NCBI RefSeq assembly: GCF_000016665.1
Contig: NC_009523.1
Span: 1-64,000, forward strand
Source: Roseiflexus sp. RS-1
GTDB taxonomy: Bacteria > Chloroflexota > Chloroflexia > Chloroflexales > Roseiflexaceae
Direction: 5' to 3'
Length of the DNA stretch: 64,000 nucleotides
How positions within the stretch are numbered: position 1 is the first letter of the stretch; the number at the start of each line of letters is the position of its first letter. The translations under genes were made by a program, and so were the position numbers. This document shows positions 1 through 64,000 of the stretch, one piece after another. The notes below the pieces were generated by a model that did not search any database, had not been told where the DNA came from, and saw only the letters and a program-made list of their open reading frames with translations.

Positions 1-414
1 TTTCCACATTATCCGGGATGTTATCCACAAAATTGTGGATAACATCCTTCCATTGTATGAATCGCCGTATTGCCCATAAACAAGCGATAACAATCCCTCA
101 GGATCGACCCTTCGTCCAGAGTTATCCACGATTCTGATCACCGTTGCTCGACATAGCAAAGAGGCGACGTGCGGGATCTCACAATCACGACCGCAGATCG
201 GAGAGCACTTACTATAAGGAAGTGCGATAACCGGAAGCCTTCTTTCGGCTTGAAAAGTACGAAGGCATGGGGTATGATCGGTGGCACAAGAAACGCTTGC
301 ACGAAGGACCTCTGGCAAGGAAAGCGTCATCTGTGTCCATCGCATATATGCCGCACTGGAGTCCAAAGGTTGTACTCCAGGGGGATTGTGTTTGCCAACA
401 ACAGGGGGGTTGCA
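1..414. other. oriC: Probable replication origin (oriC) with DnaA boxes upstream of dnaA
   Basis: The non-coding stretch before dnaA holds a perfect DnaA box TTATCCACA at 21-29 and its inverse TGTGGATAA at 34-42, a divergent pair with a 4-nt gap. A near-match TTATCCACG lies at 122-130, and looser ATTATCC and GCGATAA sequences occur at 8-14 and 85-91. The boxes, the adjacent dnaA and the window starting here fit a chromosome numbered from its origin. More of the origin probably lies upstream of the window. No obvious AT-rich 13-mer array is visible in this part. Confidence 0.8.
250..278 (+). promoter_or_regulatory. Putative sigma-70-type promoter of dnaA
   Basis: TTGAAA at 250-255 and TATGAT at 273-278 are separated by 17 nt, a near-consensus housekeeping promoter. 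Transcription would begin near 285, giving a leader of about 130 nt before the GTG start at 415. The DnaA boxes lie upstream, so autoregulation by DnaA is plausible but not shown. Confidence 0.55.
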
Positions 415-1860
415 GTGAACCTCACCAAAGTCTGGAATACAACACTGGGATCGCTCCAGGTTCAACTGCCGCGCCACGAGTACAACACGTGGGTACGCGG
501 CGCCACCCTGCTCGAGATCGACAATGGCGTGGCGATTGTTCGCGCGCCGAACGCCTTCATCAAAGAAGGGTTGGAAAGCCGATATCTCGCCACTCTCCGC
601 GAACAGTTGGGATCGGTGGTCGGCTTTCCGGTCGATGTGCGCGTCGTCCTGGCATCGCCCGACTTCGAGCGCTTCGATGGCGCACCACACAACGGGCGAT
701 CCACGGAGAACGAGACGCGCAGGACTGCACAAAGTTTACCGTTGCAGCCGGGCAGCTCCAGCAATGGCGTGAACCATCCGCTCGAACGGACGCCGCCACA
801 GCAACTCGAATTACATCGGGCGGTGCGTTCCAGCATGCTCAATCCGCGGTATACCTTCGACCGCTTCATTATCGGACCAAGCAATCGCCTGGCGAATGCC
901 GCGTGCATGGCGGTGGCGGAACATCCGGCGCAGGCGTACAATCCGTTGTTCCTCTACGGCGGCGTGGGATTGGGGAAAACGCACCTCCTGCACGCCATCG
1001 GCAACTTCGTGCTGGACCGCGACCCGGAGGTGAATGTGCTCTACGTCTCTTCCGAGACGTTCACCAATGACCTGATCAACTCCATTCGCCGCCAGCAGAC
1101 GGAGGAGTTTCGCATTCGTTACCGCAATATCGATATTTTGCTTATCGACGATATTCAGTTCATTGCGGGCAAAGAGCAAACCCAGGAAGAGTTTTTTCAT
1201 ACCTTCAACACACTGCATTCTGCCGGGAAACAGATCGTCATATCGTCAGACCGATCGCCCAAGGCGATCCTGACGCTCGAAGAGCGCCTGCGCTCACGCT
1301 TTGAGTGGGGGTTGATCGTCGATGTGCAAATGCCTGATCTGGAGACGCGCACAGCAATTCTGCGCGCAAAAGCGGAGCAATCACCGGTTCCGGTACCCCA
1401 ACCGGTGATCGACTTCCTTGCCCAGCGCATTCAGAGCCATATTCGCGAACTGGAAGGATGCCTCAATCGGGTGACAGCATTTGCGCAAATGTATAATGTT
1501 CCGGTGACCATCGAGGTGGCGACCGCAGCACTGAGCGAACTGCTCGACACCAACCGGCGCAAACGGGTGACCCCCGATGCCATCCTGCGCGAAGTCGCCG
1601 CATTCTACAGCGTCGATCTGCGTGCATTACAGGGGCGCAGTCGTAGTCGCAATATCGTCATTCCCCGTCAGGTGGCGATGTATCTTCTCCGTGAGGAAAC
1701 CGACTCGAGCCTGATGGAAATCGGTCAACTGCTCGGCGGGCGTGATCACACGACCGTTATGTATGGTTGCGAGAAGATCACCGAAGAACTCAACTCGGAC
1801 GCGCGCCTGCGCCAGGAAGTTGCGACGATTCGCGAACGCCTGCTGCACAGCGCCGGATAA
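415..1860 (+). CDS. dnaA: Chromosomal replication initiator protein DnaA
   Basis: DnaA binds oriC DnaA boxes, oligomerises with ATP and opens the duplex to load the replicative helicase. The 481-residue product has the N-terminal helicase/DnaB-interaction domain (about 1-80), a variable linker, the AAA+ core with Walker A GVGLGKTH near residue 184 and Walker B LIDDIQF near 243, and the C-terminal box-binding domain with signature [10 protein letters not shown] near 442-451. The GTG at 415 is preferred over earlier in-frame starts: a GGGGGG-rich Shine-Dalgarno lies just upstream, and [12 protein letters not shown] matches where DnaA proteins begin. Reading further upstream would add 82 residues unlike any DnaA. 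The next gene is not dnaN, so the classical dnaA-dnaN-recF-gyrB order is absent; gyrB lies at 53.4 kb. A hairpin follows the stop. Confidence 0.97.
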
Positions 1861-1862
1861 AC

Positions 1863-1920
1863 AGAGCCTGTCCAGCTTATCTGCCAGGGGAGTAACCGCA
1901 GCATGCGCTGGACAGGCTCT
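1863..1920 (+). terminator. Long inverted repeat after dnaA, probable terminator
   Basis: AGAGCCTGTCCAGC at 1863-1876 pairs perfectly with GCTGGACAGGCTCT at 1907-1920 (14 bp stem, 30-nt loop), starting 3 nt after the dnaA stop. There is no U-tract, so it may act as a factor-assisted terminator or mRNA-stabilising hairpin rather than a classical intrinsic terminator. Confidence 0.6.
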
Positions 1921-2020
1921 GCTGTTTGACAGAGACGCCTCATGCGGCTATGCTTGCATAAGATACGGTGAAGACCAGACGGCTGCACGAAACGTTGCAC
2001 CATGTATTCGAGGAAGTGCC

Positions 2021-3196
2021 ATGCATCAGGATACCTGGACGCCGTTGATGGGGCCGAGTCTTGCCCCTGACGAGCATCTGACCTTTACAACTGCTGGAAA
2101 CACCCGAAGCGCATTCGTTCTCTGGTTTGCGCAGGGGTTAAGCGCGGCGCTGGAACGCCACGGACATGCGTTCATCGCGCCCGACGCCCCTACAGACGAT
2201 GAAGCTCCTGAATCACCGCCTGCACGCCTGGTGTTGAACCTGTGCGATCTTGATCGCCCACGACCGATCCATCGCCGTGGACAGGGCACATTTGTTGTGA
2301 CCATTGTTGAGGGGGAAGACAACCAGCGTGATGTGATGAAAGCGGCGTATCCGCTGATTGTGCGCTCGCTGGCAAACATGGTGATTTACAACACGCGCAT
2401 CGATGGCGTGCTCGAAAGCCATTTCGTCACCATCGAGCAGGGGCACTACACGGTGCGACTCGAAGGTGACGAGCAGACATTCTTCGATCAGATCTATCGG
2501 CGCATTCAGCCACTGGCGTGCAGTCATCTGGTGATCAACAACAAGTTCACGCCCGACCTGCCGGATTATCTGTGGGAGGGCGATGAAGCCACACGCCAGA
2601 TCAGTTGGGCGGGGCGGCAACTCGATGGGATGGGCCTGCTGCCAGCGGCAATCCCGATCCACGAATACCTTTCGGAGCGCGAACTGCGCCACGTCAGGCG
2701 ATTGTACGGCATTGGCGGTCTCAGTTATGGCAACCTCAGCGCCCGCGCGCTCCACAACCCGGATTATTTCTGGATGTCGGCATCGGGGGTTGACAAGAGC
2801 CGCCTTGAGGTGGTGGGGCGCGACATTCTGCTGGTCACCGGGTATGATCCACAAAACCTGCAGATCAACCTGAGCGTGCCGCCACATATCGAGCCGCGTC
2901 GTGTTTCGGTCGACGCCATCGAGCACTACATGATCTATCGCGAGCATCCGCAGGTGCAGGCGATCATTCACATCCACGCCTGGTGGCGCGATCCCATTCC
3001 TTCCACACAGGTCAACTATCCGTGCGGCACCTACGAACTTGCCGCCGAGGTAGCGGAACTGGTGCGTCAGGCGCCCGATCCGTCACGCGCGGTGATCGGC
3101 TTGAAAAATCACGGACTGACCATCACCGGTCATTCGATCCCGGAGATTTTCCAGCGTATCGAGGGGATGATCGTCCCGCAGGTGCCCATGTCGTAA
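2021..3196 (+). CDS. Class II aldolase/adducin domain protein with an extra N-terminal domain
   Basis: The C-terminal half (about residues 210-391) carries class II aldolase/adducin hallmarks: GNLSAR for phosphate/substrate binding, a metal-binding HIHAWW segment and LKNHGLTITG. The family cleaves or epimerises phosphorylated sugars with a divalent metal, but some members have other roles. The first ~200 residues are not a domain I recognise; they include a run VLNLCDLDRPRP and a segment VVTIVEGEDN. ATG 2021 is chosen because AGGAAG precedes it by 4 nt; the frame is open back to 1742 through the terminator. An SDR oxidoreductase starts 46 bp downstream on the same strand, so the two probably form an operon, perhaps for a sugar or hydroxy-acid. 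The substrate cannot be read from sequence. Confidence 0.75.
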   Translation: MHQDTWTPLMGPSLAPDEHLTFTTAGNTRSAFVLWFAQGLSAALERHGHAFIAPDAPTDDEAPESPPARLVLNLCDLDRPRPIHRRGQGTFVVTIVEGEDNQRDVMKAAYPLIVRSLANMVIYNTRIDGVLESHFVTIEQGHYTVRLEGDEQTFFDQIYRRIQPLACSHLVINNKFTPDLPDYLWEGDEATRQISWAGRQLDGMGLLPAAIPIHEYLSERELRHVRRLYGIGGLSYGNLSARALHNPDYFWMSASGVDKSRLEVVGRDILLVTGYDPQNLQINLSVPPHIEPRRVSVDAIEHYMIYREHPQVQAIIHIHAWWRDPIPSTQVNYPCGTYELAAEVAELVRQAPDPSRAVIGLKNHGLTITGHSIPEIFQRIEGMIVPQVPMS

Positions 3197-3242
3197 CCGA
3201 CAGAATGAAACAGGTGCAACACAGAGGAAACCGATAAACGCT

Positions 3243-3956
3243 ATGCTCGAAGGAAAGATTGCAATTGTAACCGGCGGCGCCGGGGCGCTTGGCAGCGCCG
3301 TGGTGCAGACGTTGCTCGACACTGGCGCGACGGTGTGGGTTCCATACATTAATCCGTCTGAATTCGACCATCTGCGTCAGCGTCTCGGCGCCCCCGCCAG
3401 TACGCGACTGGATGGCAGACTGCTGGACCTGACCGACGAAACAGCGGTGCAACAGGCGTATGCTCAGGTTGCCAGCGCCCACGGCGGCATTGATATCCTG
3501 GTCAATGTTGCAGGAGGGTTTGCTGGCGGTGAACCGGTGCACCGCACATCCTGGGCGCTCTGGCAGCAGCAACTGGACATCAATCTCAAAACGGCGGTTA
3601 TCTCATGCGCTGCAGCGGTGCCGCATATGCTGGCGCGTGGCGGTGGAGCGATTGTCAACGTCAGCAGTCGCACCGCAACGCAAAGCGCCAGGAATGTCGC
3701 TGCGTATGGCGCTGCCAAACGCGCGGTTCTCCAGTTGACCGAGGCGCTCGCTGCTGAACTGCGCGACTCGAACATCACTGCGAATGCCATTCTGCCCAGC
3801 GTGATCGACACCCCCGCCAATCGCGCCGCCGATCCCAAAGCTGACCATAGTCGCTGGGTCGCGCCAGAGGCGATTGCACGCGTCGTACTGTTCCTCGTCG
3901 GTCCCGATGCGCGGATCATCAGTGGCGCTGCGATCCCGGTGTATGGGAGAGCATAA
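3243..3956 (+). CDS. Short-chain dehydrogenase/reductase (SDR) family oxidoreductase
   Basis: A 237-residue classical SDR, NAD(P)-dependent. It has the cofactor glycine motif TGGAGALGS near residues 10-18, NVAGG (the NNAG equivalent) near 90, a catalytic serine in VNVSSRTA, and Tyr/Lys in AAYGAAK. Length is typical of the family. It follows the aldolase-domain gene by 46 bp and is probably cotranscribed. The carbonyl or alcohol substrate is unknown. Start ATG 3243 lies 5 nt after an A-rich stretch without a strong Shine-Dalgarno. Confidence 0.85.
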   Translation: MLEGKIAIVTGGAGALGSAVVQTLLDTGATVWVPYINPSEFDHLRQRLGAPASTRLDGRLLDLTDETAVQQAYAQVASAHGGIDILVNVAGGFAGGEPVHRTSWALWQQQLDINLKTAVISCAAAVPHMLARGGGAIVNVSSRTATQSARNVAAYGAAKRAVLQLTEALAAELRDSNITANAILPSVIDTPANRAADPKADHSRWVAPEAIARVVLFLVGPDARIISGAAIPVYGRA

Positions 3957-4001
3957 ACCCTGCTGGGGGATTATGAATATTCACTACCAAATAAGAAGGC
4001 G

Positions 4002-4886
4002 CTAACGCAGGCGCGCCACAGCCGTAACGATCAGCAGCGCCATCCACAACCCGATCAACAGCAACTGCAACACGGCGCCGCTCAGCAGGGCAATAACGCC
4101 AAACCCAAAGAGCGGCAGCGCACCCAACCCCAACCCGACGCCGACCGACGCCTGCATTGCGCGTCCGCGCTTGTGCGTCAACTGCTCGACGATGCGCACC
4201 GTCAGCGCACCCATGAGCGGAGCGGACATCATTGCCAGGAACAACCCCAAAAACGGCACACCGGCAAGCGCCACGACCAGAATCGAACCGATCAGCGCAG
4301 CAAAAAACCCAATCACCACACCGATCAGCATGTGCGAAAGTTCCGCCTGGTAGTGCGGCGGGCGGCGCGCCTTGCGGCACTCCGGGCACAACTGGCCAAC
4401 GGGGGTCATCTGCGCGCACGAGCCGCAGATCGGGCGGTTGCACTGCACGCAGCGCAAACCGGTCTCACGGTCGGGGTGGATGTAGCAGTACGCCACATCG
4501 ACAGTTGTGGTCGGCGGTTCCGGGGCGGAGAGCAACGGCGAGGCATTACCGCTTGCGTGTTGTTCCTGGCGACGGTGTGAAGGTGCAATCTGCAACCCTT
4601 CCGCAATCAATTTTTCGACATACGCCAGACTATCTGCGGCTTCGGTATTGGTCGGGTCGAGCGCCAGCACGCGCTGGAGATAGTCGCGCTTTTCGGCAAG
4701 GATCGGAACGACGCTGCTCAAACCGAGCCACGCTTCGGGATTCTCGCTGTCGAGTTCAGTGGCGCGGCGAAACCGGGCGCGCGCCGTAAACGTATCGCCT
4801 GCCAGCGCGGCTGCTCGTCCTTCGGCGATCAACTGCTGCACTTCGGTAGCGGTCGATTCGGTCATGGGTTCCCCGGTCGCCTGCAT
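4002..4886 (-). CDS. TPR and B-box-type zinc finger membrane protein
   Basis: A 294-residue protein of unknown function with a recognisable layout: two TPR-like helices (about 15-85, with LAGDTFTARARFRRA and ALDPTNTEAADSLA), a Pro/Thr-rich linker, and a B-box-like zinc finger near 134-171 with a Cys/His series ending CxxC-x6-CPEC. The C-terminal third is three to four hydrophobic membrane segments. The TPR/zinc/membrane architecture recurs in a second gene at 49,002-50,042, and both genes lie next to copies of the same dispersed repeat. The start could be 4886 (MQATGEP) or 4865 (MTESTA). A TATAAT at 4907-4912 leaves a leader of only ~14 nt for the former. A role in membrane-bound protein-protein scaffolding is inference. 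Confidence 0.75.
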   Translation of the reverse strand: MQATGEPMTESTATEVQQLIAEGRAAALAGDTFTARARFRRATELDSENPEAWLGLSSVVPILAEKRDYLQRVLALDPTNTEAADSLAYVEKLIAEGLQIAPSHRRQEQHASGNASPLLSAPEPPTTTVDVAYCYIHPDRETGLRCVQCNRPICGSCAQMTPVGQLCPECRKARRPPHYQAELSHMLIGVVIGFFAALIGSILVVALAGVPFLGLFLAMMSAPLMGALTVRIVEQLTHKRGRAMQASVGVGLGLGALPLFGFGVIALLSGAVLQLLLIGLWMALLIVTAVARLR

Positions 4887-4906
4887 AGGTTTCTCTTTCT
4901 GTATGA

Positions 4907-4912
4907 ATTATA
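4907..4912 (-). promoter_or_regulatory. -10 element for the TPR/B-box gene
   Basis: A perfect TATAAT on the minus strand lies 20 nt upstream of the ATG at 4886. A weak TTGAGA at 4932-4937 gives a long 19-nt spacing, so only the -10 is convincing. Confidence 0.5.
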
Positions 4913-5248
4913 CCCCGGAAGCGGATGTTTCTCTCAACACGTCTCTTCTGCGTCTGCGCGGTGCACGCCTTCTCCTACGAGGGGAAAAGGGGGATCCTTT
5001 TATATCGATGTTCTGTCCTGCCCCTGAACCCATCGATAGCGGTCACTTTATGGTACGTCCGCTTCGACCGGTATGATGCATCGCAAACATAAGGATTCGG
5101 TGAGGAAAGTATGCCATCCAGGAGACGGAAGGGGAGCATAGTCGCGTCGAAGGAAGCAAGATTTTCGTTCGTAGTATTTGACTGGTCTCAGCGCGCTGCG
5201 CACAGCGCCGGTCGCATGGCGCCAGAAAGCCAGGGAATGATCCCTGCG

Positions 5249-5410
5249 TCCACTGCAAAAAGGTATGTCATCGCTGAGGCGCAGCGTTCGCAGCGGCGGA
5301 TTCCATAGCGAGTCACGCACACGCATGCTTCACCATGCATCCATCATGGTTCGTTTGTAGGGTCCTCTGTGCCCTCGGCGTCTCAGCGGTGCGTTTTGCA
5401 GCGAAGTCAT
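5249..5410 (+). repeat. Dispersed intergenic repeat, copy A (four copies in the window)
   Basis: This stretch, from CCACTGCAAAAAGG to GTTTTGCAGCGAAG, closely resembles sequences at 48,812-48,970, 50,063-50,219 and 50,222-50,358. Shared blocks include GCGTTCGCAGCGGCGG, CACGCACACG, CCATCATGGTTCGTTT and GGCGTCTCAGCGGTGCG. All copies are in the same orientation and non-coding. It lies in the 566-bp gap 4887-5452; the rest of that gap holds a pyrimidine/purine-rich stretch near 4968-4995 and no supported gene. Confidence 0.8.
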
Positions 5411-5452
5411 CCCTGGCTTTCGACGGCGAGCATTGAGCCTGATGTACACGTG

Positions 5453-6856
5453 TTACGACGATGTTCCGCGAATAACCTCCAGCATTTCGGGAACGGTGGT
5501 CACCTTGACGCGCGGGCGACCCTGTTCGGCGCCACGCGCCGTTTCATACGCATCGAGCCGCTTCCAATCTGCGTAGGTGACGAAATCGGGTTTACGAACG
5601 CGCAGCAACTCGACGATGCGCTGCGGATCGCGGTTTTCGTCGGGAATGCCAGGCAATTTCGGCAGGTCTTCAACCATAGCTGCCACAGTGGCAACGGCGT
5701 CCGGTTTGTTGGTGCCAATCACGCCAGATGGACCACGCTTCGCCCAACCCACCACATACTCACCCAGAATGACCGCATCATCGCGCGGACGAATGACCCG
5801 ACCGTTGACATTCGGAATAATGAACGACCCTTCCTGAAATGGCACTCCGGGCAACGGTACTCCGCGATACCCGACCGACCGCAGTACCAATCCCGCTTCG
5901 ATAGTATCGTAGACGCCAATGCCCTTTGCCCGCAGACCGCCGTTCTTATCGACCACCAGTTCGTTGCGCTCCACCTTCACCCGCACCACCCGACCATTCT
6001 CGCCGATCAACTCGACCGGTGATGTCAGGAAACGCATCCGAATGCGGCGCGGGGCGTTATGAACCGTGCGCGCGGCGAACGAGCGCAGAATTTCAACATT
6101 GCGTGCCGCCGACTTGTCCTCCTTCACATGCTCGGCGCTCATCGGGTCGAGTTCCAGGTCGGCAGGATCGACGATCACATCAACGCCGTCCAGTTCACCG
6201 AGTTCTTTGATCTCCGCATTGGTGAATGCCGCCTGCGCCGGTCCGCGGCGCCCCAGCATCACGACTTCGCGCACCTTGCTCTGCCGCAGCGCCTCCAGGG
6301 CATAATCGGCAATATCGGTCTTCGCCAGTTTGTCAGGGTTGGTCACCAGAATGCGCGCCACGTCAATGGCCACATTGCCATTGCCGACCACAACGGCGCG
6401 TTCATGCGAAAGATCGAACGTCCAGTTGCAATAGTCAGGATGCCCGTTGTACCAGCCGACAAACGCCGTCGCCGGGTAACTGCCGATCAGGTCTTCGCCG
6501 GGAATGCCCATGCGCCGGTCAGCCGGCGCACCGACAGCGTAGACAATCTGATCGTAGAACTGTTTCAGGTCTTCGTGGGTGATGTCGGTACCGAAGGTTA
6601 CGTTGCCGAAGTAGCGCACGCGGGGATCGGAAGCGATGCGATCATAAATGCGCGTTACCGACTTGATCGACTGATGGTCGGGTGCGACGCCTTCGCGCAC
6701 CAGTCCATACGGTGTTGGAAAGCGATTGAACATATCGATCAGGACAACGATGTTCGACTGTTTGAGCAACGCCTCGGCGGCATAGAACCCGGCGGGGCCA
6801 GCGCCAACGATAGCCACGCGCACAGGGCGTCCTTCAGTTCCCAATTGTGCATCCAC
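5453..6856 (-). CDS. FprA-like ferredoxin/adrenodoxin-NADP reductase
   Basis: A 467-residue FAD/NADP flavoprotein of the adrenodoxin-reductase/FprA type, which shuttles electrons between NADP(H) and ferredoxin. Visible motifs are the FAD-binding VAIVGAGPAGFYAA at 14-27, the family-typical FPTPYGLVREGVAPDH near 46-61, the NADP-binding VVGNGNVAIDVARIL near 160, LGRRGPAQAAFT, and the C-terminal GWAKRGPSGVIGTNK that is highly conserved in FprA and mitochondrial homologues. Start GTG 6856 follows a GGAGC Shine-Dalgarno. An extended -10 at 6973-6981 points to a single-gene transcript. In a phototroph it may balance ferredoxin and NADPH pools, which is inference. No ferredoxin gene is adjacent. Confidence 0.92.
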   Translation of the reverse strand: MDAQLGTEGRPVRVAIVGAGPAGFYAAEALLKQSNIVVLIDMFNRFPTPYGLVREGVAPDHQSIKSVTRIYDRIASDPRVRYFGNVTFGTDITHEDLKQFYDQIVYAVGAPADRRMGIPGEDLIGSYPATAFVGWYNGHPDYCNWTFDLSHERAVVVGNGNVAIDVARILVTNPDKLAKTDIADYALEALRQSKVREVVMLGRRGPAQAAFTNAEIKELGELDGVDVIVDPADLELDPMSAEHVKEDKSAARNVEILRSFAARTVHNAPRRIRMRFLTSPVELIGENGRVVRVKVERNELVVDKNGGLRAKGIGVYDTIEAGLVLRSVGYRGVPLPGVPFQEGSFIIPNVNGRVIRPRDDAVILGEYVVGWAKRGPSGVIGTNKPDAVATVAAMVEDLPKLPGIPDENRDPQRIVELLRVRKPDFVTYADWKRLDAYETARGAEQGRPRVKVTTVPEMLEVIRGTSS

Positions 6857-6972
6857 GCTCCAGGCTCCCTTTCTTCAAGAACTCAATCGAGGGCGCGGCT
6901 CAACACCCATCGGCGGCCGCGTCATCGTCGGTCGCACGTCGTGATTGTGATGGATGGAACAGGTTGAGCGAA

Positions 6973-6981
6973 ATTATACCA
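6973..6981 (-). promoter_or_regulatory. Extended -10 promoter of the ferredoxin-NADP reductase gene
   Basis: The minus strand reads TGGTATAAT here, a perfect extended -10, about 117 nt upstream of the GTG start. No convincing -35 is present, as expected for extended -10 promoters. The same TGnTATAmT pattern recurs at several other intergenic sites in this window. Confidence 0.6.
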
Positions 6982-7034
6982 CACCCGCAGGAGTGCTTGA
7001 TCGTTCATTTGGCGAGGAAAGGAGGGGGAACACC

Positions 7035-7766
7035 CTAGACAGGAGGCCAGGGAATATGGCGTGCAGCGCCGGGATCGGGGTAGCACCCGGTTTCGATCAG
7101 GCGGTCGAGGCGGCGGCGGAAGGCGCGCACCTCTTCGGGAGCGAGCAACCCTTCGAGTGCGCGGATGAACCGCCTGCCGTTGCGAACATCTTCACGCAAT
7201 GCGCGCAGGTCTGCCATGATCTCTTCACAGATCGGTTCGCCAGCGTAGTCCCAGAGCACGGTTCGCAACTTCGGTTCGGCGTGAAAGCAGATACCGTGGT
7301 CAATCGCCCAGAGGCGTCCATCCGTTCCCTTCAAACAATGGCCGCTCTTGCGATCGGCATTGTTCGAGAGGATGTCGAAGGCGGCCAGGCGCGCGAGTTG
7401 ATCCTCGTAGCCGCCCTCCTTCTGCATGGTGAACAGATGCGCATCCTGGTCGCAGTCGATATACAACTGCACCGAGCCATAGCCATACGGACCATCCCGC
7501 AGAACGGTCGGCGGCACAAGCGACCAGCCGAGGGCTTCGCTGAGCAGGAAGGCGGCGAACTCCCGTTGACACAACGTACCGCGCGGAAAATCCCATAGCG
7601 GGCGTTCGCCGCGGCGTGGCTTGTACACGGCAAGCCCCTGCAGATCGCCGTCGCGCACAGTGACGAGCAGCGTATAGTTACTGCTCCAGGGCATCATGCC
7701 CTGGACTTCCATTTCGCCTTTCGCCAGCAGCGCCAGCACGTCGCCGACACTCAACTCTGTGCTCAT
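7035..7766 (-). CDS. SCO1664-family protein (PI3/4-kinase-like fold)
   Basis: A 243-residue member of the SCO1664 family, which resembles phosphatidylinositol 3/4-kinase-type domains. Consistent residues: AVYKPRRGERPLWDFP (lysine-containing nucleotide-binding strand), FDILSNNADRKSGH (catalytic-loop-like Asp/Asn) and AIDHGICFH (metal-binding Asp). It is the last gene of a tight minus-strand trio with DUF3090 (1-nt gap) and a histidine phosphatase. The same three families are conserved neighbours in many actinobacteria, from my knowledge of those families. Biochemical activity is unknown; a small-molecule or protein kinase role is inference. Confidence 0.85.
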   Translation of the reverse strand: MSTELSVGDVLALLAKGEMEVQGMMPWSSNYTLLVTVRDGDLQGLAVYKPRRGERPLWDFPRGTLCQREFAAFLLSEALGWSLVPPTVLRDGPYGYGSVQLYIDCDQDAHLFTMQKEGGYEDQLARLAAFDILSNNADRKSGHCLKGTDGRLWAIDHGICFHAEPKLRTVLWDYAGEPICEEIMADLRALREDVRNGRRFIRALEGLLAPEEVRAFRRRLDRLIETGCYPDPGAARHIPWPPV

Positions 7767-7767
7767 A

Positions 7768-8280
7768 TCAATTCATTTGCGGGCAGAAGTGACCGCCGGG
7801 ATCGATTGGACGGCCACAGTTGCCGCAGATCTTTCGCCCACGGGCAACCACGCTCGCCGCGTGTTCACTCAAAGCGCGCATTTGCTGACGCGATGCACCG
7901 AAACGTGCCGTCGGCGGCTCATCATCTTCGCCGTCCTCACGGTACCCCTGCATCACCAGAATGACCATATCGCGTTCAGCATCGTACCCGATCCCCATCT
8001 GAGCAATACGAAAACGCGGTTCGATCGGTTCTTCCAGGTTCATATCGCTCGCCAGAAGCAGATCGTCGGAAGAAGAGAGGAGCGGATTCTTCTCTGCCAG
8101 TTCTTCGAGCAGGCGATCGATTGCCTGAGCAAGCGCCCGAACCTGTTCCTTCTCCGCAATGAGTGAAACCAGTTCGCGCCCACGGCGCGCCTGGATGTAG
8201 AAGACGCGCTGCCCCGGCGGACCAACTGCGCTTGCCGTAATGCGCGTCACCGGGTCGAGATCATACGTGAACTTTGCCAT
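7768..8280 (-). CDS. DUF3090 family protein with C-terminal zinc ribbon
   Basis: About 170 residues. Most of the chain matches what I know of DUF3090 (early FTYDLDPV, GPPGQRVFYIQA, then an acidic helix and a DUF3090-typical EPRFRIAQMGIGYD). The C-terminus CGNCGRPIDPGGHFCP is a zinc-ribbon half common in this family. Start is placed at ATG 8280 (MAKFTYD); ATG 8286 and an upstream TTG-type extension to 8298 are alternatives, none with a strong Shine-Dalgarno. It is the middle gene of the trio, 33 bp after the phosphatase stop and 1 nt before the SCO1664-family gene. Function unknown. Confidence 0.85.
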   Translation of the reverse strand: MAKFTYDLDPVTRITASAVGPPGQRVFYIQARRGRELVSLIAEKEQVRALAQAIDRLLEELAEKNPLLSSSDDLLLASDMNLEEPIEPRFRIAQMGIGYDAERDMVILVMQGYREDGEDDEPPTARFGASRQQMRALSEHAASVVARGRKICGNCGRPIDPGGHFCPQMN

Positions 8281-8313
8281 AGCCATACGCCAGTACAACC
8301 ACGTTGCACACCA

Positions 8314-9039
8314 CTACGCCGATGTTGGCGAGCCGGTTGTCTTTTCTGCCGACGCCTCGACGCCATTCTCCGACGCCTGATCGGTTGGCGGCGCCGATCC
8401 TGCAGATGCCGGTTGCGTCTCTTCCGGTTTCGGCTTCAGATGTGACAGGGAACCGGTATCATTATACGCCAGCAATCGTGGCCCCATCCGGGTGAACCCG
8501 ATGGCGGTCACCGAGCAGGGAGCGACTTCGAGCCGCTGGAACAGGTCGATGTGGATGCCGATATAGTACGCCGTCGCCAACCGAATGGCATCGGCATGCG
8601 ACACAACCACGATCAACCCTTTCGGGTGGCGCGCGCGCAGCGCATCGAGCGCAGTCACGATCCGCATCTGCGTTTCGCCCAGCGTTTCGCCGTTCGGGAA
8701 ACGGGTGCCGCTGGGGTAATGCTGGATGCCGGGCCACAACTCGTGTTTGTACAGTTCCTTGAGTTCGGCGCCCTGCCACTCGCCGTAGTCCACCTCTTGC
8801 AGCGCCTCGACCAACCGGATCGAGAGACCTCGCGGCGCAGCAATCGCCTCGGCAGTTTCGACGGTGCGATCCAGCGGGCTGGAATAGATCGCGTCGATCG
8901 GCAGGTCTGCCAGGCGCGCCGCCAGATTGGCTGCCTGACGCCGCCCTTCTTCGTTCAGGCGCACTCCGGGGAGACGACCGGCAAGCCGACCGTACACCAT
9001 GTCGTTTGCGCCGTGACGAACCAGTAAGAGTACTGTCAC
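8314..9039 (-). CDS. Histidine phosphatase, MSMEG_4193-like (phosphomutase family)
   Basis: Histidine phosphatase superfamily protein with the RHG motif LLLVRHGAND near its N-terminus, SSPLDRTVETA (second arginine), YGEWQGAEL, and VVSHADAIR (second catalytic histidine). A Pro/Ala/Glu-rich tail of ~40 residues follows the domain. GTG 9039 is the preferred start: GAGGG lies 7 nt upstream. The ATG at 9066 sits only 3 nt from the TATAGT -10 (9070-9075), so transcription would start within or after it. It is the promoter-proximal gene of the trio with DUF3090 and the SCO1664-family protein. Which phospho-substrate it acts on is unknown. Confidence 0.85.
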   Translation of the reverse strand: MTVLLLVRHGANDMVYGRLAGRLPGVRLNEEGRRQAANLAARLADLPIDAIYSSPLDRTVETAEAIAAPRGLSIRLVEALQEVDYGEWQGAELKELYKHELWPGIQHYPSGTRFPNGETLGETQMRIVTALDALRARHPKGLIVVVSHADAIRLATAYYIGIHIDLFQRLEVAPCSVTAIGFTRMGPRLLAYNDTGSLSHLKPKPEETQPASAGSAPPTDQASENGVEASAEKTTGSPTSA

Positions 9040-9069
9040 GCTTTTACCCTCGTCAACATTTCTCATAGT

Positions 9070-9097
9070 ACTATACCATATTTCACTGGCGCTTCAA
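9070..9097 (-). promoter_or_regulatory. Promoter of the phosphatase/DUF3090/SCO1664 operon
   Basis: On the minus strand TTGAAG (9092-9097) and TATAGT (9070-9075) are separated by 16 nt, and the -10 is extended by TGG. The predicted transcription start near 9062 rules out the ATG at 9066 as translation start. Confidence 0.6.
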
Positions 9098-9117
9098 AGA
9101 CTCGCCTGAAAAGGAAG

Positions 9118-9187
9118 TGTTCACATTTCTCCTGGGGGCAGGGGCATCTTGCCCTCGCAGGCGCGTGTGCCACCCCAGGTGTGAACA
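9118..9187. repeat. Small element with terminal inverted repeats (MITE-like), copy 1
   Basis: TGTTCACA at 9118-9125 and CCTGGGG at 9131-9137 are mirrored by CCCCAGG at 9173-9179 and TGTGAACA at 9180-9187, leaving a 35-bp core with GGGGCATCTTGCCCTCG. The core and ends recur in inverse orientation at 61,009-61,096. The element is non-coding and about 70 bp, in the gap between the phosphatase operon and the photolyase gene. Confidence 0.6.
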
Positions 9188-9359
9188 GTTCCCCCAAAAC
9201 GTCTCAGGCGTTGCACCATGAAATGCCAGGATCGGATGGGCTCATGGTTGCAGCATTTCCGCAGCACGCGCGATACACCGCCAGCGCTGCCCCGGCATCC
9301 ACCGGTTTTGCGCAGACGTATCCCCTTCTGAAGGTCGGTTTTCGTCTTGCACGATTGAG

Positions 9360-10886
9360 ATGAGTGATACGCCGGTCACAGTCTGGATTCCTGGCGACCA
9401 GTTGCTGCGTGCGCACCCGGCGATTGAGGCGGCGGAGTCTCGTTCTGGTCGTCGAAATATCCGCATTGTCCTGGTGGAAAGCGATGCGCGGATAGCGCAG
9501 TTGCCCTACCAGCGCAAGAAGATCGTCCTGATCCTCAGTGCTATGCGCCACTACGCAGCAGCGCTGCGCGAGCGCGGGTACCTGGTCGATGAGGTGCGCG
9601 CGCCGTCATTTGCGGAGGGGTTGCAGCATCACGTTGCGCAGCATCGATCGCAGCGCCTGGTGACCATGGCGGCTGCCGAGTATGAGACGCGACGCTTCCA
9701 GCACGAAACCCTCCACGCCCTTCTTGGGATTCCGGTCGACGTACTCCCGAACACGCAGTTTCTTGTCGGTCAGTACGATCCTTTCCCGGCTATCGAGCCG
9801 TCGCAGCGCGTGATCATGGAGCGCTTCTACCGCGCGATGCGCCGCCGCTTCGCGGTGTTGATCGAACCGGACGGTTCGCCGACCGGCGGGGAATGGAACT
9901 TCGACCGCCAGAATCGCCGTCCGTTGCCCCGCACGGTTGCGCCGCCGCCGCCGATCACCTTCGAGCCGGATGCGATCACACGCCAGGTGATGACCGACGT
10001 CGATGCGCGCGGCAGCGGGGTCGGCACAGCAACCGGATTTGCGCTCGCCGTCACCCACGCGCAGGCGGAAGCGGCGCTCAACGACTTCATCACCAATCGC
10101 CTGGCGGCATTCGGACCCTACGAGGACGCCATGAGCGCCACGCATGATGTGGTGTTCCACTCAATGCTCTCGCCCTACGTTAATATCGGTCTGCTCGAAC
10201 CGTTGCAGATGGTGCGCGCTGCTGAGGAAGCATACCGCACCGGCGCCGCCCCGATCCAGTCAGTCGAGGGATTCGTGCGCCAGGTCATCGGCTGGCGCGA
10301 GTATATCTACTGGCAGTACTGGCGGTTGATGCCCGCATTGCGCGATGCGAACGCCTGGAATGCGATGCGTCCGCTGCCGCGCTTCTTCTGGAATGGCGAA
10401 ACCGACATGCGTTGCCTGCGCCATGTTATCAAGCGTGCAATTGCGACCGGCTACACCCACCATATCGAACGTCTGATGGTGGTCTGCAACTTTTGCCTGC
10501 TGGCAGGAATCCGCCCTTCAGAGGTCAATGACTGGTTCCTGGCGCACTACATCGACGCCTATGATTGGGTGATGCAGCCAAATGTGATCGGTATGGGGCT
10601 GAACGCCGATGGCGGGTTGACGGCGACCAAACCGTATATCGCTTCGGCTGCGTATATCAACCGGATGAGCGACTACTGCGATGGGTGTCGCTACAACCCG
10701 AAGCAGCGCGTCGGACCGGATGCCTGTCCGTTCAATACGCTCTACTGGAACTTTTTGATCCAGCATGAAACGACGCTCCGCGCCAATCCACGGCTTGGTC
10801 CGGCAGTGCTGGGGCTGGCGCGACTCGACGCTACCGAACGCGCAGCGATCATGCGCGAGGCTGCGGGGTTGGTGGAGGGGTTGTAG
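9360..10886 (+). CDS. Iron-sulfur (FeS-BCP/PhrB-type) photolyase/cryptochrome
   Basis: A 508-residue member of the FeS-containing bacterial cryptochrome/photolyase group (prokaryotic (6-4) photolyases such as Agrobacterium PhrB). It has the N-terminal antenna domain (VWIPGDQLL, YQRKKIVLILSAMRHYA) and the helical FAD domain (FVRQVIGWREYIYWQYW, VMQPNVIGMG, YIASAAYINRMSDYC). Four cysteines at 352, 440, 443 and 456 have the same spacing as the [4Fe-4S] ligands of PhrB (350, 438, 441, 454 from the literature), so the cluster is expected. It would repair UV photoproducts using light. A TIR-bounded element starts 5 bp past the stop. A second, split photolyase set lies at 13.3-15.7 kb. Confidence 0.92.
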   Translation: MSDTPVTVWIPGDQLLRAHPAIEAAESRSGRRNIRIVLVESDARIAQLPYQRKKIVLILSAMRHYAAALRERGYLVDEVRAPSFAEGLQHHVAQHRSQRLVTMAAAEYETRRFQHETLHALLGIPVDVLPNTQFLVGQYDPFPAIEPSQRVIMERFYRAMRRRFAVLIEPDGSPTGGEWNFDRQNRRPLPRTVAPPPPITFEPDAITRQVMTDVDARGSGVGTATGFALAVTHAQAEAALNDFITNRLAAFGPYEDAMSATHDVVFHSMLSPYVNIGLLEPLQMVRAAEEAYRTGAAPIQSVEGFVRQVIGWREYIYWQYWRLMPALRDANAWNAMRPLPRFFWNGETDMRCLRHVIKRAIATGYTHHIERLMVVCNFCLLAGIRPSEVNDWFLAHYIDAYDWVMQPNVIGMGLNADGGLTATKPYIASAAYINRMSDYCDGCRYNPKQRVGPDACPFNTLYWNFLIQHETTLRANPRLGPAVLGLARLDATERAAIMREAAGLVEGL

Positions 10887-10891
10887 GGGTT

Positions 10892-11257
10892 TATAGCGGT
10901 TCTCAGATGCATTGAACCCTTGACCGGATTTCTGGAGCGTTCCATCTTCGCCTCCGGCGGGTTGATGAAGATTGAAAATTAAATCCGCTATACTGCGCTA
11001 GCCGTGGGGCTGAAGCCCTCGGCTAACCAGGGCAAAGCCCGCCTGCGCGGGCTACACCGGATTATTTATTCAAAGACCATAAGCCCTGGCTGAGGTCGGG
11101 CAAGCCCTGCGGGCTGGATCAACCCCGGTCCCCCCGAAATATGGCAAGGATAACCGAAACGCCAGCCCCGCAGGGGCTTCCATGCGCTCAGGGAGGGCTT
11201 GAGCCCGCACGTACTGCGGTCGTCCGACGAGGTTCAACCTCTATGAGAATTGCTATA
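10892..11257. mobile_element. Non-autonomous element with terminal inverted repeats (366 bp)
   Basis: TATAGCGGTTCTCA at 10892-10905 is mirrored by TGAGAATTGCTATA at 11244-11257 (2 mismatches), and similarity continues inward (TTGAACC on both sides). The interior has no gene but several GC-rich hairpins, including GGCTGAAGCCCTCGGCT and GCCCGCCTGCGCGGGC. About 100 bp of the interior (from 10981) is nearly identical to 17,527-17,630, and the same terminal sequence recurs at 18,072-18,096. No transposase is present, so it would have to move in trans. The gap 10887-11401 otherwise holds an AT-rich leader for the next gene. Confidence 0.65.
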
Positions 11258-11401
11258 GATATCAGAGTCTTGATAATGGTGATCCCTAAACTTTCTGTAA
11301 CTTGACGAATTGACACTGTATATAATTATAATTTTCGATGCACAGTCTCGTTATTACTGATGACGATGGCTGATGAGCACGCATCATTTCAGGAGGTTAC
11401 T

Positions 11402-13084
11402 GTGGTTTCTCTCAAAACCATTGCCCACTTTTGTTCAATGCTTTTGCTGCTGGCGTTGATACTGACACCGGCGGGGTCTGTTCGCGCTGCGCCGGGGAAT
11501 ACCATTCGTGTCTCAGTTGCTTCGGATGGAACGCAAGCAAATGGCGGGTCTTTCACTCCTTCCATCTCTGCCGACGGGCGCTATGTGGCATTTGCATCAA
11601 TTGCTGTAAATCTGGTGAGTGGGGATACAAATGGCGTCCAAGACATCTTCGTTCACGACCGGCAGACGGGCCAGACGACTCGCGTTTCAGTCGCTTCAGG
11701 CGGAGCGCAAGCGAATGGCCCTTCATTTGATCCCTCCATCTCCGCCGACGGGCGCTATGTGGCGTTTGCATCGCTTGCCACCAACCTGGTGAGCGGGGAT
11801 ACGAATAACGAACAAGACATCTTCGTCCACGACCGGCAGACTGGTCAGACCACCCGCGTCTCGGTGGCTACAGGCGGAGGACAAGCCAACCTCGCTTCGT
11901 CTGATCCTTCCATCTCTGCTGATGGGCGCTACGTGGCATTTGAGTCGATTGCCAGCAACCTGGTGAGTGGGGATACGAACAATACTGGAGACATCTTCGT
12001 CCACGACCGGCAGACAGGCGCCACCACCCGTGTCTCTATCGGTCCGGGAGGCACGCAAGCGAATCGCGGGTCACTCGCTCCCTCTATCTCCGCTGACGGG
12101 CGCTATGTGGCATTTCATTCATCTGCCACAAACCTGGTGAGCGGGGTTACGAATGGCACCACACACATCTTCGTCCACGACCGGCAGACAGGTGCTACCA
12201 CTCGCGTCTCTGTCGCTTCTGATGGAACGGAAGGGAACAGTGTATCAATTAAACCCTCCATCTCCGCCGACGGGCGCTACGTGGCGTTTCAGTCGATAGC
12301 CACAAACCTGGTGAGTGGGGATACGAATGGTACCCAAGACATCTTCGTTCACGACCGGCAGACCGGCCAGACCACCCGCGTCTCTGTCGCTTCTGATGGA
12401 ACGGAAGGAAACAGTGGGTCAAATGATCCCTCCATCTCCGCCAACGGGCGCTATGTGGCATTTCAGTCGCAGGCTAACAACCTGGTGAGCGGGGATACTG
12501 GTTTCATCACAGACATCTTCATTCATGACCGGCAGACTGGGGTCACCACCCGTGTCTCTATTGCTTTCGACGGGACGGAAGCGAACAACGTGTCATCTGC
12601 TCCTTCCATCTCTGCCGATGGGCGCTATATAGCATTTGAGTCGAATGCCAGCAACCTGGTAGACGGGGATACGAATGGTACCCAAGACATCTTCGTTCAT
12701 GATAGAGAAGACAACACTGCCCCCACTGTTGTCTCTATCACTCGCGCCGACCCGAACCCGACCAGTGCCGCCAGCGTGCGCTTCACGGTCACATTCTCTG
12801 AACCTGTGACTGGCGTGGACGCAAGCGACTTCGCCCTTACTACCACCGGCAGTCTAAGCGGCATGAGCGTCACGAGCGTCAGCGGTTCGGGCAACACTTA
12901 CTCCGTCACGGTAAGCACCGGTACAGGCACAGGCACGCTGCGGCTGGACGTGATCGATAACGATACTATTATCGATGCAGCTGGCAATCCCCTCGGCGGT
13001 TCGGGTTTCGGCAATGGGAACTTCACCGATGGGGAGATCTACACCATCCAGAAGGCCATCTTTTTGCCTTTGATCGTTCGTTAG
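11402..13084 (+). CDS. Secreted seven-repeat beta-propeller (PD40/TolB-like) protein with Ig-like C-terminal domain
   Basis: A signal peptide (about 1-32, hydrophobic core ending SVRAAPG) is followed by seven repeats of ~58 residues. Each has a core like PSISADGRYVAF, then NLVSGDTN, then DIFVHDRQTG-TTRVS: PD40/WD40-like blades, seven making one full propeller. The repeats are very similar at DNA level, suggesting recent duplication. After DNTAPTVVSI comes a bacterial Ig-like domain (SEPVTGVDASDF, IDAAGNPL) and a C-terminus ending IFLPLIVR, a tail often seen on Chloroflexota exported proteins. GTG 11402 is chosen because AGGAGG lies 5 nt upstream; the frame opens earlier at 11360. Function is probably cell-surface or extracellular binding; the ligand is unknown. 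Confidence 0.85.
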   Translation: MVSLKTIAHFCSMLLLLALILTPAGSVRAAPGNTIRVSVASDGTQANGGSFTPSISADGRYVAFASIAVNLVSGDTNGVQDIFVHDRQTGQTTRVSVASGGAQANGPSFDPSISADGRYVAFASLATNLVSGDTNNEQDIFVHDRQTGQTTRVSVATGGGQANLASSDPSISADGRYVAFESIASNLVSGDTNNTGDIFVHDRQTGATTRVSIGPGGTQANRGSLAPSISADGRYVAFHSSATNLVSGVTNGTTHIFVHDRQTGATTRVSVASDGTEGNSVSIKPSISADGRYVAFQSIATNLVSGDTNGTQDIFVHDRQTGQTTRVSVASDGTEGNSGSNDPSISANGRYVAFQSQANNLVSGDTGFITDIFIHDRQTGVTTRVSIAFDGTEANNVSSAPSISADGRYIAFESNASNLVDGDTNGTQDIFVHDREDNTAPTVVSITRADPNPTSAASVRFTVTFSEPVTGVDASDFALTTTGSLSGMSVTSVSGSGNTYSVTVSTGTGTGTLRLDVIDNDTIIDAAGNPLGGSGFGNGNFTDGEIYTIQKAIFLPLIVR

Positions 13085-13092
13085 CAGTGTTT

Positions 13093-13151
13093 CTGGTGCA
13101 AAACTCTCGAACGGACTGCCTGAACAGGCGTCATGCTGAGTTTTGCACCAG
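13093..13151. terminator. Inverted repeat after the propeller gene
   Basis: CTGGTGCAAAACTC (13093-13106) pairs perfectly with GAGTTTTGCACCAG (13138-13151), enclosing a smaller CTGCCTGAACAGGC-type hairpin. It starts 8 nt after the stop. Transcription terminator or a small repeat element are both possible; there is no U-tract. Confidence 0.5.
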
Positions 13152-13301
13152 GTCATCCGGCTCTTGGGTGGCGCCTTTACATTGCCATCTTATGAGTCTC
13201 GCGCAAGAAGAAAGGTTGTTTTGCCGCAGAGGCACACATAGAGCGCGCGTGGAGAAAACCGTGTCCAGGTTTGCTGACCCATCCACCAATTCGCTTATTG
13301 C

Positions 13302-13316
13302 GTAACGTATCGTTAC
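13302..13316. promoter_or_regulatory. Palindromic operator-like site upstream of the split photolyase genes
   Basis: GTAACG-TAT-CGTTAC is a perfect 15-bp inverted repeat ending 19 nt before the ATG at 13336, where a repressor or activator of the gene run could bind. The regulator is not identified. Confidence 0.4.
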
Positions 13317-13335
13317 CAATAGCAGGAAGTTGCCT

Positions 13336-14148
13336 ATGTCCTCCAACATGCGCCGGGAGTTTGCCAGCCGCGATGAGTTGATCGCCTACCTGCGCCGTGA
13401 GTTTCCGCAGGCTGCGGCACGGAGCGGTGAGGTGAGCGCGATCCGTGGCGGACGGCAGGAAGCGGAGGTGCGCTTGCAGCGCATCGACCCGCGCCGCTAC
13501 GCCGCCACACGCAACTACCTGAATGGTGCGGTCACCCATCTGTCGCCCTACATCCGCTATGGCGTGCTCAGTCTGGCGGAGGTGCGCGACGCTGCGCTCA
13601 GTCGGGTGCGCCGCCCCGCCGATGCTGCCAAACTGGTGAGTGAACTGGGATGGCGCGACTACTGGCAGCGGCTCTACGAACGCCTTGGCGATGATGTCTG
13701 GCGCGATCAGGAGCCATACAAGACTGGTTACCGCGCCGACGAGTATGCCGCCGAACTGCCGGACGACATCATTGAAGGGCGTACAGGGCTGGCATGTATG
13801 GACGCATTCAGCCGCGACCTGCGCTCCACCGGCTACCTCCACAACCATGCGCGCATGTGGCTGGCATCGTATGTGGTACACTGGCGACGAGTCGCGTGGC
13901 AGGCGGGTGCGCGCTGGTTTCTCGAACACCTGCTCGACGGCGACCCGGCGAGCAACAATCTGTCGTGGCAGTGGGTGGCGAGCACCTTCAGCCATAAACC
14001 GTACATCTTCAATCGTGAAAACCTGGAACGTTTTACCGATGGCGTCTACTGCCGCACATGCCCCCTCTACGGACGCTGCGACTTCGAAGGAACCCACGAG
14101 GCGCTGAACCGGCGTCTCTTTCGTGATGCAACCGACGCTGGCGGATGA
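13336..14148 (+). CDS. Stand-alone photolyase/cryptochrome FAD-binding domain protein
   Basis: A 270-residue protein made of the photolyase C-terminal FAD domain only. Seen: NYLNGAVTHLSPYIRYGVLS (FAD phosphate/adenine region), LVSELGWRDYWQ, TGYLHNHARMWLASY, and NNLSWQWVASTFSHK with YIFNRENLERF. The N-terminal antenna domain of ordinary photolyases (about 150-200 residues) is missing. A matching antenna-like domain is encoded separately at 15,231-15,686, two genes on. The C-terminus adds a cysteine group in YCRTCPLYGRC. ATG 13336 follows AGGAAG; TTG 13330 is an alternative. The next gene overlaps this one by 23 nt, so translation is coupled. Light-driven repair or photoreception is inferred. 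Confidence 0.85.
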   Translation: MSSNMRREFASRDELIAYLRREFPQAAARSGEVSAIRGGRQEAEVRLQRIDPRRYAATRNYLNGAVTHLSPYIRYGVLSLAEVRDAALSRVRRPADAAKLVSELGWRDYWQRLYERLGDDVWRDQEPYKTGYRADEYAAELPDDIIEGRTGLACMDAFSRDLRSTGYLHNHARMWLASYVVHWRRVAWQAGARWFLEHLLDGDPASNNLSWQWVASTFSHKPYIFNRENLERFTDGVYCRTCPLYGRCDFEGTHEALNRRLFRDATDAGG

Positions 14149-15151
14149 ATATGCGATGGGCTTTTATACACTGCGCAGAGAGCGCGATCCGGAACAACTC
14201 GATGCAGTCACCCGTCTGAATATTGAAGACCTGATCGCTTCGTTCAAACTCGACCGTATCCGGCGCGGTCGCCGCCTGCTGGAGTTGATCTGCTGGCTCC
14301 CTGCGCGCCGCTTTGCGCATCAGATCCTGGCGTATGAACAGATGGTCGGCTCGTGTGGTCTGCACGTCGGCGCATCGTGGATCGTGCATACCTTCGCCCG
14401 TCGTCTCGAAATCTATGGGGCAGAACTGGTTCCCCGGCGAGGTCCGCTGCTGGTGCTCTCGAACCATCCAGGGATGTCGGACGCGATGGCGCTGTTCACA
14501 GCGCTGTGCCGCGCCGATCTGAAGGTCATCGCCGCCGAGCGCAAACTGTTGCGTCTGCTGCCGAACATCAGCAGCCATCTGGTGTTCATACCGGAAGGCG
14601 AAGACGAAAGCCGCGGACGTATGAGCGGCATGCGCGCAATCGCGGCACATCTCCGACGCGGCGGCGCGGCGCTGATCTACCCTGCCGGCAGGATCGAACC
14701 CGACCCGCTGGTCATGCCCGACGCCATCGATGCTCTGGCGAACTGGTCGGAAAGTGTGACCCTCTTTGCGCGGCTGGCGCCGGAGACGCTCGTGTTGCCG
14801 GTCGCAGTCGGTGGAACGATTTCGGCTGCCGCACTGCGCAATCCGATACCGCGTCTCTACCGTAAACGGCGCGACCGTGAGTGGGCAGCGGCGACGCTCC
14901 AGGTGCTGATACCAGCATACCGACCGCCGGTGGTGCGCGTCGTTTTTGCCGAACCGTTCCAGGCTGCCGGTCTCGCAGAACTCGGTGGTCCACCCGATAT
15001 TATGCGCGCCATCACCAGGCGCGTCGCCGATGCCATGCGGCGAATGCAGACGCCAGACCCGATGAATGTCATCCGGGCAGGTGATGAGTCAATCATCGAG
15101 CAACCGGCGCATCTGGCGTCATCACGCGAGCACATCGGTGCATGCAGGTGA
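14126..15151 (+). CDS. PlsC-like acyltransferase family protein
   Basis: About 341 residues with the glycerolphosphate acyltransferase pattern: NHPGMSD (the NH-x4-D catalytic motif) near residue 112, then VFIPEGEDES and IYPAGRIEPDP (phosphate-binding-like block) and VLPVAVGGTISA. The family transfers acyl chains from acyl-ACP or acyl-CoA to lysophospholipids or related alcohols at the membrane. The N-terminal 100 residues are helical and basic with no clear membrane span. It overlaps the photolyase FAD-domain gene and is 79 bp before the antenna-domain gene, so it is embedded between the two halves of a split photolyase. Why a lipid acyltransferase sits there is unclear. GTG 14123 is an alternative start. 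Confidence 0.82.
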   Translation: MQPTLADEYAMGFYTLRRERDPEQLDAVTRLNIEDLIASFKLDRIRRGRRLLELICWLPARRFAHQILAYEQMVGSCGLHVGASWIVHTFARRLEIYGAELVPRRGPLLVLSNHPGMSDAMALFTALCRADLKVIAAERKLLRLLPNISSHLVFIPEGEDESRGRMSGMRAIAAHLRRGGAALIYPAGRIEPDPLVMPDAIDALANWSESVTLFARLAPETLVLPVAVGGTISAAALRNPIPRLYRKRRDREWAAATLQVLIPAYRPPVVRVVFAEPFQAAGLAELGGPPDIMRAITRRVADAMRRMQTPDPMNVIRAGDESIIEQPAHLASSREHIGACR

Positions 15152-15230
15152 CGGGCACAGGAGCGAAGGGAACAGTCATACGGGACAGGCAGGCGGGGGC
15201 GGTTTTTTTGACGGAAAGAGGGAACACCTG

Positions 15231-15686
15231 ATGACAACGCGCCAATTCACACGCCCGATTGTGTGGGTTCACGGTGACTGCCTGAGTCCGTATGGACCGG
15301 CGCTCACGGCGTATCCCGGCGCACCCGCGATCTGGGTGTGGGACGATGCCCTGCTCGAGGAGTGGCGAATCTCGCTGAAACGGATCGTCTTCATCTACGA
15401 GTGTCTACTGGATCTGCCGGTCGTCATCCGTCGCGGCGATGTGGCGACCGAAGTTCTGGCATTCGCCCGCGAGCACGCTGCCGATGGCATCGCAACCGCT
15501 TCGAGTCCCAGCCCGCGCTTCCGCGCGATCTGCAACCGTCTGCGCAGTGAATTGCCTGTCGCCGTTTTGCCGGTCGAGCCATTTCTGACGTATACTGGTC
15601 GCCTGGATCTCCGCCGTTTTTCACGCTACTGGGCAACGGCGGAGAAGTACGCCTTCGGGCAGAAGCCGCTGTTCGACGAACAATGA
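15231..15686 (+). CDS. Stand-alone photolyase N-terminal (antenna/Rossmann-like) domain protein
   Basis: A 151-residue protein resembling the alpha/beta N-terminal domain of DNA photolyases: first strand PIVWVHGDCLSP, then AIWVWDDALL, a helix RIVFIYECLLDLP, strand VVIRRGDVATEV, helix LAFAREHAADGI and ASSPSPRFRAICNRL. No FAD-binding helices follow. Together with the FAD-only protein at 13,336 it looks like a photolyase divided into two polypeptides. ATG 15231 is preferred (GAGGG 9 nt upstream); the frame is open back to 15066 but that part is unlike the family. Its stop overlaps the start of the GH13 gene (ATGA). Assignment to the antenna fold rests on pattern recognition and is moderately certain. 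Confidence 0.65.
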   Translation: MTTRQFTRPIVWVHGDCLSPYGPALTAYPGAPAIWVWDDALLEEWRISLKRIVFIYECLLDLPVVIRRGDVATEVLAFAREHAADGIATASSPSPRFRAICNRLRSELPVAVLPVEPFLTYTGRLDLRRFSRYWATAEKYAFGQKPLFDEQ

Positions 15687-17470
15687 AAGCACCTGTTCTC
15701 GCGCTCTTCCTGAGCATTGTTCTCATCATTGCCGGTTGCGGCGCGTCACCTGCAACTGCGCCCCCAACTGCTGAGCCGACCGTCGCGCCTTCTGCGACAC
15801 CGCTGAGCGAAGAGGCGGCGCTGCTCGCTACTATAGCAGCCAATGCGCCATCTCCCGCAGCAGCGACGCCTACCGTTCCACTGCCGACCACGTTCCCGAC
15901 CATCACCCTCGGACCGACAGCCGAACCGCGTCCATTGCCGGAAGGATGGTGGGATACTGCGGTGTGCTACGAAATCTTCGTTCGCTCGTTCTACGATAGC
16001 AACGGCGACGGCATTGGCGACATCAATGGGTTGATCGAGAAACTCGACTACATCAACGACGGCGATCCAACCGGAGGCGATGATCTGGGCGCCACCTGCA
16101 TCTGGTTGATGCCGGTGGCAGAAGCAGCGAGTTACCACGGCTACGATGTCATCGACTACGACGCCATTGAAAAAGACTATGGCACAAACGACGATTTCAA
16201 GCGTCTGATCGAAGCGGCGAACAGGCGCGGCATCCGGGTGATCGTCGATCTGGTGTTGAACCACACCTCCAGTGCGCATCCCTGGTTTCTCTCGGCGTTG
16301 AACGATCCATCATCACCCTACCGCGACTGGTACATCTGGTCGCCAGTTGATCCAGGTTACCGCGGACCGTGGGGACAACAGGTGTGGCACCGTTCGCCGG
16401 CGCGCAACGAGTACTACTACGGCATCTTCGTCGCCGAAATGCCCGATCTGAACTATCGCAACCCGGAAGTCGTCGCCGAGGCGGAGCGAATCGCCGCCTT
16501 CTGGCTGAATGAGATGGGGGTCGATGGGTTCCGACTGGATGCCATTAAACACATCGTTGAGAACGGTTCTGAGCAGGAAGGCACGCGCGAAACCCACGCC
16601 TGGATGCGTTCGTTCGAGGCGGCTATCGAGCGGATCAAACCGGGCGCGTTCACAGTCGGCGAAGTGTTCGGCGGGCGCGCTGGCTCGCTTGCTGCGTACT
16701 ACCCCGACCAGCTCGACACCTACTTCGAGTTTGGCGTTGCAGAAGGGATCCTGCGCTCGGCGAACACCGGCGCGCCAGGACCATACCTCACCGCTGTGGA
16801 AGAAGCGCTGACACGCCTTCCCTACCAGCGCTGGGCGCCGTTCCTCACCAACCACGATCAGGAACGCGCCATGACTGTTTTTGGCGGCGATGTCGGCAAA
16901 GCGCGCGTTGCAGCAATTGCGTTGCTGACCCTGCCCGGTCTCCCGTTCATCTACTATGGCGAGGAGATCGGCATGACGGGCGCAAAACCGGATGAGCGCA
17001 TCCGCACGCCGATGCAGTGGACCGGCGAACCCAGAGCGGGGTTCACGACCGGCACACCCTGGCAGGCGCCACAGAGCGACTTCACGACGGTGAATGTCGC
17101 TGCCCAACAAGCCGATCCCGACTCGTTGCTCAACCTGTATCGCACCCTCATCCGGCTGCATACCACCCGACCGGCGCTCGGCAAAGGCGATTTCACGCCT
17201 GTGAGCGCAACCGGCGGCGCAGCGGCTTTTCTCCGTCGCCACAACGACGATGTTGCACTGGTCGTCATCAACTTCAGCGCCAACCAGGTGTCGGGCGTTA
17301 CCCTTTCGGCGGCGCGGAGCAATCTTGAAGCGGGTACGTACAACCCTGATGTTCTGTTCGGCAGCGGCAACCTCCAACCGCTGACCGTCGGCGCCGATGG
17401 ATCTATCAGCGCGTATGCACTGCCCGATATTCCGCCACAAAGTGCGCTGATTGTCAGTCTTGTCAAGTGA
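15683..17470 (+). CDS. Lipoprotein alpha-amylase family glycoside hydrolase (GH13)
   Basis: A 595-residue secreted GH13 enzyme acting on alpha-glucosidic bonds. The N-terminus has a lipobox LIIAGC with Cys19 as the predicted lipid anchor, then a Pro/Thr/Ala-rich tether to ~residue 85. The TIM-barrel begins at WWDTAVCYEIFVRSF. Catalytic residues can be read: nucleophile Asp286 in DGFRLDAIKH, acid/base Glu327 in TVGEVF, and Asp392 in FLTNHDQ. A calcium/region-I histidine is in VLNHTSSAHPW, and PMQWTGE resembles oligo-1,6-glucosidase/trehalose-synthase-like members. The start overlaps the upstream stop (ATGA), so it is translationally coupled to the photolyase-like run. Precise substrate specificity is uncertain. 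Confidence 0.92.
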   Translation: MKAPVLALFLSIVLIIAGCGASPATAPPTAEPTVAPSATPLSEEAALLATIAANAPSPAAATPTVPLPTTFPTITLGPTAEPRPLPEGWWDTAVCYEIFVRSFYDSNGDGIGDINGLIEKLDYINDGDPTGGDDLGATCIWLMPVAEAASYHGYDVIDYDAIEKDYGTNDDFKRLIEAANRRGIRVIVDLVLNHTSSAHPWFLSALNDPSSPYRDWYIWSPVDPGYRGPWGQQVWHRSPARNEYYYGIFVAEMPDLNYRNPEVVAEAERIAAFWLNEMGVDGFRLDAIKHIVENGSEQEGTRETHAWMRSFEAAIERIKPGAFTVGEVFGGRAGSLAAYYPDQLDTYFEFGVAEGILRSANTGAPGPYLTAVEEALTRLPYQRWAPFLTNHDQERAMTVFGGDVGKARVAAIALLTLPGLPFIYYGEEIGMTGAKPDERIRTPMQWTGEPRAGFTTGTPWQAPQSDFTTVNVAAQQADPDSLLNLYRTLIRLHTTRPALGKGDFTPVSATGGAAAFLRRHNDDVALVVINFSANQVSGVTLSAARSNLEAGTYNPDVLFGSGNLQPLTVGADGSISAYALPDIPPQSALIVSLVK

Positions 17471-17526
17471 CAGCAGACGCAATCCGGTATGCGCCTCTTG
17501 CCGTCGGGCTGATGAAGATTGAGAAA

Positions 17527-18096
17527 TAAATCCGCTATCCCGCGCTAGCCGTGGGGCTGAAGCCCTCGGCTAGCCAGGGCGAAGCCCGCCTGCGCGGGCT
17601 GGAGCGGATTATGTACTCAAAGACCATAAGCCCTCGGCTAGCCAGGGCGAAGCCCGCCTGCGCGGGCGAGAGCGGACATATGCGTCTGCAATCAACGGCG
17701 CGTTCCGCCTGTCGGTTTTAATCCGGTATGCGCCTCTTGCCGTCGGGCTGAAGCCCTCGGCTATGCAAGGCGAAGCCCGCCTGCGCGGGCTGGAGCGGAT
17801 TATGTACTCAAAGACCATAAGCCCTCGGCTAGCCAGGGCGAAGCCCGCCTGCGCGGGCGAGAGCGGACATATGCGTCTGCAATCAACGGCGCGTTCCGCC
17901 TGTCGGTTTTAATCCGGTATGCGCCTCTTGCCGTCGGGCTGAAGCCCTCGGCTATGCAAGGCGAAGCCCGCCTGCGCGGGCTATGCGGAATAATGACTCA
18001 AAGACCATCATTTCGGTCTACACTCCGCCGGAAGCGGCCGTCTCGCGCGATACGGCAGACCCGGACAAGGGTCAACGTATCTGAGAACTGCTATAA
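17527..18096. repeat. Hairpin-rich repeat block with a 191-bp tandem duplication and a TIR-like right end
   Basis: 17,527-17,630 is nearly identical to part of the TIR element at 10,981. From 17,630 a 191-bp unit is repeated in tandem (17,630-17,820 and 17,821-18,007, the second ending differently). Each unit holds two REP-like hairpins built from GCCCTCGGCTA and GCCCGCCTGCGCGGGC. The right end (18,072-18,096) matches the terminal repeat of the 10.9-kb element and runs into the SDR gene. The gap 17,471-18,071 holds no supported gene. Confidence 0.75.
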
Positions 18097-18938
18097 TTGC
18101 ACAAATGCACACTGACATCCCACAGACGCCGCGCCAGGGCATCATCACGCGCAAGCGTCGACGGCTCGATGGGACGACATTTTGCGAAGTGTGCGCCTGT
18201 GACCCCGGCAACCTCAGGCGAGGTCGCAAGATACACCGACGTCTGCGCGCCCTGCTCAGGCGTTTGAGCAAACAGACGCATCCACACATTATGGACGAAC
18301 CATCCCTGCACGCCAGTGTAGACGCGCGCAAAGTCAGTTTTCACCAGACCCGGCTCCAGGCTGTTGGCAGTCACGCCAGAACCGGATAGTCGCCGCGCCA
18401 GTTCGCGTGTGAACAGCACATTGCACAATTTCGACCGGAAATACGCCCGATCCATAGTATAGCCGCGTTCGAGATGGAGATCATCAAAATCGATGCTCCC
18501 CCACCGATGCACCAGCGACGATACGACGACAATACGTGATGGCGCACCAGCCTTCAGTGCATCCAGCAAACAGTGGGTCAAAAGAAATGGCGCTCCATGG
18601 TTGACGGCGAGCGTCATTTCGATGCCATCGACGCTGAGGGTGCGTTGCGGCAGTTGCAGTCCGGCGTTGTGGATAAGAACGTGAATGTGGGCATAGCGGG
18701 CACGAATATCGTCGGCTACCTGACGCACCTCGGCCTGCGACGACAGATCGGCGCGAAAGAGGTCAACCGGTGCAGAGGCGACGCGCTGCACCTCTGTCTG
18801 TGCCGCCTCGCCACGTGCGCGGTTGCGACAGATCATGACGACGGTGGCGCCCATCCGCGCCAGACCAAGCGCCGTGGCTTTGCCAATACCCGTGTTTGCG
18901 CCGGTGACAACGCAGACACGACCGGTCATATCGTTCAT
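18072..18938 (-). CDS. SDR oxidoreductase (retinol-dehydrogenase-like)
   Basis: A 288-residue SDR of the retinol dehydrogenase/WWOX-like branch: TGANTGIGKATAL (cofactor loop), CRNRARGE (NADP-preferring basic residues), HNAGLQL, VVVSSLVHRWG and the catalytic pair in YFRSKL. The last residues (YSSSQIR and stop) are encoded by the terminal inverted repeat of the adjacent repeat element, so the original C-terminus was probably replaced by an insertion. It is downstream of a small membrane protein (15-bp gap) and a TetR regulator on the same strand, suggesting one regulated operon. Substrate unknown, probably a lipophilic alcohol or aldehyde. Confidence 0.88.
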   Translation of the reverse strand: MNDMTGRVCVVTGANTGIGKATALGLARMGATVVMICRNRARGEAAQTEVQRVASAPVDLFRADLSSQAEVRQVADDIRARYAHIHVLIHNAGLQLPQRTLSVDGIEMTLAVNHGAPFLLTHCLLDALKAGAPSRIVVVSSLVHRWGSIDFDDLHLERGYTMDRAYFRSKLCNVLFTRELARRLSGSGVTANSLEPGLVKTDFARVYTGVQGWFVHNVWMRLFAQTPEQGAQTSVYLATSPEVAGVTGAHFAKCRPIEPSTLARDDALARRLWDVSVHLCNYSSSQIR

Positions 18939-18953
18939 GGTTCGCCTCTTCGC

Positions 18954-19379
18954 TCATACGTTCACGATGCGCATCAGACCGCCAGGAAGCAGCGACATTC
19001 CGATAACCGCACACATCAACGCTCCGCTGACCGAGAACAGACTATTGCGCGCCCGCACCCTGACGGGAGCATCATCCCAGCGCAGAAACAGAAAACTGAC
19101 GACGATGGCGAGGCAGGTTACGATGCCGTGAAGGATGCTCGTAAGCGGGAAAGCTGCACCCAGCGCGCCCAAACCGAAGAGCGCCACCAGACCCAGCACT
19201 CCCTGCACGGTCATCACAGCAGCGAATCCTGTCAGCAATACCCGATCGATCCCTCCACGCGCCTCGTTACGCACCCACACCCAGCCGCAGCGCACAAGAG
19301 CAGCAAGCGCCAGCGCCAACAGGATCCAGCGCCCCATTGAATGCCAGTTGTACGCCAGCAGCACCAGTTCACGAAGCAT
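18954..19379 (-). CDS. Four-helix integral membrane protein, unknown function
   Basis: A 141-residue hydrophobic protein with about four membrane spans (near 17-32, 47-70, 78-100 and 113-135). A Trp/Arg-containing loop CGWVWVRNEARGG follows span 1 and RWDDAPVRVRARN follows span 3. I do not recognise the family. It sits between the TetR gene (89 bp upstream) and the SDR (15 bp downstream) and is likely cotranscribed with them. Confidence 0.7.
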   Translation of the reverse strand: MLRELVLLAYNWHSMGRWILLALALAALVRCGWVWVRNEARGGIDRVLLTGFAAVMTVQGVLGLVALFGLGALGAAFPLTSILHGIVTCLAIVVSFLFLRWDDAPVRVRARNSLFSVSGALMCAVIGMSLLPGGLMRIVNV

Positions 19380-19468
19380 AGCGACTTCCTTTCCCCAGTA
19401 ACAGTTTCAGCCATCTGAAAACGTTCTCCGCATCTCGTCGCGCAACGCGGGGGCGCTCCACGCCGGGA

Positions 19469-20176
19469 TCAACCGGAATGATCATCTCTCCTGAAAAACT
19501 GCCGCTCGATGGACGCAATCTCGTACTCATAGAGCGCCTTGATGTCAGCGCCGAAGGGTGGCAGGTTCCCGGTGATCTGGAGTGACACCAGTCCATGCAC
19601 CCGCGCCCAGATCAGCACCGCCACCGAGAGCGACAGAATATCAGCATCGCCGCCAAACAGTTTCCACTCTTCGAGGAGCGCCTCATAGCCTGGTATCAGA
19701 GGCGGGAAAGAGTCCGTCTGTAACGTTCCTGCCCGACGCGCCGCTTCCACCACGCTCACGAGTGCGCCAAACGCTCGCGCCGAAGCAGGAAAGACCTGAT
19801 CCATCGGCGCTACATAACCAGGAATCGGTGCGCCAAAGATGAGTTGATAGCGCTGCGGATGCGCCAGCGCCCACTGACGATACGCACGCCCGATGGCGTA
19901 CAGCCGCCCGATGAGATCATGCGGCGGGAAGGCGTCGCACGCAGCGATCTGCGCATCGCCCAGGGACGTGAAGGCATCGATGATCAACGCCGTCACCAGC
20001 GCATCGCGGTCGGGGTAGTAGTTGTAGATGGCAGGCGCAGTGATCCCCAGGGCGCGGGCAATGGAGCGCAGGCTCAATGCAGGAGCGCCATACCTGGCAA
20101 TGTGCTGCCAGGCGGTTTCCTTGATCGCCTCCTGCAGATTGATACTGCGTTCGCCTTTGCGTGGTCGTGGGGACAT
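19469..20176 (-). CDS. TetR/AcrR family transcriptional regulator
   Basis: A 235-residue repressor-type protein. The N-terminal HTH spans about 15-60: SLRSIARALGITAPAIYNYYPDRDALV is the characteristic second half (quoted in part: GITAPAIYNYYPDRD). The C-terminal ligand domain includes a TetR-C-type segment HPQRYQLIFGAPIPGY seen in WHG-domain members. Its promoter at 20,215-20,242 overlaps a 15-bp palindrome, so autorepression is likely. It probably controls itself and the downstream membrane protein and SDR genes, and perhaps the divergent small membrane gene at 20,290. Inducer unknown. Confidence 0.92.
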   Translation of the reverse strand: MSPRPRKGERSINLQEAIKETAWQHIARYGAPALSLRSIARALGITAPAIYNYYPDRDALVTALIIDAFTSLGDAQIAACDAFPPHDLIGRLYAIGRAYRQWALAHPQRYQLIFGAPIPGYVAPMDQVFPASARAFGALVSVVEAARRAGTLQTDSFPPLIPGYEALLEEWKLFGGDADILSLSVAVLIWARVHGLVSLQITGNLPPFGADIKALYEYEIASIERQFFRRDDHSG

Positions 20177-20202
20177 GCGCCCTCAAAAACTAAACAGCGT
20201 AC

Positions 20203-20242
20203 ATTTACACTGTAAATATACATCGTTTATTTTTCTTGTCAA
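20203..20242 (-). promoter_or_regulatory. TetR-gene promoter with overlapping palindromic operator
   Basis: On the minus strand TTGACA (20237-20242) and TATATT (20215-20220) are 16 nt apart, close to consensus. The palindrome ATTTACA-C-TGTAAAT (20203-20217) overlaps the -10. This is a textbook position for TetR autorepression. Confidence 0.75.
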
Positions 20243-20289
20243 GAGCGAAATGCCGATCTATGCTACACTTTGTGCAGGAGAGAGGATCG

Positions 20290-20595
20290 ATGAGCAATGC
20301 TGTACAACGTGGGGCAATCGCCGGTCTGATCACGGGCGCCCTGGCGCTTGCAAGCCTCCTGGCGCTTGCCATGCATTGTTTGCCGCTCCGCATCTCCGCT
20401 GTGATGCCCATGCCCTGGTACTGCGCCGATCCGGTGTACGGCGCGCTCGGGTTTCTGGCTTTCCCGGTGAATCTGTTGACGAATGATCTGGCGCAGGCAA
20501 TCTGGCTCGCTCCGCTCTCCCTGATCACGTATATGCTGCTGGGGATAGCAATCGGATCAATGCTGAGAAAGGCTCGCTCGCCGGGTGAGTTTTGA
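20290..20595 (+). CDS. Small membrane protein, unknown function
   Basis: A 101-residue protein with two to three hydrophobic segments (about 8-28, 47-63 and 72-92), beginning MSNAVQRGAIAGL and ending in a basic tail. ATG 20290 is chosen because AGAGAGG lies 5 nt upstream. It is divergent from the TetR gene, with the TetR operator about 75 bp upstream, so co-regulation is possible. Family not recognised. Confidence 0.6.
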   Translation: MSNAVQRGAIAGLITGALALASLLALAMHCLPLRISAVMPMPWYCADPVYGALGFLAFPVNLLTNDLAQAIWLAPLSLITYMLLGIAIGSMLRKARSPGEF

Positions 20596-20602
20596 CGAGA
20601 GG

Positions 20603-20630
20603 GGTTGAAGGTTGAAGGTTGAAGGTTGAG
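20603..20630 (+). repeat. Heptanucleotide tandem repeat GGTTGAA (4 units)
   Basis: Four in-phase 7-bp units directly follow the stop of the small membrane gene. The same heptamer, or its complement TTCAACC, forms arrays at 30,946-31,022 and 43,184-43,312. Confidence 0.8.
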
Positions 20631-20716
20631 CGGTGGGCTGTAGCTCTGTGTTCGGTTCAATGTGTACGTCACTATGGTATACTTCAAGCATACAGGCGTT
20701 GCAAGGGCAGAGGGTC

Positions 20717-20794
20717 ATGCCATATTCCATTGAATATACAGAGAATGCAGGCGAAGATATTGCCTATTTTAATTGGAATGCAATGCCGATATAG
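20717..20794 (+). pseudogene. Relic of a RelE/ParE-type toxin gene
   Basis: A 25-codon reading frame starts MPYSIEYTENAGEDIAYF, which resembles the N-terminus of RelE/ParE-family toxins (typical -Y-I-E-Y-T-x-x-A-x-E-D), then stops at TAG. An extended -10 TGGTATACT lies at 20,675-20,683. The remainder of the gene is missing. The following AT-rich stretch to 20,880 holds no intact gene. Assignment is from short similarity and is tentative. Confidence 0.4.
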
Positions 20795-20880
20795 GTAAGC
20801 AGAGGATTACTTTGCAGAATCTCTCTCCATTCTCTTAAAGTTTAGTGCTTTACATGGAAAAGGCGACCAAGCAGTGCTGA

Positions 20881-21662
20881 TTTGAGGGCGCTATTCTAAA
20901 AAGACAGGGGAGAATCCAAGAAGCAAAGGACAAATTACTTCGGAGTCTGGAGATGAAGACAGAGATCAAAGATTACCCGCGATGCTATGAGCTATATAAT
21001 TGGTTAGGAGAACTTATGGAAGTCAGCGCAAAACGTGTCCAGAACTCAGCTCATAATCTTACATTAGCGGATAACTACTACAAAGAATGTATCTCTCAGG
21101 CGCAAGTCTCAAAAAGCAGGCATTATTTTGCGCGCACCGCTCTTATTGGCCTCATCCGCGTCAAACACGCTCAGGGGGGCAATGCCGCCATTTCATCGCT
21201 GCCGGCGGAGGTGGAGCAACTCGCCCAGCAGTACGAATACAACGACCACCTGGCATCGCTGCGGCTCACGCAGGGGCATATCGCCTGGGAAGGCAACGCA
21301 CCTGCGTGGGAGAACGGCTTTGACGCCGTGCTGCGCTACTACCAGCACGCTCTCATCTACGCCCTGCGCTACAACCGCTTTTTGCCGGATGAAGTCCTGA
21401 GCGGCCGCCCCAGGGCACGCCGTTGCGTCCCATCATCCCCGAATGCCTGCAGCGCGGCGAGGAAGGGCGGCGGATGCTCATCGTCCTGCGCGATTGGTGG
21501 CAGACGGGCACGAACGACATCGGCACGCCGCGCCCCGATACGATTTCACCCATCCCCGAAGGTATCGCGCTGCTCGAAGCCGAACGCATCGCCCGCGAGC
21601 GCGAGCCGGGAGACGGCTCGCTGCAGAAGAGTGTGGTGGAGCAGATTGAGGCAGTGCTGTGA
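20881..21662 (+). pseudogene. Broken TPR-containing protein (C-terminal part, frameshifted)
   Basis: Reading opens after an in-frame stop at 20,878 without a start, giving TPR-like helices (ILKRQGRIQEAKDKLL, then ELYNWLGELM and HYFARTALIGLIRVKHA). The coding frame is lost at a C-run (21,408-21,411) where one base seems to be missing. The continuation GTPLRPIIPECLQRGEEG to QKSVVEQIEAVL is in another frame and ends at 21,662. It looks like the C-terminal region of a STAND-type NTPase with TPRs, whose N-terminal type is also found as a fragment at 22,266. Composition at 20,700-21,100 is AT-richer than the flanks, consistent with acquired DNA. Confidence 0.6.
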
Positions 21663-21970
21663 AGACCATCGAGCAAATCTTGCGACAACTGACAAATGGC
21701 GAATTTGAGTTTACCCGCCATGCTCTGCGACGAGTCGTTGAGCGCAACATCAGCGAGAGCGAGATTCGTCAAGCGGCGAGAAATGGTCGTATCATTGAAG
21801 ATTATCCTGACGACAAGTACTCGCCCAGTTGCCTGATATTGGGCTTTACTCAAGAAGGACGACCCTTGCACATTCAGGTATCGTATGCCGAAAACGAAAA
21901 AGTGAGAATCATCACTCTATACGAGCCTGATCCTGATGAATGGATAGAGTTCTCAAAACGGAGGTTGTAA
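21659..21970 (+). CDS. DUF4258 domain protein, probable toxin of a toxin-antitoxin-like pair
   Basis: A 103-residue DUF4258 protein. The family has a RelE/MqsR-like fold with a conserved helix FTRHALRRVVERNIS, then IIEDYPDDKYSPS and a strand LHIQVSY. It starts at GTG 21659 overlapping the stop of the broken TPR gene and is directly followed, with a one-base overlap, by a YgiT-type zinc-finger gene. DUF4258 with YgiT-like partners is a recurrent arrangement in Chloroflexota and cyanobacteria by my knowledge and looks like an MqsRA-type module. Ribonuclease activity is inferred only. Confidence 0.8.
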   Translation: MKTIEQILRQLTNGEFEFTRHALRRVVERNISESEIRQAARNGRIIEDYPDDKYSPSCLILGFTQEGRPLHIQVSYAENEKVRIITLYEPDPDEWIEFSKRRL

Positions 21971-22200
21971 TGTTCAAGTGCCATGTCTGCGGTTCGACGG
22001 AAGGACAGGAGGCGCGTGTCCATGAAGTGTTTCACATTGACGGACAGTTCGTGCTGGTGGAAAACATTCCCGCCGTTGTCTGTCGCCGTTGTGGTGAGAC
22101 CATTTTTAGCCGAGAGACGGCTGAGTCGGTGCGACAACTGGTACGCGGACAAGGCAAGCCTGTCAAGTCAGTGCGACTGGATGTCTTTGCGTATGCCTGA
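21970..22200 (+). CDS. YgiT-type zinc finger protein, probable antitoxin
   Basis: A 76-residue protein with two CxxC pairs (CHVCG near residue 4 and CRRCGE near 40), typical of the YgiT/MqsA N-terminal zinc domain, here without the DNA-binding HTH domain of full MqsA. The end QGKPVKSVRLDVFAYA is typical of these short forms. ATG 21970 follows GGAGG by 6 nt and overlaps the last base of the DUF4258 gene, so the pair is translationally coupled. Confidence 0.82.
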   Translation: MFKCHVCGSTEGQEARVHEVFHIDGQFVLVENIPAVVCRRCGETIFSRETAESVRQLVRGQGKPVKSVRLDVFAYA

Positions 22201-22265
22201 ACAGCAATCAGCAACTCTGTGGCTATTGCTTCATCCTTCACCTTTTGTCATAAGGAGAGCCACCT

Positions 22266-22555
22266 ATGTCCTCTCTTTCCGAGCACGACCGCGAACTGCA
22301 AACCTATTTCACCGATGTGGAGCACCTGCGCGAACTCTTCAAGCAGTGGCTCGCTGCGCCCACGTTGCCCAAACGGATGCTGGTCATTCACGGCGTTGGC
22401 GGCGTGGGCAAGTCGTCGCTGCTGAAGAAGATTTTGCCGATGAAATTGCACGAACACGGCAAAATGCTGCACTTATGGACCTCTTGCGCGATAGAGCGCA
22501 AGAGAAAAAGCGATTGACCTCCGAAGAAATGCGGAAGCGCCTTGGTCTAGATTAG
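22266..22555 (+). pseudogene. Truncated STAND/AAA-type P-loop NTPase, N-terminal fragment
   Basis: ATG 22266 with AAGGAG upstream opens a frame MSSLSEHDRELQTYF leading to a Walker A, HGVGGVGKSSLLKK. It breaks off after ~70 residues and ends at 22,517 in low-information sequence. From about 22,470 another frame reads MDLLRDRAQEKKRL and ends RKRLGLD at 22,555, which looks like the C-terminus of a different gene joined by deletion. The gene is therefore a remnant, possibly of the same kind of protein as the TPR relic at 20,881. Confidence 0.55.
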
Positions 22556-24036
22556 TGTATCATCCCTTCCAGCAATTCTGCCACTGCCGCCCGGTGGATC
22601 TTCCCTGACGCGGTGCGCGGCAACTCGTCAACGACCCGGACGATGCGCGGTTGTTTGTAGCCTGCCAGCCGGGTGCGACTGAACGCCAGGATCTCGCGCA
22701 CGTCCACGGCTGGATCGCGCAGTACGAGCACAGCGCCGACCTGTTGCCCCCACTCCGGTGAAGGAACGCCGACAACCGCAACATCGGCGACGGCTGGATG
22801 CTGACGCAGCACCTGTTCGATCTCAGCCGGGTAGATATTCTCACCGCCGCTGATGATCAGATCGCTGCGTCGCTGCACGACCCACAGATCACCGTCGGCA
22901 TCGAGATAGCCGATGTCTCCCGTCGCAAACCAGGCGCCAGCGTCGAGCGGCGGTTCGCCGAGATACCCGCGCATCAGGGTCGGTCCGCGTATCAGAATGT
23001 CGCCGTAGACTCCGGGTGGTTGATCATGCCCTGCTTCATCGACGACACGCACGCTGGTGAATAGCAGCGGGCGTCCGACGCTGCCGGGTTTGCGCCGCAC
23101 CTGTTCGGGCAGCGCTGTGGCGACCTGCGATGCCGCCTCGGTCAATCCATAGGTTGTGGCAAGCGCCCATCCTGCCTGTAACGCGCGTTTCAGCAGGTCG
23201 GGCGACGCGGCAGCCCCGCCGAGCAGCACGAGTCGCAGGCGTGGCGGCGGCGGTTCATCGCCGAACAGTTCCAGCAGGCGGTGGAGCATCGTCGGCACAA
23301 GTGAGATCAGCGTCACCGGCGCGGTTGTCATGCGATGGGCAATGGCTGCGGCATCGAAGCGCTGCCAGAGATCAACGGCGGTTCCGTAGAGGCAAGATCG
23401 CAGAAGAATGCTGAGTCCGCCGACGTGGTACAACGGCAGCACGCAGAGCCATCGATCATCGGGAAGCACGCCGATACGATAGGCTGATGCCATCGCGCTG
23501 GCGAAGAATGCGCCACAGGTCAGGACTGCGCCCTTGGGACTGCCGGTTGTCCCCGATGTGAAGATGATTGCGAAAGGCGCGTCGGGGTCGATCATACCCT
23601 CACGGAACGTTGCGGGATCGCCGGTCAACCGGTCAAGCGGCGTCAGGCGTGGGTCATCAATCGGATCGACGCACAGCAGTCGGGGCGCAGATGGCAGCGC
23701 CAGCGCTGTCGGCAGGGTGTCACGGTCGCAGAGCAGGAAGCAGCATCCGGCACTGCGCACCTGCATATCGAGTTCCACCGGTGTGAGCCGGGTGTTGAAC
23801 AGCGCCAGCGTCACTCCGAGACGTGCTGCGGCATGAATCGCCAGCGCCGCTTCCAGACGGTTTGGCAACAGGATGCCCACCACATCGCCGCGCGACACGC
23901 CCCACGCGAACAGACGGGCAGCAAACTGCGCCGTCTGTTCGTTCAGTGCTCTGTAGGTCAGCATCGTCTCGCCGACGATCAGCGCCACCCCGTCGGGGCG
24001 CGCCTTCGCCTGAGCCGAGAGCCAGTCGGGCATCAT
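22552..24036 (-). CDS. menE: 2-succinylbenzoate-CoA ligase (MenE)
   Basis: A 494-residue AMP-forming acyl-CoA synthetase. MenE activates 2-succinylbenzoate to its CoA ester in menaquinone biosynthesis. Motifs: [13 protein letters not shown] (phosphate loop), [11 protein letters not shown], the adenylation aspartate in [26 protein letters not shown], and the C-terminal catalytic lysine in [10 protein letters not shown]. Assignment to MenE rather than another ligase rests on the operon: its ATG overlaps the menB stop by 4 nt, and menD and menF lie upstream. Menaquinone is the quinone of anoxygenic phototrophic Chloroflexota. Confidence 0.93.
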
Positions 24037-24896
24037 GGTCGGCGGGGGAACTTCGAGAAATCGGGCTTGCGTTTCTCAAGGTAGGCTTTCCTGCCCTCGT
24101 TGCCTTCTTCGGTCATGTAGAAGAGCATCGTCGCATCGCCCGCCAGCACCTGGATGCCGGTCTGTCCATCCAGATCGGCGTTGAAGCCAGCCTTGAGGAA
24201 GCGGATGGCAATCGGACTCTTCTCAAGAATCTCCTGCGCCCAGCGTACCGCCTCATCTTCCAGTTCATCAACCGGCACCACCGTATTCACCAACCCCATC
24301 TCCAGCGCCTGCTGCGCGTTGTACTGGCGGCAGAGGTACCAGATCTCACGCGCTTTCTTCTGCCCGACAATCGCCGCCAGATAACTCGCGCCAAAACCGG
24401 CATCGAAACTGCCAACGATCGGACCGGTCTGTCCGAAGATGGCATTGTCCGCTGCAATCGTCAGGTCGCAGATCACGTGCAGAACATGCCCGCCGCCAAT
24501 AGCGTATCCGGCAACAGCAGCGATCACCGGCTTGGGCATCGTGCGGATGTAGCGTTGCAGTTGCAGGACGTTCAAACGGGCGACACCCTGGTCGTCGACG
24601 TACCCCGCCTGCCCGCGCACTGTCTGATCGCCGCCGGAGCAGAAGGCGTATTTGCCATCCTTCGGGCTTGGACCGTTGCCGGTCAGAATGACAACGCCGA
24701 CTTCCTGGTTGTGCCAGGCGCTCAGAAAGGCTTCGGTCATCTCGTCAATCGTTTTCGGACGGAACGCATTGCGGATTTCCGGTCGGTTGAAGGCAATGCG
24801 CGCAATGCCGCCGCCAACGTGAAAGGTGATGTCTTCGTACTCCTTCACCTCCGTCCATTCGACCAGCGATGAAAGTTTGGGGGTGAAACGTGTCAT
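24033..24896 (-). CDS. menB: 1,4-dihydroxy-2-naphthoyl-CoA synthase (MenB)
   Basis: A 287-residue crotonase-fold enzyme that cyclises succinylbenzoyl-CoA to dihydroxynaphthoyl-CoA. Typical MenB features: early [26 protein letters not shown] (oxyanion loop and the MenB-specific GGDQ), [11 protein letters not shown], and [15 protein letters not shown] containing the MenB catalytic aspartate. ATG 24896 follows AAGGAGGAG; the frame could extend to 24917 without benefit. Its stop overlaps menE. 166 bp separate it from menD. Confidence 0.97.
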
Positions 24897-25062
24897 ACTG
24901 CTGCTCCTCCTTATCATTCAGTTTTCTTTTTTGCGTCAGCGCATACCGGTCCTGATCCAGAAGAGTGTTCCAGATATGCGTCGATGCCGCACCTGCACGG
25001 TCGCGGTTCGACCTTCAACCATGCAGCGGTACGATCACACCAGTGTGCCAGATGCATATGTC

Positions 25063-26814
25063 CTACAACCCACGAACATCGGATGCTTTTGCAGACCGCA
25101 TCAGAGCCGGACGACGGGCGAGATCGGCGCGCGCATCGGTGCGGAGTTCGATGATCGTTGCAGCGCGCGCCTCGATGCTCTCGCGGAAGGCGCGCCGGAA
25201 TGCCTCGCGATCCCGCACCTGTACGTAGTCCAGACCATACATCTTCGCCGCGTGAGCAAAATGCAACCCATGCGGCGTCACGAAATAATCGGTAAACTCC
25301 GGCTCGAAGCGGTTGATCGGCAGACGATGAAAGATGCCGCCGCCATCGTTGTTGAGCAGCACGATCGTTATTGGAACGCCGCAACGTCGCACTGCCAGCA
25401 AGCCATTCATATCGTGGTAGAACGTAATATCGCCAACAATGGCTGCCATCGGCGTATCGGGTCGTCCCGCGCCGACGCCAAGCGCCGTCGAGATATTCCC
25501 ATCGATGCCTGATGCGCCCCGGTTCGCAAAGGCATGGATACGCCGGGCGCCCGGTTTCCCGAACTGGTCGAGATGACGTACCGGCAGGCTGTTGCCGACG
25601 AAGAGCGCCGCACCTTCCGGCAGCAGACTCACAGCGTCGTAGACAGCAGCGCCGTCGAAATACGGTTCGTCGTTAAGAGCGGCTTCAACTGCCGACCAGA
25701 CCTGCGCTTCCGCTTCCTCGAACATTTGTATCCATGCGCCCCGGCGCTCCTTCAGGTGCGGCAACAGCGCCCGAATGAACGCAGACTCATCCGCTGCGAT
25801 GAAATGGCTCACCCGATGACTGTCATCCGCCCATACGCCGCCAGCGCGCACATGGATGACCGCCGACGGCGCAGCCGTGTCGAGATACTGGTTGAGCCAC
25901 TTCGAGGTGGGAACCGCGCCGAACCGCACCACCACATCGGGGGGCGGAAACGAGTGTTCGCCGAAGAGGAATGTCTCGTACCCGCCAATCACGCCCGGAT
26001 AGCCAAAACGGATCCCCGATACACCATCAACCAGCGCCGGGTAGCCGGTGCGATCCGCCAGTTCGCTCACCAGTGCGCCAAACTCCCCGCTGGGGCAGCG
26101 CGGACCGCAGACGATCAGACCGCGTTCGTGCTGCTGAAGGAGGGAGGCAATCTGTTCGATAACTGCTTCTGGCACTCCAGAGCGTGTCGCGGTCAGGCAA
26201 TACGTGTAGGGCGCACCCGCCTGGCGTGGTTGTGCCGCGTCCGGGGGAGCGGTGATGTCTCCGGCGACCGGCGTCGGTTCGAGCGGTGGACGGAAGGGAA
26301 GGTTCAGATGCACCACTCCTGGCGGCTCACCGCCAGCGATCGCCATCGCTCGCGCCGCCAGCGTCCGCAGGGAGCGCACCACAACCGGCGGCGGGGTCGC
26401 TTCCGGCAGCGCCAGATCGACACTCCAGCGCACAAAGCCGCCAAACATTTTCACCTGATCGATGGTCTGGTTTGCGCCGCTGTCGCGCAGTTCGTGGGGG
26501 CGATCCGCTGTCAGCGCCAGCAGCGGCACACCCGCCTGGTGCGCCTCCACAATCGCCGGAAAGAAATTCGCCGCCGCCGAACCAGACGTGCAAACAACCG
26601 CAGCCGGCGTATCGGTCGCCAGCGCCAGACCGAGCGCAAAAAACGCCGCGCTGCGCTCGTCCAGGTGCGAAAAGACTTTGATTGCGGGATGGCGCGCGCA
26701 TGCCAGCACCAGCGGCGTATTGCGCGAACCGGGCGCCAGGCACACAAAGCGTAACCCGGCGCGGGCAAGTTCATCCACCAGTGTCGTTGCGTAAAAAATG
26801 TTGCGATTGGTCAT
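25063..26814 (-). CDS. menD: SEPHCHC synthase (MenD), thiamine-diphosphate enzyme
   Basis: A 583-residue ThDP-dependent enzyme adding succinic semialdehyde (from 2-oxoglutarate) to isochorismate. Seen: CLAPGSRNTPL at the N-terminus, the ThDP-activating glutamate in HLDERSAAFFALG, TSGSAAANFFPA, the Mg/ThDP motif starting GDITFYHDMNG and NNDGGGIF characteristic of MenD. Length is normal. The start at ATG 26814 matches family N-termini (MTNRNIFYATTLVDEL); an upstream extension to 27156 would run into menF. A heptanucleotide array fills the menF-menD gap. Confidence 0.97.
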   Translation of the reverse strand: MTNRNIFYATTLVDELARAGLRFVCLAPGSRNTPLVLACARHPAIKVFSHLDERSAAFFALGLALATDTPAAVVCTSGSAAANFFPAIVEAHQAGVPLLALTADRPHELRDSGANQTIDQVKMFGGFVRWSVDLALPEATPPPVVVRSLRTLAARAMAIAGGEPPGVVHLNLPFRPPLEPTPVAGDITAPPDAAQPRQAGAPYTYCLTATRSGVPEAVIEQIASLLQQHERGLIVCGPRCPSGEFGALVSELADRTGYPALVDGVSGIRFGYPGVIGGYETFLFGEHSFPPPDVVVRFGAVPTSKWLNQYLDTAAPSAVIHVRAGGVWADDSHRVSHFIAADESAFIRALLPHLKERRGAWIQMFEEAEAQVWSAVEAALNDEPYFDGAAVYDAVSLLPEGAALFVGNSLPVRHLDQFGKPGARRIHAFANRGASGIDGNISTALGVGAGRPDTPMAAIVGDITFYHDMNGLLAVRRCGVPITIVLLNNDGGGIFHRLPINRFEPEFTDYFVTPHGLHFAHAAKMYGLDYVQVRDREAFRRAFRESIEARAATIIELRTDARADLARRPALMRSAKASDVRGL

Positions 26815-26820
26815 GGGTGA

Positions 26821-26904
26821 GAACCAGGAACCGATAGCCAATAGCCGATAGCCAATAGCCGATAGCCGATAGCCGATAGCCGAGAACTGAGCGCCAGGAA
26901 CCTG
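26821..26904. repeat. Heptanucleotide tandem array between menF and menD
   Basis: Twelve consecutive 7-bp units with drifting sequence: GAACCAG, GAACCGA, then TAGCCAA/TAGCCGA seven times, then GAACTGA, GCGCCAG and GAACCTG. The register is kept at exactly 7 bp, linking this array to those at 30,230 and 42,430. It lies in the untranslated gap of the men operon, immediately upstream of menD. Confidence 0.8.
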
Positions 26905-26914
26905 AGAACCGCGC

Positions 26915-28282
26915 CTACCGATACCCATCGGCGGGCAAACCGAGCGCCTCCAGCATCGGACGAAACTTGAGGTTCGTTTCGTCCCACTCGCGCTGCGGAT
27001 CACTTGCCGCGACGATACCCGCCCCGGCATACAGCCAGGCGCGTGTCGTTTGTACGACTGCCGAACGAATGGCGACCCCAAACTGTCCATCGAGCCGTCG
27101 GTCGATCCAGCCGACCGGCGCTGCGTACCATCCGCGCGGCGCCGGTTCCAGTTCACCGATCAGGCGCATCGCCGCCTCACGTGGCTCACCGCCGAGCGCC
27201 GGCGTTGGGTGCAGGGTTGCGACGAGCGGCAGAACACCGCGCGGTTCGCGCAGTATCCCATCAATCGGCGTATGCAGGTGCTGAATATTGCTCAGCGTCA
27301 TCACACCTGTCGCACCGACTTCCAGATGACGGGTCAGTGGAGTCAGGCGAGCACGCACCTCGTCCACCACAATCTGATGTTCATGGCGATCCTTAGCGCT
27401 ATCGAGCAGCACTGCGGCAAGACGCTCATCTTCGTCGGGCGTCGCACCACGTCGGATGCTGCCAGCCAGCGCCATGGTCATCACCCGATCACCCTTCACC
27501 TGCACCAGCAATTCGGGTGTTGCCCCGAAGAACGCACGACCTGGACGCGGCTCGAACAGAAAGCGATAGGTATCGGGATAGCGTCGTTCCAGATGCGCCA
27601 GTGCACCATCAACATCCGCCGGTTCGTCGAACGATGCCTCAGCGATACGCGCCAGCACAACTTTCTTCAAAACGCCAGCGCGGATCTGCTGCACAATCCG
27701 TTCCACGCTGCGCGACCACTGATCGAACGGCATGGGATAGACAATACGCCCTGATGAATGACGAGCAGCAGGAGAAGAAGATACACGCTGCAACCGATCG
27801 ATCTGCGCCAGCAACGCCTCGCGCAGATCGGGCGCCAGCGTGCGCGGATCTTCGCTGAGCGGTGCATGGACATTCAACGTCAACCAGAAGGAATTGCGGA
27901 CACGCACCAGTTGATAATGCGGCAACACAAAGTGCGCTGGCGGAAAATCAGCCCATGCCAGATCAGGCACAAAATCGTCGCGGAACGAAAAGCCACCGAA
28001 GAGACGCGGCGCGGCGAGCGGCTCATGTTCATCGATCATGATTGCATGTTCGAACAACGCCCGCGCCTGCTGTTCAATCCCGGCAAAACGGTTGCCCCCC
28101 CACGCCATCAATTCAACCGCGATCCCCATGCCAGCGAATGCAATCCCATCGCGCGCACTCTCCCAGTACGACCGCGGTTGTCCGCGTGCAACATGCAGGA
28201 GATCGGCGGGAGACACCCCAGGGCATGGCATGCTCATGCTGATCAGGCGACCGTAGTGTTGCTGGTATGAGTTACGATGCAC
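26915..28282 (-). CDS. menF: Isochorismate synthase (MenF)
   Basis: A ~455-residue chorismate-using enzyme converting chorismate to isochorismate, the first dedicated menaquinone step. Motifs: KKVVLAR with the catalytic lysine, FLFEPRPGRAFFGATPE, MALAGSIRRGATPDED, KDRHEHQIVV, TLHPTPALGGEPR, and the C-terminal GAGIV with ETNLKF. The N-terminal ~180 residues are the usual variable part. GTG 28282 overlaps the end of the TetR gene by 11 nt and has GGAGGAG upstream; ATG 28237 and 28231 are alternatives. It heads menF-menD-menB-menE. menC and menH are not in the window. Confidence 0.95.
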   Translation of the reverse strand: MHRNSYQQHYGRLISMSMPCPGVSPADLLHVARGQPRSYWESARDGIAFAGMGIAVELMAWGGNRFAGIEQQARALFEHAIMIDEHEPLAAPRLFGGFSFRDDFVPDLAWADFPPAHFVLPHYQLVRVRNSFWLTLNVHAPLSEDPRTLAPDLREALLAQIDRLQRVSSSPAARHSSGRIVYPMPFDQWSRSVERIVQQIRAGVLKKVVLARIAEASFDEPADVDGALAHLERRYPDTYRFLFEPRPGRAFFGATPELLVQVKGDRVMTMALAGSIRRGATPDEDERLAAVLLDSAKDRHEHQIVVDEVRARLTPLTRHLEVGATGVMTLSNIQHLHTPIDGILREPRGVLPLVATLHPTPALGGEPREAAMRLIGELEPAPRGWYAAPVGWIDRRLDGQFGVAIRSAVVQTTRAWLYAGAGIVAASDPQREWDETNLKFRPMLEALGLPADGYR

Positions 28283-28901
28283 TGCCCTGATTCTCCTCCA
28301 CGGGATAGTTGACGCTTCGCAGCAACAGCGGCACCAGGGTTGGCGGAATGCGCTCGGCGGGCGGGTCACCGGTCATCACCCAGCGGATCACCAGATTGTA
28401 GATAGCGCCCATCCAGGCGTGCGCCACGACTGTCGTATCGATCGGCTGAATCTCACCGACTGCAACCGCCTCATCGAGATGGCGCTTGATCAGCGCAGCA
28501 AAGCGATCGGTCACTTCGAGGCGTTTCTTCTCGAACGCCGCCCCCAGCCCCACCGCCTGAACCAGCAGGATTTTCGCCGGACGACGATACCTGCCGAACG
28601 TTTCGATCACCGCCATCACCGCTGCACGCACGCGGTCGATCCCGACCCGCGGTTGCCGCGCGATGGCTTCGGTGGCGCGCCGCTCGATCAGATCGGCAAA
28701 CTGATCGACCAGCGCCAGGAAGAGGCGCTCCTTGTTGGGAAAGTAAAAGTAGATCGACCCCTTCGAGATATGCGCCGTCTCAACGATGTCGTCCAGACGT
28801 GCGTCGTGATACCCTTTCGACGCAAACACATCGAGCGCGGCTTCCAGAATGCGCTCGCGGGTGCTCACCGGCTCAGAACGTTTTTCAGTGGAATGAGTCA
28901 T
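28272..28901 (-). CDS. TetR/AcrR family regulator upstream of the men genes
   Basis: A 209-residue TetR-type regulator with HTH segment DDIVETAHISKGSIYFYFPNK near 38-58 and a QacR/FadR-like ligand domain. A perfect operator-like palindrome (28,917-28,930) lies between its ATG and an extended -10, implying autoregulation. Its 3' end overlaps the start of menF, so the men operon appears to be read from this promoter. If so, menaquinone synthesis would be under a TetR repressor, which is unusual. The inducer is unknown; fatty-acyl-type ligands are common in related proteins. Confidence 0.9.
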   Translation of the reverse strand: MTHSTEKRSEPVSTRERILEAALDVFASKGYHDARLDDIVETAHISKGSIYFYFPNKERLFLALVDQFADLIERRATEAIARQPRVGIDRVRAAVMAVIETFGRYRRPAKILLVQAVGLGAAFEKKRLEVTDRFAALIKRHLDEAVAVGEIQPIDTTVVAHAWMGAIYNLVIRWVMTGDPPAERIPPTLVPLLLRSVNYPVEENQGSAS

Positions 28902-28916
28902 GGTTACTTCTAATCG

Positions 28917-28948
28917 ACTGACTGGTCAGTACTGTTAATAGTATAGCA
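28917..28948 (-). promoter_or_regulatory. Operator and extended -10 of the TetR-menFDBE unit
   Basis: ACTGAC-TG-GTCAGT (28,917-28,930) is an inverted repeat of the TGACNNGTCA kind frequently bound by TetR proteins. The minus-strand TGCTATACT extended -10 occupies 28,940-28,948, so the operator covers the start-site region. It lies 16 nt upstream of the TetR ATG. Confidence 0.7.
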
Positions 28949-29105
28949 TGGAAACGGATGTCTTTCTGCACCATTATGCCTTCCACGCAGCGTTAAAATT
29001 AACGATAGCGTGGCGTGTCACCTTTGACTGTCAGTTCAGCACACGACATCGGTTATAGTCTCGCCTCCCATGCCACACGCCCCGACTCTGTGAAGGAGAA
29101 CGATT

Positions 29106-30236
29106 ATGAAACGGTTTACGGCAATTCTTATGCTCTGCCTGAGCGCTCTGATCCTACCGCAGGCTGTGTCTGCCAGCAATCAGGAGCGTTGCTTCCGCGA
29201 AACCGGTTACTGCATCTCCGGACCGATTCTGCGTTACTGGGAGCGAAACGGTGGTCTGAGCACCTTTGGTTTCCCGATCAGCAATCAGGGGATGCAGATG
29301 GCGGAGGATCGGATGTTGCAGGCGCAATGGTTTGAGCGTGATCGCCTGGAGATCCAGGCGGATGGGCGAGTCACCGCCGGACGCCTTGGCGCGCGCTACC
29401 TGGAATTGCAGGACCGCCCCTGGCAGACATTCCCGACCGTCGACCAGGCAGATCCGGGGTGCGCATATTTTGCCATCACCCGTCATCAGGTGTGCGAGCC
29501 ATTCCTGACGTACTGGCGCACCCGCGGCGGTCTGGAGCGGTTCGGATATCCGATCACCGAACGCATACGCGAAGAGATTGAGGGCAAGGTTTATGAGGTA
29601 CAATACTTTGAACGCCGACGGATGGAATTCCACCCTGAACTTGCTGGCACCCCTTATGAAGTGCTGTTGGGGCGGTTAGGGGTGGAAGTCATGCGCATCG
29701 ACGGTTGCGTTTCCCTTGAGCCGATGTATGAACCGACCGCTTACGCCTACCGGCGATTGCTCGGATGTCCGATAGCATCGTCGCGTGAACTGGTCAGTCC
29801 GACCGGTCCGGTTCAACTGAGGATGCGCCCTGTACCGCTTGCCGTTCAGCGTTTCGAGCGTGGCGTCATGCTATGGACGCGACGCTGGGGCGACGTGCCG
29901 GTCCCCAGCGAAATCTTCGTTCTCACCTCCAGTTCGACCGATCCGCAACGTTTTACCTGGCAGATGTTCGCCGACGAATGGACAGAAGGAACACCCATAC
30001 GATTCAGCGAAACGCCGCCTCCTGGACGGTATGTGCCTGAACGTGGGTTTGGCTATGTATGGGTGCATAATGCGGAGGTGCGTTCGCGTTTGGGGTGGGC
30101 GATTGAACCGGAACAGGGCGAAACAGGGGGACACCGGCAGTTTCAGCGTGGTTTTATGATAACCCGCCCCTCAAACGATACGGTGTTCATCATTCTTGAT
30201 GGGGGCGAAGCGCTCGTGGTACCGCGCAAGAACTGA
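29106..30236 (+). CDS. Secreted protein with YW-x3-GGL-x2-FG-x-PI repeats, unknown function
   Basis: A 376-residue exported protein: signal peptide about 1-24 (LCLSALILPQAVSA). Two clear repeats of about 100 residues follow, each with a hydrophobic core such as ILRYWERNGGLSTFGFPIS and FLTYWRTRGGLERFGYPIT, each followed by a QWFER/QYFER-R-MEFH strand and LLGRLG/RLGARYLE. Such repeats are frequent in exported Chloroflexota proteins; their ligand is not known to me. Four cysteines at the repeat borders may form disulfides. The stop codon lies inside the first unit of the 7-bp array that follows. Confidence 0.75.
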   Translation: MKRFTAILMLCLSALILPQAVSASNQERCFRETGYCISGPILRYWERNGGLSTFGFPISNQGMQMAEDRMLQAQWFERDRLEIQADGRVTAGRLGARYLELQDRPWQTFPTVDQADPGCAYFAITRHQVCEPFLTYWRTRGGLERFGYPITERIREEIEGKVYEVQYFERRRMEFHPELAGTPYEVLLGRLGVEVMRIDGCVSLEPMYEPTAYAYRRLLGCPIASSRELVSPTGPVQLRMRPVPLAVQRFERGVMLWTRRWGDVPVPSEIFVLTSSSTDPQRFTWQMFADEWTEGTPIRFSETPPPGRYVPERGFGYVWVHNAEVRSRLGWAIEPEQGETGGHRQFQRGFMITRPSNDTVFIILDGGEALVVPRKN

Positions 30237-30502
30237 GGACTGAGGACTGAGAACTGAGAACCAAGAACCAAGAACCAAGAACCGAGAACCGAGAACCGAG
30301 GACTGAGAACCGAGGACTGAGAACCGAGGACTGAGAACTGAGAACCGAGGACTGAGAACCGAGGACTGAGAACCAAGAACCGAAAACCAAGAACCGAGAA
30401 CCGAGGACTGAGAACTGAGAACCAAGAACCGAGAACCAAGAACCGAGAACCGAGAACTGAGAACTGAGAACCAAGAACCAAGAACCGAGAACTGAGAACC
30501 GG
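30230..30502. repeat. 39-unit heptanucleotide tandem array (GAACYRA/GGACTGA)
   Basis: Units such as GAACCGA, GAACCAA, GAACTGA and GGACTGA follow each other in exact 7-bp register from 30,230 to 30,502 (273 bp). The unit start at 30,482 is exactly 36 x 7 from 30,230, so no indels accumulated. The array begins at the stop codon of the secreted protein gene. Open frames seen here on the minus strand are a by-product of the repeat. Confidence 0.9.
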
Positions 30503-30575
30503 GGACGTCGGCTGTCTTACGCCTGTTATCTTTCACCTCTTCCCCAAGACCCTTGAGGTCGGGCGACGTCCCCGG
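30499..30575. repeat. Inverted repeat between the two tandem arrays
   Basis: CCGGGGACGTC (30,499-30,509) and GACGTCCCCGG (30,565-30,575) form a perfect 11-bp inverted repeat around a 55-nt spacer. It may bound a small element or act as a terminator for the secreted protein gene. Confidence 0.5.
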
Positions 30576-30577
30576 AA

Positions 30578-30945
30578 TGGGCGCGGCTCCTTCGGCAAGC
30601 GACATTCAACGACAGGAACCGCCTCCACGGCAAAGACCGCAAGCATCGGAGACCTTCAGCCCGCACTCACAGAATGAGCGCGCCCCCTTCGGCAAGCGAC
30701 ATTCAACGACAGGAACCGCCTCCACGGCAAAGACCGCAAGCATCGGAGACCTTCAGCCCGCACTCACAGAATGAGCGCGCCCTCTTCGGCAAGCGACGCT
30801 CGCCCCCAGGAACTACCTCCACGGCAAAGACCGCAAGCATCGGAGACCTTCAGCCCGCACTCACAGAATGAGCGCGCCCTCTTCGGCAAGCGACGTTCGC
30901 CCCCAGGAACTACCTCCACGGCAAAGACCGCAAGCATTGGGGACG
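30578..30945. repeat. 97-bp direct tandem repeat, about 3.7 copies
   Basis: The segment beginning GCGCGGCTCCTTCGGCAAGC recurs every 97 bp (the TTCGGCAAGCGAC core at 30,591, 30,688, 30,785 and 30,882). Copies 1-2 and 3-4 are pairwise most alike (ACATTCAACGACAGG versus ACGCTCGCCCCCAGG), indicating a two-step duplication. No protein-coding signal is convincing. Confidence 0.85.
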
Positions 30946-31022
30946 TTCAACCTTCAACCTTCAACCTTCAACCTTCAACCTTCAACCTTCAACCTTCAAC
31001 CTTCAACCTTCAACCCTCAACC
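30946..31022. repeat. Heptanucleotide tandem array TTCAACC (11 units)
   Basis: Eleven 7-bp units of TTCAACC (the last CTCAACC) in perfect register end 17 bp before the stop of the STAS gene. It is the complement of GGTTGAA found at 20,603 and 43,184. Together with the preceding repeats it fills the 802-bp gap 30,237-31,038. Confidence 0.88.
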
Positions 31023-31038
31023 CCTCACTCGCGTCCCA

Positions 31039-31383
31039 CTACCGATACGCAGCGAGATCACGCTCCTCGATGGGGGGCATATAGCGCGACATCTCGACCA
31101 TCTTGAAGACCTTCTGATGGTGCGGGGTCACATTCATGGCGTACAGGGTATAGCCCGATTTCTTTGCCGACACGACAAACTTGAGCAGCGCCGAGATGCC
31201 TGCTGAGTTGATAAATGCCACATTTGCAAAATCGAGCACCGTGATCGGGCGCATGGCAGTTGCTGTTGCGACTGCCTCAATTGCGCTGGCCGACACGGCA
31301 TCGACGCTATTGGTCATTATGTGGAGCACCGCGACATCGCCAAACTCCTCACGGCGGATCACTTCGTTCGTTTCATTCGTCAT
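31039..31383 (-). CDS. STAS-domain anti-sigma-factor antagonist (SpoIIAA/RsbV-like)
   Basis: A 114-residue single STAS domain. Strand VAVLHIMTN, then TVLDFANVAFINSAGISALL with Ser60 at the position phosphorylated in SpoIIAA/RsbV. In partner switching, the unphosphorylated form binds the anti-sigma kinase and releases its target; the SpoIIE-type phosphatase reactivates it. The RsbW-type kinase gene overlaps its start by 11 nt and the phosphatase is two genes further up, so the whole switch is in one operon. The final target (sigma factor or other) is not in the window. Confidence 0.92.
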   Translation of the reverse strand: MTNETNEVIRREEFGDVAVLHIMTNSVDAVSASAIEAVATATAMRPITVLDFANVAFINSAGISALLKFVVSAKKSGYTLYAMNVTPHHQKVFKMVEMSRYMPPIEERDLAAYR

Positions 31384-31807
31384 GGTCCTGGTTCCTCCGA
31401 TAGAGACGTAGTGTCAGTGTTGTACCCGACTGTGACGAATTGACCTCGCAATCATCAACCAGTGCGCTGATCAGATACATGCCAAAGCCGCGATGCATGC
31501 CGGCATCGAGATTCTGCTCATCGACGACTTTCCGCGAGAAATCGATGGTATCGATGCCTCCGCCCTCATCGGTGACGTGCACCTCGAGTTTATCGTTATG
31601 GAGCGCAAAGACAACCTCCACCAGTTTACCGGGCTGACGCTTATTGCCATGGTCGATCGCATTGTTCACCGCCTCGCTCACCGCCAGTTTCAGATCCTCG
31701 ACCCGTTCGGCGCTGAACCCCAGCGCACGTCCGACCTCATCGGCGCTGGCGCGGACGACGCGCTCAAAAATCGGCACAGACGGAATATTTACAAGAACCT
31801 GCTGCAT
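31373..31807 (-). CDS. RsbW/SpoIIAB-like ATP-binding anti-sigma kinase
   Basis: A 144-residue GHKL ATPase-type protein with N-box EAVNNAIDHGN, G1 DEGGGID and G2 RGFGMYLI. It would phosphorylate the STAS antagonist encoded immediately downstream (11-nt overlap) and sequester a target when the antagonist is phosphorylated. AAGGAG precedes the ATG at 31807. No sigma factor gene is adjacent, which leaves the output open. Confidence 0.92.
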   Translation of the reverse strand: MQQVLVNIPSVPIFERVVRASADEVGRALGFSAERVEDLKLAVSEAVNNAIDHGNKRQPGKLVEVVFALHNDKLEVHVTDEGGGIDTIDFSRKVVDEQNLDAGMHRGFGMYLISALVDDCEVNSSQSGTTLTLRLYRRNQDHDE

Positions 31808-31828
31808 GGACCCGTTACTCCTTGCAAT

Positions 31829-33397
31829 TTACGACGACTCTAGCATGCCGACAGTGCGCTGGCGCATGGTCCGGCGCGTCACAGGCGCACTCGACTGTTC
31901 CTGGCTCGCCAGGTAGTCGTAGCGCCTGAGATACGCCTTGCCAAGCGATGTATTGCCAATCTGAAGGTACGAAGCGCCGAGATAATAGAGCGCCTGCACG
32001 TGGCGCGGATTGCGACGCAGCACTTTTTCAAACAGCGGAATGGCTCGCGCCGGTTCCATCAGTTCTTTGTAGCACAATCCGAGCATAAAGTTCGTCTCGA
32101 CATCATCGGGCCAGAACTGGAGCACGCGGGCAAACTCTTTTGCTGCCAGGTCATAGCGGTTGCGTCGCACGTACATGTAGCCAAGGTCGTAGCGCAGAGA
32201 ATGCGCGTCCGGAGCGAGTTCCACTGCCTTGCGCCAGGCTGCCAGCGCCCATCCCTCGCGTCCCATGAGGTTGTACATAAACCCCAGCAGGTAGTGCGCC
32301 TGCGGATCGTTGGGGAGCAGTTGCACGGCGCGCTCAAACGCTTTGACAGCGCCAGCGTGTTTGTTCATATCGTAGAGCAACTTACCCATATTCAGGAACA
32401 ACTGACCATTGGTCGGGTGCAGTTTGGCGCACTCGAACAGGGTATCATACGCCTCGCGCATCTTGTTCTGAAGTTTGAGGATCGCGCTGATCCGAATGCG
32501 CGCATCGACGTAATATCTGTCCTGTGGCGGAATCTGGGCATACGCTTCAAGCGCTTCATCGAGACGCCGCGCGCGCGCCAGCAGATTGCCGAGCAGATAA
32601 CGGGCATAATGTTCTTCGGGACGCCACTGGAGCAGCGCGCGGTAGATCCGTTCCGCCTCTTCCTCGTACCCCTGCTGTTTCAGATCGTTGCTGAGGCGGT
32701 AGTACCATTGGGCGACTTCCTCTTCCGAGCGGTTGACCAGCACCTCGTCCTGCAATTCTGGCGAGACGAAGGTCGGCTCGACGCGCAGCGCCTCGGCAAA
32801 GCAACGCTGCGCCAGTTCGTGCGCGCCGTGGCTCTGGTGCATCAATCCCATGTAGTAGCGCGGCTCTGCGGCCTGCGGGCGCGCCTGACACGCCTGATCG
32901 TAGTGAATGTACGCGCGACCGGCATCATCGAGGCGCTGATAGCAGCGTCCCAGTGAGAAGTGCGCCTCGTACAGGCGCGGATTGTGTTCGATGGCTTCCT
33001 TGAATGCGGCAATCGCGCGGTCGAGCCGCCCCTGCGCCGCAAATGCCACCCCCAGGTTGTAGTGCGCCTCAGCCAGTTGCGGATCGGTCTGCACGGCTTC
33101 GAGATACTCGCGCAGCGCCCCTTCCCAATCCTCCTGATACGCCAGCGCATTGCCGATGTACAGATAGATGATCGCCCGTTCGCGATCATAAATCTGAGCG
33201 CGTTCTTCACCTTCGATGTATGCAGCGATCAAAGCGGCTTTGAAATGCTCGATCGCATTGGCGTAGTCAGCGCGCAGGTAGGCGCGGATACCCTGACCGA
33301 ACGCCGCGCCCAGGCGCGTTCCAGCCATGAATCGCTCGCTCCCGCTGAACGTGTCCAGATCGAGCGGCATGAAATTGAGCGGTTCTGTCGAACTCAT
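31829..33397 (-). CDS. Multi-TPR protein in the signalling operon
   Basis: A 522-residue protein almost entirely of tetratricopeptide repeats (about eleven), e.g. AYQEDWEGALREYLEAV, LAEAHYNLGVAFAAQG, YEAHFSLGRCYQRL and VQALYYLGASYLQIG. TPRs form a superhelical protein-binding surface. No signal peptide or membrane span. It sits between the RsbW kinase and the SpoIIE-type phosphatase on the same strand with 21- and 108-bp gaps, so it may scaffold or gate the partner switch. The CheR homologue upstream also carries TPRs. Confidence 0.9.
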   Translation of the reverse strand: MSSTEPLNFMPLDLDTFSGSERFMAGTRLGAAFGQGIRAYLRADYANAIEHFKAALIAAYIEGEERAQIYDRERAIIYLYIGNALAYQEDWEGALREYLEAVQTDPQLAEAHYNLGVAFAAQGRLDRAIAAFKEAIEHNPRLYEAHFSLGRCYQRLDDAGRAYIHYDQACQARPQAAEPRYYMGLMHQSHGAHELAQRCFAEALRVEPTFVSPELQDEVLVNRSEEEVAQWYYRLSNDLKQQGYEEEAERIYRALLQWRPEEHYARYLLGNLLARARRLDEALEAYAQIPPQDRYYVDARIRISAILKLQNKMREAYDTLFECAKLHPTNGQLFLNMGKLLYDMNKHAGAVKAFERAVQLLPNDPQAHYLLGFMYNLMGREGWALAAWRKAVELAPDAHSLRYDLGYMYVRRNRYDLAAKEFARVLQFWPDDVETNFMLGLCYKELMEPARAIPLFEKVLRRNPRHVQALYYLGASYLQIGNTSLGKAYLRRYDYLASQEQSSAPVTRRTMRQRTVGMLESS

Positions 33398-33505
33398 CGT
33401 CTACCTGTGCCCTTCACCAGTCGGCGTGTGCACGTCGCTCCAGATCGACGCTTATTCTATTCTACTATGAACCCTTTCGTTATTGAAAGACGACTCGATT
33501 GCAGT

Positions 33506-34603
33506 TTAGTAGCGCATTGGTCCATATTTTTTCATGATTCGGTATTCTTCGAGCGTCAGACGGATCTGCGCGTTCAACTCGCGCGCCAGACCGCGCCCGA
33601 AACGACTCTGCACCGCTTTGACGATCTCCGGCAAGGCTTCCGTCCAGGCATCGGCGCCTTCGTGGTCATCGGGGCGCGGCAACGTCTCCCAGGCCTGCCC
33701 GGCGCGATCATCACCCAGGACATCGCGGAGAATGCTGTACAACTCATCGGCGAGTCGCTCGAACCGTCGTCGCACCGCCACAACGGTAATATCGTCATCC
33801 TGACCGGCGTCGCTCCAGGCGCGCAGTTCGTGCAGCAACCGTGCAACCAGGGCACGCGGCTTCAGGGTTGCGCTTTCGATCAACAGTCGCTCCAACCGCT
33901 CGTACCCGAAGTATTCGCCCCTGCTATTTGTCGCCTCGACCACGCCATCGGTGTACATCATCACCGTGGCGCCCGGTTCGATATCGGCGCATATCTCTTC
34001 GTAATCAACATCGTCATCGACGCCAAGCGGCAATCCTGAGAGTTCCAGTTCGCTGACGCGCCCGTTGAGCAGCAGCGGATAATGATGCCCGGCATTCGCC
34101 ACCTGCACAATACCGTGGCGCAGATCGAGCACGGCATACAGCATGGTGATCATGCCCTGTGGAATGTCGGCGATGATCCCGCGATTAACGTCCGCAAGCG
34201 TCGGACCGGGTGTTGCGCCGCGCCGGGCGGCATAGCGAAACACGGTACGCGCGACGGCCATACGGAGGGCTGCTGGCAACCCTTTTCCTGAAACATCGCC
34301 GATCATGATCCCGTGGCGTTCCTCACCGAGCGGCAAAAAATCGTACAGGTCGCCTCCCAGATCGCGCGCTGGCAGCGAAATGGCGTGAATTTCCCATCCT
34401 GGCAGGCGTGGCACCGCTTCGAGCAGTAACCCTTGTTGAATATCACGCGCCAGGAGCAGTTCGTGCTCGATTTCCGCCTGACGACGCGCTTCCTCCGGGG
34501 TGAGCCGCGGCTGTGCAGGTCGCTCCCTGCGGCGCAGTCGACCGGTCGCTGCGTGACTGAGCAGCGTGAAGCGGTGAAAAGGTCGTTTGCGTTGACTTCG
34601 CAT
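33506..34603 (-). CDS. SpoIIE/RsbU-type PP2C phosphatase
   Basis: A 365-residue protein with a short N-terminal coiled coil (EEARRQAEIEHELLLARDIQQGLL, positions about 38-60) and a PPM/PP2C catalytic domain: RDLGGDLYDF, GDVSGKGLPAAL, MYTDGVVEATN and DDDITVVAV supply the metal-binding aspartates. It should dephosphorylate the STAS antagonist encoded two genes downstream. A further ~95-residue helical C-terminal region follows the domain. It lacks an N-terminal PAS/GAF/REC sensor, so its input must come from elsewhere, plausibly the chemosensory proteins of the same operon. The gap to cheR is 6 nt. Confidence 0.92.
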   Translation of the reverse strand: MRSQRKRPFHRFTLLSHAATGRLRRRERPAQPRLTPEEARRQAEIEHELLLARDIQQGLLLEAVPRLPGWEIHAISLPARDLGGDLYDFLPLGEERHGIMIGDVSGKGLPAALRMAVARTVFRYAARRGATPGPTLADVNRGIIADIPQGMITMLYAVLDLRHGIVQVANAGHHYPLLLNGRVSELELSGLPLGVDDDVDYEEICADIEPGATVMMYTDGVVEATNSRGEYFGYERLERLLIESATLKPRALVARLLHELRAWSDAGQDDDITVVAVRRRFERLADELYSILRDVLGDDRAGQAWETLPRPDDHEGADAWTEALPEIVKAVQSRFGRGLARELNAQIRLTLEEYRIMKKYGPMRY

Positions 34604-34609
34604 AGCGTT

Positions 34610-36118
34610 CTATGTCTCGAGCGATGCCAGGTGCTGCTCACACGTGGCGCGCAACCAACCAACCTCAACGCCTTCGAGGAGATCCTCCGCACGGTACGCT
34701 GCCAGTTTGCGCAGCGCGCTGCGAAATTCACGGGCAGCCAGTTCCTTCTTTCCCGCCTGACGGTATGCCATCGCCAGATGGTAGGAAACCAGCGCGGCGT
34801 CAGGATTCAGGTAGCGCGCCCGTTCGAGCGACTGAATGGCGTCGTGCCACTGACCCTGCCGCACATACATGGTTCCAAGCAAAAGGTAGGCATCGTCGCG
34901 CAATGCATCGATTTCGAGAGCACGGCGTACCTCCGCAATCGCCAGATCGAGTTCGCCACGGTTAGCGTGCACCCGCGCCACCAGCGTCAGCGCACGCGGC
35001 GCCAGCGATGAGTTGGGAGGAATGGTGCGCAAGACCTCCATTGCATCATCGAGCCTGCCAGCGTCGAGCAATGCCTGCGCCCGATCAAGATGATCGGCGT
35101 CGGCATTGGATGAGGTTGGTTTGGGCGTGATCGGCGCAATCGGAGACCGTCGTCCGTGCGAAGCGGTGCGCGGCGTGGCAGTGACCGGTGTCAGGCGCTG
35201 CGGCGCCTCCGCCGTTGTCGCCGGTTGACGCGACTCAGTGCGGCGCTGCAACGGCGAGGGCGGACGTTCAACCTTCTGGTAGACATACGCGCCCGACACT
35301 TCACGTGAGCGAAATCCGTCGAAGACATTCCAGAGCGTCTCTGAAAAACCGAGAAACAGCAACCCGTGGGACGGCAGACAGCGATAGAAGCGCTCGATCA
35401 GTGACCGCCGCGTTTCCGGTTGAAAGTAGATCGTCACATTCTGGCAGAAAATGGCATCGACCCGGTATGCCGTTGGTGGAAACGGTTCGAGGAGGTTCAA
35501 CTGCTCGAAGTGCACCAGCGCCCGCACGGCATCCGCGACGAGAAAGCCGTCGCCGCGTTTCACAAAATAGCGACTGAGTAGCGACGGGGCGACGTTGTTA
35601 AGCGAACGACCGCGATAGAATCCGGCGCGCGCTTTTTCGAGCGCCAGATCACTGAGATCTGTCGCCCAGATCTCCACCGGTCGAATCATCGTCGACCCAA
35701 ATGTTTCCAGCGCAGTGATTGCCAGCGAATACGCCTCCTCACCGGTTGCGCACCCGGCGCTCCAGATGCGGATCGGCTCACCGGCGGGCTTGCGACGGTG
35801 CATCTCGAACAGCAGCGTATCGCGCAACGCCTTCATATGCGGAGCATTGCGAAAGAAGCAGGTTTCGTGGTTGACGACCAACTCCGTCAGACGTTGCAAC
35901 TCGTCTCGACCCGCAGGTGCAGTGATGCGACGCTCATACGCTTCGAGCGTTTCTTCCAGCGCTGCCAGGCGTTGCGCCAGACCGGACTCCAGCACCCGTT
36001 GCTGCGCTGTGTCGAGGTAGACGCCGCTGTAATCCGCCAGCAGGTTGCGCAAACGATCAAACGCTTCCTGCGATAGACGCACCGGCGGAGGAAGAAAGAG
36101 ATCGTGCGCTGCGCTCAT
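34610..36118 (-). CDS. cheR: CheR-type chemoreceptor methyltransferase with C-terminal TPRs
   Basis: About 502 residues. The N-terminal CheR domains (1-270) include RLRNLLADYSGVYLD, FFRNAPHMKALRD and the SAM-binding IWSAGCATGEEAYSLA, then FCQNVTIYFQ and LFLGFSETLW. A Ser/Pro/Thr-rich linker follows, then three to four TPRs (LDAGRLDDAMEVL, ANRGELDLAIAEVR, YVRQGQWHDAIQSL). CheR-TPR fusions (CheR2-like) occur in chemosensory systems not linked to flagella. It methylates glutamates of the MCP using SAM. Start ATG 36118 is chosen (MSAAHDLF); extension to 36238 would cross the parS site upstream. Confidence 0.92.
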   Translation of the reverse strand: MSAAHDLFLPPPVRLSQEAFDRLRNLLADYSGVYLDTAQQRVLESGLAQRLAALEETLEAYERRITAPAGRDELQRLTELVVNHETCFFRNAPHMKALRDTLLFEMHRRKPAGEPIRIWSAGCATGEEAYSLAITALETFGSTMIRPVEIWATDLSDLALEKARAGFYRGRSLNNVAPSLLSRYFVKRGDGFLVADAVRALVHFEQLNLLEPFPPTAYRVDAIFCQNVTIYFQPETRRSLIERFYRCLPSHGLLFLGFSETLWNVFDGFRSREVSGAYVYQKVERPPSPLQRRTESRQPATTAEAPQRLTPVTATPRTASHGRRSPIAPITPKPTSSNADADHLDRAQALLDAGRLDDAMEVLRTIPPNSSLAPRALTLVARVHANRGELDLAIAEVRRALEIDALRDDAYLLLGTMYVRQGQWHDAIQSLERARYLNPDAALVSYHLAMAYRQAGKKELAAREFRSALRKLAAYRAEDLLEGVEVGWLRATCEQHLASLET

Positions 36119-36172
36119 ACAAACCGCCTGATCATCGTGACTGAACGTTCCGAAGCCTGTGCAACGTTCCTG

Positions 36173-36188
36173 TGTTTCACGTGAAACA
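36173..36188. promoter_or_regulatory. parS: parS site (ParB binding palindrome), copy 1
   Basis: TGTTTCACGTGAAACA is a perfect 16-bp palindrome matching the universal bacterial parS consensus. It lies in the 187-bp cheB-cheR gap, ~36 kb from oriC, as expected for origin-proximal parS clusters. A second identical site is at 55,495. Confidence 0.93.
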
Positions 36189-36305
36189 CGCTCTCCAGAC
36201 CTTTCGTTCCTGCATCGCTTCTGCCATATGTTGCGCACAGCAGACGCTTGCGACGATCGAGCAGGATGCTCCTTCGCCCTGTTGCGACGCTCAACAATGG
36301 GATCT

Positions 36306-37454
36306 TCAACCGTTCACCTTGAAACCCATACTCGCCACCAGTTCAACCAATCGTGGCGCAATCGCGGTCGGCGGCAATACCTCCCGCACTGCACCAAGCT
36401 GAATGGCTGCACGCGGCATGCCAGAGATCGCGCAACTCGCCTCGTCCTGCGCAATTGTGTAGGCGTTACGACGGTAGAGCGACAACATTCCATACGCCCC
36501 ATCGCGTCCCATGCCGGTCAGCAGCACACCGATCGCGCGCGATCCGTACACATCGGCAATCGCCTGCATGGTAATATCAATCGACGGGCGTTGCATTAGC
36601 AACGGTGCATCGCTCAGGTGGATCGTTCCCTGGTGCGTCACCAGCAGGTTGCGCCGGTCAGGCGCAATCAGCGCTTTCCCCGGTCGCACCGGCGCTCCCT
36701 CCTGCGCAATCTGCACCGGCAGCGTACCGGCGCTCGCCAGCCATTCAGCCATTCCGTCGCTGAACCCTTCTGCAATATGCTGCACAATCAGTACAGCCGC
36801 CGGAAATGATCGCGGCAATCCGGCAATGATCTGATGGATGATCCGTGGACCGCCGGTGCTGGCGCCGATGACGACGACCGGACAGAGCGAAGCGTCGGAC
36901 GCATTGGCCGATGCTGGAATGGACGCTGGCGTGATCGCAGGATGCGGTGGTGCTTCCGGTGGCAGCGCCTGATGGTCGAGCGACGCTGGCGGCGACGGTG
37001 ATCCATCGTTGAGAGCGCGGCGGCGACCGCGCAGATGGGTCACAACCTTGACGCGCGACAGGATTTTGACGCGCCTCACCAGATCGCGCGCGGCGTGTTC
37101 AAGCGCCTGCGGGTCGCTGCCGCGCGGTTTCTCGACCACTTCGAGCGCACCGGCGCCGAGCATCTTGAAGGTGATGTCCACATCATAACTGGCAAGCGAT
37201 GCCGTCAGCACCAGAATCGGCGTGGGACAATACGCCATCAGATGTTCGGTCGTGGCCACCCCATCCATCACCGGCATGCGTACATCCATCGTCACAACAT
37301 CGGGGCGCAACTGCTGCACCAACTCAATCGCCTCACGTCCGTTCGACGCCACGCCGACAACCTGGATGGCAGGATCGCGTTGCAGCATGTCGGTGATGAA
37401 ACGCCGCATCATGGCAGAGTCGTCAACAACGACGACACGGATGGGTCTGGTCAT
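36306..37454 (-). CDS. cheB: Chemotaxis methylesterase/response regulator CheB
   Basis: A 382-residue protein-glutamate methylesterase. The receiver domain has the acidic pair DDS near 11-13, phospho-acceptor Asp57 in TMDVRMPVMDG and the conserved lysine in VVEKPRG. A Pro/Ala-rich linker follows, then the esterase domain with the catalytic serine in GASTGGP, histidine in VQHIAEGFSDGMAEWL and aspartate in TGMGRDGA. It removes methyl groups from the MCP, opposing CheR. It lies between the lone receiver gene and cheR in the same operon. Confidence 0.97.
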   Translation of the reverse strand: MTRPIRVVVVDDSAMMRRFITDMLQRDPAIQVVGVASNGREAIELVQQLRPDVVTMDVRMPVMDGVATTEHLMAYCPTPILVLTASLASYDVDITFKMLGAGALEVVEKPRGSDPQALEHAARDLVRRVKILSRVKVVTHLRGRRRALNDGSPSPPASLDHQALPPEAPPHPAITPASIPASANASDASLCPVVVIGASTGGPRIIHQIIAGLPRSFPAAVLIVQHIAEGFSDGMAEWLASAGTLPVQIAQEGAPVRPGKALIAPDRRNLLVTHQGTIHLSDAPLLMQRPSIDITMQAIADVYGSRAIGVLLTGMGRDGAYGMLSLYRRNAYTIAQDEASCAISGMPRAAIQLGAVREVLPPTAIAPRLVELVASMGFKVNG

Positions 37455-37619
37455 GCGTCAACTCATTTCGTCTCAACGAAAACGACACGCGATAACAGAA
37501 CCTGCGTGCATGCCAGAAAGCCGCCGATTGCTCCGGCGGCGCATCTCTGAAACCCAGGATATGCCACTGGTGTATGCGCTGCACGGCATCCGAACGGTGC
37601 CGCCCCGATACCGCACGTG

Positions 37620-37982
37620 CTAGTCCATCTCCAGGATCATCTTGACCCGATTGGGAAGATTAAGGAGATCAACATCTTTGTTCAGGTAGTCATCGACGCC
37701 TGCCTCGAATGCTGCGTGCTTGTCGTCACTCGAGGTCAGCATAATGATGCGCAGATCATCGAATGCCGGATTATCGCGCAACCGGCGACAGACTTCGTAC
37801 CCGTCAATCCCCGGCATATGGACGTCGAGCACCAGCAGATCCGGCACTTCTTCCTCAATCGCTTTGAGCGCTTCTTCGCCGCTATGCGCCAGTCGCACCT
37901 CGTAGCCGTACATGCCAAGCCGCATCTTGACAATATCGGTGACCAGTTTGCTATCATCGACGACCAGGATCTTTTCCGCCAT
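37620..37982 (-). CDS. Single-domain response regulator (CheY-like)
   Basis: A 120-residue receiver: KILVVDDSK, phospho-acceptor Asp53 in LVLDVHMPGIDGYE, LTSSDD, and the conserved lysine in YLNKDVD. No output domain. ATG 37982 follows GAGG; a longer start at 38033 adds 17 unrelated residues. Between cheA and cheB, it is the likely diffusible output or phosphate sink for CheA. The lysine context NKD differs from the usual KPF/KPI of motility CheY, fitting PilG/PilH-like or non-flagellar regulators. Confidence 0.93.
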   Translation of the reverse strand: MAEKILVVDDSKLVTDIVKMRLGMYGYEVRLAHSGEEALKAIEEEVPDLLVLDVHMPGIDGYEVCRRLRDNPAFDDLRIIMLTSSDDKHAAFEAGVDDYLNKDVDLLNLPNRVKMILEMD

Positions 37983-38052
37983 AGTAAACCTCGTGTCCTT
38001 TCGCGTCGCAACCGGCTTGTCGGGCCCGAGCAACGATAGAAGACAGGAATGA

Positions 38053-40281
38053 TCACATGCCGATCAACTGCTGGATCGTCTCCAGCAGATTGTTCTGGTT
38101 GAATTGACTTTTGACGATATACGCCTGCGCACCGACTTCCAGCCCTCGCCGACGATGCGCCTCCGACGCGAGACTGGTCACGATAATGACCGGCAGGTCG
38201 GTCTTGCCCAGTTCGCTGCGGATGCGACTGGTCAGGGTGAAGCCGTCCACTCGCGGCATTTCGACATCGCTGACGACGAGATCGTAGGTTTCGGCGCGTA
38301 ACCTGTCAAGCGCATCGAGTCCATCGACGGCGGTCGCCACATCGTATCCGGCGGCGCTCAGAATGCTGCGGATCAATTCGCGAGTGGCGAACGAGTCATC
38401 AACAACCAGCAACCGGGCGCGGCGCCGCGCACTTTGATCCTGTGTCGGCGCGATGAGCGCCGTCCCCCGCCCAAGCTGGATGAGCATCGACGGGTTGAGC
38501 AGCAACGCCAGCCTCCCATCGCCGAGCTGCAGTGCGCCGCTATAGCGGCGCTGCTTCTCCAGCAGCGGTCCCAGCGGTTTGATAACTGCTTCGCGTTCAT
38601 CAACCATACGATCAACCAGCAGCGCCATAGGGCGCCGTGCGCCGCCGACCAGCAGCGCTGGTGCGCGCGTTGCAGCGGCAAACGGGTGACCGTTCGCAAT
38701 TCCCAGCAACTCGTCCAGCCGGAGCAGCGGCGTGAGCGTCTGATGATGCTGGAAGACCGCCCGCCCCTCAACGGTGCGGATCTGATTGCGCCGCACCCAT
38801 ACCGTCCCCTGACATCCAGACGCCGGGAAACCGAACAGTTGACCGCCGGCTTCGATCAGCAGCACCCGCGTGGTGATCAGCGTCAGCGGCAAGGAAAGGG
38901 TCACCTTCGTGCCGATGCCGGGTTGCGACTCGACCTGCACTTCGCCGCCGATGTCGGCAAGATTGGTGCGTACCACGTCCATCCCAACGCCCCGTCCGGA
39001 AACATCGGTGATCAGTTTTGCCGTCGAAAACCCGGGCATGAAGATCAACTCCAGCGCCTCCTGATCCGAGAGCGCGGTTGCAGCTTCGCTGCTGATCAAC
39101 CCTTTGCGCACCGCCGTCTCGCGCAACTGTTGCGGATCCATGCCGCGCCCATCGTCGCGCACCGTAATCAGCACTCTGCCGCCATGCGCCTGCGCTGCGA
39201 TCTCGATCACTCCCTGGCGCGGCTTCCCCAACCGCTCCCGTTCATCAACCGGCTCGATGCCATGGTCGATGGCGTTACGGATGAGATGCACCATCGGATC
39301 GGCGAGCGCTTCGATAACCTTGCGATCCAGTTCGGTCGTTTCACCCGCCAGCAACAACGTCGCTTCCTTGCCAAGATCGCGCGCCAGTTCACGCACGGCT
39401 CGCGGAAGGTTGGCGTAGAGAGTGGAAACCGGCGTCAGACGGATCGCCATGACCTCCTGCTCGAGATCGTCGATCAATTGCGCTTTATGGGTATTGTGCT
39501 GTCCGATGCGTTCCAGTTGCATCCGGACGAGCGCGCCGACACGCTCGCCTGCATTGAGTGCGACATTCATTTCGCGATCAAAGAGTTCTCGCTGGGCTGG
39601 CGACAGCCGCATCCGCCGTAATTCCGACTCAAGGGTCAACAGGGCGCGTTGCTGCCGCTCAACAAGCGCTTTCACTTCTTCCAGCGCCTGAAGATGCGCC
39701 TCTTCGATCTGTCTGCCGATCGACAGTTCACCCGCCAGGTTTAGCAACCGATCCAGCCGATCCACCCGCACGCGCACCGTCTGACGCGCCCGTTCGCGCC
39801 CGCCGCGCGGCAGAGATGGCGAGGAACCCTCATCAACCGGCGGGTGTGGTTCAACGAGGGGTGCAACCGGACTTTCGACGGCAGGCGACGGTTGCGGCAA
39901 GCCTCGCCCAAGCCGACTCGTCAGTGCATCAACATCGATTGACGAAGGCTTGCCGTCAATTGCAGCCGCAACCAGTTCCAGGATTGCATCGCTCCCCTTC
40001 AACAGTTCATCGGTCAGAAAACGATCAAGTGAGCGCCGTCCATCACGGACTGCCGCCAGAATGTGTTCGCAGGTGTGCGCCACTTTGCCAACCGCTTCCA
40101 ACCCAAGCATCCGCGCCGAGCCTTTGATCGTGTGCATGGCGCGAAAAATGGCGTCGATCTGCGCACGGCGCGCCTCTCCCTCCAGCCCGTTGTCTTCGAG
40201 CGCCATGAGACCTTCGGTGACAATGCGGATGTTCTCCGCAGTTTCATCACGAAATTGACTGTAGAACGACGCCAGATCCAT
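38053..40281 (-). CDS. cheA: Hybrid chemotaxis kinase CheA with C-terminal receiver
   Basis: A 742-residue histidine kinase. Domains in order: Hpt with His50 in FRAMHTIKGSARML; Pro-rich linker; dimerisation helices (~165-300); GHKL ATPase with N-box HLIRNAIDHG, G1 DDGRGMD and G2 GRGVGMDVV; CheW-like domain (~480-610); receiver with Asp in VVSDVEMPRVDG. No separate CheY/B-binding P2 domain is evident. CheA-REC hybrids (PilL/FrzE/ChpA-like) are common in systems controlling twitching or gliding. The operon has no flagellar genes. The receiver may be a phosphate sink. Confidence 0.96.
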   Translation of the reverse strand: MDLASFYSQFRDETAENIRIVTEGLMALEDNGLEGEARRAQIDAIFRAMHTIKGSARMLGLEAVGKVAHTCEHILAAVRDGRRSLDRFLTDELLKGSDAILELVAAAIDGKPSSIDVDALTSRLGRGLPQPSPAVESPVAPLVEPHPPVDEGSSPSLPRGGRERARQTVRVRVDRLDRLLNLAGELSIGRQIEEAHLQALEEVKALVERQQRALLTLESELRRMRLSPAQRELFDREMNVALNAGERVGALVRMQLERIGQHNTHKAQLIDDLEQEVMAIRLTPVSTLYANLPRAVRELARDLGKEATLLLAGETTELDRKVIEALADPMVHLIRNAIDHGIEPVDERERLGKPRQGVIEIAAQAHGGRVLITVRDDGRGMDPQQLRETAVRKGLISSEAATALSDQEALELIFMPGFSTAKLITDVSGRGVGMDVVRTNLADIGGEVQVESQPGIGTKVTLSLPLTLITTRVLLIEAGGQLFGFPASGCQGTVWVRRNQIRTVEGRAVFQHHQTLTPLLRLDELLGIANGHPFAAATRAPALLVGGARRPMALLVDRMVDEREAVIKPLGPLLEKQRRYSGALQLGDGRLALLLNPSMLIQLGRGTALIAPTQDQSARRRARLLVVDDSFATRELIRSILSAAGYDVATAVDGLDALDRLRAETYDLVVSDVEMPRVDGFTLTSRIRSELGKTDLPVIIVTSLASEAHRRRGLEVGAQAYIVKSQFNQNNLLETIQQLIGM

Positions 40282-40341
40282 AGATGTGAAGCATACCGTT
40301 GGAGTTCATCCGATGTCCCGACCAGACATTCGCATCCCGAC

Positions 40342-41859
40342 TCAGGCCACCCGACCCGCGCCATCCTGTGAAAGTCCATGCAGCCGATTGGCAATCGCAG
40401 TCAGACGTTGGGCAGCGTCCTGCACCTGACGCGCACCGGCAGCGGTGCGACGCGCCACGTCGGCGATCTCGCGCATGGTTTCCACCACCTGCTCACTGGC
40501 GCTCTGCTGTTGTGCAGTCGCCAGATTGATCTCGGCGCTGCTCTGGGCAGTGCGCTCCGCCGCCATCACAATCACGTCCATCACCTGACCGGCGCTGTGC
40601 GCCAGTTCGACGCCGGCAGCCACTTCTTTGCCGCCTTCCTCCGCCGCCAGCACGGCAGCGTTGGTGGCCTGCTGGATTTCAGCGATCACGCCCTTGACCT
40701 CTTTGGCAGCAACCAGTGCGCGGTTCGCCAGACTTTTGACTTCCGCGGCGACCACGGCGAACCGGCGACCATGCTCACCTGCGCCGGCGGCTTCGATGGC
40801 GGCGTTGAGCGCAAGCAGATGGGTCTCGTCCGAAAGATCGTTGATCAGGTCGATGATTTCGCCGATCTGCTGCGACCGCTCGCCGAGATTCAGCACCCGC
40901 GCCGATACATCCTGCATGCGGCTGCGGATGCGATCCATCGCCTGAATACTTTTATCAACGGCTTCCTGCCCCTCGCTCAGGTTTTCGAGCGTCTGCCGCG
41001 CCGCTTCCGCCACCTGCTCGGCGGCGATGGCGATCTGGCGCGCTGTTGAACCCAATTCTTCAATTGTCGTGCTCACCTGCGATACGGCGCTTGCCTGCTC
41101 GGAAGCCCCGCTCGCCTGTTCGTGCGAGGCGCGCAGCAGTTCAGTCGCGGCTGCCGAGAGTTCGCTTCCCAGTTCGACCTGCTGGATGTTTTTTTCGATC
41201 AGACGCTGGTTGGTTTCATACAACTCTTCCGACTGCGCACGGGTCTGCTCCAGGAAGCGCGTGGTGCTGGTCGACCAGAGCGATGCAACATAGGTGAGCA
41301 ATCCACCGACGCTGGCGAAGAAGATGACGAATGCCACAGTACGCGGCAATCCGGGAACATCGTTCTGTGGTTGCACCACGCCGACGGTTTCGGCAACGGC
41401 GAGAAGCAGGTAGGCAAGCAATGCGACGCCGAACAGGCGAGGACTTTCCGCAGCGCGTCCAAATAGCCCGGCCACGACCACCGGAAACAGAAACGCTATC
41501 CCGGCAGGACCTGTGACTCCGCCACCCAGGTAGATCATGCCGATAACATAGAAGAGTGAACCGTACAAGAAAATATTTGACGCGACTGTCGCCGTGCTGA
41601 GACGCAACGCGCCAAGCGTGCCACCCACGATCACGGCGATCATCGCAATGACCCCGGCTGCTGCACCGACAGCCTGCAGCGGCATAATGCCGACCAGGGC
41701 GAGAACGATGAACAGTATGCTGCCGACACCGGCAACTCCGCCAAACACCATCGTCAGATGGGTCAGTACTCTGGCTCGTTCCTCGTCGTGACTCTGCGGA
41801 TTGGTGATAACGCTTGCAAAGATTTTATGATTCGATGCCTGTTCCATAACGCTGCTCAC
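40342..41859 (-). CDS. Methyl-accepting chemotaxis protein with integral-membrane sensor
   Basis: A 505-residue chemoreceptor. The N-terminal ~190 residues contain about six membrane spans and no sizeable periplasmic ligand domain, so it probably senses within the membrane or its potential. The cytoplasmic part begins with a coiled coil (no HAMP recognised) and has a divergent MCP hairpin tip: IIDLINDLSDETHLLALNAA then EAAGAGEHGRRFAVVAAEV (quoted in pieces). The GTG start at 41859 overlaps the CheW-like stop (GTGA); ATG 41847 is an alternative. It is the only receptor in the cluster. Confidence 0.94.
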   Translation of the reverse strand: MSSVMEQASNHKIFASVITNPQSHDEERARVLTHLTMVFGGVAGVGSILFIVLALVGIMPLQAVGAAAGVIAMIAVIVGGTLGALRLSTATVASNIFLYGSLFYVIGMIYLGGGVTGPAGIAFLFPVVVAGLFGRAAESPRLFGVALLAYLLLAVAETVGVVQPQNDVPGLPRTVAFVIFFASVGGLLTYVASLWSTSTTRFLEQTRAQSEELYETNQRLIEKNIQQVELGSELSAAATELLRASHEQASGASEQASAVSQVSTTIEELGSTARQIAIAAEQVAEAARQTLENLSEGQEAVDKSIQAMDRIRSRMQDVSARVLNLGERSQQIGEIIDLINDLSDETHLLALNAAIEAAGAGEHGRRFAVVAAEVKSLANRALVAAKEVKGVIAEIQQATNAAVLAAEEGGKEVAAGVELAHSAGQVMDVIVMAAERTAQSSAEINLATAQQQSASEQVVETMREIADVARRTAAGARQVQDAAQRLTAIANRLHGLSQDGAGRVA

Positions 41860-42272
41860 TTCTGTTCCGAAGCGTGTGTTCGCTGTAACAAAATGCTGCG
41901 TGCAATCGCCCGCACATCGAGTTGCACGACAGGCTGGTCATTGATCAGCAGGACGCCGGTCGTCCAGGGTTCACGCAACCGCTCGCGCAACAACGGCGGC
42001 AGCGGTTGAACGTCCGCATATTCGACAATCGTATCCACGGCATCGACCAGCAACGCAATGTTGCGCCGTCGCAAGGGAATGATCAATGCGTGCCGCCGCT
42101 GTACCGTGCTGACATCGGCTGGATCGATCAGCGGTCCCAATTCCACAGCGATCACAGAAGGATCGGCGTCTTCCCGCCTCCCGTCGTCGCCTCGCGTCAT
42201 AGCGCGCAGGGTCGCCACATCTTCCCGCCGCACAATATAGCGATGCTGCGCTGTTCGGATGATGAGTAACAT
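41856..42272 (-). CDS. CheW-like domain protein (short)
   Basis: A 138-residue CheW-like coupling protein: LIIRTAQHRYIVRREDVATLR at the N-terminus (in pieces), DPADVSTVQRRHALIIPLRRRNIALLVDAVD in the core, and DQPVVQLDVRAI near the end. It is shorter and more divergent than the CheW at 42,595 and lacks the typical RG-VVPVIDLR block in clear form. ATG 42272 is the first sensible start: upstream are heptanucleotide repeats. It is coupled to the MCP gene by a 4-nt overlap. Confidence 0.82.
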   Translation of the reverse strand: MLLIIRTAQHRYIVRREDVATLRAMTRGDDGRREDADPSVIAVELGPLIDPADVSTVQRRHALIIPLRRRNIALLVDAVDTIVEYADVQPLPPLLRERLREPWTTGVLLINDQPVVQLDVRAIARSILLQRTHASEQK

Positions 42273-42291
42273 TTCGAGAACCGAGAACCGA

Positions 42292-42429
42292 GGTAACTGC
42301 TCAGGCGTGCGGTTGAAACCGCGCCTGAGAGGACGCTTCGCGCCGGGCGACCGCCTATGCGGTCGCCGTGGCAGCGTCCACGCAGGTGGACGCCCGGCGA
42401 AAAGTCTTCCAGAGGCGATTTCAATCGCT
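42292..42429. repeat. Hairpin-rich element inside a heptanucleotide array
   Basis: Two GAACCGA units (42,278-42,291) precede and a 17-unit array (from 42,430) follows this 138-bp segment, which has nested hairpins: CTCAGGCG/CGCCTGAG with an inner GCGG-TTGAAA-CCGC, then GGCGACCGC/GCGGTCGCC. The arrangement looks like an element inserted into an older array. Confidence 0.55.
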
Positions 42430-42556
42430 GAACTGAGTAACCGAGAACCAAGAACCAAGAACCAGGAACCGAGAACCGAGAACCGAGAACCAGGAACCAG
42501 GAACCGAGAACCAGGAACCAAGAACCAGGAACCAGGAACCAGGAACTGAGAACTGA
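42430..42556. repeat. Heptanucleotide array GAACCRR between the two cheW-like genes
   Basis: About 17 units (GAACCAA, GAACCAG, GAACCGA, GAACTGA) in 7-bp register from 42,445, with one 8-bp unit near the start. It belongs to the same family as the array at 30,230 and fills the rest of the 322-bp gap 42,273-42,594. Confidence 0.88.
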
Positions 42557-42594
42557 GCGTGGAATATTCACCTTCAACAACCACATGTTCGCCC

Positions 42595-43059
42595 TCAACC
42601 CTCCCGCAGTGCAGCCACGATTTCACCAATGTCGAGCAGCGCTACCGTCTGATCGTTATGGTACGCAACAGCACGGAGGAACCGGGCACGCGCCGGATCA
42701 AGCCCGACCGGCGGTTGACCAAAGGCGTCTGCCGGCAGTGATTCCAGATCGATCACGGCATCGACCAGCAACGCCATACCGATATCGTCGTGCACGACAG
42801 AAATCAGACGGGTCGAGCGAGTTGCTTCGATAGACGGCATTCCCAGAACCAGGCGCAGATCGACAACCGGCAGGATGACGCCACGATGACTGACGATACC
42901 TGGGATCGCCGGCGGCGCACCGGGAACAGGAGTATATGATCGATACCGCCCGACTTCACGAACATGGATTGACGGCAGCGCGTAGATCTCGTCTGCGAGA
43001 CGAAACAGCAGGACATGTTGCTCAGTACGTTCGGCAAGGTCGGGTTGTGCACCTGTCAT
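42595..43059 (-). CDS. cheW: CheW chemotaxis coupling protein
   Basis: A 154-residue CheW with HVLLFRLADEIYALP, the vital APPAIPGIVSHRGVILPVVDLR core and a C-terminal LLVDAVIDLESLP. It bridges receptor and CheA. First gene of the ~12-kb signalling run. ATG 43059 (MTGAQPD) is preferred; TTG 43068 is possible. Upstream lies a GGTTGAA array that separates the operon from the divergent ABC exporter genes. Confidence 0.95.
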   Translation of the reverse strand: MTGAQPDLAERTEQHVLLFRLADEIYALPSIHVREVGRYRSYTPVPGAPPAIPGIVSHRGVILPVVDLRLVLGMPSIEATRSTRLISVVHDDIGMALLVDAVIDLESLPADAFGQPPVGLDPARARFLRAVAYHNDQTVALLDIGEIVAALREG

Positions 43060-43183
43060 GGATAGCAAAAAATGAACAACGACTCATCTCCTCTGCGACA
43101 GCATACTATGGAAGATCGGCGAAGGTCAAGCGCCCGACAGTACCGGAACCTGATCGGTTTGCATACGATTTGGTGAATGGGCA

Positions 43184-43312
43184 TTGAAGGTTGAAGGTTG
43201 CAAGGTTGAAGGTTGAAGGTTGCAAGGTTGAAGGTTGAAGGCTGGAACGTTGAAGGTTGAAGGTTGGAAGGTTGAAGGTTGGAAGGTTCAACGTTGAACG
43301 CTCAACGTTCGA
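43184..43312. repeat. GGTTGAA-type short tandem array, irregular (7/8 bp)
   Basis: About 18 units of GGTTGAA, GGTTGCA(A), GGTTGGA(A) with mixed 7- and 8-bp spacing, ending in CAACGTTGAACGCTCAACGTTCG, which can fold back. It lies in the 326-bp divergent gap 43,060-43,385 between cheW and the exporter; no clear promoter was found in the rest. Confidence 0.85.
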
Positions 43313-43385
43313 CAGTCATTGACATCTTCTATCATTACTGTTACCATACTGCTGACAGTCCGGTCGTGTATTGATACCAAGTCGT

Positions 43386-45119
43386 ATGATGGGCATTGAC
43401 AAACGTCTGTTCTCCCGTCAGACAGGAAGATGGGTTGCAATCTCCGCCATCGCGGGATTGGCGACGGTGGTCTTGAACATTGCCCTGTTTGCGATGGTGG
43501 GTTGGGCAATAGAGGGGCTAAGGGTCGGTGCGTCCATTTTCTCCATTGGCACGCTGATCGGCGCCTTGACCCTGATCGCAGGCAAGGGCTTCTCCGGATG
43601 GCTTGAGCGCTTTGCCGCAGCGCAGGCGGCAGCCGACACGAAAATCGCAGTTCGCGATACGATCTATGCCCATGCCCTGCAAATCGGACCGGTCGGGCTG
43701 GATCGTGAGCGCACGGGCGAATTGGTCAATACCTCCGTCGATGGCATGGACTGGCTGGAGCAGTACTATAGCATCTACCTGGCGCAGTTCTTTGTTGGCA
43801 TGATCAGCCCTGTGCTGGTCATCGCCTACCTTGCCACGCAGGATATCGTGACAGCGCTGATTCTGCTGCTGGCATTGCCGCTGCCGCCGCTCCTGCTGGG
43901 AGCGACTTCCCAACGGTTCAAAGCAGTCAGCGATCGCTTTTTTGCGACTGCGAACCATTTGAGTGCCCAGTTCCTCGACAGCCTGCAAGGATTGACGACC
44001 CTCAAGATGTTCAATCAGGGAAAAGCTCGCGGCGAGCAGTTTCGTCAGGAAAATGAGACGCTACGCCGGGAAACGATGCGCCTGCTGGCGGTTAATCAGA
44101 TCATGCTGTTTGTCGTGGACGGTGGATTCGCCCTGGCGACAACGACAGCGTTGACGCTCACATCGCTCTGGCGGCTGTCAACAGACAGCATTACGCTGGG
44201 AACAGCCGTTACCTTCGTCCTGCTCAGCTTCGAGCTTGCCCGCCCGCTCAATCTTATCGGGCAGTTTTTCTTCGCTGGCGCCATCGGTCGCGCAGTGGCG
44301 AAAAAGATTACCGCGTTTCTTGATACGCCGCCAGGAGTCGCAGAGACGTCTCCGTCGGCGCATACGATCACCATCACCACTGCGCCTGATATTCGATTGG
44401 AGGGTGTGACATTCCAGCATGTGGGAAGAGACGCTCCTGCACTGGACAATTTCTCGCTGACCATCCGGGCGGGTGAACGGGTTGCGCTGGTGGGGGCGAG
44501 CGGCGCCGGGAAGAGCACGGTCTTCCATTTGCTGCTCCGCTTTATCGCAGCACAAAAGGGGACTATTCTCATTAATGGCATTCCTATCTCGGAGTTTTCA
44601 CCTGACCAGCTGCGTGCATCGATTTCACTGGTATCGCAAGACCCCTACATCTTCTACGGAACTGTCGAGGAAAATCTGCGGGTGGCAAAGCCCGACGCAA
44701 CCGCCGAGGAACTGGAACGCGCCATGCGCGCCGCACACTTTGATGACGTTGTCGCGCAACTCCCCGCCGGTTTGAGCACCATTATCGGCGAACGCGGCAG
44801 CACCCTGAGCGGCGGACAGGCGCAGCGTCTGGCGCTGGCGCGTGCATTCCTGAAGGACGCGCCGATCGTGCTGCTCGACGAGCCAACGTCACAACTTGAT
44901 AGTCAGACTGAAGCGGTTATTCAGGATTCTATCGACCATCTCCTCAAAAATAAGACGGTGATCATTATCGCTCACCGTTTGAGCACGGCCAGTCGCGCCG
45001 ATCACATCGTGGTGATGGAGCACGGACGAATTGTCGAGTCAGGTTCGCCTGCCGGGCTGCTGCGACAGAACGGCGTATTCGCACGTATGGTTCATCTCGC
45101 TTCAGGAGTTATGCGATGA
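43386..45119 (+). CDS. cydD: ABC exporter half-transporter, CydD-like
   Basis: A 577-residue half-transporter with five to six membrane helices (1-310) and an ATPase domain: Walker A GASGAGKST, signature LSGGQAQRLALAR, Walker B IVLLDEPTSQ and H-loop IIAHRLST. Its partner gene overlaps by 4 nt (ATGA), giving a heterodimeric exporter. Overall form and pairing resemble CydDC, which exports cysteine/glutathione to the periplasm and supports cytochrome bd assembly. No cydAB genes are adjacent, so the specific substrate is uncertain. ATG 43386 or 43389 are equivalent; neither has a strong Shine-Dalgarno. Confidence 0.8.
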   Translation: MMGIDKRLFSRQTGRWVAISAIAGLATVVLNIALFAMVGWAIEGLRVGASIFSIGTLIGALTLIAGKGFSGWLERFAAAQAAADTKIAVRDTIYAHALQIGPVGLDRERTGELVNTSVDGMDWLEQYYSIYLAQFFVGMISPVLVIAYLATQDIVTALILLLALPLPPLLLGATSQRFKAVSDRFFATANHLSAQFLDSLQGLTTLKMFNQGKARGEQFRQENETLRRETMRLLAVNQIMLFVVDGGFALATTTALTLTSLWRLSTDSITLGTAVTFVLLSFELARPLNLIGQFFFAGAIGRAVAKKITAFLDTPPGVAETSPSAHTITITTAPDIRLEGVTFQHVGRDAPALDNFSLTIRAGERVALVGASGAGKSTVFHLLLRFIAAQKGTILINGIPISEFSPDQLRASISLVSQDPYIFYGTVEENLRVAKPDATAEELERAMRAAHFDDVVAQLPAGLSTIIGERGSTLSGGQAQRLALARAFLKDAPIVLLDEPTSQLDSQTEAVIQDSIDHLLKNKTVIIIAHRLSTASRADHIVVMEHGRIVESGSPAGLLRQNGVFARMVHLASGVMR

Positions 45120-46900
45120 GCCGATCCGGGATTCTCAGACGTCTGCTTGATATCTTGCGCCCTCTGTATTGGGTGATGGCGATCTCGATTATAGCGCGCA
45201 TTTTGAACCTTCTTGCCGGAGCAGCGCTGCTGGCAATCGGCGTCTATGCGGTAGCGCGTGCCGCTCTCGCTGAACCGCTCGCGCTGGAAACGGTTGCGGT
45301 CACGCTGGTGATGCTGGCGCTGTTCAAAGGCACCGTCCGGTATATCGAACAGTACACCGGGCACTATGTTGCATTTCACCTGCTCGCCCAACTGCGCTAT
45401 CAGTTCTATAGCGCCCTGGAACCACAGGCGCCGGCCGGGCTGCAACGCCTGCGCAGCGGCGATGCCGTCTCGCGCGTGATAGCGGATATTGATCGTATTG
45501 AACCTTTCTATGCGCATACGATTGCGCCCTTCTTCGCCGCCATCATCACACCACTGGCGTTGCTTCTGGTCCTTGGACTGTACCATATCACCCTTGTCCT
45601 GGGGTTGCTGCCGTTCCTGCTGCTGATCGGCGTTGTTGCGCCATGGATCGCCTACCGCGCAAGTCGCTCTCCTGCTGCAAAAACACGCATCATTGCAGGA
45701 GAGCTCAGCGCTTTGCTGACCGACAGTTTTCAAGGCGTGCGCGAGGTTCTGGCGTTCAACTACGGCGAACGCCGCCGCGCGCTCCTGCGCGCTGCCGGTG
45801 AGCGGCTGCGCAATGCGCAGAATGAACTGGTTCGCGCCGGCGCGATTCAAAATGGGGTGATCGAAGCGTTCATAGCAGGCGGTGTGTTGACGCTCCTTGC
45901 CATCAGCGCCTGGCTTGTCCGATCTGACGCGCTGGCCGTCAGCGATGTTCCGGTCGTTGTGGCGCTGGGATGGATGGCGTTTCAACCGTTGCTGGGCGTC
46001 AGCGGCGTCATCAACGATTTTAACGGCGCGATGGCGAGCGCAGAGCGTCTGTTCACACTGATGGATCAACCCCCGGTCGTCAGGGAGCCAGCCCATCCAC
46101 GACCGTTTCCGGTCAATCAACCGCTGCACCTGCGCTTCGAGCATGTCTCGTTTTGCTATCCGCAGGAGTCCGAAGAAAAGAGCGTTCAACCGGCACTGGA
46201 CAATGTGACCTTCGAGATACCCTTCGGTCGCTCCATCGCCATTGTGGGCAGAAGCGGCGCAGGAAAATCAACACTGCTCGCACTTCTGCTCCGCTTCTGG
46301 GACCCGACTGCCGGACGTATAACGCTGAACGGCATCGATATTCGCGAGTTGTCGCTGACGGCATTACGCGACCATATTGCGGTCGTTTCGCAAAACGCGC
46401 ATGTGTTCAATACGTCCATCCGTGAGAACATTCGACTGGGCAATCCGTCGGCTCCAGAGCAGGAGATCATCGCAGCCGCGAGAACCGCCCGTTTGCACGA
46501 CTTTGTCATGACCCTGCCGCACGGTTACGATACGCCGGTCGGTGAACTGGGCAATCGATTCTCCGGCGGACAGCGGCAACGACTGGCGCTCGCGCGCGCT
46601 TTGCTGAAGCATGCGCCGATTCTCGTGCTCGATGAAGCAACTGCCAATCTGGACCCGGAAACGGAGCACGCTATCCAGGACGCTCTGCGGGAAACCGCAG
46701 AGGAACGCACAACGATCATTATTGCGCACCGTTTGTCGGCAGTGCGCATGGCTGACGAGATTCTGGTGCTGGACAACGGTCGATTAGTCGAGCGTGGCGC
46801 CCACGACGATCTGCTCATGCGCAATGGAGCATATGCGCACCTCTTTGCACAACAGCGCGATGTGTGGGAAGACCTGCACCAGGAAAGGGTCGGTGTATGA
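45116..46900 (+). CDS. cydC: ABC exporter half-transporter, CydC-like
   Basis: A 594-residue partner of the preceding gene. The membrane domain has about six helices (WVMAISIIARILNLLAG onward, AHTIAPFFAAIITPLALLL). The ATPase has Walker A GRSGAGKST, signature FSGGQRQRLALARALL, Walker B ILVLDEATAN and IIAHRLSAV. Both halves keep an intact catalytic glutamate (DEP, DEA). The following DUF454 gene overlaps by 4 nt, so all three are translationally coupled. Confidence 0.8.
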   Translation: MSRSGILRRLLDILRPLYWVMAISIIARILNLLAGAALLAIGVYAVARAALAEPLALETVAVTLVMLALFKGTVRYIEQYTGHYVAFHLLAQLRYQFYSALEPQAPAGLQRLRSGDAVSRVIADIDRIEPFYAHTIAPFFAAIITPLALLLVLGLYHITLVLGLLPFLLLIGVVAPWIAYRASRSPAAKTRIIAGELSALLTDSFQGVREVLAFNYGERRRALLRAAGERLRNAQNELVRAGAIQNGVIEAFIAGGVLTLLAISAWLVRSDALAVSDVPVVVALGWMAFQPLLGVSGVINDFNGAMASAERLFTLMDQPPVVREPAHPRPFPVNQPLHLRFEHVSFCYPQESEEKSVQPALDNVTFEIPFGRSIAIVGRSGAGKSTLLALLLRFWDPTAGRITLNGIDIRELSLTALRDHIAVVSQNAHVFNTSIRENIRLGNPSAPEQEIIAAARTARLHDFVMTLPHGYDTPVGELGNRFSGGQRQRLALARALLKHAPILVLDEATANLDPETEHAIQDALRETAEERTTIIIAHRLSAVRMADEILVLDNGRLVERGAHDDLLMRNGAYAHLFAQQRDVWEDLHQERVGV

Positions 46901-47316
46901 GCAATACAGACAAGACATCAACCGCATCCACTGCGCCCTCAAACCCTCTTTTGCGTACACTCTTACTGGTGGGTGGAACGTTTTTTCTCATGCTCGGATT
47001 TTTGGGTGCGTTCCTGCCGGTTCTCCCTTCAACACCCTTTTTTCTTCTGGCTGCTGCCCTGTTCTTCCGCTCTTCGCCACGTCTGCATCGCTGGATGACC
47101 GGTCATCCCTTAATCAGACCACATCTTCAGCGCTTTCAGCAGGACCGTTCAATGACCATGCGTGCAAAGGCGACTGTCCTGGGGCTTGCCTGGATCGTGC
47201 TGCTCGCTGCGGCGATCTTTCTGGTCGATAGCCTTTTTATGCGCGGTTTTCTCATCGGACTGGCGATTGTCAAGACGATCGTCATTCTGCGTCTCAAGAC
47301 TGCCCGACCGTCGTAG
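46897..47316 (+). CDS. DUF454 (YbaN-like) inner-membrane protein
   Basis: A 139-residue DUF454 protein with the family signature: a first span followed by LGAFLPVLPSTPFFLLAAALFF, then SSPRLHRWMTGHP and a conserved basic segment, then two further spans. Function is unknown in general. The ATG overlaps the cydC-like stop (ATGA), suggesting a partner role for the exporter. The gap to the convergent purB is only 34 bp and shows no hairpin. Confidence 0.9.
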   Translation: MSNTDKTSTASTAPSNPLLRTLLLVGGTFFLMLGFLGAFLPVLPSTPFFLLAAALFFRSSPRLHRWMTGHPLIRPHLQRFQQDRSMTMRAKATVLGLAWIVLLAAAIFLVDSLFMRGFLIGLAIVKTIVILRLKTARPS

Positions 47317-47350
47317 CATTCATTCGCGCGCATCGGCGCACCTGATGAGT

Positions 47351-48706
47351 TTACACCATCCGCGCCAGGCGGTCGGCAAGCCCGGTATAGGTTTCGGGAG
47401 TCAACGCGCGCAGTTCCGCCTTAATGTCGGAAGACACGTCAAGTTCATCAATAAATGCAAGCAACGCCTCGCGGGTCAGTGCGCGACCGCGCGTCAGGCG
47501 CTTGAGCGCCTCGTATGGCTCAGGATACCCGGCGCGACGCAGGATGGTTTGCACTGCCTCCGCCAGCACTTCCGGATGGGCGCGCAGATCGTCCAGTAAC
47601 CGCGCCCGATCAACCGCGATCCTTCCCAACCCCCGGCTGACGCGCCGATAACCGAGCAGACAGTAGCCAAATGCGACACCGAGATTGCGCAGCACAGTGC
47701 TGTCGGTCAGGTCGCGCTGCAAGCGCGAGACCGGCAGTTTGCGACTGAAATGCTCCAGTAGCGCATTTGCCAACCCCAGGTTGCCTTCGGCATTCTCAAA
47801 GTCGATAGGGTTGACCTTGTGCGGCATGGTGGACGACCCGACCTCGCCGGAGCGCGCGATCTGCACCAGGTAGCCATCGCTGATGTAGCGCCACATATCC
47901 TGACACAGGTCGATCACCACCGTATTGAGCCGGCGCAGCGCGTCGCACAGTTCGGCAAGCGTATCGTGCGGTTCGATCTGCGTCGTCAACAGCACCGGCT
48001 CCAGGTCGAGAAAACGGATGAACCCGCGACTGAATGCGATCCAGTCCACCTGGGGCAGCGCTGCGACATGGGCGGCGAAGGTTCCGGTTGCGCCGTTCAA
48101 TTTGCCGGTGAGTCGGATGCCGGACGCCTGTTCGTGGGCGCGTTGCAGACGTGCAGCAAAGACCGCCATCTCCTTGCCGAATGTCGTCGGCGTGGCAGGT
48201 TGTCCGTGCGTGCGCGCCAGCATGGGCGTTTCGGCTTCGGTCAACGCCAGGTCGCGCAGCGCGACGATGATCTCGCCGACCGCAGGCATGAGCGTCATGT
48301 CACGCGCTTCGCGGGTCATCAGCGCATATGCGAGATTGTTGACATCCTCCGATGTCAGGGCGAAATGCACCGCTTCCTTCCAGGCGCCAAGACCGAGTGC
48401 ATCGAGACGTTCACGCAACCAGTATTCGACTGCCTTGACATCGTGGTTGACCCGGCGATCCCATACAGCAATCGCTTCCGCGTCGGCGGCGGAGAACGAG
48501 CGGTACAGGTTGCGCAGCGCCGCAGCCGCGCGCGGATCGAGTTTCGGCACAAAATCGATGTTCCGCGCGCGCGTTAGAAAGATCAGATACTCGACCTCGA
48601 CGCGCACCCGGTAGCGGAACAACGCCGCCTCGCTGAAGTACGCTTCGAGTTCGGCGACATCCGCCCGATAGCGCCCGTCGAGCGGCGAGAGTGCAGTCAG
48701 CGACAT
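47351..48706 (-). CDS. purB: Adenylosuccinate lyase (PurB)
   Basis: A 451-residue fumarase/aspartase superfamily enzyme catalysing two steps of purine synthesis: SAICAR to AICAR and adenylosuccinate to AMP. The signature SSTMPHKVNPIDFENAEG (flexible catalytic loop with the catalytic serine) and the N-terminal SPLDGRY are diagnostic, as are TRTHGQPATPTTFGKE-type residues (ARTHGQPATP) and TSEDVNNLAY. The length and motifs match the E. coli-type PurB. No other purine gene is adjacent. Confidence 0.97.
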   Translation of the reverse strand: MSLTALSPLDGRYRADVAELEAYFSEAALFRYRVRVEVEYLIFLTRARNIDFVPKLDPRAAAALRNLYRSFSAADAEAIAVWDRRVNHDVKAVEYWLRERLDALGLGAWKEAVHFALTSEDVNNLAYALMTREARDMTLMPAVGEIIVALRDLALTEAETPMLARTHGQPATPTTFGKEMAVFAARLQRAHEQASGIRLTGKLNGATGTFAAHVAALPQVDWIAFSRGFIRFLDLEPVLLTTQIEPHDTLAELCDALRRLNTVVIDLCQDMWRYISDGYLVQIARSGEVGSSTMPHKVNPIDFENAEGNLGLANALLEHFSRKLPVSRLQRDLTDSTVLRNLGVAFGYCLLGYRRVSRGLGRIAVDRARLLDDLRAHPEVLAEAVQTILRRAGYPEPYEALKRLTRGRALTREALLAFIDELDVSSDIKAELRALTPETYTGLADRLARMV

Positions 48707-48811
48707 TCCCTTTCTCCCTCAGTAGCGACTCTGTTGCATTTTTGCAATCAAAGCGATTAATTCGTTGTCCGCGATCCTGGGTATCATTTGGATAGATTGG
48801 AGCAAAACGTG

Positions 48812-48970
48812 AGTCCACTGCAACAAGGATATTTCACCGCAGCGCAGCGTTCGCAGCGGCGGCTTCCGTATCGCGTCACGCACACGTATGCTTCGCCGTG
48901 CATCCATCATGGTTCGTTTTTTTGACCCTCTGCGCGCCCGGCGTCTCAGCGGTGCGTTGTTGCAGCGAAG
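48812..48970 (+). repeat. Dispersed intergenic repeat, copy B
   Basis: Same repeat as at 5,249-5,410, with shared blocks GCAGCGTTCGCAGCGGCGG, CACGCACACGTATGCTTCG, CATCCATCATGGTTCGTTT and GGCGTCTCAGCGGTGCG. It fills most of the 295-bp gap between purB and the zinc-ribbon gene. Apparent coding potential upstream of 49,002 in that gene's frame is this repeat. Confidence 0.82.
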
Positions 48971-49001
48971 TCGAACATATCATCCATCATCGGAGGCGCC
49001 C

Positions 49002-50042
49002 GTGTCGCACACCGTTTCGCCCGACGTCCATCGCATTCTTACCGACGCCGTCACCGCCATCCGCTCCGGCGACAAAGCGCGGGGACGAACGCTCCTCGCC
49101 CAGGCGCTGCGCATCGATCCACGCAACGAAACCGCCTGGTTGGGGATGGCATCCGTCGCCGAGACTCCTGAACGGCGGCGTGAGTGCCTGGAACGTGCGC
49201 TGACGATCAACCCGAACAGCCAGATCGCGCGTCGCGCACTCCAGAAGTTGTCTGATTCACAGCCGTCGCGTGCGCCTCATGACGCCAGCGCGCCGGATCA
49301 GGCGTCTCGCTCATCGTCGTCTTCCGCTCCCATACATGCGCAGACCGTCACACAGGAGGGAGAGGCGCCGCAAGACCAGGCGCGCCATTGTCCGCAGTGC
49401 GGCGCACCGATCGGGGCGACCGACACGGTCTGTGCGTTTTGCAAGAGCCCGCTTGCGCCGCCGTCTTCCGCATCCGACACCCTATCATACCCGAAACGCA
49501 CGCCGCTGACCAGGGAAGAGCAACGACGGCTTACCGGACAATCCTTGAAGCGGATCTGTGTGCCGCGTTTGTTTAATGCCACGACAATCGTCGGTATCGT
49601 CATCACGTGCATCGCAGGCGCTATCATTGCATGGACGATCCAACAGAACTGGACGGCACACCCAGGAGCGCTCTTTCTGTCACTTCTTCTGCCGTCACTG
49701 TTTCTCGTTCCGGGAATCATCAACATCATCCAGGGGATGCAAATGTATCGGTTCGCACGATCGCTGCGCAACGCCACAGCGGTTGCCGAAGCGCCAGTCC
49801 TGGATGTCTGGCAGTATGAAGGCTTCGAGGGTGAGCCATTTGTCGTCGCCTGGGAACTGACCGTCATCGACCGATACGGAAGGACCATACGCTACCGGCA
49901 GGCGCAGAAGATCGGCAAGGAGTTACACGATTATCTCCAGACGCGCGCGACGGTGCAGGTGCGCTACACGCCAGATCAACCCGACATTGCGATGCTGGAC
50001 GAACAATGGGTGGCTGCCATCAAGGGCGCGTCGAGCACATGA
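49002..50042 (+). CDS. TPR, zinc-ribbon and DUF3592-like membrane protein
   Basis: A 346-residue protein: TPR pair near 10-82 (RSGDKARGRTLLAQALRIDP), Ser/Ala linker, zinc ribbon CPQCGAPIGATDTVCAFC at 130-147, two membrane spans (~195-215 and 223-245), and a C-terminal soluble domain resembling DUF3592 (VLDVWQYEGFEGEPFVVAWE, VQVRYTPDQPDIAML in parts). GTG 49002 is chosen because GGAGG lies 6 nt upstream; earlier in-frame codons fall in the repeat. It shares the TPR-zinc-membrane plan with the gene at 4,002-4,886 and is flanked by repeat copies B (left) and C/D (right). Function unknown. Confidence 0.78.
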   Translation: MSHTVSPDVHRILTDAVTAIRSGDKARGRTLLAQALRIDPRNETAWLGMASVAETPERRRECLERALTINPNSQIARRALQKLSDSQPSRAPHDASAPDQASRSSSSSAPIHAQTVTQEGEAPQDQARHCPQCGAPIGATDTVCAFCKSPLAPPSSASDTLSYPKRTPLTREEQRRLTGQSLKRICVPRLFNATTIVGIVITCIAGAIIAWTIQQNWTAHPGALFLSLLLPSLFLVPGIINIIQGMQMYRFARSLRNATAVAEAPVLDVWQYEGFEGEPFVVAWELTVIDRYGRTIRYRQAQKIGKELHDYLQTRATVQVRYTPDQPDIAMLDEQWVAAIKGASST

Positions 50043-50062
50043 GCGCATGTGTTTTCATCCAT

Positions 50063-50358
50063 GAGTCCGCTGCAAAAAGGGCATGTCACCGCAGCGACGC
50101 GGCGTTTGCAGAGGAAGATTCTCTCGCGTATCACGCACACGCACGCTACGCCATGCATGGGTCGTTTTCAGGGTTCTCTGCGCCCCCGGCGTCTCAGCGG
50201 TGCGTCTTTGCAGCAAAGCACGAGTCCGCTGCAAAAAGGGCATGTCACCGCAGCGACGCGGCGTTCGCAGCGGCGGCTTCCGTATCGCGTCACGCGCATG
50301 TATGTCGTTTTTTACCCTCTGCGCCCCCGGCGTCTCAGCGGTGCGTGTTTGCAGCAAC
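50063..50358 (+). repeat. Dispersed intergenic repeat, copies C and D in tandem
   Basis: Two head-to-tail copies (50,063-50,219 and 50,222-50,358) begin GAGTCCGCTGCAAAAAGGGC and each end GGCGTCTCAGCGGTGCG-TTTGCAGCAA. Copy D has a shorter middle. They occupy the gap between the zinc-ribbon gene and the convergent McrB-like gene; no gene is supported in it. Confidence 0.82.
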
Positions 50359-50359
50359 G

Positions 50360-52096
50360 TCATCCATAGAAATCGGTGAACCCATCAGCATCCAGGCGTT
50401 CGAGCATGCGCCGCACTTTCTCCGCCGATTCGGGGAACGGCGCTTCCGCGATCGTTTCAGCGGCGATATGCGCGGCGCGCTTCCAGACGCTCTGCGGTGC
50501 GCCGAGCAGCAGTTCCAGCAGTTCGGTCAAGGCGCGCCGCAAACGTGGCGTATCATCGCCGCGCAGTTTTGGCAGGATCTTCTGCTTGATCTGAAGATCG
50601 AGCGCCTGCTGCGGTGTCATCACCCCCTGCGACTGTTCAATGTAGCGTATTATCTCGTTCAGCACACGATACCCGAATGGTTGTCCGGCACGCGCGACAA
50701 TGCTATGCACTGCGACAATGACGTTCCAGATCGTATCGTCGATAGCGCCAGGGTATGCTGTGCGGAACCCTTCCAGATCGACATCGGTCAATTCAATCAC
50801 ATTCGCGCGGTCGAGCAGTTTATCGGAGAGCGCATGCGCGCTTTCATCGACATTGACCGTGCCGGTGATCGCCACATTCGCCGGCAGGCGAAAAGGATTG
50901 GACAGCACCTCGCCGGTGACCGTCTCAACAACAGCGGCGGGCGCGCCGAGGTCGATCAGGCGATCATCGGTTTCCATCGCCGACAGGATCGGCGCCAGGT
51001 AGTATTCCGGTCGCGCCAGGTTCATTTCATCGAGACAGACAAAGTAGCGCGCGGAAGGGTCGGCGGATGCGCGCAGCAGAAAGCGGAGAAACGGCGTTGG
51101 ATGGTATTTTCCGGTGATCGCATTGTAATAGCCGAGCAGATCGCGGGCGCTATGCCAGTCGGGCTGCACGGCGACGAGCAGATAGCGCTCATTTTCCTGA
51201 CCAGGCGCGAAGCGTTCACCGACCACCGCATCGGCGTACAGACGAGTCAGGCGGGTTTTGCCGGTGCCGGAAATGCCCGGCAGGATGACAAGCGGACGGG
51301 TGCGCAGCGCGACATGGTACGCACGAATAATACGCTCCGACAGGGTAAAACCACGGGCGTGGATGCGCTCGATAATCACCTCAACAGGAGGTTCTTCCGC
51401 TGCCGTGTAGGCAGCGCGCTGTTCGCGCAACCAGGCGGCGCCGGTCGGATCGCGCGCTTCGGCTCGCTCCATGAGCGCCTCATTGAGCGGCAGCAGGGTC
51501 AGCGCATCGTCGATCAACCGCTCGATAAACCCCGGTTGCAGCACCTGCGGATCGTCCCAGCGATAGGCGAATCCTGCCAGCAGCGACGATGCTGCACGGT
51601 TCGCCAGATAACGGTCGAGCCAGTGCGTCTCCACATCGGAAGGACGTTCGCGTTCGGCAAATCGCACGTCGGTGAGCCGTTCGACCAGCGGCGACCAGAA
51701 AGCGCGTGATTCCTCCCACAGACGCGCCAGGTCTTCTTTGCGTCGCCGCGCGACGTGCAACGCAACAAGGATCAGACGCTCGGCGCCGCTGACCGCCACG
51801 TAGACTCCTGCACCGCGCGGCGGTCGATCAACGACCATGTAATACTCGTTGATTGGATCCCGCACTCCCCGACCACGGTTGATGGAGCGTTGACTGCGGT
51901 AACTGATCTCGTAGAGGTTCCAGATGCGCGGAAAACGCACGGAAGCCTCTGCGCCGAGACGTGCTGCGCATGTTGCCAGCACCGGATGCAACCGTTCCTG
52001 AATGGCATTCCAGCGCGCTGCGACACCGGGAACCGTCAGCGCGGCAAGCGCTTCTGGCGTGAACATGCTCTGATCCGACACGGTGGAGAGCGTCAT
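50360..52096 (-). CDS. McrB-like AAA+ ATPase (orphan)
   Basis: A 578-residue protein. The C-terminal AAA+ domain is of the McrB/dynein-related type: Walker A LPGISGTGKTRL, Walker B YFVCLDEMNLARPEYYL and ITGTVNVDESAH. The N-terminal ~260 residues are a different, mixed domain (NEYYMVVDRPPRGAGVYVAV) that may be a target-recognition module. McrB of McrBC hydrolyses GTP and translocates DNA for the McrC nuclease, but no McrC or nuclease is in the window, so this may be an orphan or a non-restriction ATPase. An extended -10 TGCTATAAT at 52,129-52,137 drives it. It is divergent from a membrane protein gene. Confidence 0.85.
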   Translation of the reverse strand: MTLSTVSDQSMFTPEALAALTVPGVAARWNAIQERLHPVLATCAARLGAEASVRFPRIWNLYEISYRSQRSINRGRGVRDPINEYYMVVDRPPRGAGVYVAVSGAERLILVALHVARRRKEDLARLWEESRAFWSPLVERLTDVRFAERERPSDVETHWLDRYLANRAASSLLAGFAYRWDDPQVLQPGFIERLIDDALTLLPLNEALMERAEARDPTGAAWLREQRAAYTAAEEPPVEVIIERIHARGFTLSERIIRAYHVALRTRPLVILPGISGTGKTRLTRLYADAVVGERFAPGQENERYLLVAVQPDWHSARDLLGYYNAITGKYHPTPFLRFLLRASADPSARYFVCLDEMNLARPEYYLAPILSAMETDDRLIDLGAPAAVVETVTGEVLSNPFRLPANVAITGTVNVDESAHALSDKLLDRANVIELTDVDLEGFRTAYPGAIDDTIWNVIVAVHSIVARAGQPFGYRVLNEIIRYIEQSQGVMTPQQALDLQIKQKILPKLRGDDTPRLRRALTELLELLLGAPQSVWKRAAHIAAETIAEAPFPESAEKVRRMLERLDADGFTDFYG

Positions 52097-52128
52097 TTCC
52101 TGGCTTTCTGATGCATTGTAACCTTCTT

Positions 52129-52137
52129 ATTATAGCA
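52129..52137 (-). promoter_or_regulatory. Extended -10 promoter of the McrB-like gene
   Basis: Minus-strand TGCTATAAT, 33 nt upstream of the ATG at 52,096, is a perfect extended -10. Confidence 0.6.
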
Positions 52138-52243
52138 CCGTTGACGATGATGGACCGGCAAGCGAGAAGGGGCAGGAGATACATGTGTCACGTTGTCCAA
52201 AACGAACACCCGTTCACATCCCTCCCCGATCCCTGGCGATATA

Positions 52244-52252
52244 TGGTATAAT
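52244..52252 (+). promoter_or_regulatory. Extended -10 promoter of the divergent membrane protein gene
   Basis: TGGTATAAT on the plus strand, 36 nt before the ATG at 52,288. It is nearly identical in form to the divergent promoter at 52,129, with about 107 bp between the two. Confidence 0.6.
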
Positions 52253-52287
52253 ATGGAGGTTGTCTGTGACATATTTAGAGCGTCCGT

Positions 52288-53253
52288 ATGCGGCAATCCG
52301 CCTCGATCATCGACACGCTGAGCGAAGGGTATCGCGCCATTCACCGGAGGCCGGCTGCGCTGCTGCTGGTGTTCGTCTTTAATCTGGCGCTTCTGATCAC
52401 AGCACCGGTCTCATTTGCGCCGCTTTTCAATCGCTTCGATAGTTTTCTGACCAGGCTGGCAGGCGCATCGACGGACACAAACAGCGACACACAGGTTCAG
52501 ATGAGTGCACTGCTGGCGGAGCTTGGTCAGACAGACCTGCGACAGACGCTGGCGTTGATGAACGTGATGCCGCGGTTTGTTATTCCGCGGTTTGCGCCCG
52601 GTGCGCTGGCGACCGGCAGTATGAGCGCGGTGGTGACCATCGCCAGTGTTCCGGAGGCGCTGCTCACGTTCGTCCTGATCAACCTGATCGTCTTTCCGAT
52701 CGGTATTCTGTTTCTCACGCTGGTTGGTGCAGCAGTGCGTGGTGAGCCGGTGTTGCACCGCGATTTCTGGCGCGTGCTGGTGCACATTGGTGTGGCAGTC
52801 CTTGGGGTGATGGCAATCCTCGCCGCAGCGTTCGTGCTGATCGGCATACCGTTCACCTTCGCGGCTGCCCTGCTGATGGCGGTGAATGAGGTGCTGGGCA
52901 TCCTGGCGTTCAGCCTGATCCTGGTAGTGATCATCTGGGTGCAGATTTATGTCGGTTTTGCCAACGAAGCGATTGTGATGAGCCGGGTGGGACCGCTGCG
53001 CGCTATTCGGACGAGTTTCGAGGTGGTGCGCCGCAACCTGTGGGGCGTCGTCGGTCTGTTGATCCTGTCCCTGATCATTACCCGTGGAACCGAGGTGATC
53101 TGGGAAATGTTCGGCAATTCGACAGCAGGCGGCATAGCGGCGGCGCTTGGCAGTGCGTACATCGGCGCCGGACTGGCGGCGGCGCGTATGGCGTTCTACC
53201 GTGAGCGCCTGCGTCGTCTGAGTGAGCAGCACCTGGTCCGACCAGGGGCATAA
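52288..53253 (+). CDS. Polytopic membrane protein, unknown function
   Basis: A 321-residue protein with about six membrane spans (for example LLLVFVFNLALLITAPV, LTFVLINLIVFPIGILFLTLV, HIGVAVLGVMAILAAAFVL and a long span LGILAFSLILVVIIWVQIYV). The segment RAIRTSFEVVRRNLWGVVGL resembles the amphipathic repeat of glycerophosphodiester-phosphodiesterase-type membrane domains and related uncharacterised families. A ~70-residue loop after span 1 is polar. It precedes gyrB by 120 bp on the same strand. Function unknown. Confidence 0.75.
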   Translation: MRQSASIIDTLSEGYRAIHRRPAALLLVFVFNLALLITAPVSFAPLFNRFDSFLTRLAGASTDTNSDTQVQMSALLAELGQTDLRQTLALMNVMPRFVIPRFAPGALATGSMSAVVTIASVPEALLTFVLINLIVFPIGILFLTLVGAAVRGEPVLHRDFWRVLVHIGVAVLGVMAILAAAFVLIGIPFTFAAALLMAVNEVLGILAFSLILVVIIWVQIYVGFANEAIVMSRVGPLRAIRTSFEVVRRNLWGVVGLLILSLIITRGTEVIWEMFGNSTAGGIAAALGSAYIGAGLAAARMAFYRERLRRLSEQHLVRPGA

Positions 53254-53373
53254 CAGTGTGACACGCATTGTGTACATCCGTTGACCTGCACAGCATCCGT
53301 TGTCGGAACGACGCCATCAGTATCGTTCAGGCATCTATCGTATCAACATAACGAAGAACGACTCGAGCCACCT

Positions 53374-55311
53374 ATGACGACAGAACCACTGCAGCCGGTC
53401 GAAGCAACCGGCTACGACGAAAATCAGATCCAGGTTCTCGAAGGTATGGAGGCGGTACGCCGCCGACCTGGCATGTATATCGGTCCGACCGATGTCAACG
53501 GACTGCACACCATGGTGCGCGAAGTCGTCGATAATTCGGTCGATGAGGTGATGGCCGGGCGCGCGACGACCGTTGAAGTCACCATTCACCGCGACGGTTC
53601 GGTGACGGTCGCCGACGACGGGTATGGCATTCCCACCGGTCCGCATCCCAAACTGGGCGTCAGCACGCTTCAGGTGGTGATGACCGTGCTGCACGCTGGC
53701 GGGAAGTTCGATAACAAGAGTTATAAAGTCTCATCGGGATTGCATGGCGTTGGCGTATCGGCGGTCAATGCGCTCTCGGCATACATGCGTGTTGATGTAC
53801 ATAATGCACGCGACGGGATGCACTACTTCCAGGAGTATCGCTGCGGTGTGCCGCAGTGCGAGGTGCAGAAGGTCGGTCCGACCACGCGGCGCGGGACGAT
53901 CACGCGCTTTCTGCCGGATACGACGATTATTCAAACGCTGGATTACAACTTCAAAACGCTGGCGCAGCGCTTCCGTGAAATGGCGTATCTCAACAAAGGG
54001 TTGCGCTTCAAGTTTGTTGACGAACGTGACGGGAACGAGGTCAATTTCTACTTCGAGGGCGGTATCCGCTCGTATGTGCGCCACCTCAACAAGGACAGGA
54101 ATGTCCTGCATAAACAACCGTTCTATGTTGAACGGATCGTCGATGATGTGATGGTGGAAGTGGCGTTGCAGTACACCGAAAGTTTTGATACCGACTCGGT
54201 GTATGCATTTGCTAATGGCATCAACAACACTGATGGCGGTGCGCACGTCGCCGGTTTCCGCAGTGCGCTGACGCGGGTGATCAACGCCTATGCGCGCAGT
54301 AAAGGGCTGCTTAAGGAGAATGAGGGCAATCTGACCGGCGATGATGTGCGTGAAGGGTTGACGGCGGTGATCAGCGTCAAACTGCGCGATCCGCAGTTCA
54401 GTTCGCAAACCAAGGAAAAACTGGTCAGTCCTGCGGCGTCGGGCGCGGTCAATACGGTGTTTGGCGACGCGTTCAGCGCCTGGCTTGAGGAGAATCCACA
54501 GGAAGCGCGGCGGATCATCGAGAAGTGTATTGCGGCGGCGCGCACGCGCATCGCTGTTCAGAAGGTGCGTGAAACGGCGCGCAAGAGTGCGATGGAGGGT
54601 TTTTCGCTGCCGGGTAAACTGGCAGACTGCTCGGATACCAATCCGGCGCGCACTGAACTGTTCATTGTTGAGGGCGATAGCGCTGGCGGGAGTGCGAAGC
54701 AGGGGCGCGACCGGCGCTACCAGGCGATTCTGCCGCTGCGCGGTAAAATCCTCAATGTCGAGAAGAGTCGGCTCGACAAAATGCTTTCCAACAACGAGGT
54801 AAAGGCGCTGATCACCGCCATCGGCGCCGGTGTCGGCGATCAGTTCGATCCAGCAAAACTCCGGTATCACCGGATCATTCTAATGTGCGACGCCGATGTC
54901 GATGGAAGCCATATTCGCACGCTGTTGCTCACCTTCTTTTTCCGCTATATGCGTCAGATTATCACCAATGGGCACCTCTATCTGGCGCAACCGCCGCTGT
55001 ACCGGATTGTTCACGGCAAGACGGAAAAGTATGTCTTTACCGATGCGGAGCGTGATCAGTACCTGGCGACACTTTCGTCTTCCGAGCGGAATAAAGCGAC
55101 GATCACGCGCTACAAGGGGCTTGGCGAGATGAACGCAGCACAGTTGTGGGAGACGACGATGAATCCGCTCAACCGTCTGCTGCTCCAGGTGACGCTCGAA
55201 GATGCGCAACAGGCGGATGAGACATTTACCATGCTGATGGGCGATCTGGTGCCGCCACGCAAACGCTTCATTCAGACGCACGCGCTGGAGGTGCGGAACC
55301 TCGACATTTGA
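53374..55311 (+). CDS. gyrB: DNA gyrase subunit B
   Basis: A 645-residue type II topoisomerase ATPase subunit, forming gyrase with GyrA. Seen: IQVLEGMEAVRRRPGMYIG, the Mg-binding asparagine in VDNSVDEVMAG, DDGYGIPTG, the ATP-lid GGKFDNKSYKVSSGLHGVG (in part), QTKEKLVSP, the TOPRIM motif VEGDSAGGSAKQGRDRR with PLRGKILNVEK, and the acidic triad in MCDADVDGSHIRTL. ATG 53374 begins MTTEPLQP; an open frame runs back to 53,281 without support. ParE is an alternative, but length and TOPRIM context favour GyrB. It is separated from dnaA by ~51 kb, unlike many bacteria. A strong hairpin follows. Confidence 0.96.
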   Translation: MTTEPLQPVEATGYDENQIQVLEGMEAVRRRPGMYIGPTDVNGLHTMVREVVDNSVDEVMAGRATTVEVTIHRDGSVTVADDGYGIPTGPHPKLGVSTLQVVMTVLHAGGKFDNKSYKVSSGLHGVGVSAVNALSAYMRVDVHNARDGMHYFQEYRCGVPQCEVQKVGPTTRRGTITRFLPDTTIIQTLDYNFKTLAQRFREMAYLNKGLRFKFVDERDGNEVNFYFEGGIRSYVRHLNKDRNVLHKQPFYVERIVDDVMVEVALQYTESFDTDSVYAFANGINNTDGGAHVAGFRSALTRVINAYARSKGLLKENEGNLTGDDVREGLTAVISVKLRDPQFSSQTKEKLVSPAASGAVNTVFGDAFSAWLEENPQEARRIIEKCIAAARTRIAVQKVRETARKSAMEGFSLPGKLADCSDTNPARTELFIVEGDSAGGSAKQGRDRRYQAILPLRGKILNVEKSRLDKMLSNNEVKALITAIGAGVGDQFDPAKLRYHRIILMCDADVDGSHIRTLLLTFFFRYMRQIITNGHLYLAQPPLYRIVHGKTEKYVFTDAERDQYLATLSSSERNKATITRYKGLGEMNAAQLWETTMNPLNRLLLQVTLEDAQQADETFTMLMGDLVPPRKRFIQTHALEVRNLDI

Positions 55312-55371
55312 TGGTGTGCGCCCACTTTTCCTCGCTTCATGTTCACTCAATGCGCACACTGCGTCCCCTGC

Positions 55372-55400
55372 CCCCCTTCTCCTTGTACGGGAGAAGGGGG
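55372..55400 (+). terminator. Hairpin downstream of gyrB
   Basis: CCCCCTTCTCC (55,372-55,382) pairs with GGAGAAGGGGG (55,390-55,400), an 11-bp GC-rich stem with a 7-nt loop, 60 nt after the gyrB stop. The tail is only partly T-rich. Confidence 0.6.
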
Positions 55401-55494
55401 TCCTTCTGGCGTCATGGCGACCGAACAGGAGATGGAACGCAAGATCCTGGAGGGGTGTTGTTCCCCGATATTGAGTGCGAAACGGAGGCAGGGG

Positions 55495-55510
55495 TGTTTC
55501 ACGTGAAACA
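55495..55510. promoter_or_regulatory. parS: parS site (ParB binding palindrome), copy 2
   Basis: A second perfect TGTTTCACGTGAAACA, in the gyrB-to-hydrolase convergent gap, 7 bp from the hydrolase stop codon. Identical to the site at 36,173. Confidence 0.93.
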
Positions 55511-55516
55511 GGGGCG

Positions 55517-56167
55517 CTATTCCACACCCTGCAGATACTCCAAAACCTCTTCCAGCGACATCACATCGCCATACTTTGCGTCGATATCGAACAGGTTGGC
55601 TTCGTGGGGACCGGGAGCGCGATCCCCGACACACTCACGCGGAACGATGACCCTGAAACCGTACTGCATGCCATCAACGGCGCTGGCGCGGACACACCCG
55701 CTTGTCGAGCATCCGATGAGAATGATGGTATCCACCCCAAGCGCCGTGAGTGTGGCAGCGACTGGTGTTCCAAAGAACGCGCTGGCATACTTCTTGGTGA
55801 TTACCAGATCCCCATCACGCGGTGCAAGTTCATCGACAATCTGAGCGAGCGGCGAGTCGGCGGTGAGTTGGAGCAGCGCGGGCACTTTCCGGACAAACCA
55901 GCCGCCGTCGCGTCCGTCAGGCGCATAACTGACTGTTGTGTAGATCACAGGAATGTTGCGCTCCCGTACAGACTGGAGGAGGCGCGCACTGGCGCGTACT
56001 GCATCAGGAACGCCGGGCGCAGCATACAGCGGCGAGCCGGGGGTCGTATATGCTTTGATGAAATCGACCACGAGAAGCGCGGGGCGCGAACCAAAGCCGA
56101 CCCGCGCAGCAAGCCCGTGGCGTTTGTAATCAGATTCGAGATCGGCCATCGACGTCCATACCCCCAT
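55517..56167 (-). CDS. Isochorismatase-family cysteine hydrolase
   Basis: A 216-residue isochorismatase-like hydrolase with the catalytic Asp in LLVVDFIKAYT, Lys in VITKKYASAFFGT and Cys in IGCSTSGCVRASA; the cis-peptide strand before the cysteine is conserved. Members hydrolyse amides such as N-carbamoylsarcosine, nicotinamide or related compounds. The GCSTSGCVRAS form and the long N-terminus resemble N-carbamoylsarcosine amidohydrolase-like members. Start 56167 (MGVWTSMADLES) or 56149 (MADLES) cannot be separated. The 261-bp gap to the next gene holds no recognised feature. Confidence 0.88.
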   Translation of the reverse strand: MGVWTSMADLESDYKRHGLAARVGFGSRPALLVVDFIKAYTTPGSPLYAAPGVPDAVRASARLLQSVRERNIPVIYTTVSYAPDGRDGGWFVRKVPALLQLTADSPLAQIVDELAPRDGDLVITKKYASAFFGTPVAATLTALGVDTIILIGCSTSGCVRASAVDGMQYGFRVIVPRECVGDRAPGPHEANLFDIDAKYGDVMSLEEVLEYLQGVE

Positions 56168-56428
56168 ACTACGATGTTACTCCAGCAGAACCATCGTCCG
56201 GCGGAATTGCGTTCCTCACGACAGACGCGCCCCGTCCGAACCTGAAGTGACATCTCCGACCTGCGCTGCTGCCCCGTTGCTTTCGCCAGAAGGCTGCGTC
56301 CTGCGTCGGGCTTTCGCAGCCGCCCACCGCAGCGGAACCGGCTTGCGCGGTGCGGGAAGGCCTGTTTCTGCTTCGCAGCGTGACAGCAACTCCTCCAGTG
56401 GCGAACTGGATACCGCTGCCCACCCTGC

Positions 56429-57343
56429 TCAACTCGAATGGTAGACCGGACCCGCTTTCCCTACCAGCGCCGGGAGCGGTCGTCCCAGGTGCGCGGCCAG
56501 CCAGTTCGCTGCGTCCAGCAATGTGCCGAGATCGATCCCGGTGCGTACCCCCATGCCGTGGAACATATGCACCAGATCTTCAGTCGCAATATTCCCCACC
56601 GCTCGCGGCGCAAACGGACATCCGCCGATCCCCCCCAGACTGGCGTCGAAGCGTCGCACGCCGACCTGCCAGGCAGCAAACGCATTGGCGTAGCCGGTAT
56701 TGCGCGTGTTGTGAAAATGAACAGTCAGTGCTGCGCGTTGATCGAGCAGGGTCAGGGCTTCACGGCACAACCTGGCAACCTGTGTCGGCGCCCCCATGCC
56801 AGTGGTATCCGCCAGGATGATCTCGGTCGCCCCTAGATCGACTGCGCGGCGCACGAGATCCAGGACACGCACCGGCGCGACTGCACCCTCGAATGGACAG
56901 CCAAAAGCAGCGCCGACGGCAACGCCAAACGCCACGCCATCACGGACGGCTTGCCCGGCAATATGTGCAAAATCTGCCAGCGAGTCGCTCACACTGCGTT
57001 TGAAGTTCGCCTGATTCAACGACTCGCTGGCTGCCAGCACCAGACGAACATGACGCATACCGGCAGCAACAGCCAGTTCGTACCCGCGCATATTCGGGAT
57101 CAGGCAGGTAAATCTGGCAGTCTCACCATCTGTCAGCGCCATTGCCACCTCGGTCGTGCCAGCTTGCTGCGGAACCTGGCGCGGGTTGACGAAAGCGCCG
57201 ATCTCCACCCACGGTATACCCGATTCCACCAGACGCCGGATCAACGCGACTTTTGTGACAACCGGGAGTATTTCCGGCTCGTTTTGCAATCCGTCGCGCG
57301 GAGCGACGTCGATGATGGTTATGTCTCGCTGAAGGTTGTCCAC
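56429..57343 (-). CDS. HMG-CoA lyase family protein, probably (R)-citramalyl-CoA lyase
   Basis: A 304-residue DRE-TIM metallolyase: VAPRDGLQNEP at the N-terminus (DRE-type metal site), SESLNQANFKRS, FGCPFEG, LADTTGMGAP, VHFHNTRNTGYAN and the cysteine loop GGIGGCPFAPRAVGNIATED. This family covers HMG-CoA lyase and the homologous (R)-citramalyl-CoA lyase known from Chloroflexus, which splits citramalyl-CoA to acetyl-CoA and pyruvate. The adjacent CaiB-type CoA-transferase (3-bp gap) fits the citramalate pair better than leucine degradation. The GTG start at 57343 has AGGGG upstream. Confidence 0.85.
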   Translation of the reverse strand: MDNLQRDITIIDVAPRDGLQNEPEILPVVTKVALIRRLVESGIPWVEIGAFVNPRQVPQQAGTTEVAMALTDGETARFTCLIPNMRGYELAVAAGMRHVRLVLAASESLNQANFKRSVSDSLADFAHIAGQAVRDGVAFGVAVGAAFGCPFEGAVAPVRVLDLVRRAVDLGATEIILADTTGMGAPTQVARLCREALTLLDQRAALTVHFHNTRNTGYANAFAAWQVGVRRFDASLGGIGGCPFAPRAVGNIATEDLVHMFHGMGVRTGIDLGTLLDAANWLAAHLGRPLPALVGKAGPVYHSS

Positions 57344-57346
57344 GTT

Positions 57347-58561
57347 TCAAATGACCCCCTGATCGCGCAACGCCGCAAGTTCAGCAGATGACAGGCCAAG
57401 CAACTCGCCCAGCACAGCCCCGGTATGCTCGCCGAGTTCGGGACCGGTCCAGTCCACGCCACCGGGAGTTTCGCTCAAGCGAGGAATCACATTCTGCATC
57501 ACCATGTCGCCAATGCCGGGCGCCTGAACGCTGATGATCGCCTGGCGCGCAACGAAGTGCGGATCGGATAACATTTCGCGTGCGGTGTAGATACGACTGG
57601 CAGGTACGCCATGCGCATCCATTAACTGCTGCAACTCGTCAGTTGTATGCTGGATCGTCCAGGCGGCGATCACCTCATCAAGTTCCGCCTGATGATTGCC
57701 ACGTGCGCTGTGGGTGGCGTACCGCGGATCGGTCGCCAGTTCAGGTTGCCCCATCGCTTCAGTCAGACGACGAAAAACCGCATCTGCATTTGCGCCAATC
57801 GCAAACCAGAGACCCTCTTTCGTCGGGTAGATGTTCGAAGGGGCGACATTTGGCAAAATCGTGCCGGTGCGCTCGCGGATATGACCGGTCAACTGATATT
57901 CGGGGAGCATACTTTCCATAACCGCAAGCACTCCTTCGTAGATCCCGATATCAACGACCTGCCCGCGCCCGGAGCGTTGACGCTCATGGAGAGCAGTCAA
58001 TGCACCAACTGTCGCAAAGACCGCAGCGAGCGAGTCGCCAATGCTGATACCGATTCGCGCAGGAGGACGATCAGGAAAACCGGTGACGGCGCGGATTCCA
58101 CCCATTGCTTCGCCGATGCTGCCAAACCCCGCCTTGTCACGGTACGGTCCCGTCTGACCAAATCCGCTGACCCGCACCATGATGAGGCGCGGGTTCAGCG
58201 CGTTCAGCGTTTCCCAGCCAAGCCCCCATTCCTCCAACGTTCCAGGGCGAAAGTTTTCGACAACGATGTCGCACAGAGGAACAAGGCGTCGCACCAGTTC
58301 CTGCCCTGCTGCAGTCCTCAGATCAATGGTGACCGAACGCTTATTGCGCGCCAGAATTGGCCACCAGAGTGAACGTCCGTTGTGGCGCTGACGCCCCCAT
58401 TCGCGCATCGGGTCGCCTTTGCCCGGCGGTTCGACTTTGATGACGTCTGCGCCAAAATCAGCCAGTAACTGCCCGCAGAACGGTCCCGCAAGAAATGCCC
58501 CCAGTTCCAGCACACGAATATCATCAAGCGGGCGTCGCGGGCGATCAGGAGAAGATGTCAT
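57347..58561 (-). CDS. CaiB/BaiF family III CoA-transferase, probably succinyl-CoA:(R)-citramalate CoA-transferase
   Basis: A 404-residue family III CoA-transferase: VLELGAFLAGPFCGQLLADFGADVIKVE (N-terminal signature, in parts LAGPFCGQLLADFG), NKRSVTIDLR, VENFRPGTLEEWGLGW, and the catalytic aspartate in GISIGDSLAA. It transfers CoA between acids. Its close pairing with the HMG-CoA-lyase-like gene matches the Chloroflexus succinyl-CoA:D-citramalate CoA-transferase/lyase pair by my knowledge. ATG 58561 is preferred (GGAG 8 nt upstream); the frame extends to 58603. Confidence 0.88.
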   Translation of the reverse strand: MTSSPDRPRRPLDDIRVLELGAFLAGPFCGQLLADFGADVIKVEPPGKGDPMREWGRQRHNGRSLWWPILARNKRSVTIDLRTAAGQELVRRLVPLCDIVVENFRPGTLEEWGLGWETLNALNPRLIMVRVSGFGQTGPYRDKAGFGSIGEAMGGIRAVTGFPDRPPARIGISIGDSLAAVFATVGALTALHERQRSGRGQVVDIGIYEGVLAVMESMLPEYQLTGHIRERTGTILPNVAPSNIYPTKEGLWFAIGANADAVFRRLTEAMGQPELATDPRYATHSARGNHQAELDEVIAAWTIQHTTDELQQLMDAHGVPASRIYTAREMLSDPHFVARQAIISVQAPGIGDMVMQNVIPRLSETPGGVDWTGPELGEHTGAVLGELLGLSSAELAALRDQGVI

Positions 58562-58618
58562 TCGAGTACTCCGCTGGTTTGCATATAAAGAAGGCATCAC
58601 CAAACCGGTGAACGGCGC

Positions 58619-59302
58619 TTACTGCTCAATATCGGTCGTCTGATCATCGTTAAAGTGTTGCAGCAATACATCTCGACCGTGATAAATATGTTCGCGCATC
58701 ATTGCGCGCGCTCGTTCACCATCACCCTGTTGAAGCGCCTTGAGAATGGCGCGGTGAAAGAAATTCGAGATCTGACGCTCTTCCGGCGTGTACCAGTAGA
58801 ATGAGCGAAATTGCAACGGAATATCGACCACGGTATGGACGATGGACGTCAGCCGTTCATTGCCGGCTGCAAACAGAACCGTGTCGTGAAAGATAGCATT
58901 CTGTTCGACCAGAAAACGCACCTCTTCGGTGTGCGAGTCGAACGTCTGGGTGAGCGATTGTTCCAGTGCGTCCGCAGCATCTTTCAGAATTGTCAGTTGT
59001 TCAGGCGCAATCCGGGATGCTGCCAGGTATGCCGCATGCCCTTCGAGTAAGGCGCGCAGATCGTAGATTTCGAGCAGGTCTGCCGTTGTAAAACGCCGCA
59101 CAACTGCGCCACGATTGGGGAAAATGTGCACCAATCCCTCAGCGGCAACCCGGGCAAGCGCCTGCCGCACAGGCGTGCGACTGACCCCCAGATCGCTGGC
59201 GAGACGCTCTTCGATGAGGCGTGTACCGGGTGGATAACGCCCTTCGATAATTAACCAGCGTAAGCGGGAGTACACCTGGTCAACGTGTGGACGTTCAGGC
59301 AT
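58619..59302 (-). CDS. GntR/FadR-family (FCD) transcriptional regulator
   Basis: A 227-residue regulator. The winged HTH (8-72) has YPPGTRLIEERLASDLGVSRTPVRQALARV (GntR signature, in part DLGVSRTPVRQAL). The FCD ligand domain follows, with metal-binding residues in IFHDTVLFAAGNERL and FHRAILKALQQGD. Its ATG is 10 nt from a perfect TTGTATACAA palindrome, and a second such site lies 165 bp further up. It precedes the CoA-transferase and lyase genes on the same strand (58 bp), so it likely regulates its own operon in response to a C4-C5 acid. Confidence 0.93.
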   Translation of the reverse strand: MPERPHVDQVYSRLRWLIIEGRYPPGTRLIEERLASDLGVSRTPVRQALARVAAEGLVHIFPNRGAVVRRFTTADLLEIYDLRALLEGHAAYLAASRIAPEQLTILKDAADALEQSLTQTFDSHTEEVRFLVEQNAIFHDTVLFAAGNERLTSIVHTVVDIPLQFRSFYWYTPEERQISNFFHRAILKALQQGDGERARAMMREHIYHGRDVLLQHFNDDQTTDIEQ

Positions 59303-59312
59303 ATCAGATCAG

Positions 59313-59324
59313 ATTGTATACAAT
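59313..59324. promoter_or_regulatory. GntR operator, site 1
   Basis: ATTGTATACAAT is a perfect 12-bp palindrome of the TTGTATACAA type bound by FCD-class GntR regulators. It lies immediately upstream of the gntR-type gene. Confidence 0.75.
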
Positions 59325-59477
59325 CCTGTGCGCTCCATTCCTTACACGACGAAGAGCCTGTCGCCATCTGAACGCAGCTCGCCAGAATCCTCGATCTTTC
59401 TGGTTCTGAAGCCTCAAAAACAACCTGTGTTTCGGTTGCAGTGATAATGATGGACGCCCTTGAACATTACTGCGGAG

Positions 59478-59489
59478 ATTGTATACAAA
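59478..59489. promoter_or_regulatory. GntR operator, site 2
   Basis: ATTGTATACAAA (core TTGTATACAA) repeats the palindrome of site 1, 165 bp further upstream. Two sites could allow looping. The 452-bp gap 59,303-59,754 holds no supported gene. Confidence 0.65.
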
Positions 59490-59754
59490 TATACCAGGAC
59501 TTAAGAAACCTGTCAAGATGCTGGAAGGAAAAGCTTGCGCGTTCTTATTGGAGAGATACAGTGGCTACCTGGGCGAAGGTTCGAGAAACGCTCAAGATCG
59601 TCTGTGACAGGGGATGCCGTTCCAGCACCGGCGCGCCGGCTGCATGCGAAAGGCGGAGTGGCGCCCACAGACGCCGACACCCTCGTCTCCCAATAGACAA
59701 CCGTGCTGTGGGTGATCCCTGATCCCCGGTAAAAGGCGCTGTGGGATTTCAGAG

Positions 59755-60903
59755 TTACGGCTGAACCAGCAGCATGGTCACCGTTACCCATTCGCCGGCA
59801 TTACCGGCATAGTCAATCGGTTGCACGCGCAGGAAGTATTCACCCGGTGCGAGCGACGGGGTTTCGATCTCCGGCAGAGGGGTAAACCATTCCGACGCAC
59901 CCGCAGGATCATTCCCGATATAGATGCGGTAGCCAGCGACACCCGACGCCGCATCGCCGGCTGGCGCCCAGGAGATCGACGACGGACGTTCAGCCTTGAT
60001 GTTGACCGGTGCAAGCGCAGGGGGCGGCTCAGGCGGCGTTCGATCATACCCGATCGGACCGAATGTGGCGAGCGTTTGTTGCCCATTCCGGTCCCACCCG
60101 CGCACAAAAAGGGTATGCAACCCTTCGCCAGCGTCAGAAAGACGTACACTGCCATTCGGCGCCGCAATGTCTGGCGCACTCCCGCCTGGATCGCGCTCCC
60201 ATGCCACCTGATACCCGGATGCCATCGCCGTCCCGCTGAACTCGATTCGCACATCGCCGCTGTACCAGCGCCCGACTTCCGCTCCGGCAAATCCGATCCC
60301 TTCGACATGCGACAATGGCGTGATCCCGGCGACCAGCACCTTCCCGCCATGCTGACTGCACCCGCCAACTTCCGGCAGATCGTACCCTTCAGCAAAGCGC
60401 AGCGGCACTGATCGTCGATTGCGCGCCCAGGGACCTTCTGCCGTAAACGCGGTGAAGTGCAGGTGAACGATGCCCGGCGATCCGCGATCACCGACGGCGC
60501 CGATCACCTCGCCGCGCGCCACGATCCGCCCGACCTGCGGGTTCTCGGCGCGTTGCATGTGGGTGTACATGGTGTAGAGATTGCCTTCGTGACGCAGAAT
60601 GAGGGTCCCGCTGCGCGGCGCCCAGACGAAGATAACCCCATCGGCAGCGGCGCGCACCGGCGCACCGGCACTGGGACCGTCGGCGCGTACCAGGTCGAGT
60701 GAGTAGCGATCCCAACCGTTGTGCGTGCCACAGGCGTACCCTTGAATGATGCGCCATGGCTCGCCTGGAGGCGTCGGCAACCAGAGTTCAGGGGCGACGC
60801 CAGCGTGTTCTGCTGCCCCAAGCGGTGCGGCGGGCACGCATGCAACAAAAAGAAGCACAAGCGCCAGCCAGCGCCACAAGGGGCGTACTGAATATGCTTC
60901 CAT
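59755..60903 (-). CDS. Secreted M23-family metallopeptidase with fibronectin-like C-terminal domains
   Basis: A 382-residue exported protein: signal peptide 1-30 (WLALVLLFVACVPAAPLGAA), then an M23/LytM domain (~60-160) with THNGWDRYSLDLV (zinc His and Asp) and GIVHLHFTAF (HxH). It may cleave peptidoglycan cross-bridges or be a related lytic/adapter domain. The C-terminal half contains two Ig/fibronectin-like domains (SGYQVAWERDPGG, GVAGYRIYIGNDP) usual in surface attachment. A possible lipobox cysteine (VACVPA) is present. Confidence 0.88.
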   Translation of the reverse strand: MEAYSVRPLWRWLALVLLFVACVPAAPLGAAEHAGVAPELWLPTPPGEPWRIIQGYACGTHNGWDRYSLDLVRADGPSAGAPVRAAADGVIFVWAPRSGTLILRHEGNLYTMYTHMQRAENPQVGRIVARGEVIGAVGDRGSPGIVHLHFTAFTAEGPWARNRRSVPLRFAEGYDLPEVGGCSQHGGKVLVAGITPLSHVEGIGFAGAEVGRWYSGDVRIEFSGTAMASGYQVAWERDPGGSAPDIAAPNGSVRLSDAGEGLHTLFVRGWDRNGQQTLATFGPIGYDRTPPEPPPALAPVNIKAERPSSISWAPAGDAASGVAGYRIYIGNDPAGASEWFTPLPEIETPSLAPGEYFLRVQPIDYAGNAGEWVTVTMLLVQP

Positions 60904-61008
60904 GCAGTCGTCGTGGACTGTTTACTTTTCTTTAACGTTTTGCACGATGGGGCGAGCATACCATAGAACAGCGGAGGCGTCAAATCGACCGCAGGAGGCA
61001 GGAGGCGA

Positions 61009-61096
61009 CTGTTCACATCCAGAGGAACCGCGCCTGAAAGCCCTCGTCGCGTCTACGAGGGCAAGATGCCCTTACTCCCAGGAGAAATGGAAACAC
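61009..61096. repeat. Small TIR-type element, copy 2 (inverse of 9,118)
   Basis: TGTTCACATCC at 61,009 and GGAGAAATGGAAACA near 61,081-61,095 correspond, reversed, to the ends of the 9,118-9,187 element, and the core GAGGGCAAGATGCCC matches it reversed. A CCCTCGT/ACGAGGG hairpin is added. It sits just past the stop of the STAS gene. Confidence 0.55.
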
Positions 61097-62230
61097 TTAC
61101 TGCGGGCGCGACAACCGGTTCACGCTGGCGGGGAAGGCGGCAGACAACGCATGGATCGCCTGTTGCAGATCGGCGTAGGTTTTCATGTCGAGTGCGACCC
61201 CCAGCCCCACAACCGTCTGCGCGACTTCGGGACGGATCCCGACCAGGATGACCTGTGCGCCGAGCAAACGCACCGCATCCGCCGCCTGGAGGATCATGCG
61301 GGCGACCTGCGTGTCGATCAGCGGGACGCCGGTCACATCGAAGATCACCTGCTGCGCCCGCTCGCGCTCGACCGCGCGCAACACATTGGCGACAAATACG
61401 GTTGCGCGCGATTCATCGATCGCGCCCACCAGGGGGGCAATCAGCACCCCTGGCAGCACCGGCAAAACCGGCGCGCTTAACTCACGAATCGTCACCTGAC
61501 TTGCCTGGAGATCGGCGAGCGCCTGCTGTAACTGCGCCTCGCGCTGCTCAACCGTGCGCAGCGCTTCCTGAAGCCCGGCAGTGCGTTCGCTGACCGTTGC
61601 TTCGAGCGAATCGCGCAACTGTTCGAGTTCTCGCTCACGCGCCAGCGCTGCTATGAGCGATTGACGCAATACCGGACCGAACAGTGCAATGATGGTCGTT
61701 ACCACAAAGAGGACGAGCAGAAACAGAGCAACTGCAACGATGGTCAGATCGCCCGGCGGTTGAACCATTGTTGTGAACGGGGCGATCACCGGATTGACCA
61801 GGAAGATCGCCGCCGTGATCAGGGCGCTCGCCGCCGCGATCAGAAGCAACGGGCGCGTTTCGATCAGCAAACCGGTCAGAATGACCGGTATGAACATCAC
61901 CGGCAAGAAAGGCGTCGCCGCCGGGTAACCGTAGATGACCGTCACGAAAAACACCGCCACGATTAAACCGGCGGATGGAACCAGGACTGCCAGGCGAAAG
62001 TAGCCGCGACGCAGCGCCGCCACCCCTGCCAGACTGGCCAGCATGACCAGCACGGCGCCACCGGCAGGAACTCCGCTGGTTGGGTTAACGCCGAGCACGG
62101 CGAGAAAGACGATCAACGCAACCAGCGCTGCGACGCTGATTGCGATCAGGATCATCTGGAGCGCTGGCGCCTGCCGGCGTTCGATAGGATCGGTTGATGC
62201 AATGAGAAACTGGCGCATATCCGTCTGCAT
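61097..62230 (-). CDS. Membrane-anchored STAS domain protein (RsbR-like)
   Basis: A 377-residue protein: six or so membrane spans (about 25-180), a coiled coil (RERELEQLRDSLEATVSERT...), then a STAS domain (~255-370) with VIFDVTGVPLIDTQVARMIL, the RsbR-type D-x-TGVPLIDT motif whose threonines are phosphorylated in stressosome proteins. It could sense membrane conditions and feed a partner switch, possibly that at 31 kb. ATG 62230 follows GGAG. The family is RsbR-like, but a stressosome partner (RsbS/RsbT) is not seen nearby. Confidence 0.85.
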   Translation of the reverse strand: MQTDMRQFLIASTDPIERRQAPALQMILIAISVAALVALIVFLAVLGVNPTSGVPAGGAVLVMLASLAGVAALRRGYFRLAVLVPSAGLIVAVFFVTVIYGYPAATPFLPVMFIPVILTGLLIETRPLLLIAAASALITAAIFLVNPVIAPFTTMVQPPGDLTIVAVALFLLVLFVVTTIIALFGPVLRQSLIAALARERELEQLRDSLEATVSERTAGLQEALRTVEQREAQLQQALADLQASQVTIRELSAPVLPVLPGVLIAPLVGAIDESRATVFVANVLRAVERERAQQVIFDVTGVPLIDTQVARMILQAADAVRLLGAQVILVGIRPEVAQTVVGLGVALDMKTYADLQQAIHALSAAFPASVNRLSRPQ

Positions 62231-62370
62231 ACTATCTCCGCTGCACAATGTTGAGCGTCCCGACGCTGCCGGGCATCATCGTTATGGTTCGGTTCCAGCA
62301 CCATATCCTGATTCTGTCTGGATACATCACTCAATGGAGAGGCAGAACCGAGGATATGCGCCTCTATCAA

Positions 62371-62410
62371 AATTGCCCAGTGCTGCACGGACGCGCATCA
62401 ATGGGCAATT
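62371..62410. repeat. Inverted repeat AATTGCCCA/TGGGCAATT
   Basis: A perfect 9-bp inverted repeat with a 22-nt spacer (62,371-62,379 and 62,402-62,410) in the intergenic region before the DUF2892 gene. Regulatory or structural role unknown. Confidence 0.45.
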
Positions 62411-62465
62411 CGGGATACCAGTATGATGCAACGCTGCTCCTGTTGTCAAGATAGTTTCGTCGAAT

Positions 62466-62503
62466 GTTACACACGCACCAGACCGGCAGGCAGGGTGTGT
62501 AAC
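62466..62503. repeat. Inverted repeat GTTACACAC/GTGTGTAAC
   Basis: A second perfect 9-bp inverted repeat (62,466-62,474 and 62,495-62,503), 67 bp upstream of the DUF2892 start. It could be an operator or a hairpin; the 340-bp gap 62,231-62,570 has no other feature. Confidence 0.45.
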
Positions 62504-62570
62504 CTTTCGCAGAGTGTTGCATTTCAAGAGTGACACAACCCTGTCATTGGAAACAGAAAGGAGATCACCC

Positions 62571-62789
62571 ATGTTCACGAAGAATGAAGGTTCTCTGGAT
62601 CGCGGTATTCGCGCCGTGGTAGGCGTGCTGGCGCTTATTGCCGGATTCACGATGCTGAGCGGCGTGTGGCAGATCGTTGCCGGTGTGGTGGGGCTTGTGC
62701 TGCTCGCTACAGCGGCAATCGGCATCTGCCCGCTCTACTCGGTGTTGGGCATCAACACCTGCCCGGTGAAGCCTGCCGAACGGCGTTGA
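62571..62789 (+). CDS. DUF2892 family small membrane protein
   Basis: A 72-residue protein with two spans: N-terminal segment MFTKNEGSLDRGIRAVVGV, then GVWQIVAGVVGLVLLATAAIG and a C-terminal CPLYSVLGINTCPVKP, the classical DUF2892/YgaP-membrane-domain form with two cysteines. ATG 62571 follows AGGAG. The C-terminus overlaps the convergent helicase gene by 38 bp. Confidence 0.9.
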   Translation: MFTKNEGSLDRGIRAVVGVLALIAGFTMLSGVWQIVAGVVGLVLLATAAIGICPLYSVLGINTCPVKPAERR

Positions 62790-64000
62790 GTTGCGCGAAG
62801 AACGGCGGTGGTTCGCCGACGCATGTGATCGCCAGGCGCTGCCCGGCGCGCGTCAACGCCATGTACAACCGGCGGGTGTTGTCGCGGATCAGGGCAGCGC
62901 GTTCTTCATCGGACAGAATCGGGTTCTGTTCCGCCTGATACAGGCGGTGTACGCCCATCACAAAGACGATCGGGCTTTCGAGACCGGTTGCGGCATTCAT
63001 GGTGCACACCCGGAGATGCTTCCCTGGCGGTATCTTCTTCGGATCGGCTACCGCTGCACTGCCAAACTCCCGTCGCAGGCGTTCCAGCATCCGATCAACG
63101 CCCTGCCAGTCGGGATGGATCACCAGGATGTGCTCCAGCGCGACGCCACGTTCGCGGAGTGCACGAATCTCATTGACGACACGCGTCATTTCGTCCTGCT
63201 CGCTGTCGAGCACGACGACCTGCGGCGGTTCATTGTGCGCTTGAGGCGCGGCTTGTGCGATGATCGCTTCATCATCATCGGGCAAACGCATCTGATACAT
63301 GCGGGAAGCAAAATCGAGAATCGCGGGAGCGGTGCGGTACGATCGGTCGAGACGCACGGAATGCCCGCGCACCTCCAATCCCATCTCTTTCCATGATTGC
63401 CCGCGCCGCAAAAATCCCTGGGTCGGGTCGGCGACAAGGAACAGATGACCGGCAGGCTTGAGGATCCGTTTGATGATTGCGAACCAGATTGGTGCAAAGA
63501 ACTGCGCTTCGTCGATCAGAATAAAATCATACGGCTCAACCAGGAGTCGTCCTTCCACAAGGGCGCGCCAGATACGGCGCGGGACATCACCCCAATCGAG
63601 CAGTCCTCGCGCAGTCATTAAACGTCGATACGTGGTTATCGCATCGAACATACGGTTGCGCATCGATTCGTTCAAGCCAAAACCGCGTCCAGACCGTTTG
63701 GCGTCAAGGTATTCCTCGCGGGTGTTCAACAGCCGATCCTTGAACCAGTCGATCTCTTCCTGCAACATCCGCTCGGATATCGACGTGTCCGCCAGGTGCT
63801 GACGCCACACATCGGCAATCACCGAGGCGCGTTTACGTTCACTGATGATGTTCCAGCGTTCATCCGACGGCCTGTGGCGCCAGCACCACTGGTGAAAGGT
63901 CTGCCACTCGACGCCTGTGTCGTTGTTGGTGAGACGCCAGTAGCGCGCTTCGAGGTCGCGGATCAGTGGACGATTGAACGTCAACACGAGAATGCGCTTC
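62752..64000 (-). CDS. Superfamily I (UvrD/Rep-like) DNA helicase, N-terminus beyond the window
   Basis: The reading frame stays open to the window edge, and a leading ...KRILVLTFNRPL before residue 1 of the visible frame shows the gene continues. Seen: motif Ia (VLTFNRP), FILIDEAQFF (Walker B), VADPTQGFLRRGQ (motif III), LDRSYRTAPAIL (motif IV) and LYMALTRAGQRLAI (motif VI). Walker A must lie upstream of 64,000. ATP-driven 3'-5' DNA unwinding is expected. The stop codon lies inside the convergent DUF2892 gene. Other N-terminal domains cannot be judged. Confidence 0.88.
   Translation of the reverse strand, partial: KRILVLTFNRPLIRDLEARYWRLTNNDTGVEWQTFHQWCWRHRPSDERWNIISERKRASVIADVWRQHLADTSISERMLQEEIDWFKDRLLNTREEYLDAKRSGRGFGLNESMRNRMFDAITTYRRLMTARGLLDWGDVPRRIWRALVEGRLLVEPYDFILIDEAQFFAPIWFAIIKRILKPAGHLFLVADPTQGFLRRGQSWKEMGLEVRGHSVRLDRSYRTAPAILDFASRMYQMRLPDDDEAIIAQAAPQAHNEPPQVVVLDSEQDEMTRVVNEIRALRERGVALEHILVIHPDWQGVDRMLERLRREFGSAAVADPKKIPPGKHLRVCTMNAATGLESPIVFVMGVHRLYQAEQNPILSDEERAALIRDNTRRLYMALTRAGQRLAITCVGEPPPFFAQLNAVRQASPGRC

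Follow-up and report, generated by a model that had tools for sequence, protein, structure and literature searches.

A three-gene locus of Roseiflexus sp. RS-1, encoding a histidine phosphatase, a DUF3090 protein and an SCO1664 family protein, belongs to an old gene set that is common to at least three bacterial groups and is not an actinobacterial speciality. The locus is an ordinary inherited one in its genome, yet it is part of a widely conserved system. SCO1664 looks like a working kinase, by its predicted activity, from a branch best known in eukaryotes, and its distribution, wider than that of mshC and independent of it, takes the family out of the mycothiol frame. The operon may encode a module for reversible phosphorylation in which DUF3090 is the binding hub, a reading that we place somewhat short of an even chance. 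A search of open-licence literature found the trio nowhere described as a kinase-phosphatase system; the predicted kinase assignment of SCO1664, the tentative fold of DUF3090, the adjacency of DUF3090 to a DSP-type phosphatase in one lineage and the test of mycothiol independence appear to be new here.

The three-gene locus

The window analyzed here is the whole stretch of 64,000 nucleotides at the start of the single contig, of 5,801,598 bases, that makes up the Roseiflexus sp. RS-1 genome. On the minus strand of its positions 7035-9039 lie, in order, the histidine phosphatase, DUF3090 and SCO1664 genes. The phosphatase gene (8314..9039) belongs to TIGR03848, the MSMEG_4193 family, with 268.9 bits against a cut-off of 203.85. 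An earlier, sequence-only reading of this DNA ended the gene at 9039, in agreement with a GTG start; an in-frame ATG upstream at 9066 is an alternative, and the 8314-9066 frame also matches His_Phos_1. The DUF3090 gene (7768..8286, minus strand) reaches 210.3 bits with TIGR03847 (cut-off 117.25) and 162.3 bits with Pfam DUF3090 (cut-off 27) over its full length, and the SCO1664 gene (7035..7766, minus strand) reaches 313.1 bits with TIGR03843 (cut-off 172.4), aligned to positions 1-253 of the 253 in the model. All three families are therefore where the sequence-only reading had put them, each gene being over its curated NCBIfam cut-off. Its description of a tight operon is likewise borne out: the genes share a strand, 27 bases separate the phosphatase gene from DUF3090, and a single base follows the DUF3090 stop before the ATG of SCO1664. 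The "clear promoter" of the same reading stands as a site and falls short in clarity: a promoter-like TTGAAG-16-TATAGT with a TG ahead of the second hexamer (9070..9097, minus strand, read from 9097 to 9070) has a modest 9 of 12 consensus matches, in a scan that returned 2 sites against 0.9 expected by chance, and such a consensus scan is not evidence of function. Divergent from the trio, at 9360-10886, is a gene for a deoxyribodipyrimidine photolyase-related protein (DPRP, PF04244).

Distribution and descent

Occurrence was counted, ignoring kinship, in 151 genomes of Chloroflexota, 178 of Actinomycetota and 79 of the phylum to which two named Rokubacteria loci belong. SCO1664 is over cut-off in 82 of the 151 Chloroflexota (84 at E 0.001), and DUF3090 has a match in 99, 52 of them over cut-off; the occurrence of the trio outside Actinobacteria, which the sequence-only reading had presented as notable, is by these counts unexceptional. 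The TIGR03848 phosphatase is over cut-off in 26 Chloroflexota genomes. At E 0.001 it is matched in 142, a number that includes many other histidine phosphatases, to judge from the 13 of 14 control genomes that match too. SCO1664 (over cut-off) and DUF3090 occur together in 79 Chloroflexota genomes, SCO1664 alone in 3 and DUF3090 alone in 20. Scattering of the genes in other Chloroflexota, which the sequence-only reading had named as a finding that would speak against it, is seen in part: of the 79 genomes with both genes, 54 have the pair within 3 kb, and in the other 25 the distance is larger or the contigs differ. The phosphatases over cut-off sit within 3.5 kb of SCO1664 in 24 of 26 cases; of the remaining two, one (G104) is 28 kb off on the same contig and the other (G043) has its SCO1664 on a different contig. 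Among the 178 Actinomycetota, SCO1664 and DUF3090 are each found in 81 genomes (77 and 73 over cut-off, respectively), 80 of which are shared. SCO1664 is also over cut-off in 38 of the 79 genomes of the Rokubacteria phylum.

Gene neighborhoods were compared in the best 80 loci from a scan of named genome contigs, a set from which rarer phyla may be absent. Profiles built from these same best 80 loci detected DUF3090 at 76 of them and the phosphatase at 58. Both flanks are full (>2.5 kb on the upstream side, >1.5 kb on the downstream side) at 58 loci; 57 of these have DUF3090 within 3 kb and 45 have the phosphatase, both on the strand of SCO1664. Clustering of the locus genes gave no fourth steady partner, nothing beyond the trio exceeding 16 of the best 80 loci, and clustering of 31 actinobacterial loci likewise returned, among clusters with a steady position, lineage-bound neighbors only. 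These include ABC transporters and homoserine dehydrogenase in Chloroflexota, and PAC2, ETF, FrhB-like and CorA proteins in actinobacteria, among others.

A tree of 101 SCO1664 proteins (68 from Chloroflexota, 31 from Actinomycetota and 2 from Rokubacteria) was obtained by a quick search that leaves many deeper forks open. The SCO1664 of the window clusters with 7 other Chloroflexota rows, Chloroflexaceae and Oscillochloridaceae among them, at 98% SH-aLRT, and phylum labels change 3 times on the tree against a mean of 28.6 when shuffled. The window copy was inherited and not newly transferred, since its SCO1664 groups with other Chloroflexales; a recent transfer from Actinobacteria is rejected on that grouping together with the count of label changes. 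That transfer versus descent, for which the sequence-only reading had proposed a phylogeny, is a live question finds no support. The two Rokubacteria sequences sit among actinobacterial rows (open fork, 91), a placement that would fit transfer to Rokubacteria.

Relation to mycothiol

SCO1664 has been placed among the signature proteins of actinomycetes, a link to mycothiol being suspected, and is stated to lie invariably close to mshC (PMC4255298). The published closeness is true of nearly all sampled mycothiol makers and not of the SCO1664 family. MshC is over cut-off in 15 of 178 Actinomycetota genomes; each of the 15 also has SCO1664, and in 14 of them the two are within 5 kb. SCO1664 is matched in 66 more Actinomycetota genomes without MshC over cut-off, and MshC is over cut-off in 0 of 151 Chloroflexota and in 1 of the 13 genomes that contain the named loci of actinobacteria and Rokubacteria. 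The sequence-only reading had argued, from the absence of mycothiol genes nearby, against a role confined to that thiol, and the counts agree with it (MshC in 15 Actinomycetota genomes against 81 with SCO1664). An accessory system of the mycothiol pathway, as suggested by the actinomycete linkage to mshC (PMC4255298), would account for the constant presence of SCO1664 in MshC genomes and its proximity to MshC in 14 of the 15. It is nonetheless very improbable, and already close to refuted, in view of the 66 Actinomycetota and 82 Chloroflexota genomes with SCO1664 and no MshC over cut-off, the 38 SCO1664 genomes of the Rokubacteria phylum, and the 12 of 13 named-locus genomes without MshC.

The best MshC match in the Roseiflexus genome scores 358.7 bits against a cut-off of 485.1, and the protein is not counted as MshC because NCBIfam prefers cysS (366.5 bits) over mshC (359). 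Proteins of this kind, scoring 340-446 bits in many Chloroflexota and several Actinomycetota, were considered as MshC and rejected as short cysteinyl-tRNA-synthetase relatives; family f10 has SCO1664 without one. The one with 358.7 bits, a second, shorter cysteinyl-tRNA-synthetase relative at G000:C1:4178450-4179589 (L114 6385-7710, minus strand), faces a GT4 glycosyltransferase gene (L114 7639-8844) head to head. It is possibly a novel cysteine ligase.

The SCO1664 protein as a predicted kinase

At the level of sequence, SCO1664 matches Pfam PI3_PI4_kinase (PF00454) below the gathering score (18.2 bits against 27.1, E 0.0025), and single-protein searches of PDB sequences found nothing for it or for DUF3090. 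A profile search of the same sequences with SCO1664 gave FAM20A as the best match (E 0.0025), in an alignment that covers the KP, VPPTV.R, DR and D motifs, and PI4KII beta at E 0.03. The kinase fold named in the sequence-only reading now rests on a structure model, beyond the weak Pfam match. In structural rankings of this AF2 model (built from 22 sequences; pLDDT 87.3) by Foldseek and VIA-align, PI4KII comes first and FAM20 follows: PI4KII beta aligns with VIA Z 19.2 and rmsd 3.6 over 230 of 243 residues at 18% identity, and FAM20 with Z 16.4 over 222 residues. Further matches are H. pylori CtkA (Z 13.7), HipS-HipT (12.1) and HipA (about 10).

The putative active site is strongly conserved. 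All 101 SCO1664 sequences have K49, E69, D138 and D156, which by motif and FAM20A alignment would correspond to the ATP-binding lysine, the glutamate of the alpha-C salt bridge, the catalytic aspartate and the metal aspartate, respectively. The likely catalytic loop, NNADRKSGH (residues 135-143; 7338..7364, minus strand), was assigned by conservation and by profile alignment to the FAM20A loop, and its N136, D138, R139, K140 and H143 are all present in 101 of 101 sequences. In the DHG motif (residues 156-158; 7293..7301, minus strand), a putative metal site recognized by conservation, D156 is invariant and G158 is found in 97 of 101; past this site K166, R168 and W172 are conserved in 100 to 101 of 101. 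On the model and these residues SCO1664 looks like a compact, active-looking kinase nearest to type II PI4-kinases and FAM20, with activity predicted.

The associated phosphatases

The phosphatase assignment of the sequence-only reading is secure: TIGR03848 is over cut-off, and the catalytic residues of histidine phosphatases, R17, H18, R67, E91 and H157 in ATG numbering, each occur in 75 to 79 of 79 relatives. The best solved relatives of the window protein are phosphoserine phosphatases (4ij5, E 5.6e-19). Three mycobacterial proteins, MSMEG_4192, Rv2134c and Rv2135c, are taken here to be members of the trio, Rv2135c presumably as a TIGR03848 member. Rv2135c of Mycobacterium tuberculosis is reported as a tetrameric acid phosphatase with a pH optimum of 5.8 and a predicted operon link with a UppP homologue (PMC3866925). 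Its hydrolysis of small phosphates is described as weak, with Km values of about 8 to 14 mM; activity is weak on PEP, F6P and glycerol phosphate, none is reported on G6P, 3PG or ADP, and phosphoserine does not appear among the substrates that the Results describe (PMC3866925).

A different type of phosphatase accompanies DUF3090 in family f13, where DUF3090 is found in 5 of 6 sampled genomes and SCO1664 is matched in 0 of 6. In all 5 f13 genomes with DUF3090 a DSP-type phosphatase directly adjoins it on the same strand. The CxxxxxR loop is present in all 4 aligned proteins, a profile from these 4 picks up the fifth, and Pfam matches on 2 of them are PTP-SAK and CDKN3. It is mainly because of this adjacency that DUF3090 is read as a phosphatase partner in its own right. 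Another arrangement without SCO1664 was seen in family f21 (L119, L126, L127 and L128), where DUF3090 adjoins a related gene of 326-345 aa at all 4 loci. In L128 this neighbor is a D-isomer 2-hydroxyacid dehydrogenase.

The DUF3090 protein

The AF2 model of DUF3090 (built from 38 sequences; pLDDT 90.1) consists of two beta-beta-beta-alpha repeats and a C-terminal tail. Its match to PURA (PUR-alpha repeats I-II) has VIA-align Z 9.5 over 113 residues, somewhat above the Z of 7 to 8 that models free of any clear match reach; an uncharacterized cyanobacterial protein (Z 6.8) and then Whirly and MRP1/2 (Z 5 to 6) follow. Foldseek gave no match under E 0.001 with this model (best E 0.029, to another fold), and a profile search of PDB sequences found no related match, for which reasons the assignment of a PUR-like two-repeat fold is tentative.

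Residues at 93% or more in 97 DUF3090 sequences are G22, G25, R27, F29, Q32, E45, K46, Q48, P87, G150, R151 and N172, with Ser, Thr and Tyr all absent. DUF3090 as the kinase's own substrate was considered and is not favored, no Ser, Thr or Tyr reaching 93% in the 97 sequences. The zinc ribbon of the sequence-only reading is present in the window protein and is dispensable in the family. A C-terminal CxxC...HxC ribbon (7771..7827, minus strand, by alignment) terminates at the nearly invariant Asn172, and the ribbon is missing from 14 of 97 proteins, yet N172 is present in 93 of 97. Thirteen proteins (L051, L056, L060, L063, L065, L066, L067, L069, L074, L076, L082, L084 and L087) have the ribbon excised and the terminal xxNG stretch kept, in 12 of 13 followed by a new aromatic tail (YYWT-like). 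Nine end at Asn, mostly at exactly N172 (window, L033, L058, L073, L088, L103, L140, L141 and L147), and most others have Gly after it. A 1009-aa open frame with DUF3090 in G146 was set aside as a probable chance frame around an ordinary gene. In L075 (Candidatus Aquidulcis MAG, 8750-9931) phosphatase and DUF3090 lie within one open frame, which may reflect a lost stop codon and not a fusion, because a purine-rich, ribosome-site-like stretch remains ahead of an internal ATG.

A candidate phosphorylation module and its alternatives

In the proposed module SCO1664 would be a catalytically intact kinase of the PI4KII/FAM20 branch, as model and conservation predict, and the histidine phosphatase would take off the phosphate that it adds, as gene linkage and an intact active site suggest. 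DUF3090 would bind the phosphorylated target or nucleic acid and bring kinase and phosphatase there. We infer this hub role from three features of DUF3090: it is widely retained, it pairs with phosphatases of two unrelated folds, and its invariant residues include basic and amide ones, while Ser, Thr and Tyr are missing from them. As the target we consider a protein more likely than a small metabolite. The system would be ancestral in Chloroflexota and Actinomycetota, and the mshC neighbor would have joined later in one actinobacterial branch. Counted in favor of the module are the family cut-offs, the gene order, the co-occurrence of SCO1664 and DUF3090 (near-perfect in Actinomycetota), the structural and profile matches of SCO1664 to PI4KII and FAM20, the conserved kinase and phosphatase residues, the lack of hydroxyl residues among the most conserved positions of DUF3090, the DSP-type pairing in f13 and the poor action of Rv2135c on small phosphates. 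Counted against it are the 20 of 151 Chloroflexota genomes in which DUF3090 occurs, and so must function, in the absence of SCO1664, the separated pair in 25 of 79 Chloroflexota genomes, the 13 of 58 full-flank loci with no phosphatase near the pair, the weak PUR-like match of DUF3090 and the doubtful standing of the L075 frame as the sole apparent phosphatase-DUF3090 fusion. A more specific version, which we consider rather unlikely as a whole, makes DUF3090 a PUR-like reader of the product of a minimal PI4KII/FAM20-like kinase that recruits its lineage's own phosphatase, of histidine or DSP type; the system would be old in Chloroflexota and Actinomycetota and later lent to the mshC locus of mycothiol producers and to Rokubacteria. 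The pairing of DUF3090 with two unrelated phosphatase folds makes a concrete hypothesis that is cheap to test.

The leading structural match, PI4KII, raises the alternative that SCO1664 phosphorylates phosphatidylinositol or an inositol phosphate and that the phosphatase reverses this. Actinomycetes make phosphatidylinositol, and inositol-1-phosphate synthase is widespread: 139 of 151 Chloroflexota and 129 of 178 Actinomycetota genomes have it, as do 68 of 79 in the Rokubacteria phylum. With kinship ignored, it accompanies SCO1664 in Actinomycetota (76 of 81 genomes with SCO1664 versus 53 of 97 without) and weakly so in the Rokubacteria phylum (36 of 38 versus 32 of 41), but Chloroflexota have no such trend (73 of 82 versus 66 of 69), and three SCO1664 genomes rated 98-100% complete (G142, G012 and G024) are without the synthase. 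A phosphoinositide substrate of SCO1664 is possible, and the reading as a whole seems improbable. Equally improbable in our view is a cycle in which a small metabolite (a sugar, an amino acid or glycerate) is phosphorylated by the kinase and dephosphorylated by the phosphatase, under regulation by DUF3090. The relatedness of the phosphatase to phosphoserine phosphatases and the gene beside DUF3090 in f21, a 2-hydroxyacid dehydrogenase in L128, speak for it; the reported weak action of Rv2135c on PEP, F6P and glycerol phosphate, with none on 3PG or G6P (PMC3866925), and the lack of any steady metabolic neighbor among the best 80 loci speak against it. A HipA-like toxin-antitoxin or defense system is hardly credible; HipA shares the kinase fold, and the structural matches of SCO1664 include HipA and HipS-HipT, but these are much weaker than PI4KII and FAM20, and the tree tracks phyla, unlike that of a mobile system.

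Presumed mycobacterial members of the trio also show up in transposon screens for the effects of dibucaine and rifampicin. MSMEG_4192 insertions are reported as over-represented under dibucaine (PMC10127668), and a table of rifampicin-altered BCG mutants includes Rv2134c (PMC11329110); MSMEG_4192 is further entered in a ClpC1 interactome table (PMC10433963).

Comparison with known systems

The type II PI4-kinases, alpha and beta, provide the best structural match to the SCO1664 model, although their solved chains are longer (about 340-490 residues versus 243) and the profile match, at E 0.03, comes without sequence-level membership. The FAM20 secretory kinases are the second structural match, and FAM20A the best PDB profile match; SCO1664 differs in being bacterial and in having no FAM20 family match in Pfam. 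The DUF3090 model has a tentative resemblance to nucleic-acid-binding folds of the PUR-alpha/Whirly kind, matching PURA and then Whirly and MRP1/2, at 6-9% identity, with no profile match and with an added zinc ribbon. Rv2135c belongs to the same histidine phosphatase superfamily as the window phosphatase, with Arg, Glu and His catalytic residues as described (PMC3866925), but has RHA where the window phosphatase has RHG. Unlike the SCO1664-DUF3090-histidine phosphatase neighbors of actinomycetes, the Roseiflexus copy is in a Chloroflexota lineage, with no mshC nearby or over cut-off in the genome; it shares with them the same families over cut-offs, the same order and the same strand.

Follow-up and report, generated by a model that had tools for sequence, protein, structure and literature searches.

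A conserved gene block in Roseiflexus sp. RS-1 and its relatives may link a chemosensory system to a partner switch through a lineage-specific TPR protein

Chemosensory arrays that control outputs other than movement are common, and their wiring is rarely known. Partner switches most often govern stress responses. For the Bacillus subtilis partner switch RsbU/RsbV/RsbW, the input is RsbT from the stressosome and the target is SigB. RsbU of this species is activated when a partner protein brings its linker into an ordered coiled-coil form, a mechanism that the authors of that study extended to other phosphatases (PMC12143880). The Che1 locus of Shewanella oneidensis holds CrsR and CrsA, which are proposed to control RpoS and not motility (PMC9855816, PMC6482189). 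In Nostoc, the HmpU-W partner switch and the chemotaxis-like Hmp system contribute to one and the same behaviour; the two are treated as separate systems, direct control was not demonstrated there, and the proposed target of HmpV is an undefined effector (PMC6495340, PMC8256260). Possible control of a partner switch by a chemosensory system is already known, with Shewanella Che1-CrsRA and Nostoc Hmp as precedents.

Here, we analyzed a stretch of 64,000 nucleotides (the window) at the beginning of the Roseiflexus sp. RS-1 genome, which is a single contig of 5,801,598 bases. An original prediction, made from the sequence, had placed eleven genes in one direction between 31039 and 43059, and all of them were present on the minus strand (43059 to 31039) in the claimed order, each with a Pfam family match. 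The chemosensory part, all on the minus strand, starts with cheW for the coupling protein (42595..43059; PF01584, E 2.7e-29) and a divergent cheW-like gene (41856..42272; PF01584, E 2.4e-5), which at 24.4 bits scores barely above the PF01584 cut-off of 23.5 and has a long open reading frame whose upstream portion is derived from repeats. These are followed by mcp for a membrane-integral receptor (40342..41859; PF00015, E 2.8e-37), cheA with a C-terminal receiver (38053..40281; Hpt, HATPase_c, CheW, and Response_reg), rec, encoding a stand-alone CheY-like receiver and candidate link to the switch (37620..37982; PF00072, E 4.2e-27), cheB for a methylesterase with a receiver (36306..37454; PF01339 and PF00072), and cheR for a methyltransferase with TPRs (34610..36118; PF01739, E 1.6e-50; TPR models). 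The starts of cheW, cheW-like, rec, and cheR were corrected with orthologues, to 43059, 42272, 37982, and 36118, respectively. The block holds the components of a CheA-based chemosensory system (MCP, CheW, CheA, CheB, CheR, and a receiver output). Within CheA, the Hpt, ATPase, CheW, and REC domains passed their cut-offs while the dimer domain scored slightly below; H50 and D672 are conserved, as are D70 of rec and the catalytic residues of CheB. No flagellar genes were found within the block, which was the region examined. The receptor is single within the cluster and has at least five hydrophobic segments (residues 38-192), as anticipated; it is not single in the genome, where another che cluster is present. 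That cluster (L053, G000:C1:1212001-1231000) contains cheW, mcp (4HB sensor plus HAMP), cheA-REC, a receiver, cheW, cheB, and cheR, is without a partner switch, and adjoins a sortase-domain gene.

The remaining four genes, also on the minus strand, encode a sensorless SpoIIE/RsbU-type PP2C phosphatase (33506..34603; PF07228, E 6e-49; alignment and structure model), a lineage-specific TPR solenoid protein and candidate bridge (31829..33397; TPR models and alignment), an RsbW-type serine kinase (31373..31807; PF13581, E 7.3e-27; alignment), and an RsbV-like STAS-only protein (31039..31383; PF01740, E 2.6e-7; alignment). The partner-switch set of PF07228, PF13581, and PF01740 thus occupies adjacent genes and is conserved order-wide. 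The two parts, which had been described as fused, are joined as a gene order and in no other sense. The claim that the phosphatase has no sensor domain of its own was borne out, with no recognised sensor in domain searches, alignment, or the structure model. Alignment and model gave a disordered N-terminus, a linker helix (residues 36-60), the PP2C domain, and a conserved helical C-terminus, and the nearest folds to the model were the PP2C domains of SiaA (best), Rv1364c, and RssB. By analogy with RsbU, the input probably reaches this phosphatase at the linker helix. The sister-group phosphatase (L089:5690-7126 and L092:12986-14332) carries an N-terminal multi-helix membrane domain and is without the C-terminal part. 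The metal-binding Asp of the phosphatase and the N and D residues of the kinase are conserved, and Ser60 of the STAS protein, assigned by motif as the phosphorylated serine, is present in 31 of 31 orthologues. Judged from these alignments, the catalytic and phospho-acceptor residues of the partner switch are intact. The kinase matched solved RsbW (E 4e-20), while a PDB sequence search with the STAS profile gave zero matches. A fold search with the TPR model, in which confidence in the overall shape is low (pTM 0.51), returned generic TPR proteins only.

Compared with the systems described above, the block resembles Shewanella Che1-CrsRA in having partner-switch genes inside a che locus. However, CrsR combines receiver, PP2C, and kinase in one protein, whereas these are three separate genes here, and four separate proteins plus the TPR protein would do the work, with no CheD. 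The Hmp and HmpU/W/V systems of Nostoc punctiforme, compared by description and not by sequence, share che-like genes, a separate phosphatase, kinase, and STAS protein, a gliding filament, and a STAS protein that may itself form the output, with a target other than a sigma factor. Nostoc, however, uses type IV pili, whereas Chloroflexales have Tad pili: members of the order glide and have chemoreceptor-like arrays and Tad pili, most type IV pilus genes are missing, and relatives were reported with Tad pili only (PMC7332563). The Pseudomonas HptB-HsbR-HsbA and SiaABC systems likewise combine a STAS-type protein with a PP2C phosphatase under receiver or sensor control, and the PP2C domain of SiaA is the best fold match noted above, but their input is an Hpt protein or a phosphatase-borne sensor, with no chemosensory array and no TPR bridge (PMC6482189, PMC7647112). 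The B. subtilis switch shares the PP2C phosphatase with a linker helix, the GHKL kinase, and the STAS antagonist, but no SigB equivalent passes the curated cut-off here. A literature search, mostly outside subscription journals, found no published description of this block. The new features are wiring by separate proteins, a TPR protein specific to the lineage, conservation of the block over a deep range, and a natural loss that gives a pointer to the interface.

On balance, the eleven genes probably make up one signalling pathway, from MCP through CheA, receiver, TPR protein, and phosphatase to the STAS protein. From the genes, their intact catalytic residues, their linkage, the apparent reliance of the switch genes on the presence of che genes, and the accelerated change in the TPR protein and receiver, all read from sequence, we infer the phosphotransfer, the direction of control, the contacts, and the target within it. 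The membrane receptor and CheW would control CheA, CheR and CheB would adapt the receptor through methylation, and phosphate would pass from CheA to the stand-alone receiver, with CheA's own receiver possibly serving as a brake. The receiver would then act on the sensorless RsbU-type phosphatase, directly or via the TPR protein, most likely at the linker helix. The STAS protein would be phosphorylated by the RsbW-type kinase and dephosphorylated by the phosphatase, and its pairing with RsbW would determine the output.

A class-wide CheA search found orthologues across the order, and 20 surrounding loci were retrieved. In 19 of these, the downstream genes lie in the same order and on the same strand; the cheR and rsbW frames are interrupted in L047, STAS is absent from this place in L048 and L049, and L051 breaks off after cheA. 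An independent contig scan for the TPR protein, using two peptide patterns that more distant relatives could escape, gave 58 loci. The complete run cheA-rec-cheB-cheR-phosphatase-TPR-RsbW-STAS was found in 37 of them, most of the others being cut by contig ends, and cheR-phosphatase-TPR were together in 47. Nearly all 58 were titled Chloroflexota and two were labelled just "bacterium," while one was titled Gracilibacteria and had a TPR protein 82% identical, probably from a mis-binned contig. A profile search for the TPR protein in 400 Chloroflexota genomes gave 39 positives (38 of the order's 40 listed members plus 1 sister-group genome), and by these searches the protein appears lineage-specific, having been found so far only in Chloroflexales and Chloroheliales. 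Receiver genes that follow STAS in many relatives were considered as a further part of the system and rejected as inconsistent: one is a receiver-HD gene, an extra gene intervenes in L044, and they are missing here. In some relatives (as at L036:683-2822), the genes that follow STAS encode a lone receiver and a receiver-HD protein that may be a cyclic-di-GMP phosphodiesterase.

In four genomes of the sister group Chloroheliales (a placement made through L143, Ca. Chloroheliaceae), the order is rsbW-STAS-phosphatase-TPR-cheW-...-cheA-rec-(cheB)-cheR, and RsbW and STAS of this group score well above paralogues in the same searches. In the sister-group cluster at L089:10433-13985, as read from sequence, the gene for a small Hpt-like protein precedes a cheA whose product carries two Hpt-like segments at its N-terminus. 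The block can also be split: the two halves are on two large contigs in G002, of the sister-group family; the break in G046 comes after cheA, with rec-cheB-cheR-phosphatase-TPR-rsbW-STAS still together; and STAS lies about 31 kb away in two Herpetosiphon-type genomes. The original prediction that the che arm might control the switch gains support from this linkage, which persists throughout the order and, in a different arrangement, in the sister group; absence of a genetic link had been named as what would refute it.

Reduced versions were also found. Among 18 genomes tested, switch orthologues occurred only alongside che genes: the switch was present in 11, all with che genes, and the cheA orthologue and all three switch orthologues were absent from 4 (G044, G090, G139, and G141). 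Chloroflexi AL-N1 (L139, apparently G139, to judge by identical match coordinates) has a diverged TPR gene alone (66% identity); orthologues of the receiver, STAS, RsbW, and cheA were looked for in it and not found, which counts against the single-pathway reading. Three Ca. Chloroploca genomes have kept the che genes and the TPR protein and lost the phosphatase, RsbW, and STAS orthologues.

We used this loss to compare branch lengths gene by gene among 31 taxa on a fixed tree from five che proteins. On the Chloroploca stem, the ratio of observed branch length to that expected from MCP, CheA, CheB, and CheR was 3.3 for the TPR protein and 3.0 for the receiver; the four reference proteins were themselves at 0.8-1.2. 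The stem was the most over-long of 39 branches for the TPR protein; for the receiver it ranked second of 39, with z about 1 and another deep branch still longer. Among sites conserved in 95% or more of the other taxa, Chloroploca had changed 25/231 in the TPR protein (Fisher p = 2.7e-9) and 7/71 in the receiver (p = 1.2e-4; mostly conservative changes), compared with 4/463 in MCP (0/138), CheA (2/156), CheB (1/82), and CheR (1/87). The TPR changes were concentrated in residues 1-238 (21/25, p = 0.0012). When all clades of up to five taxa were taken as a control, only a distant outgroup exceeded Chloroploca in TPR changes (37/245), and this outgroup had changed elsewhere too (35/462). After switch loss, the TPR protein and, less strongly, the receiver thus changed fast, while MCP, CheA, CheB, and CheR did not, again in favor of control by the che arm. 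The simplest reading of these sequence changes is that the TPR protein, above all through its N-terminal half, is turned toward the switch, as the receiver probably is too; coming from one event in one genus, tested after being noticed, this is a strong hint and no proof.

Chloroploca also bears on two other explanations. The che genes and the switch could be parallel modules, with the che arm steering gliding via the receiver, the switch having an input of its own, and the operon being shared because both serve surface behaviour. Chloroploca retains che and TPR without the switch, which fits this and indicates that the che arm has an additional output, and Chloroflexales do glide and have receptor-like arrays (PMC7332563). 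However, the phosphatase is without a sensor domain, the receiver and TPR protein change fast upon switch loss while the four core che proteins do not, and in the 18 genomes the switch was never found without che, so that we regard this explanation as rather unlikely. The control could also run in reverse, from the switch to the che arm, for example if unphosphorylated STAS or RsbW influenced CheA, CheR, or the motility machinery via the TPR protein. There are STAS proteins that act on something other than a sigma factor, HmpV with its undefined target being one (PMC6495340, PMC8256260), and the TPR protein stays with che after switch loss. On the other hand, Chloroploca CheA, CheR, CheB, and MCP show no relaxation, and the Chloroflexales phosphatase, having no input domain, needs a signal from elsewhere; a reversed direction therefore seems improbable.

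The genes had been described as mostly separated by short gaps with several overlaps. In this genome, two overlaps (cheW-like/mcp, 4 bp; rsbW/STAS, 11 bp) and a border of 6 bp between cheR and the phosphatase, where the che genes meet the switch genes, agree with this, but the other gaps are 60-322 bp, the largest being that between the two cheW genes. That gap contains a 7-bp tandem-repeat array (42439-42546); similar arrays lie upstream of the block (43184-43298) and downstream of STAS (30946-31022 and 30229-30501), and a 97-bp unit is repeated at 30575-30949. In the relative L059, the successive borders from cheA to rsbW are 3, -4, -4, -8, -4, and -4 bp, and these six short or overlapping borders suggest translational coupling across the border between che and switch genes. 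Signals in a promoter and terminator scan of the block were at or below chance, and two gaps, one of 108 bp ahead of the TPR gene and one of 165 bp, leave space for internal promoters; the block is presumably cotranscribed. A chance neighbourhood in one genome, without functional meaning, is hardly credible, for although some gaps here reach 60-322 bp and the promoter and terminator scans were uninformative, dozens of genomes share the same block and the sister group has it in another gene order, which refutes it.

For the pathway from receptor to STAS protein, the target had been expected to be encoded elsewhere, and indeed the block holds no sigma gene or obvious target. Searching 13 genomes for SigB/F/G-type sigma factors (TIGR02980, cut-off 234 bits) gave none above the cut-off, the best match in this genome scoring 147 bits, while a B. 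subtilis-type control passed. Several other sigma-70 family members are present. Since no SigB/F/G-type factor reached the cut-off, a sigma factor of a different type or a protein that is no sigma factor is the probable target, and a link of the output to the surface behaviour of the filaments is plausible. More tentatively, the pathway could be specific to Chloroflexota, with the TPR solenoid turning phosphorylation of a CheY-like receiver into control of the phosphatase, and with the STAS protein itself, and not a sigma factor, being the output on gliding or multicellular behaviour. The stronger conservation of STAS relative to RsbW was considered as a sign of STAS output and rejected, as a second partner switch in the same genomes shows the same pattern. 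This second conserved switch (L157, G000:C1:4137953-4139218) combines one STAS protein with a tandem pair of RsbW-type kinases; G046 and Chloroploca appear to lack one kinase of the pair.

About 60 related genomes and one natural switch loss single out two proteins, the TPR protein and the small receiver, as the candidate connection. Receptor-like arrays have been seen by cryo-electron tomography in gliding filamentous Chloroflexota (PMC7332563), and, if true, the pathway described here would be the first proposed output for a chemosensory system in these organisms.
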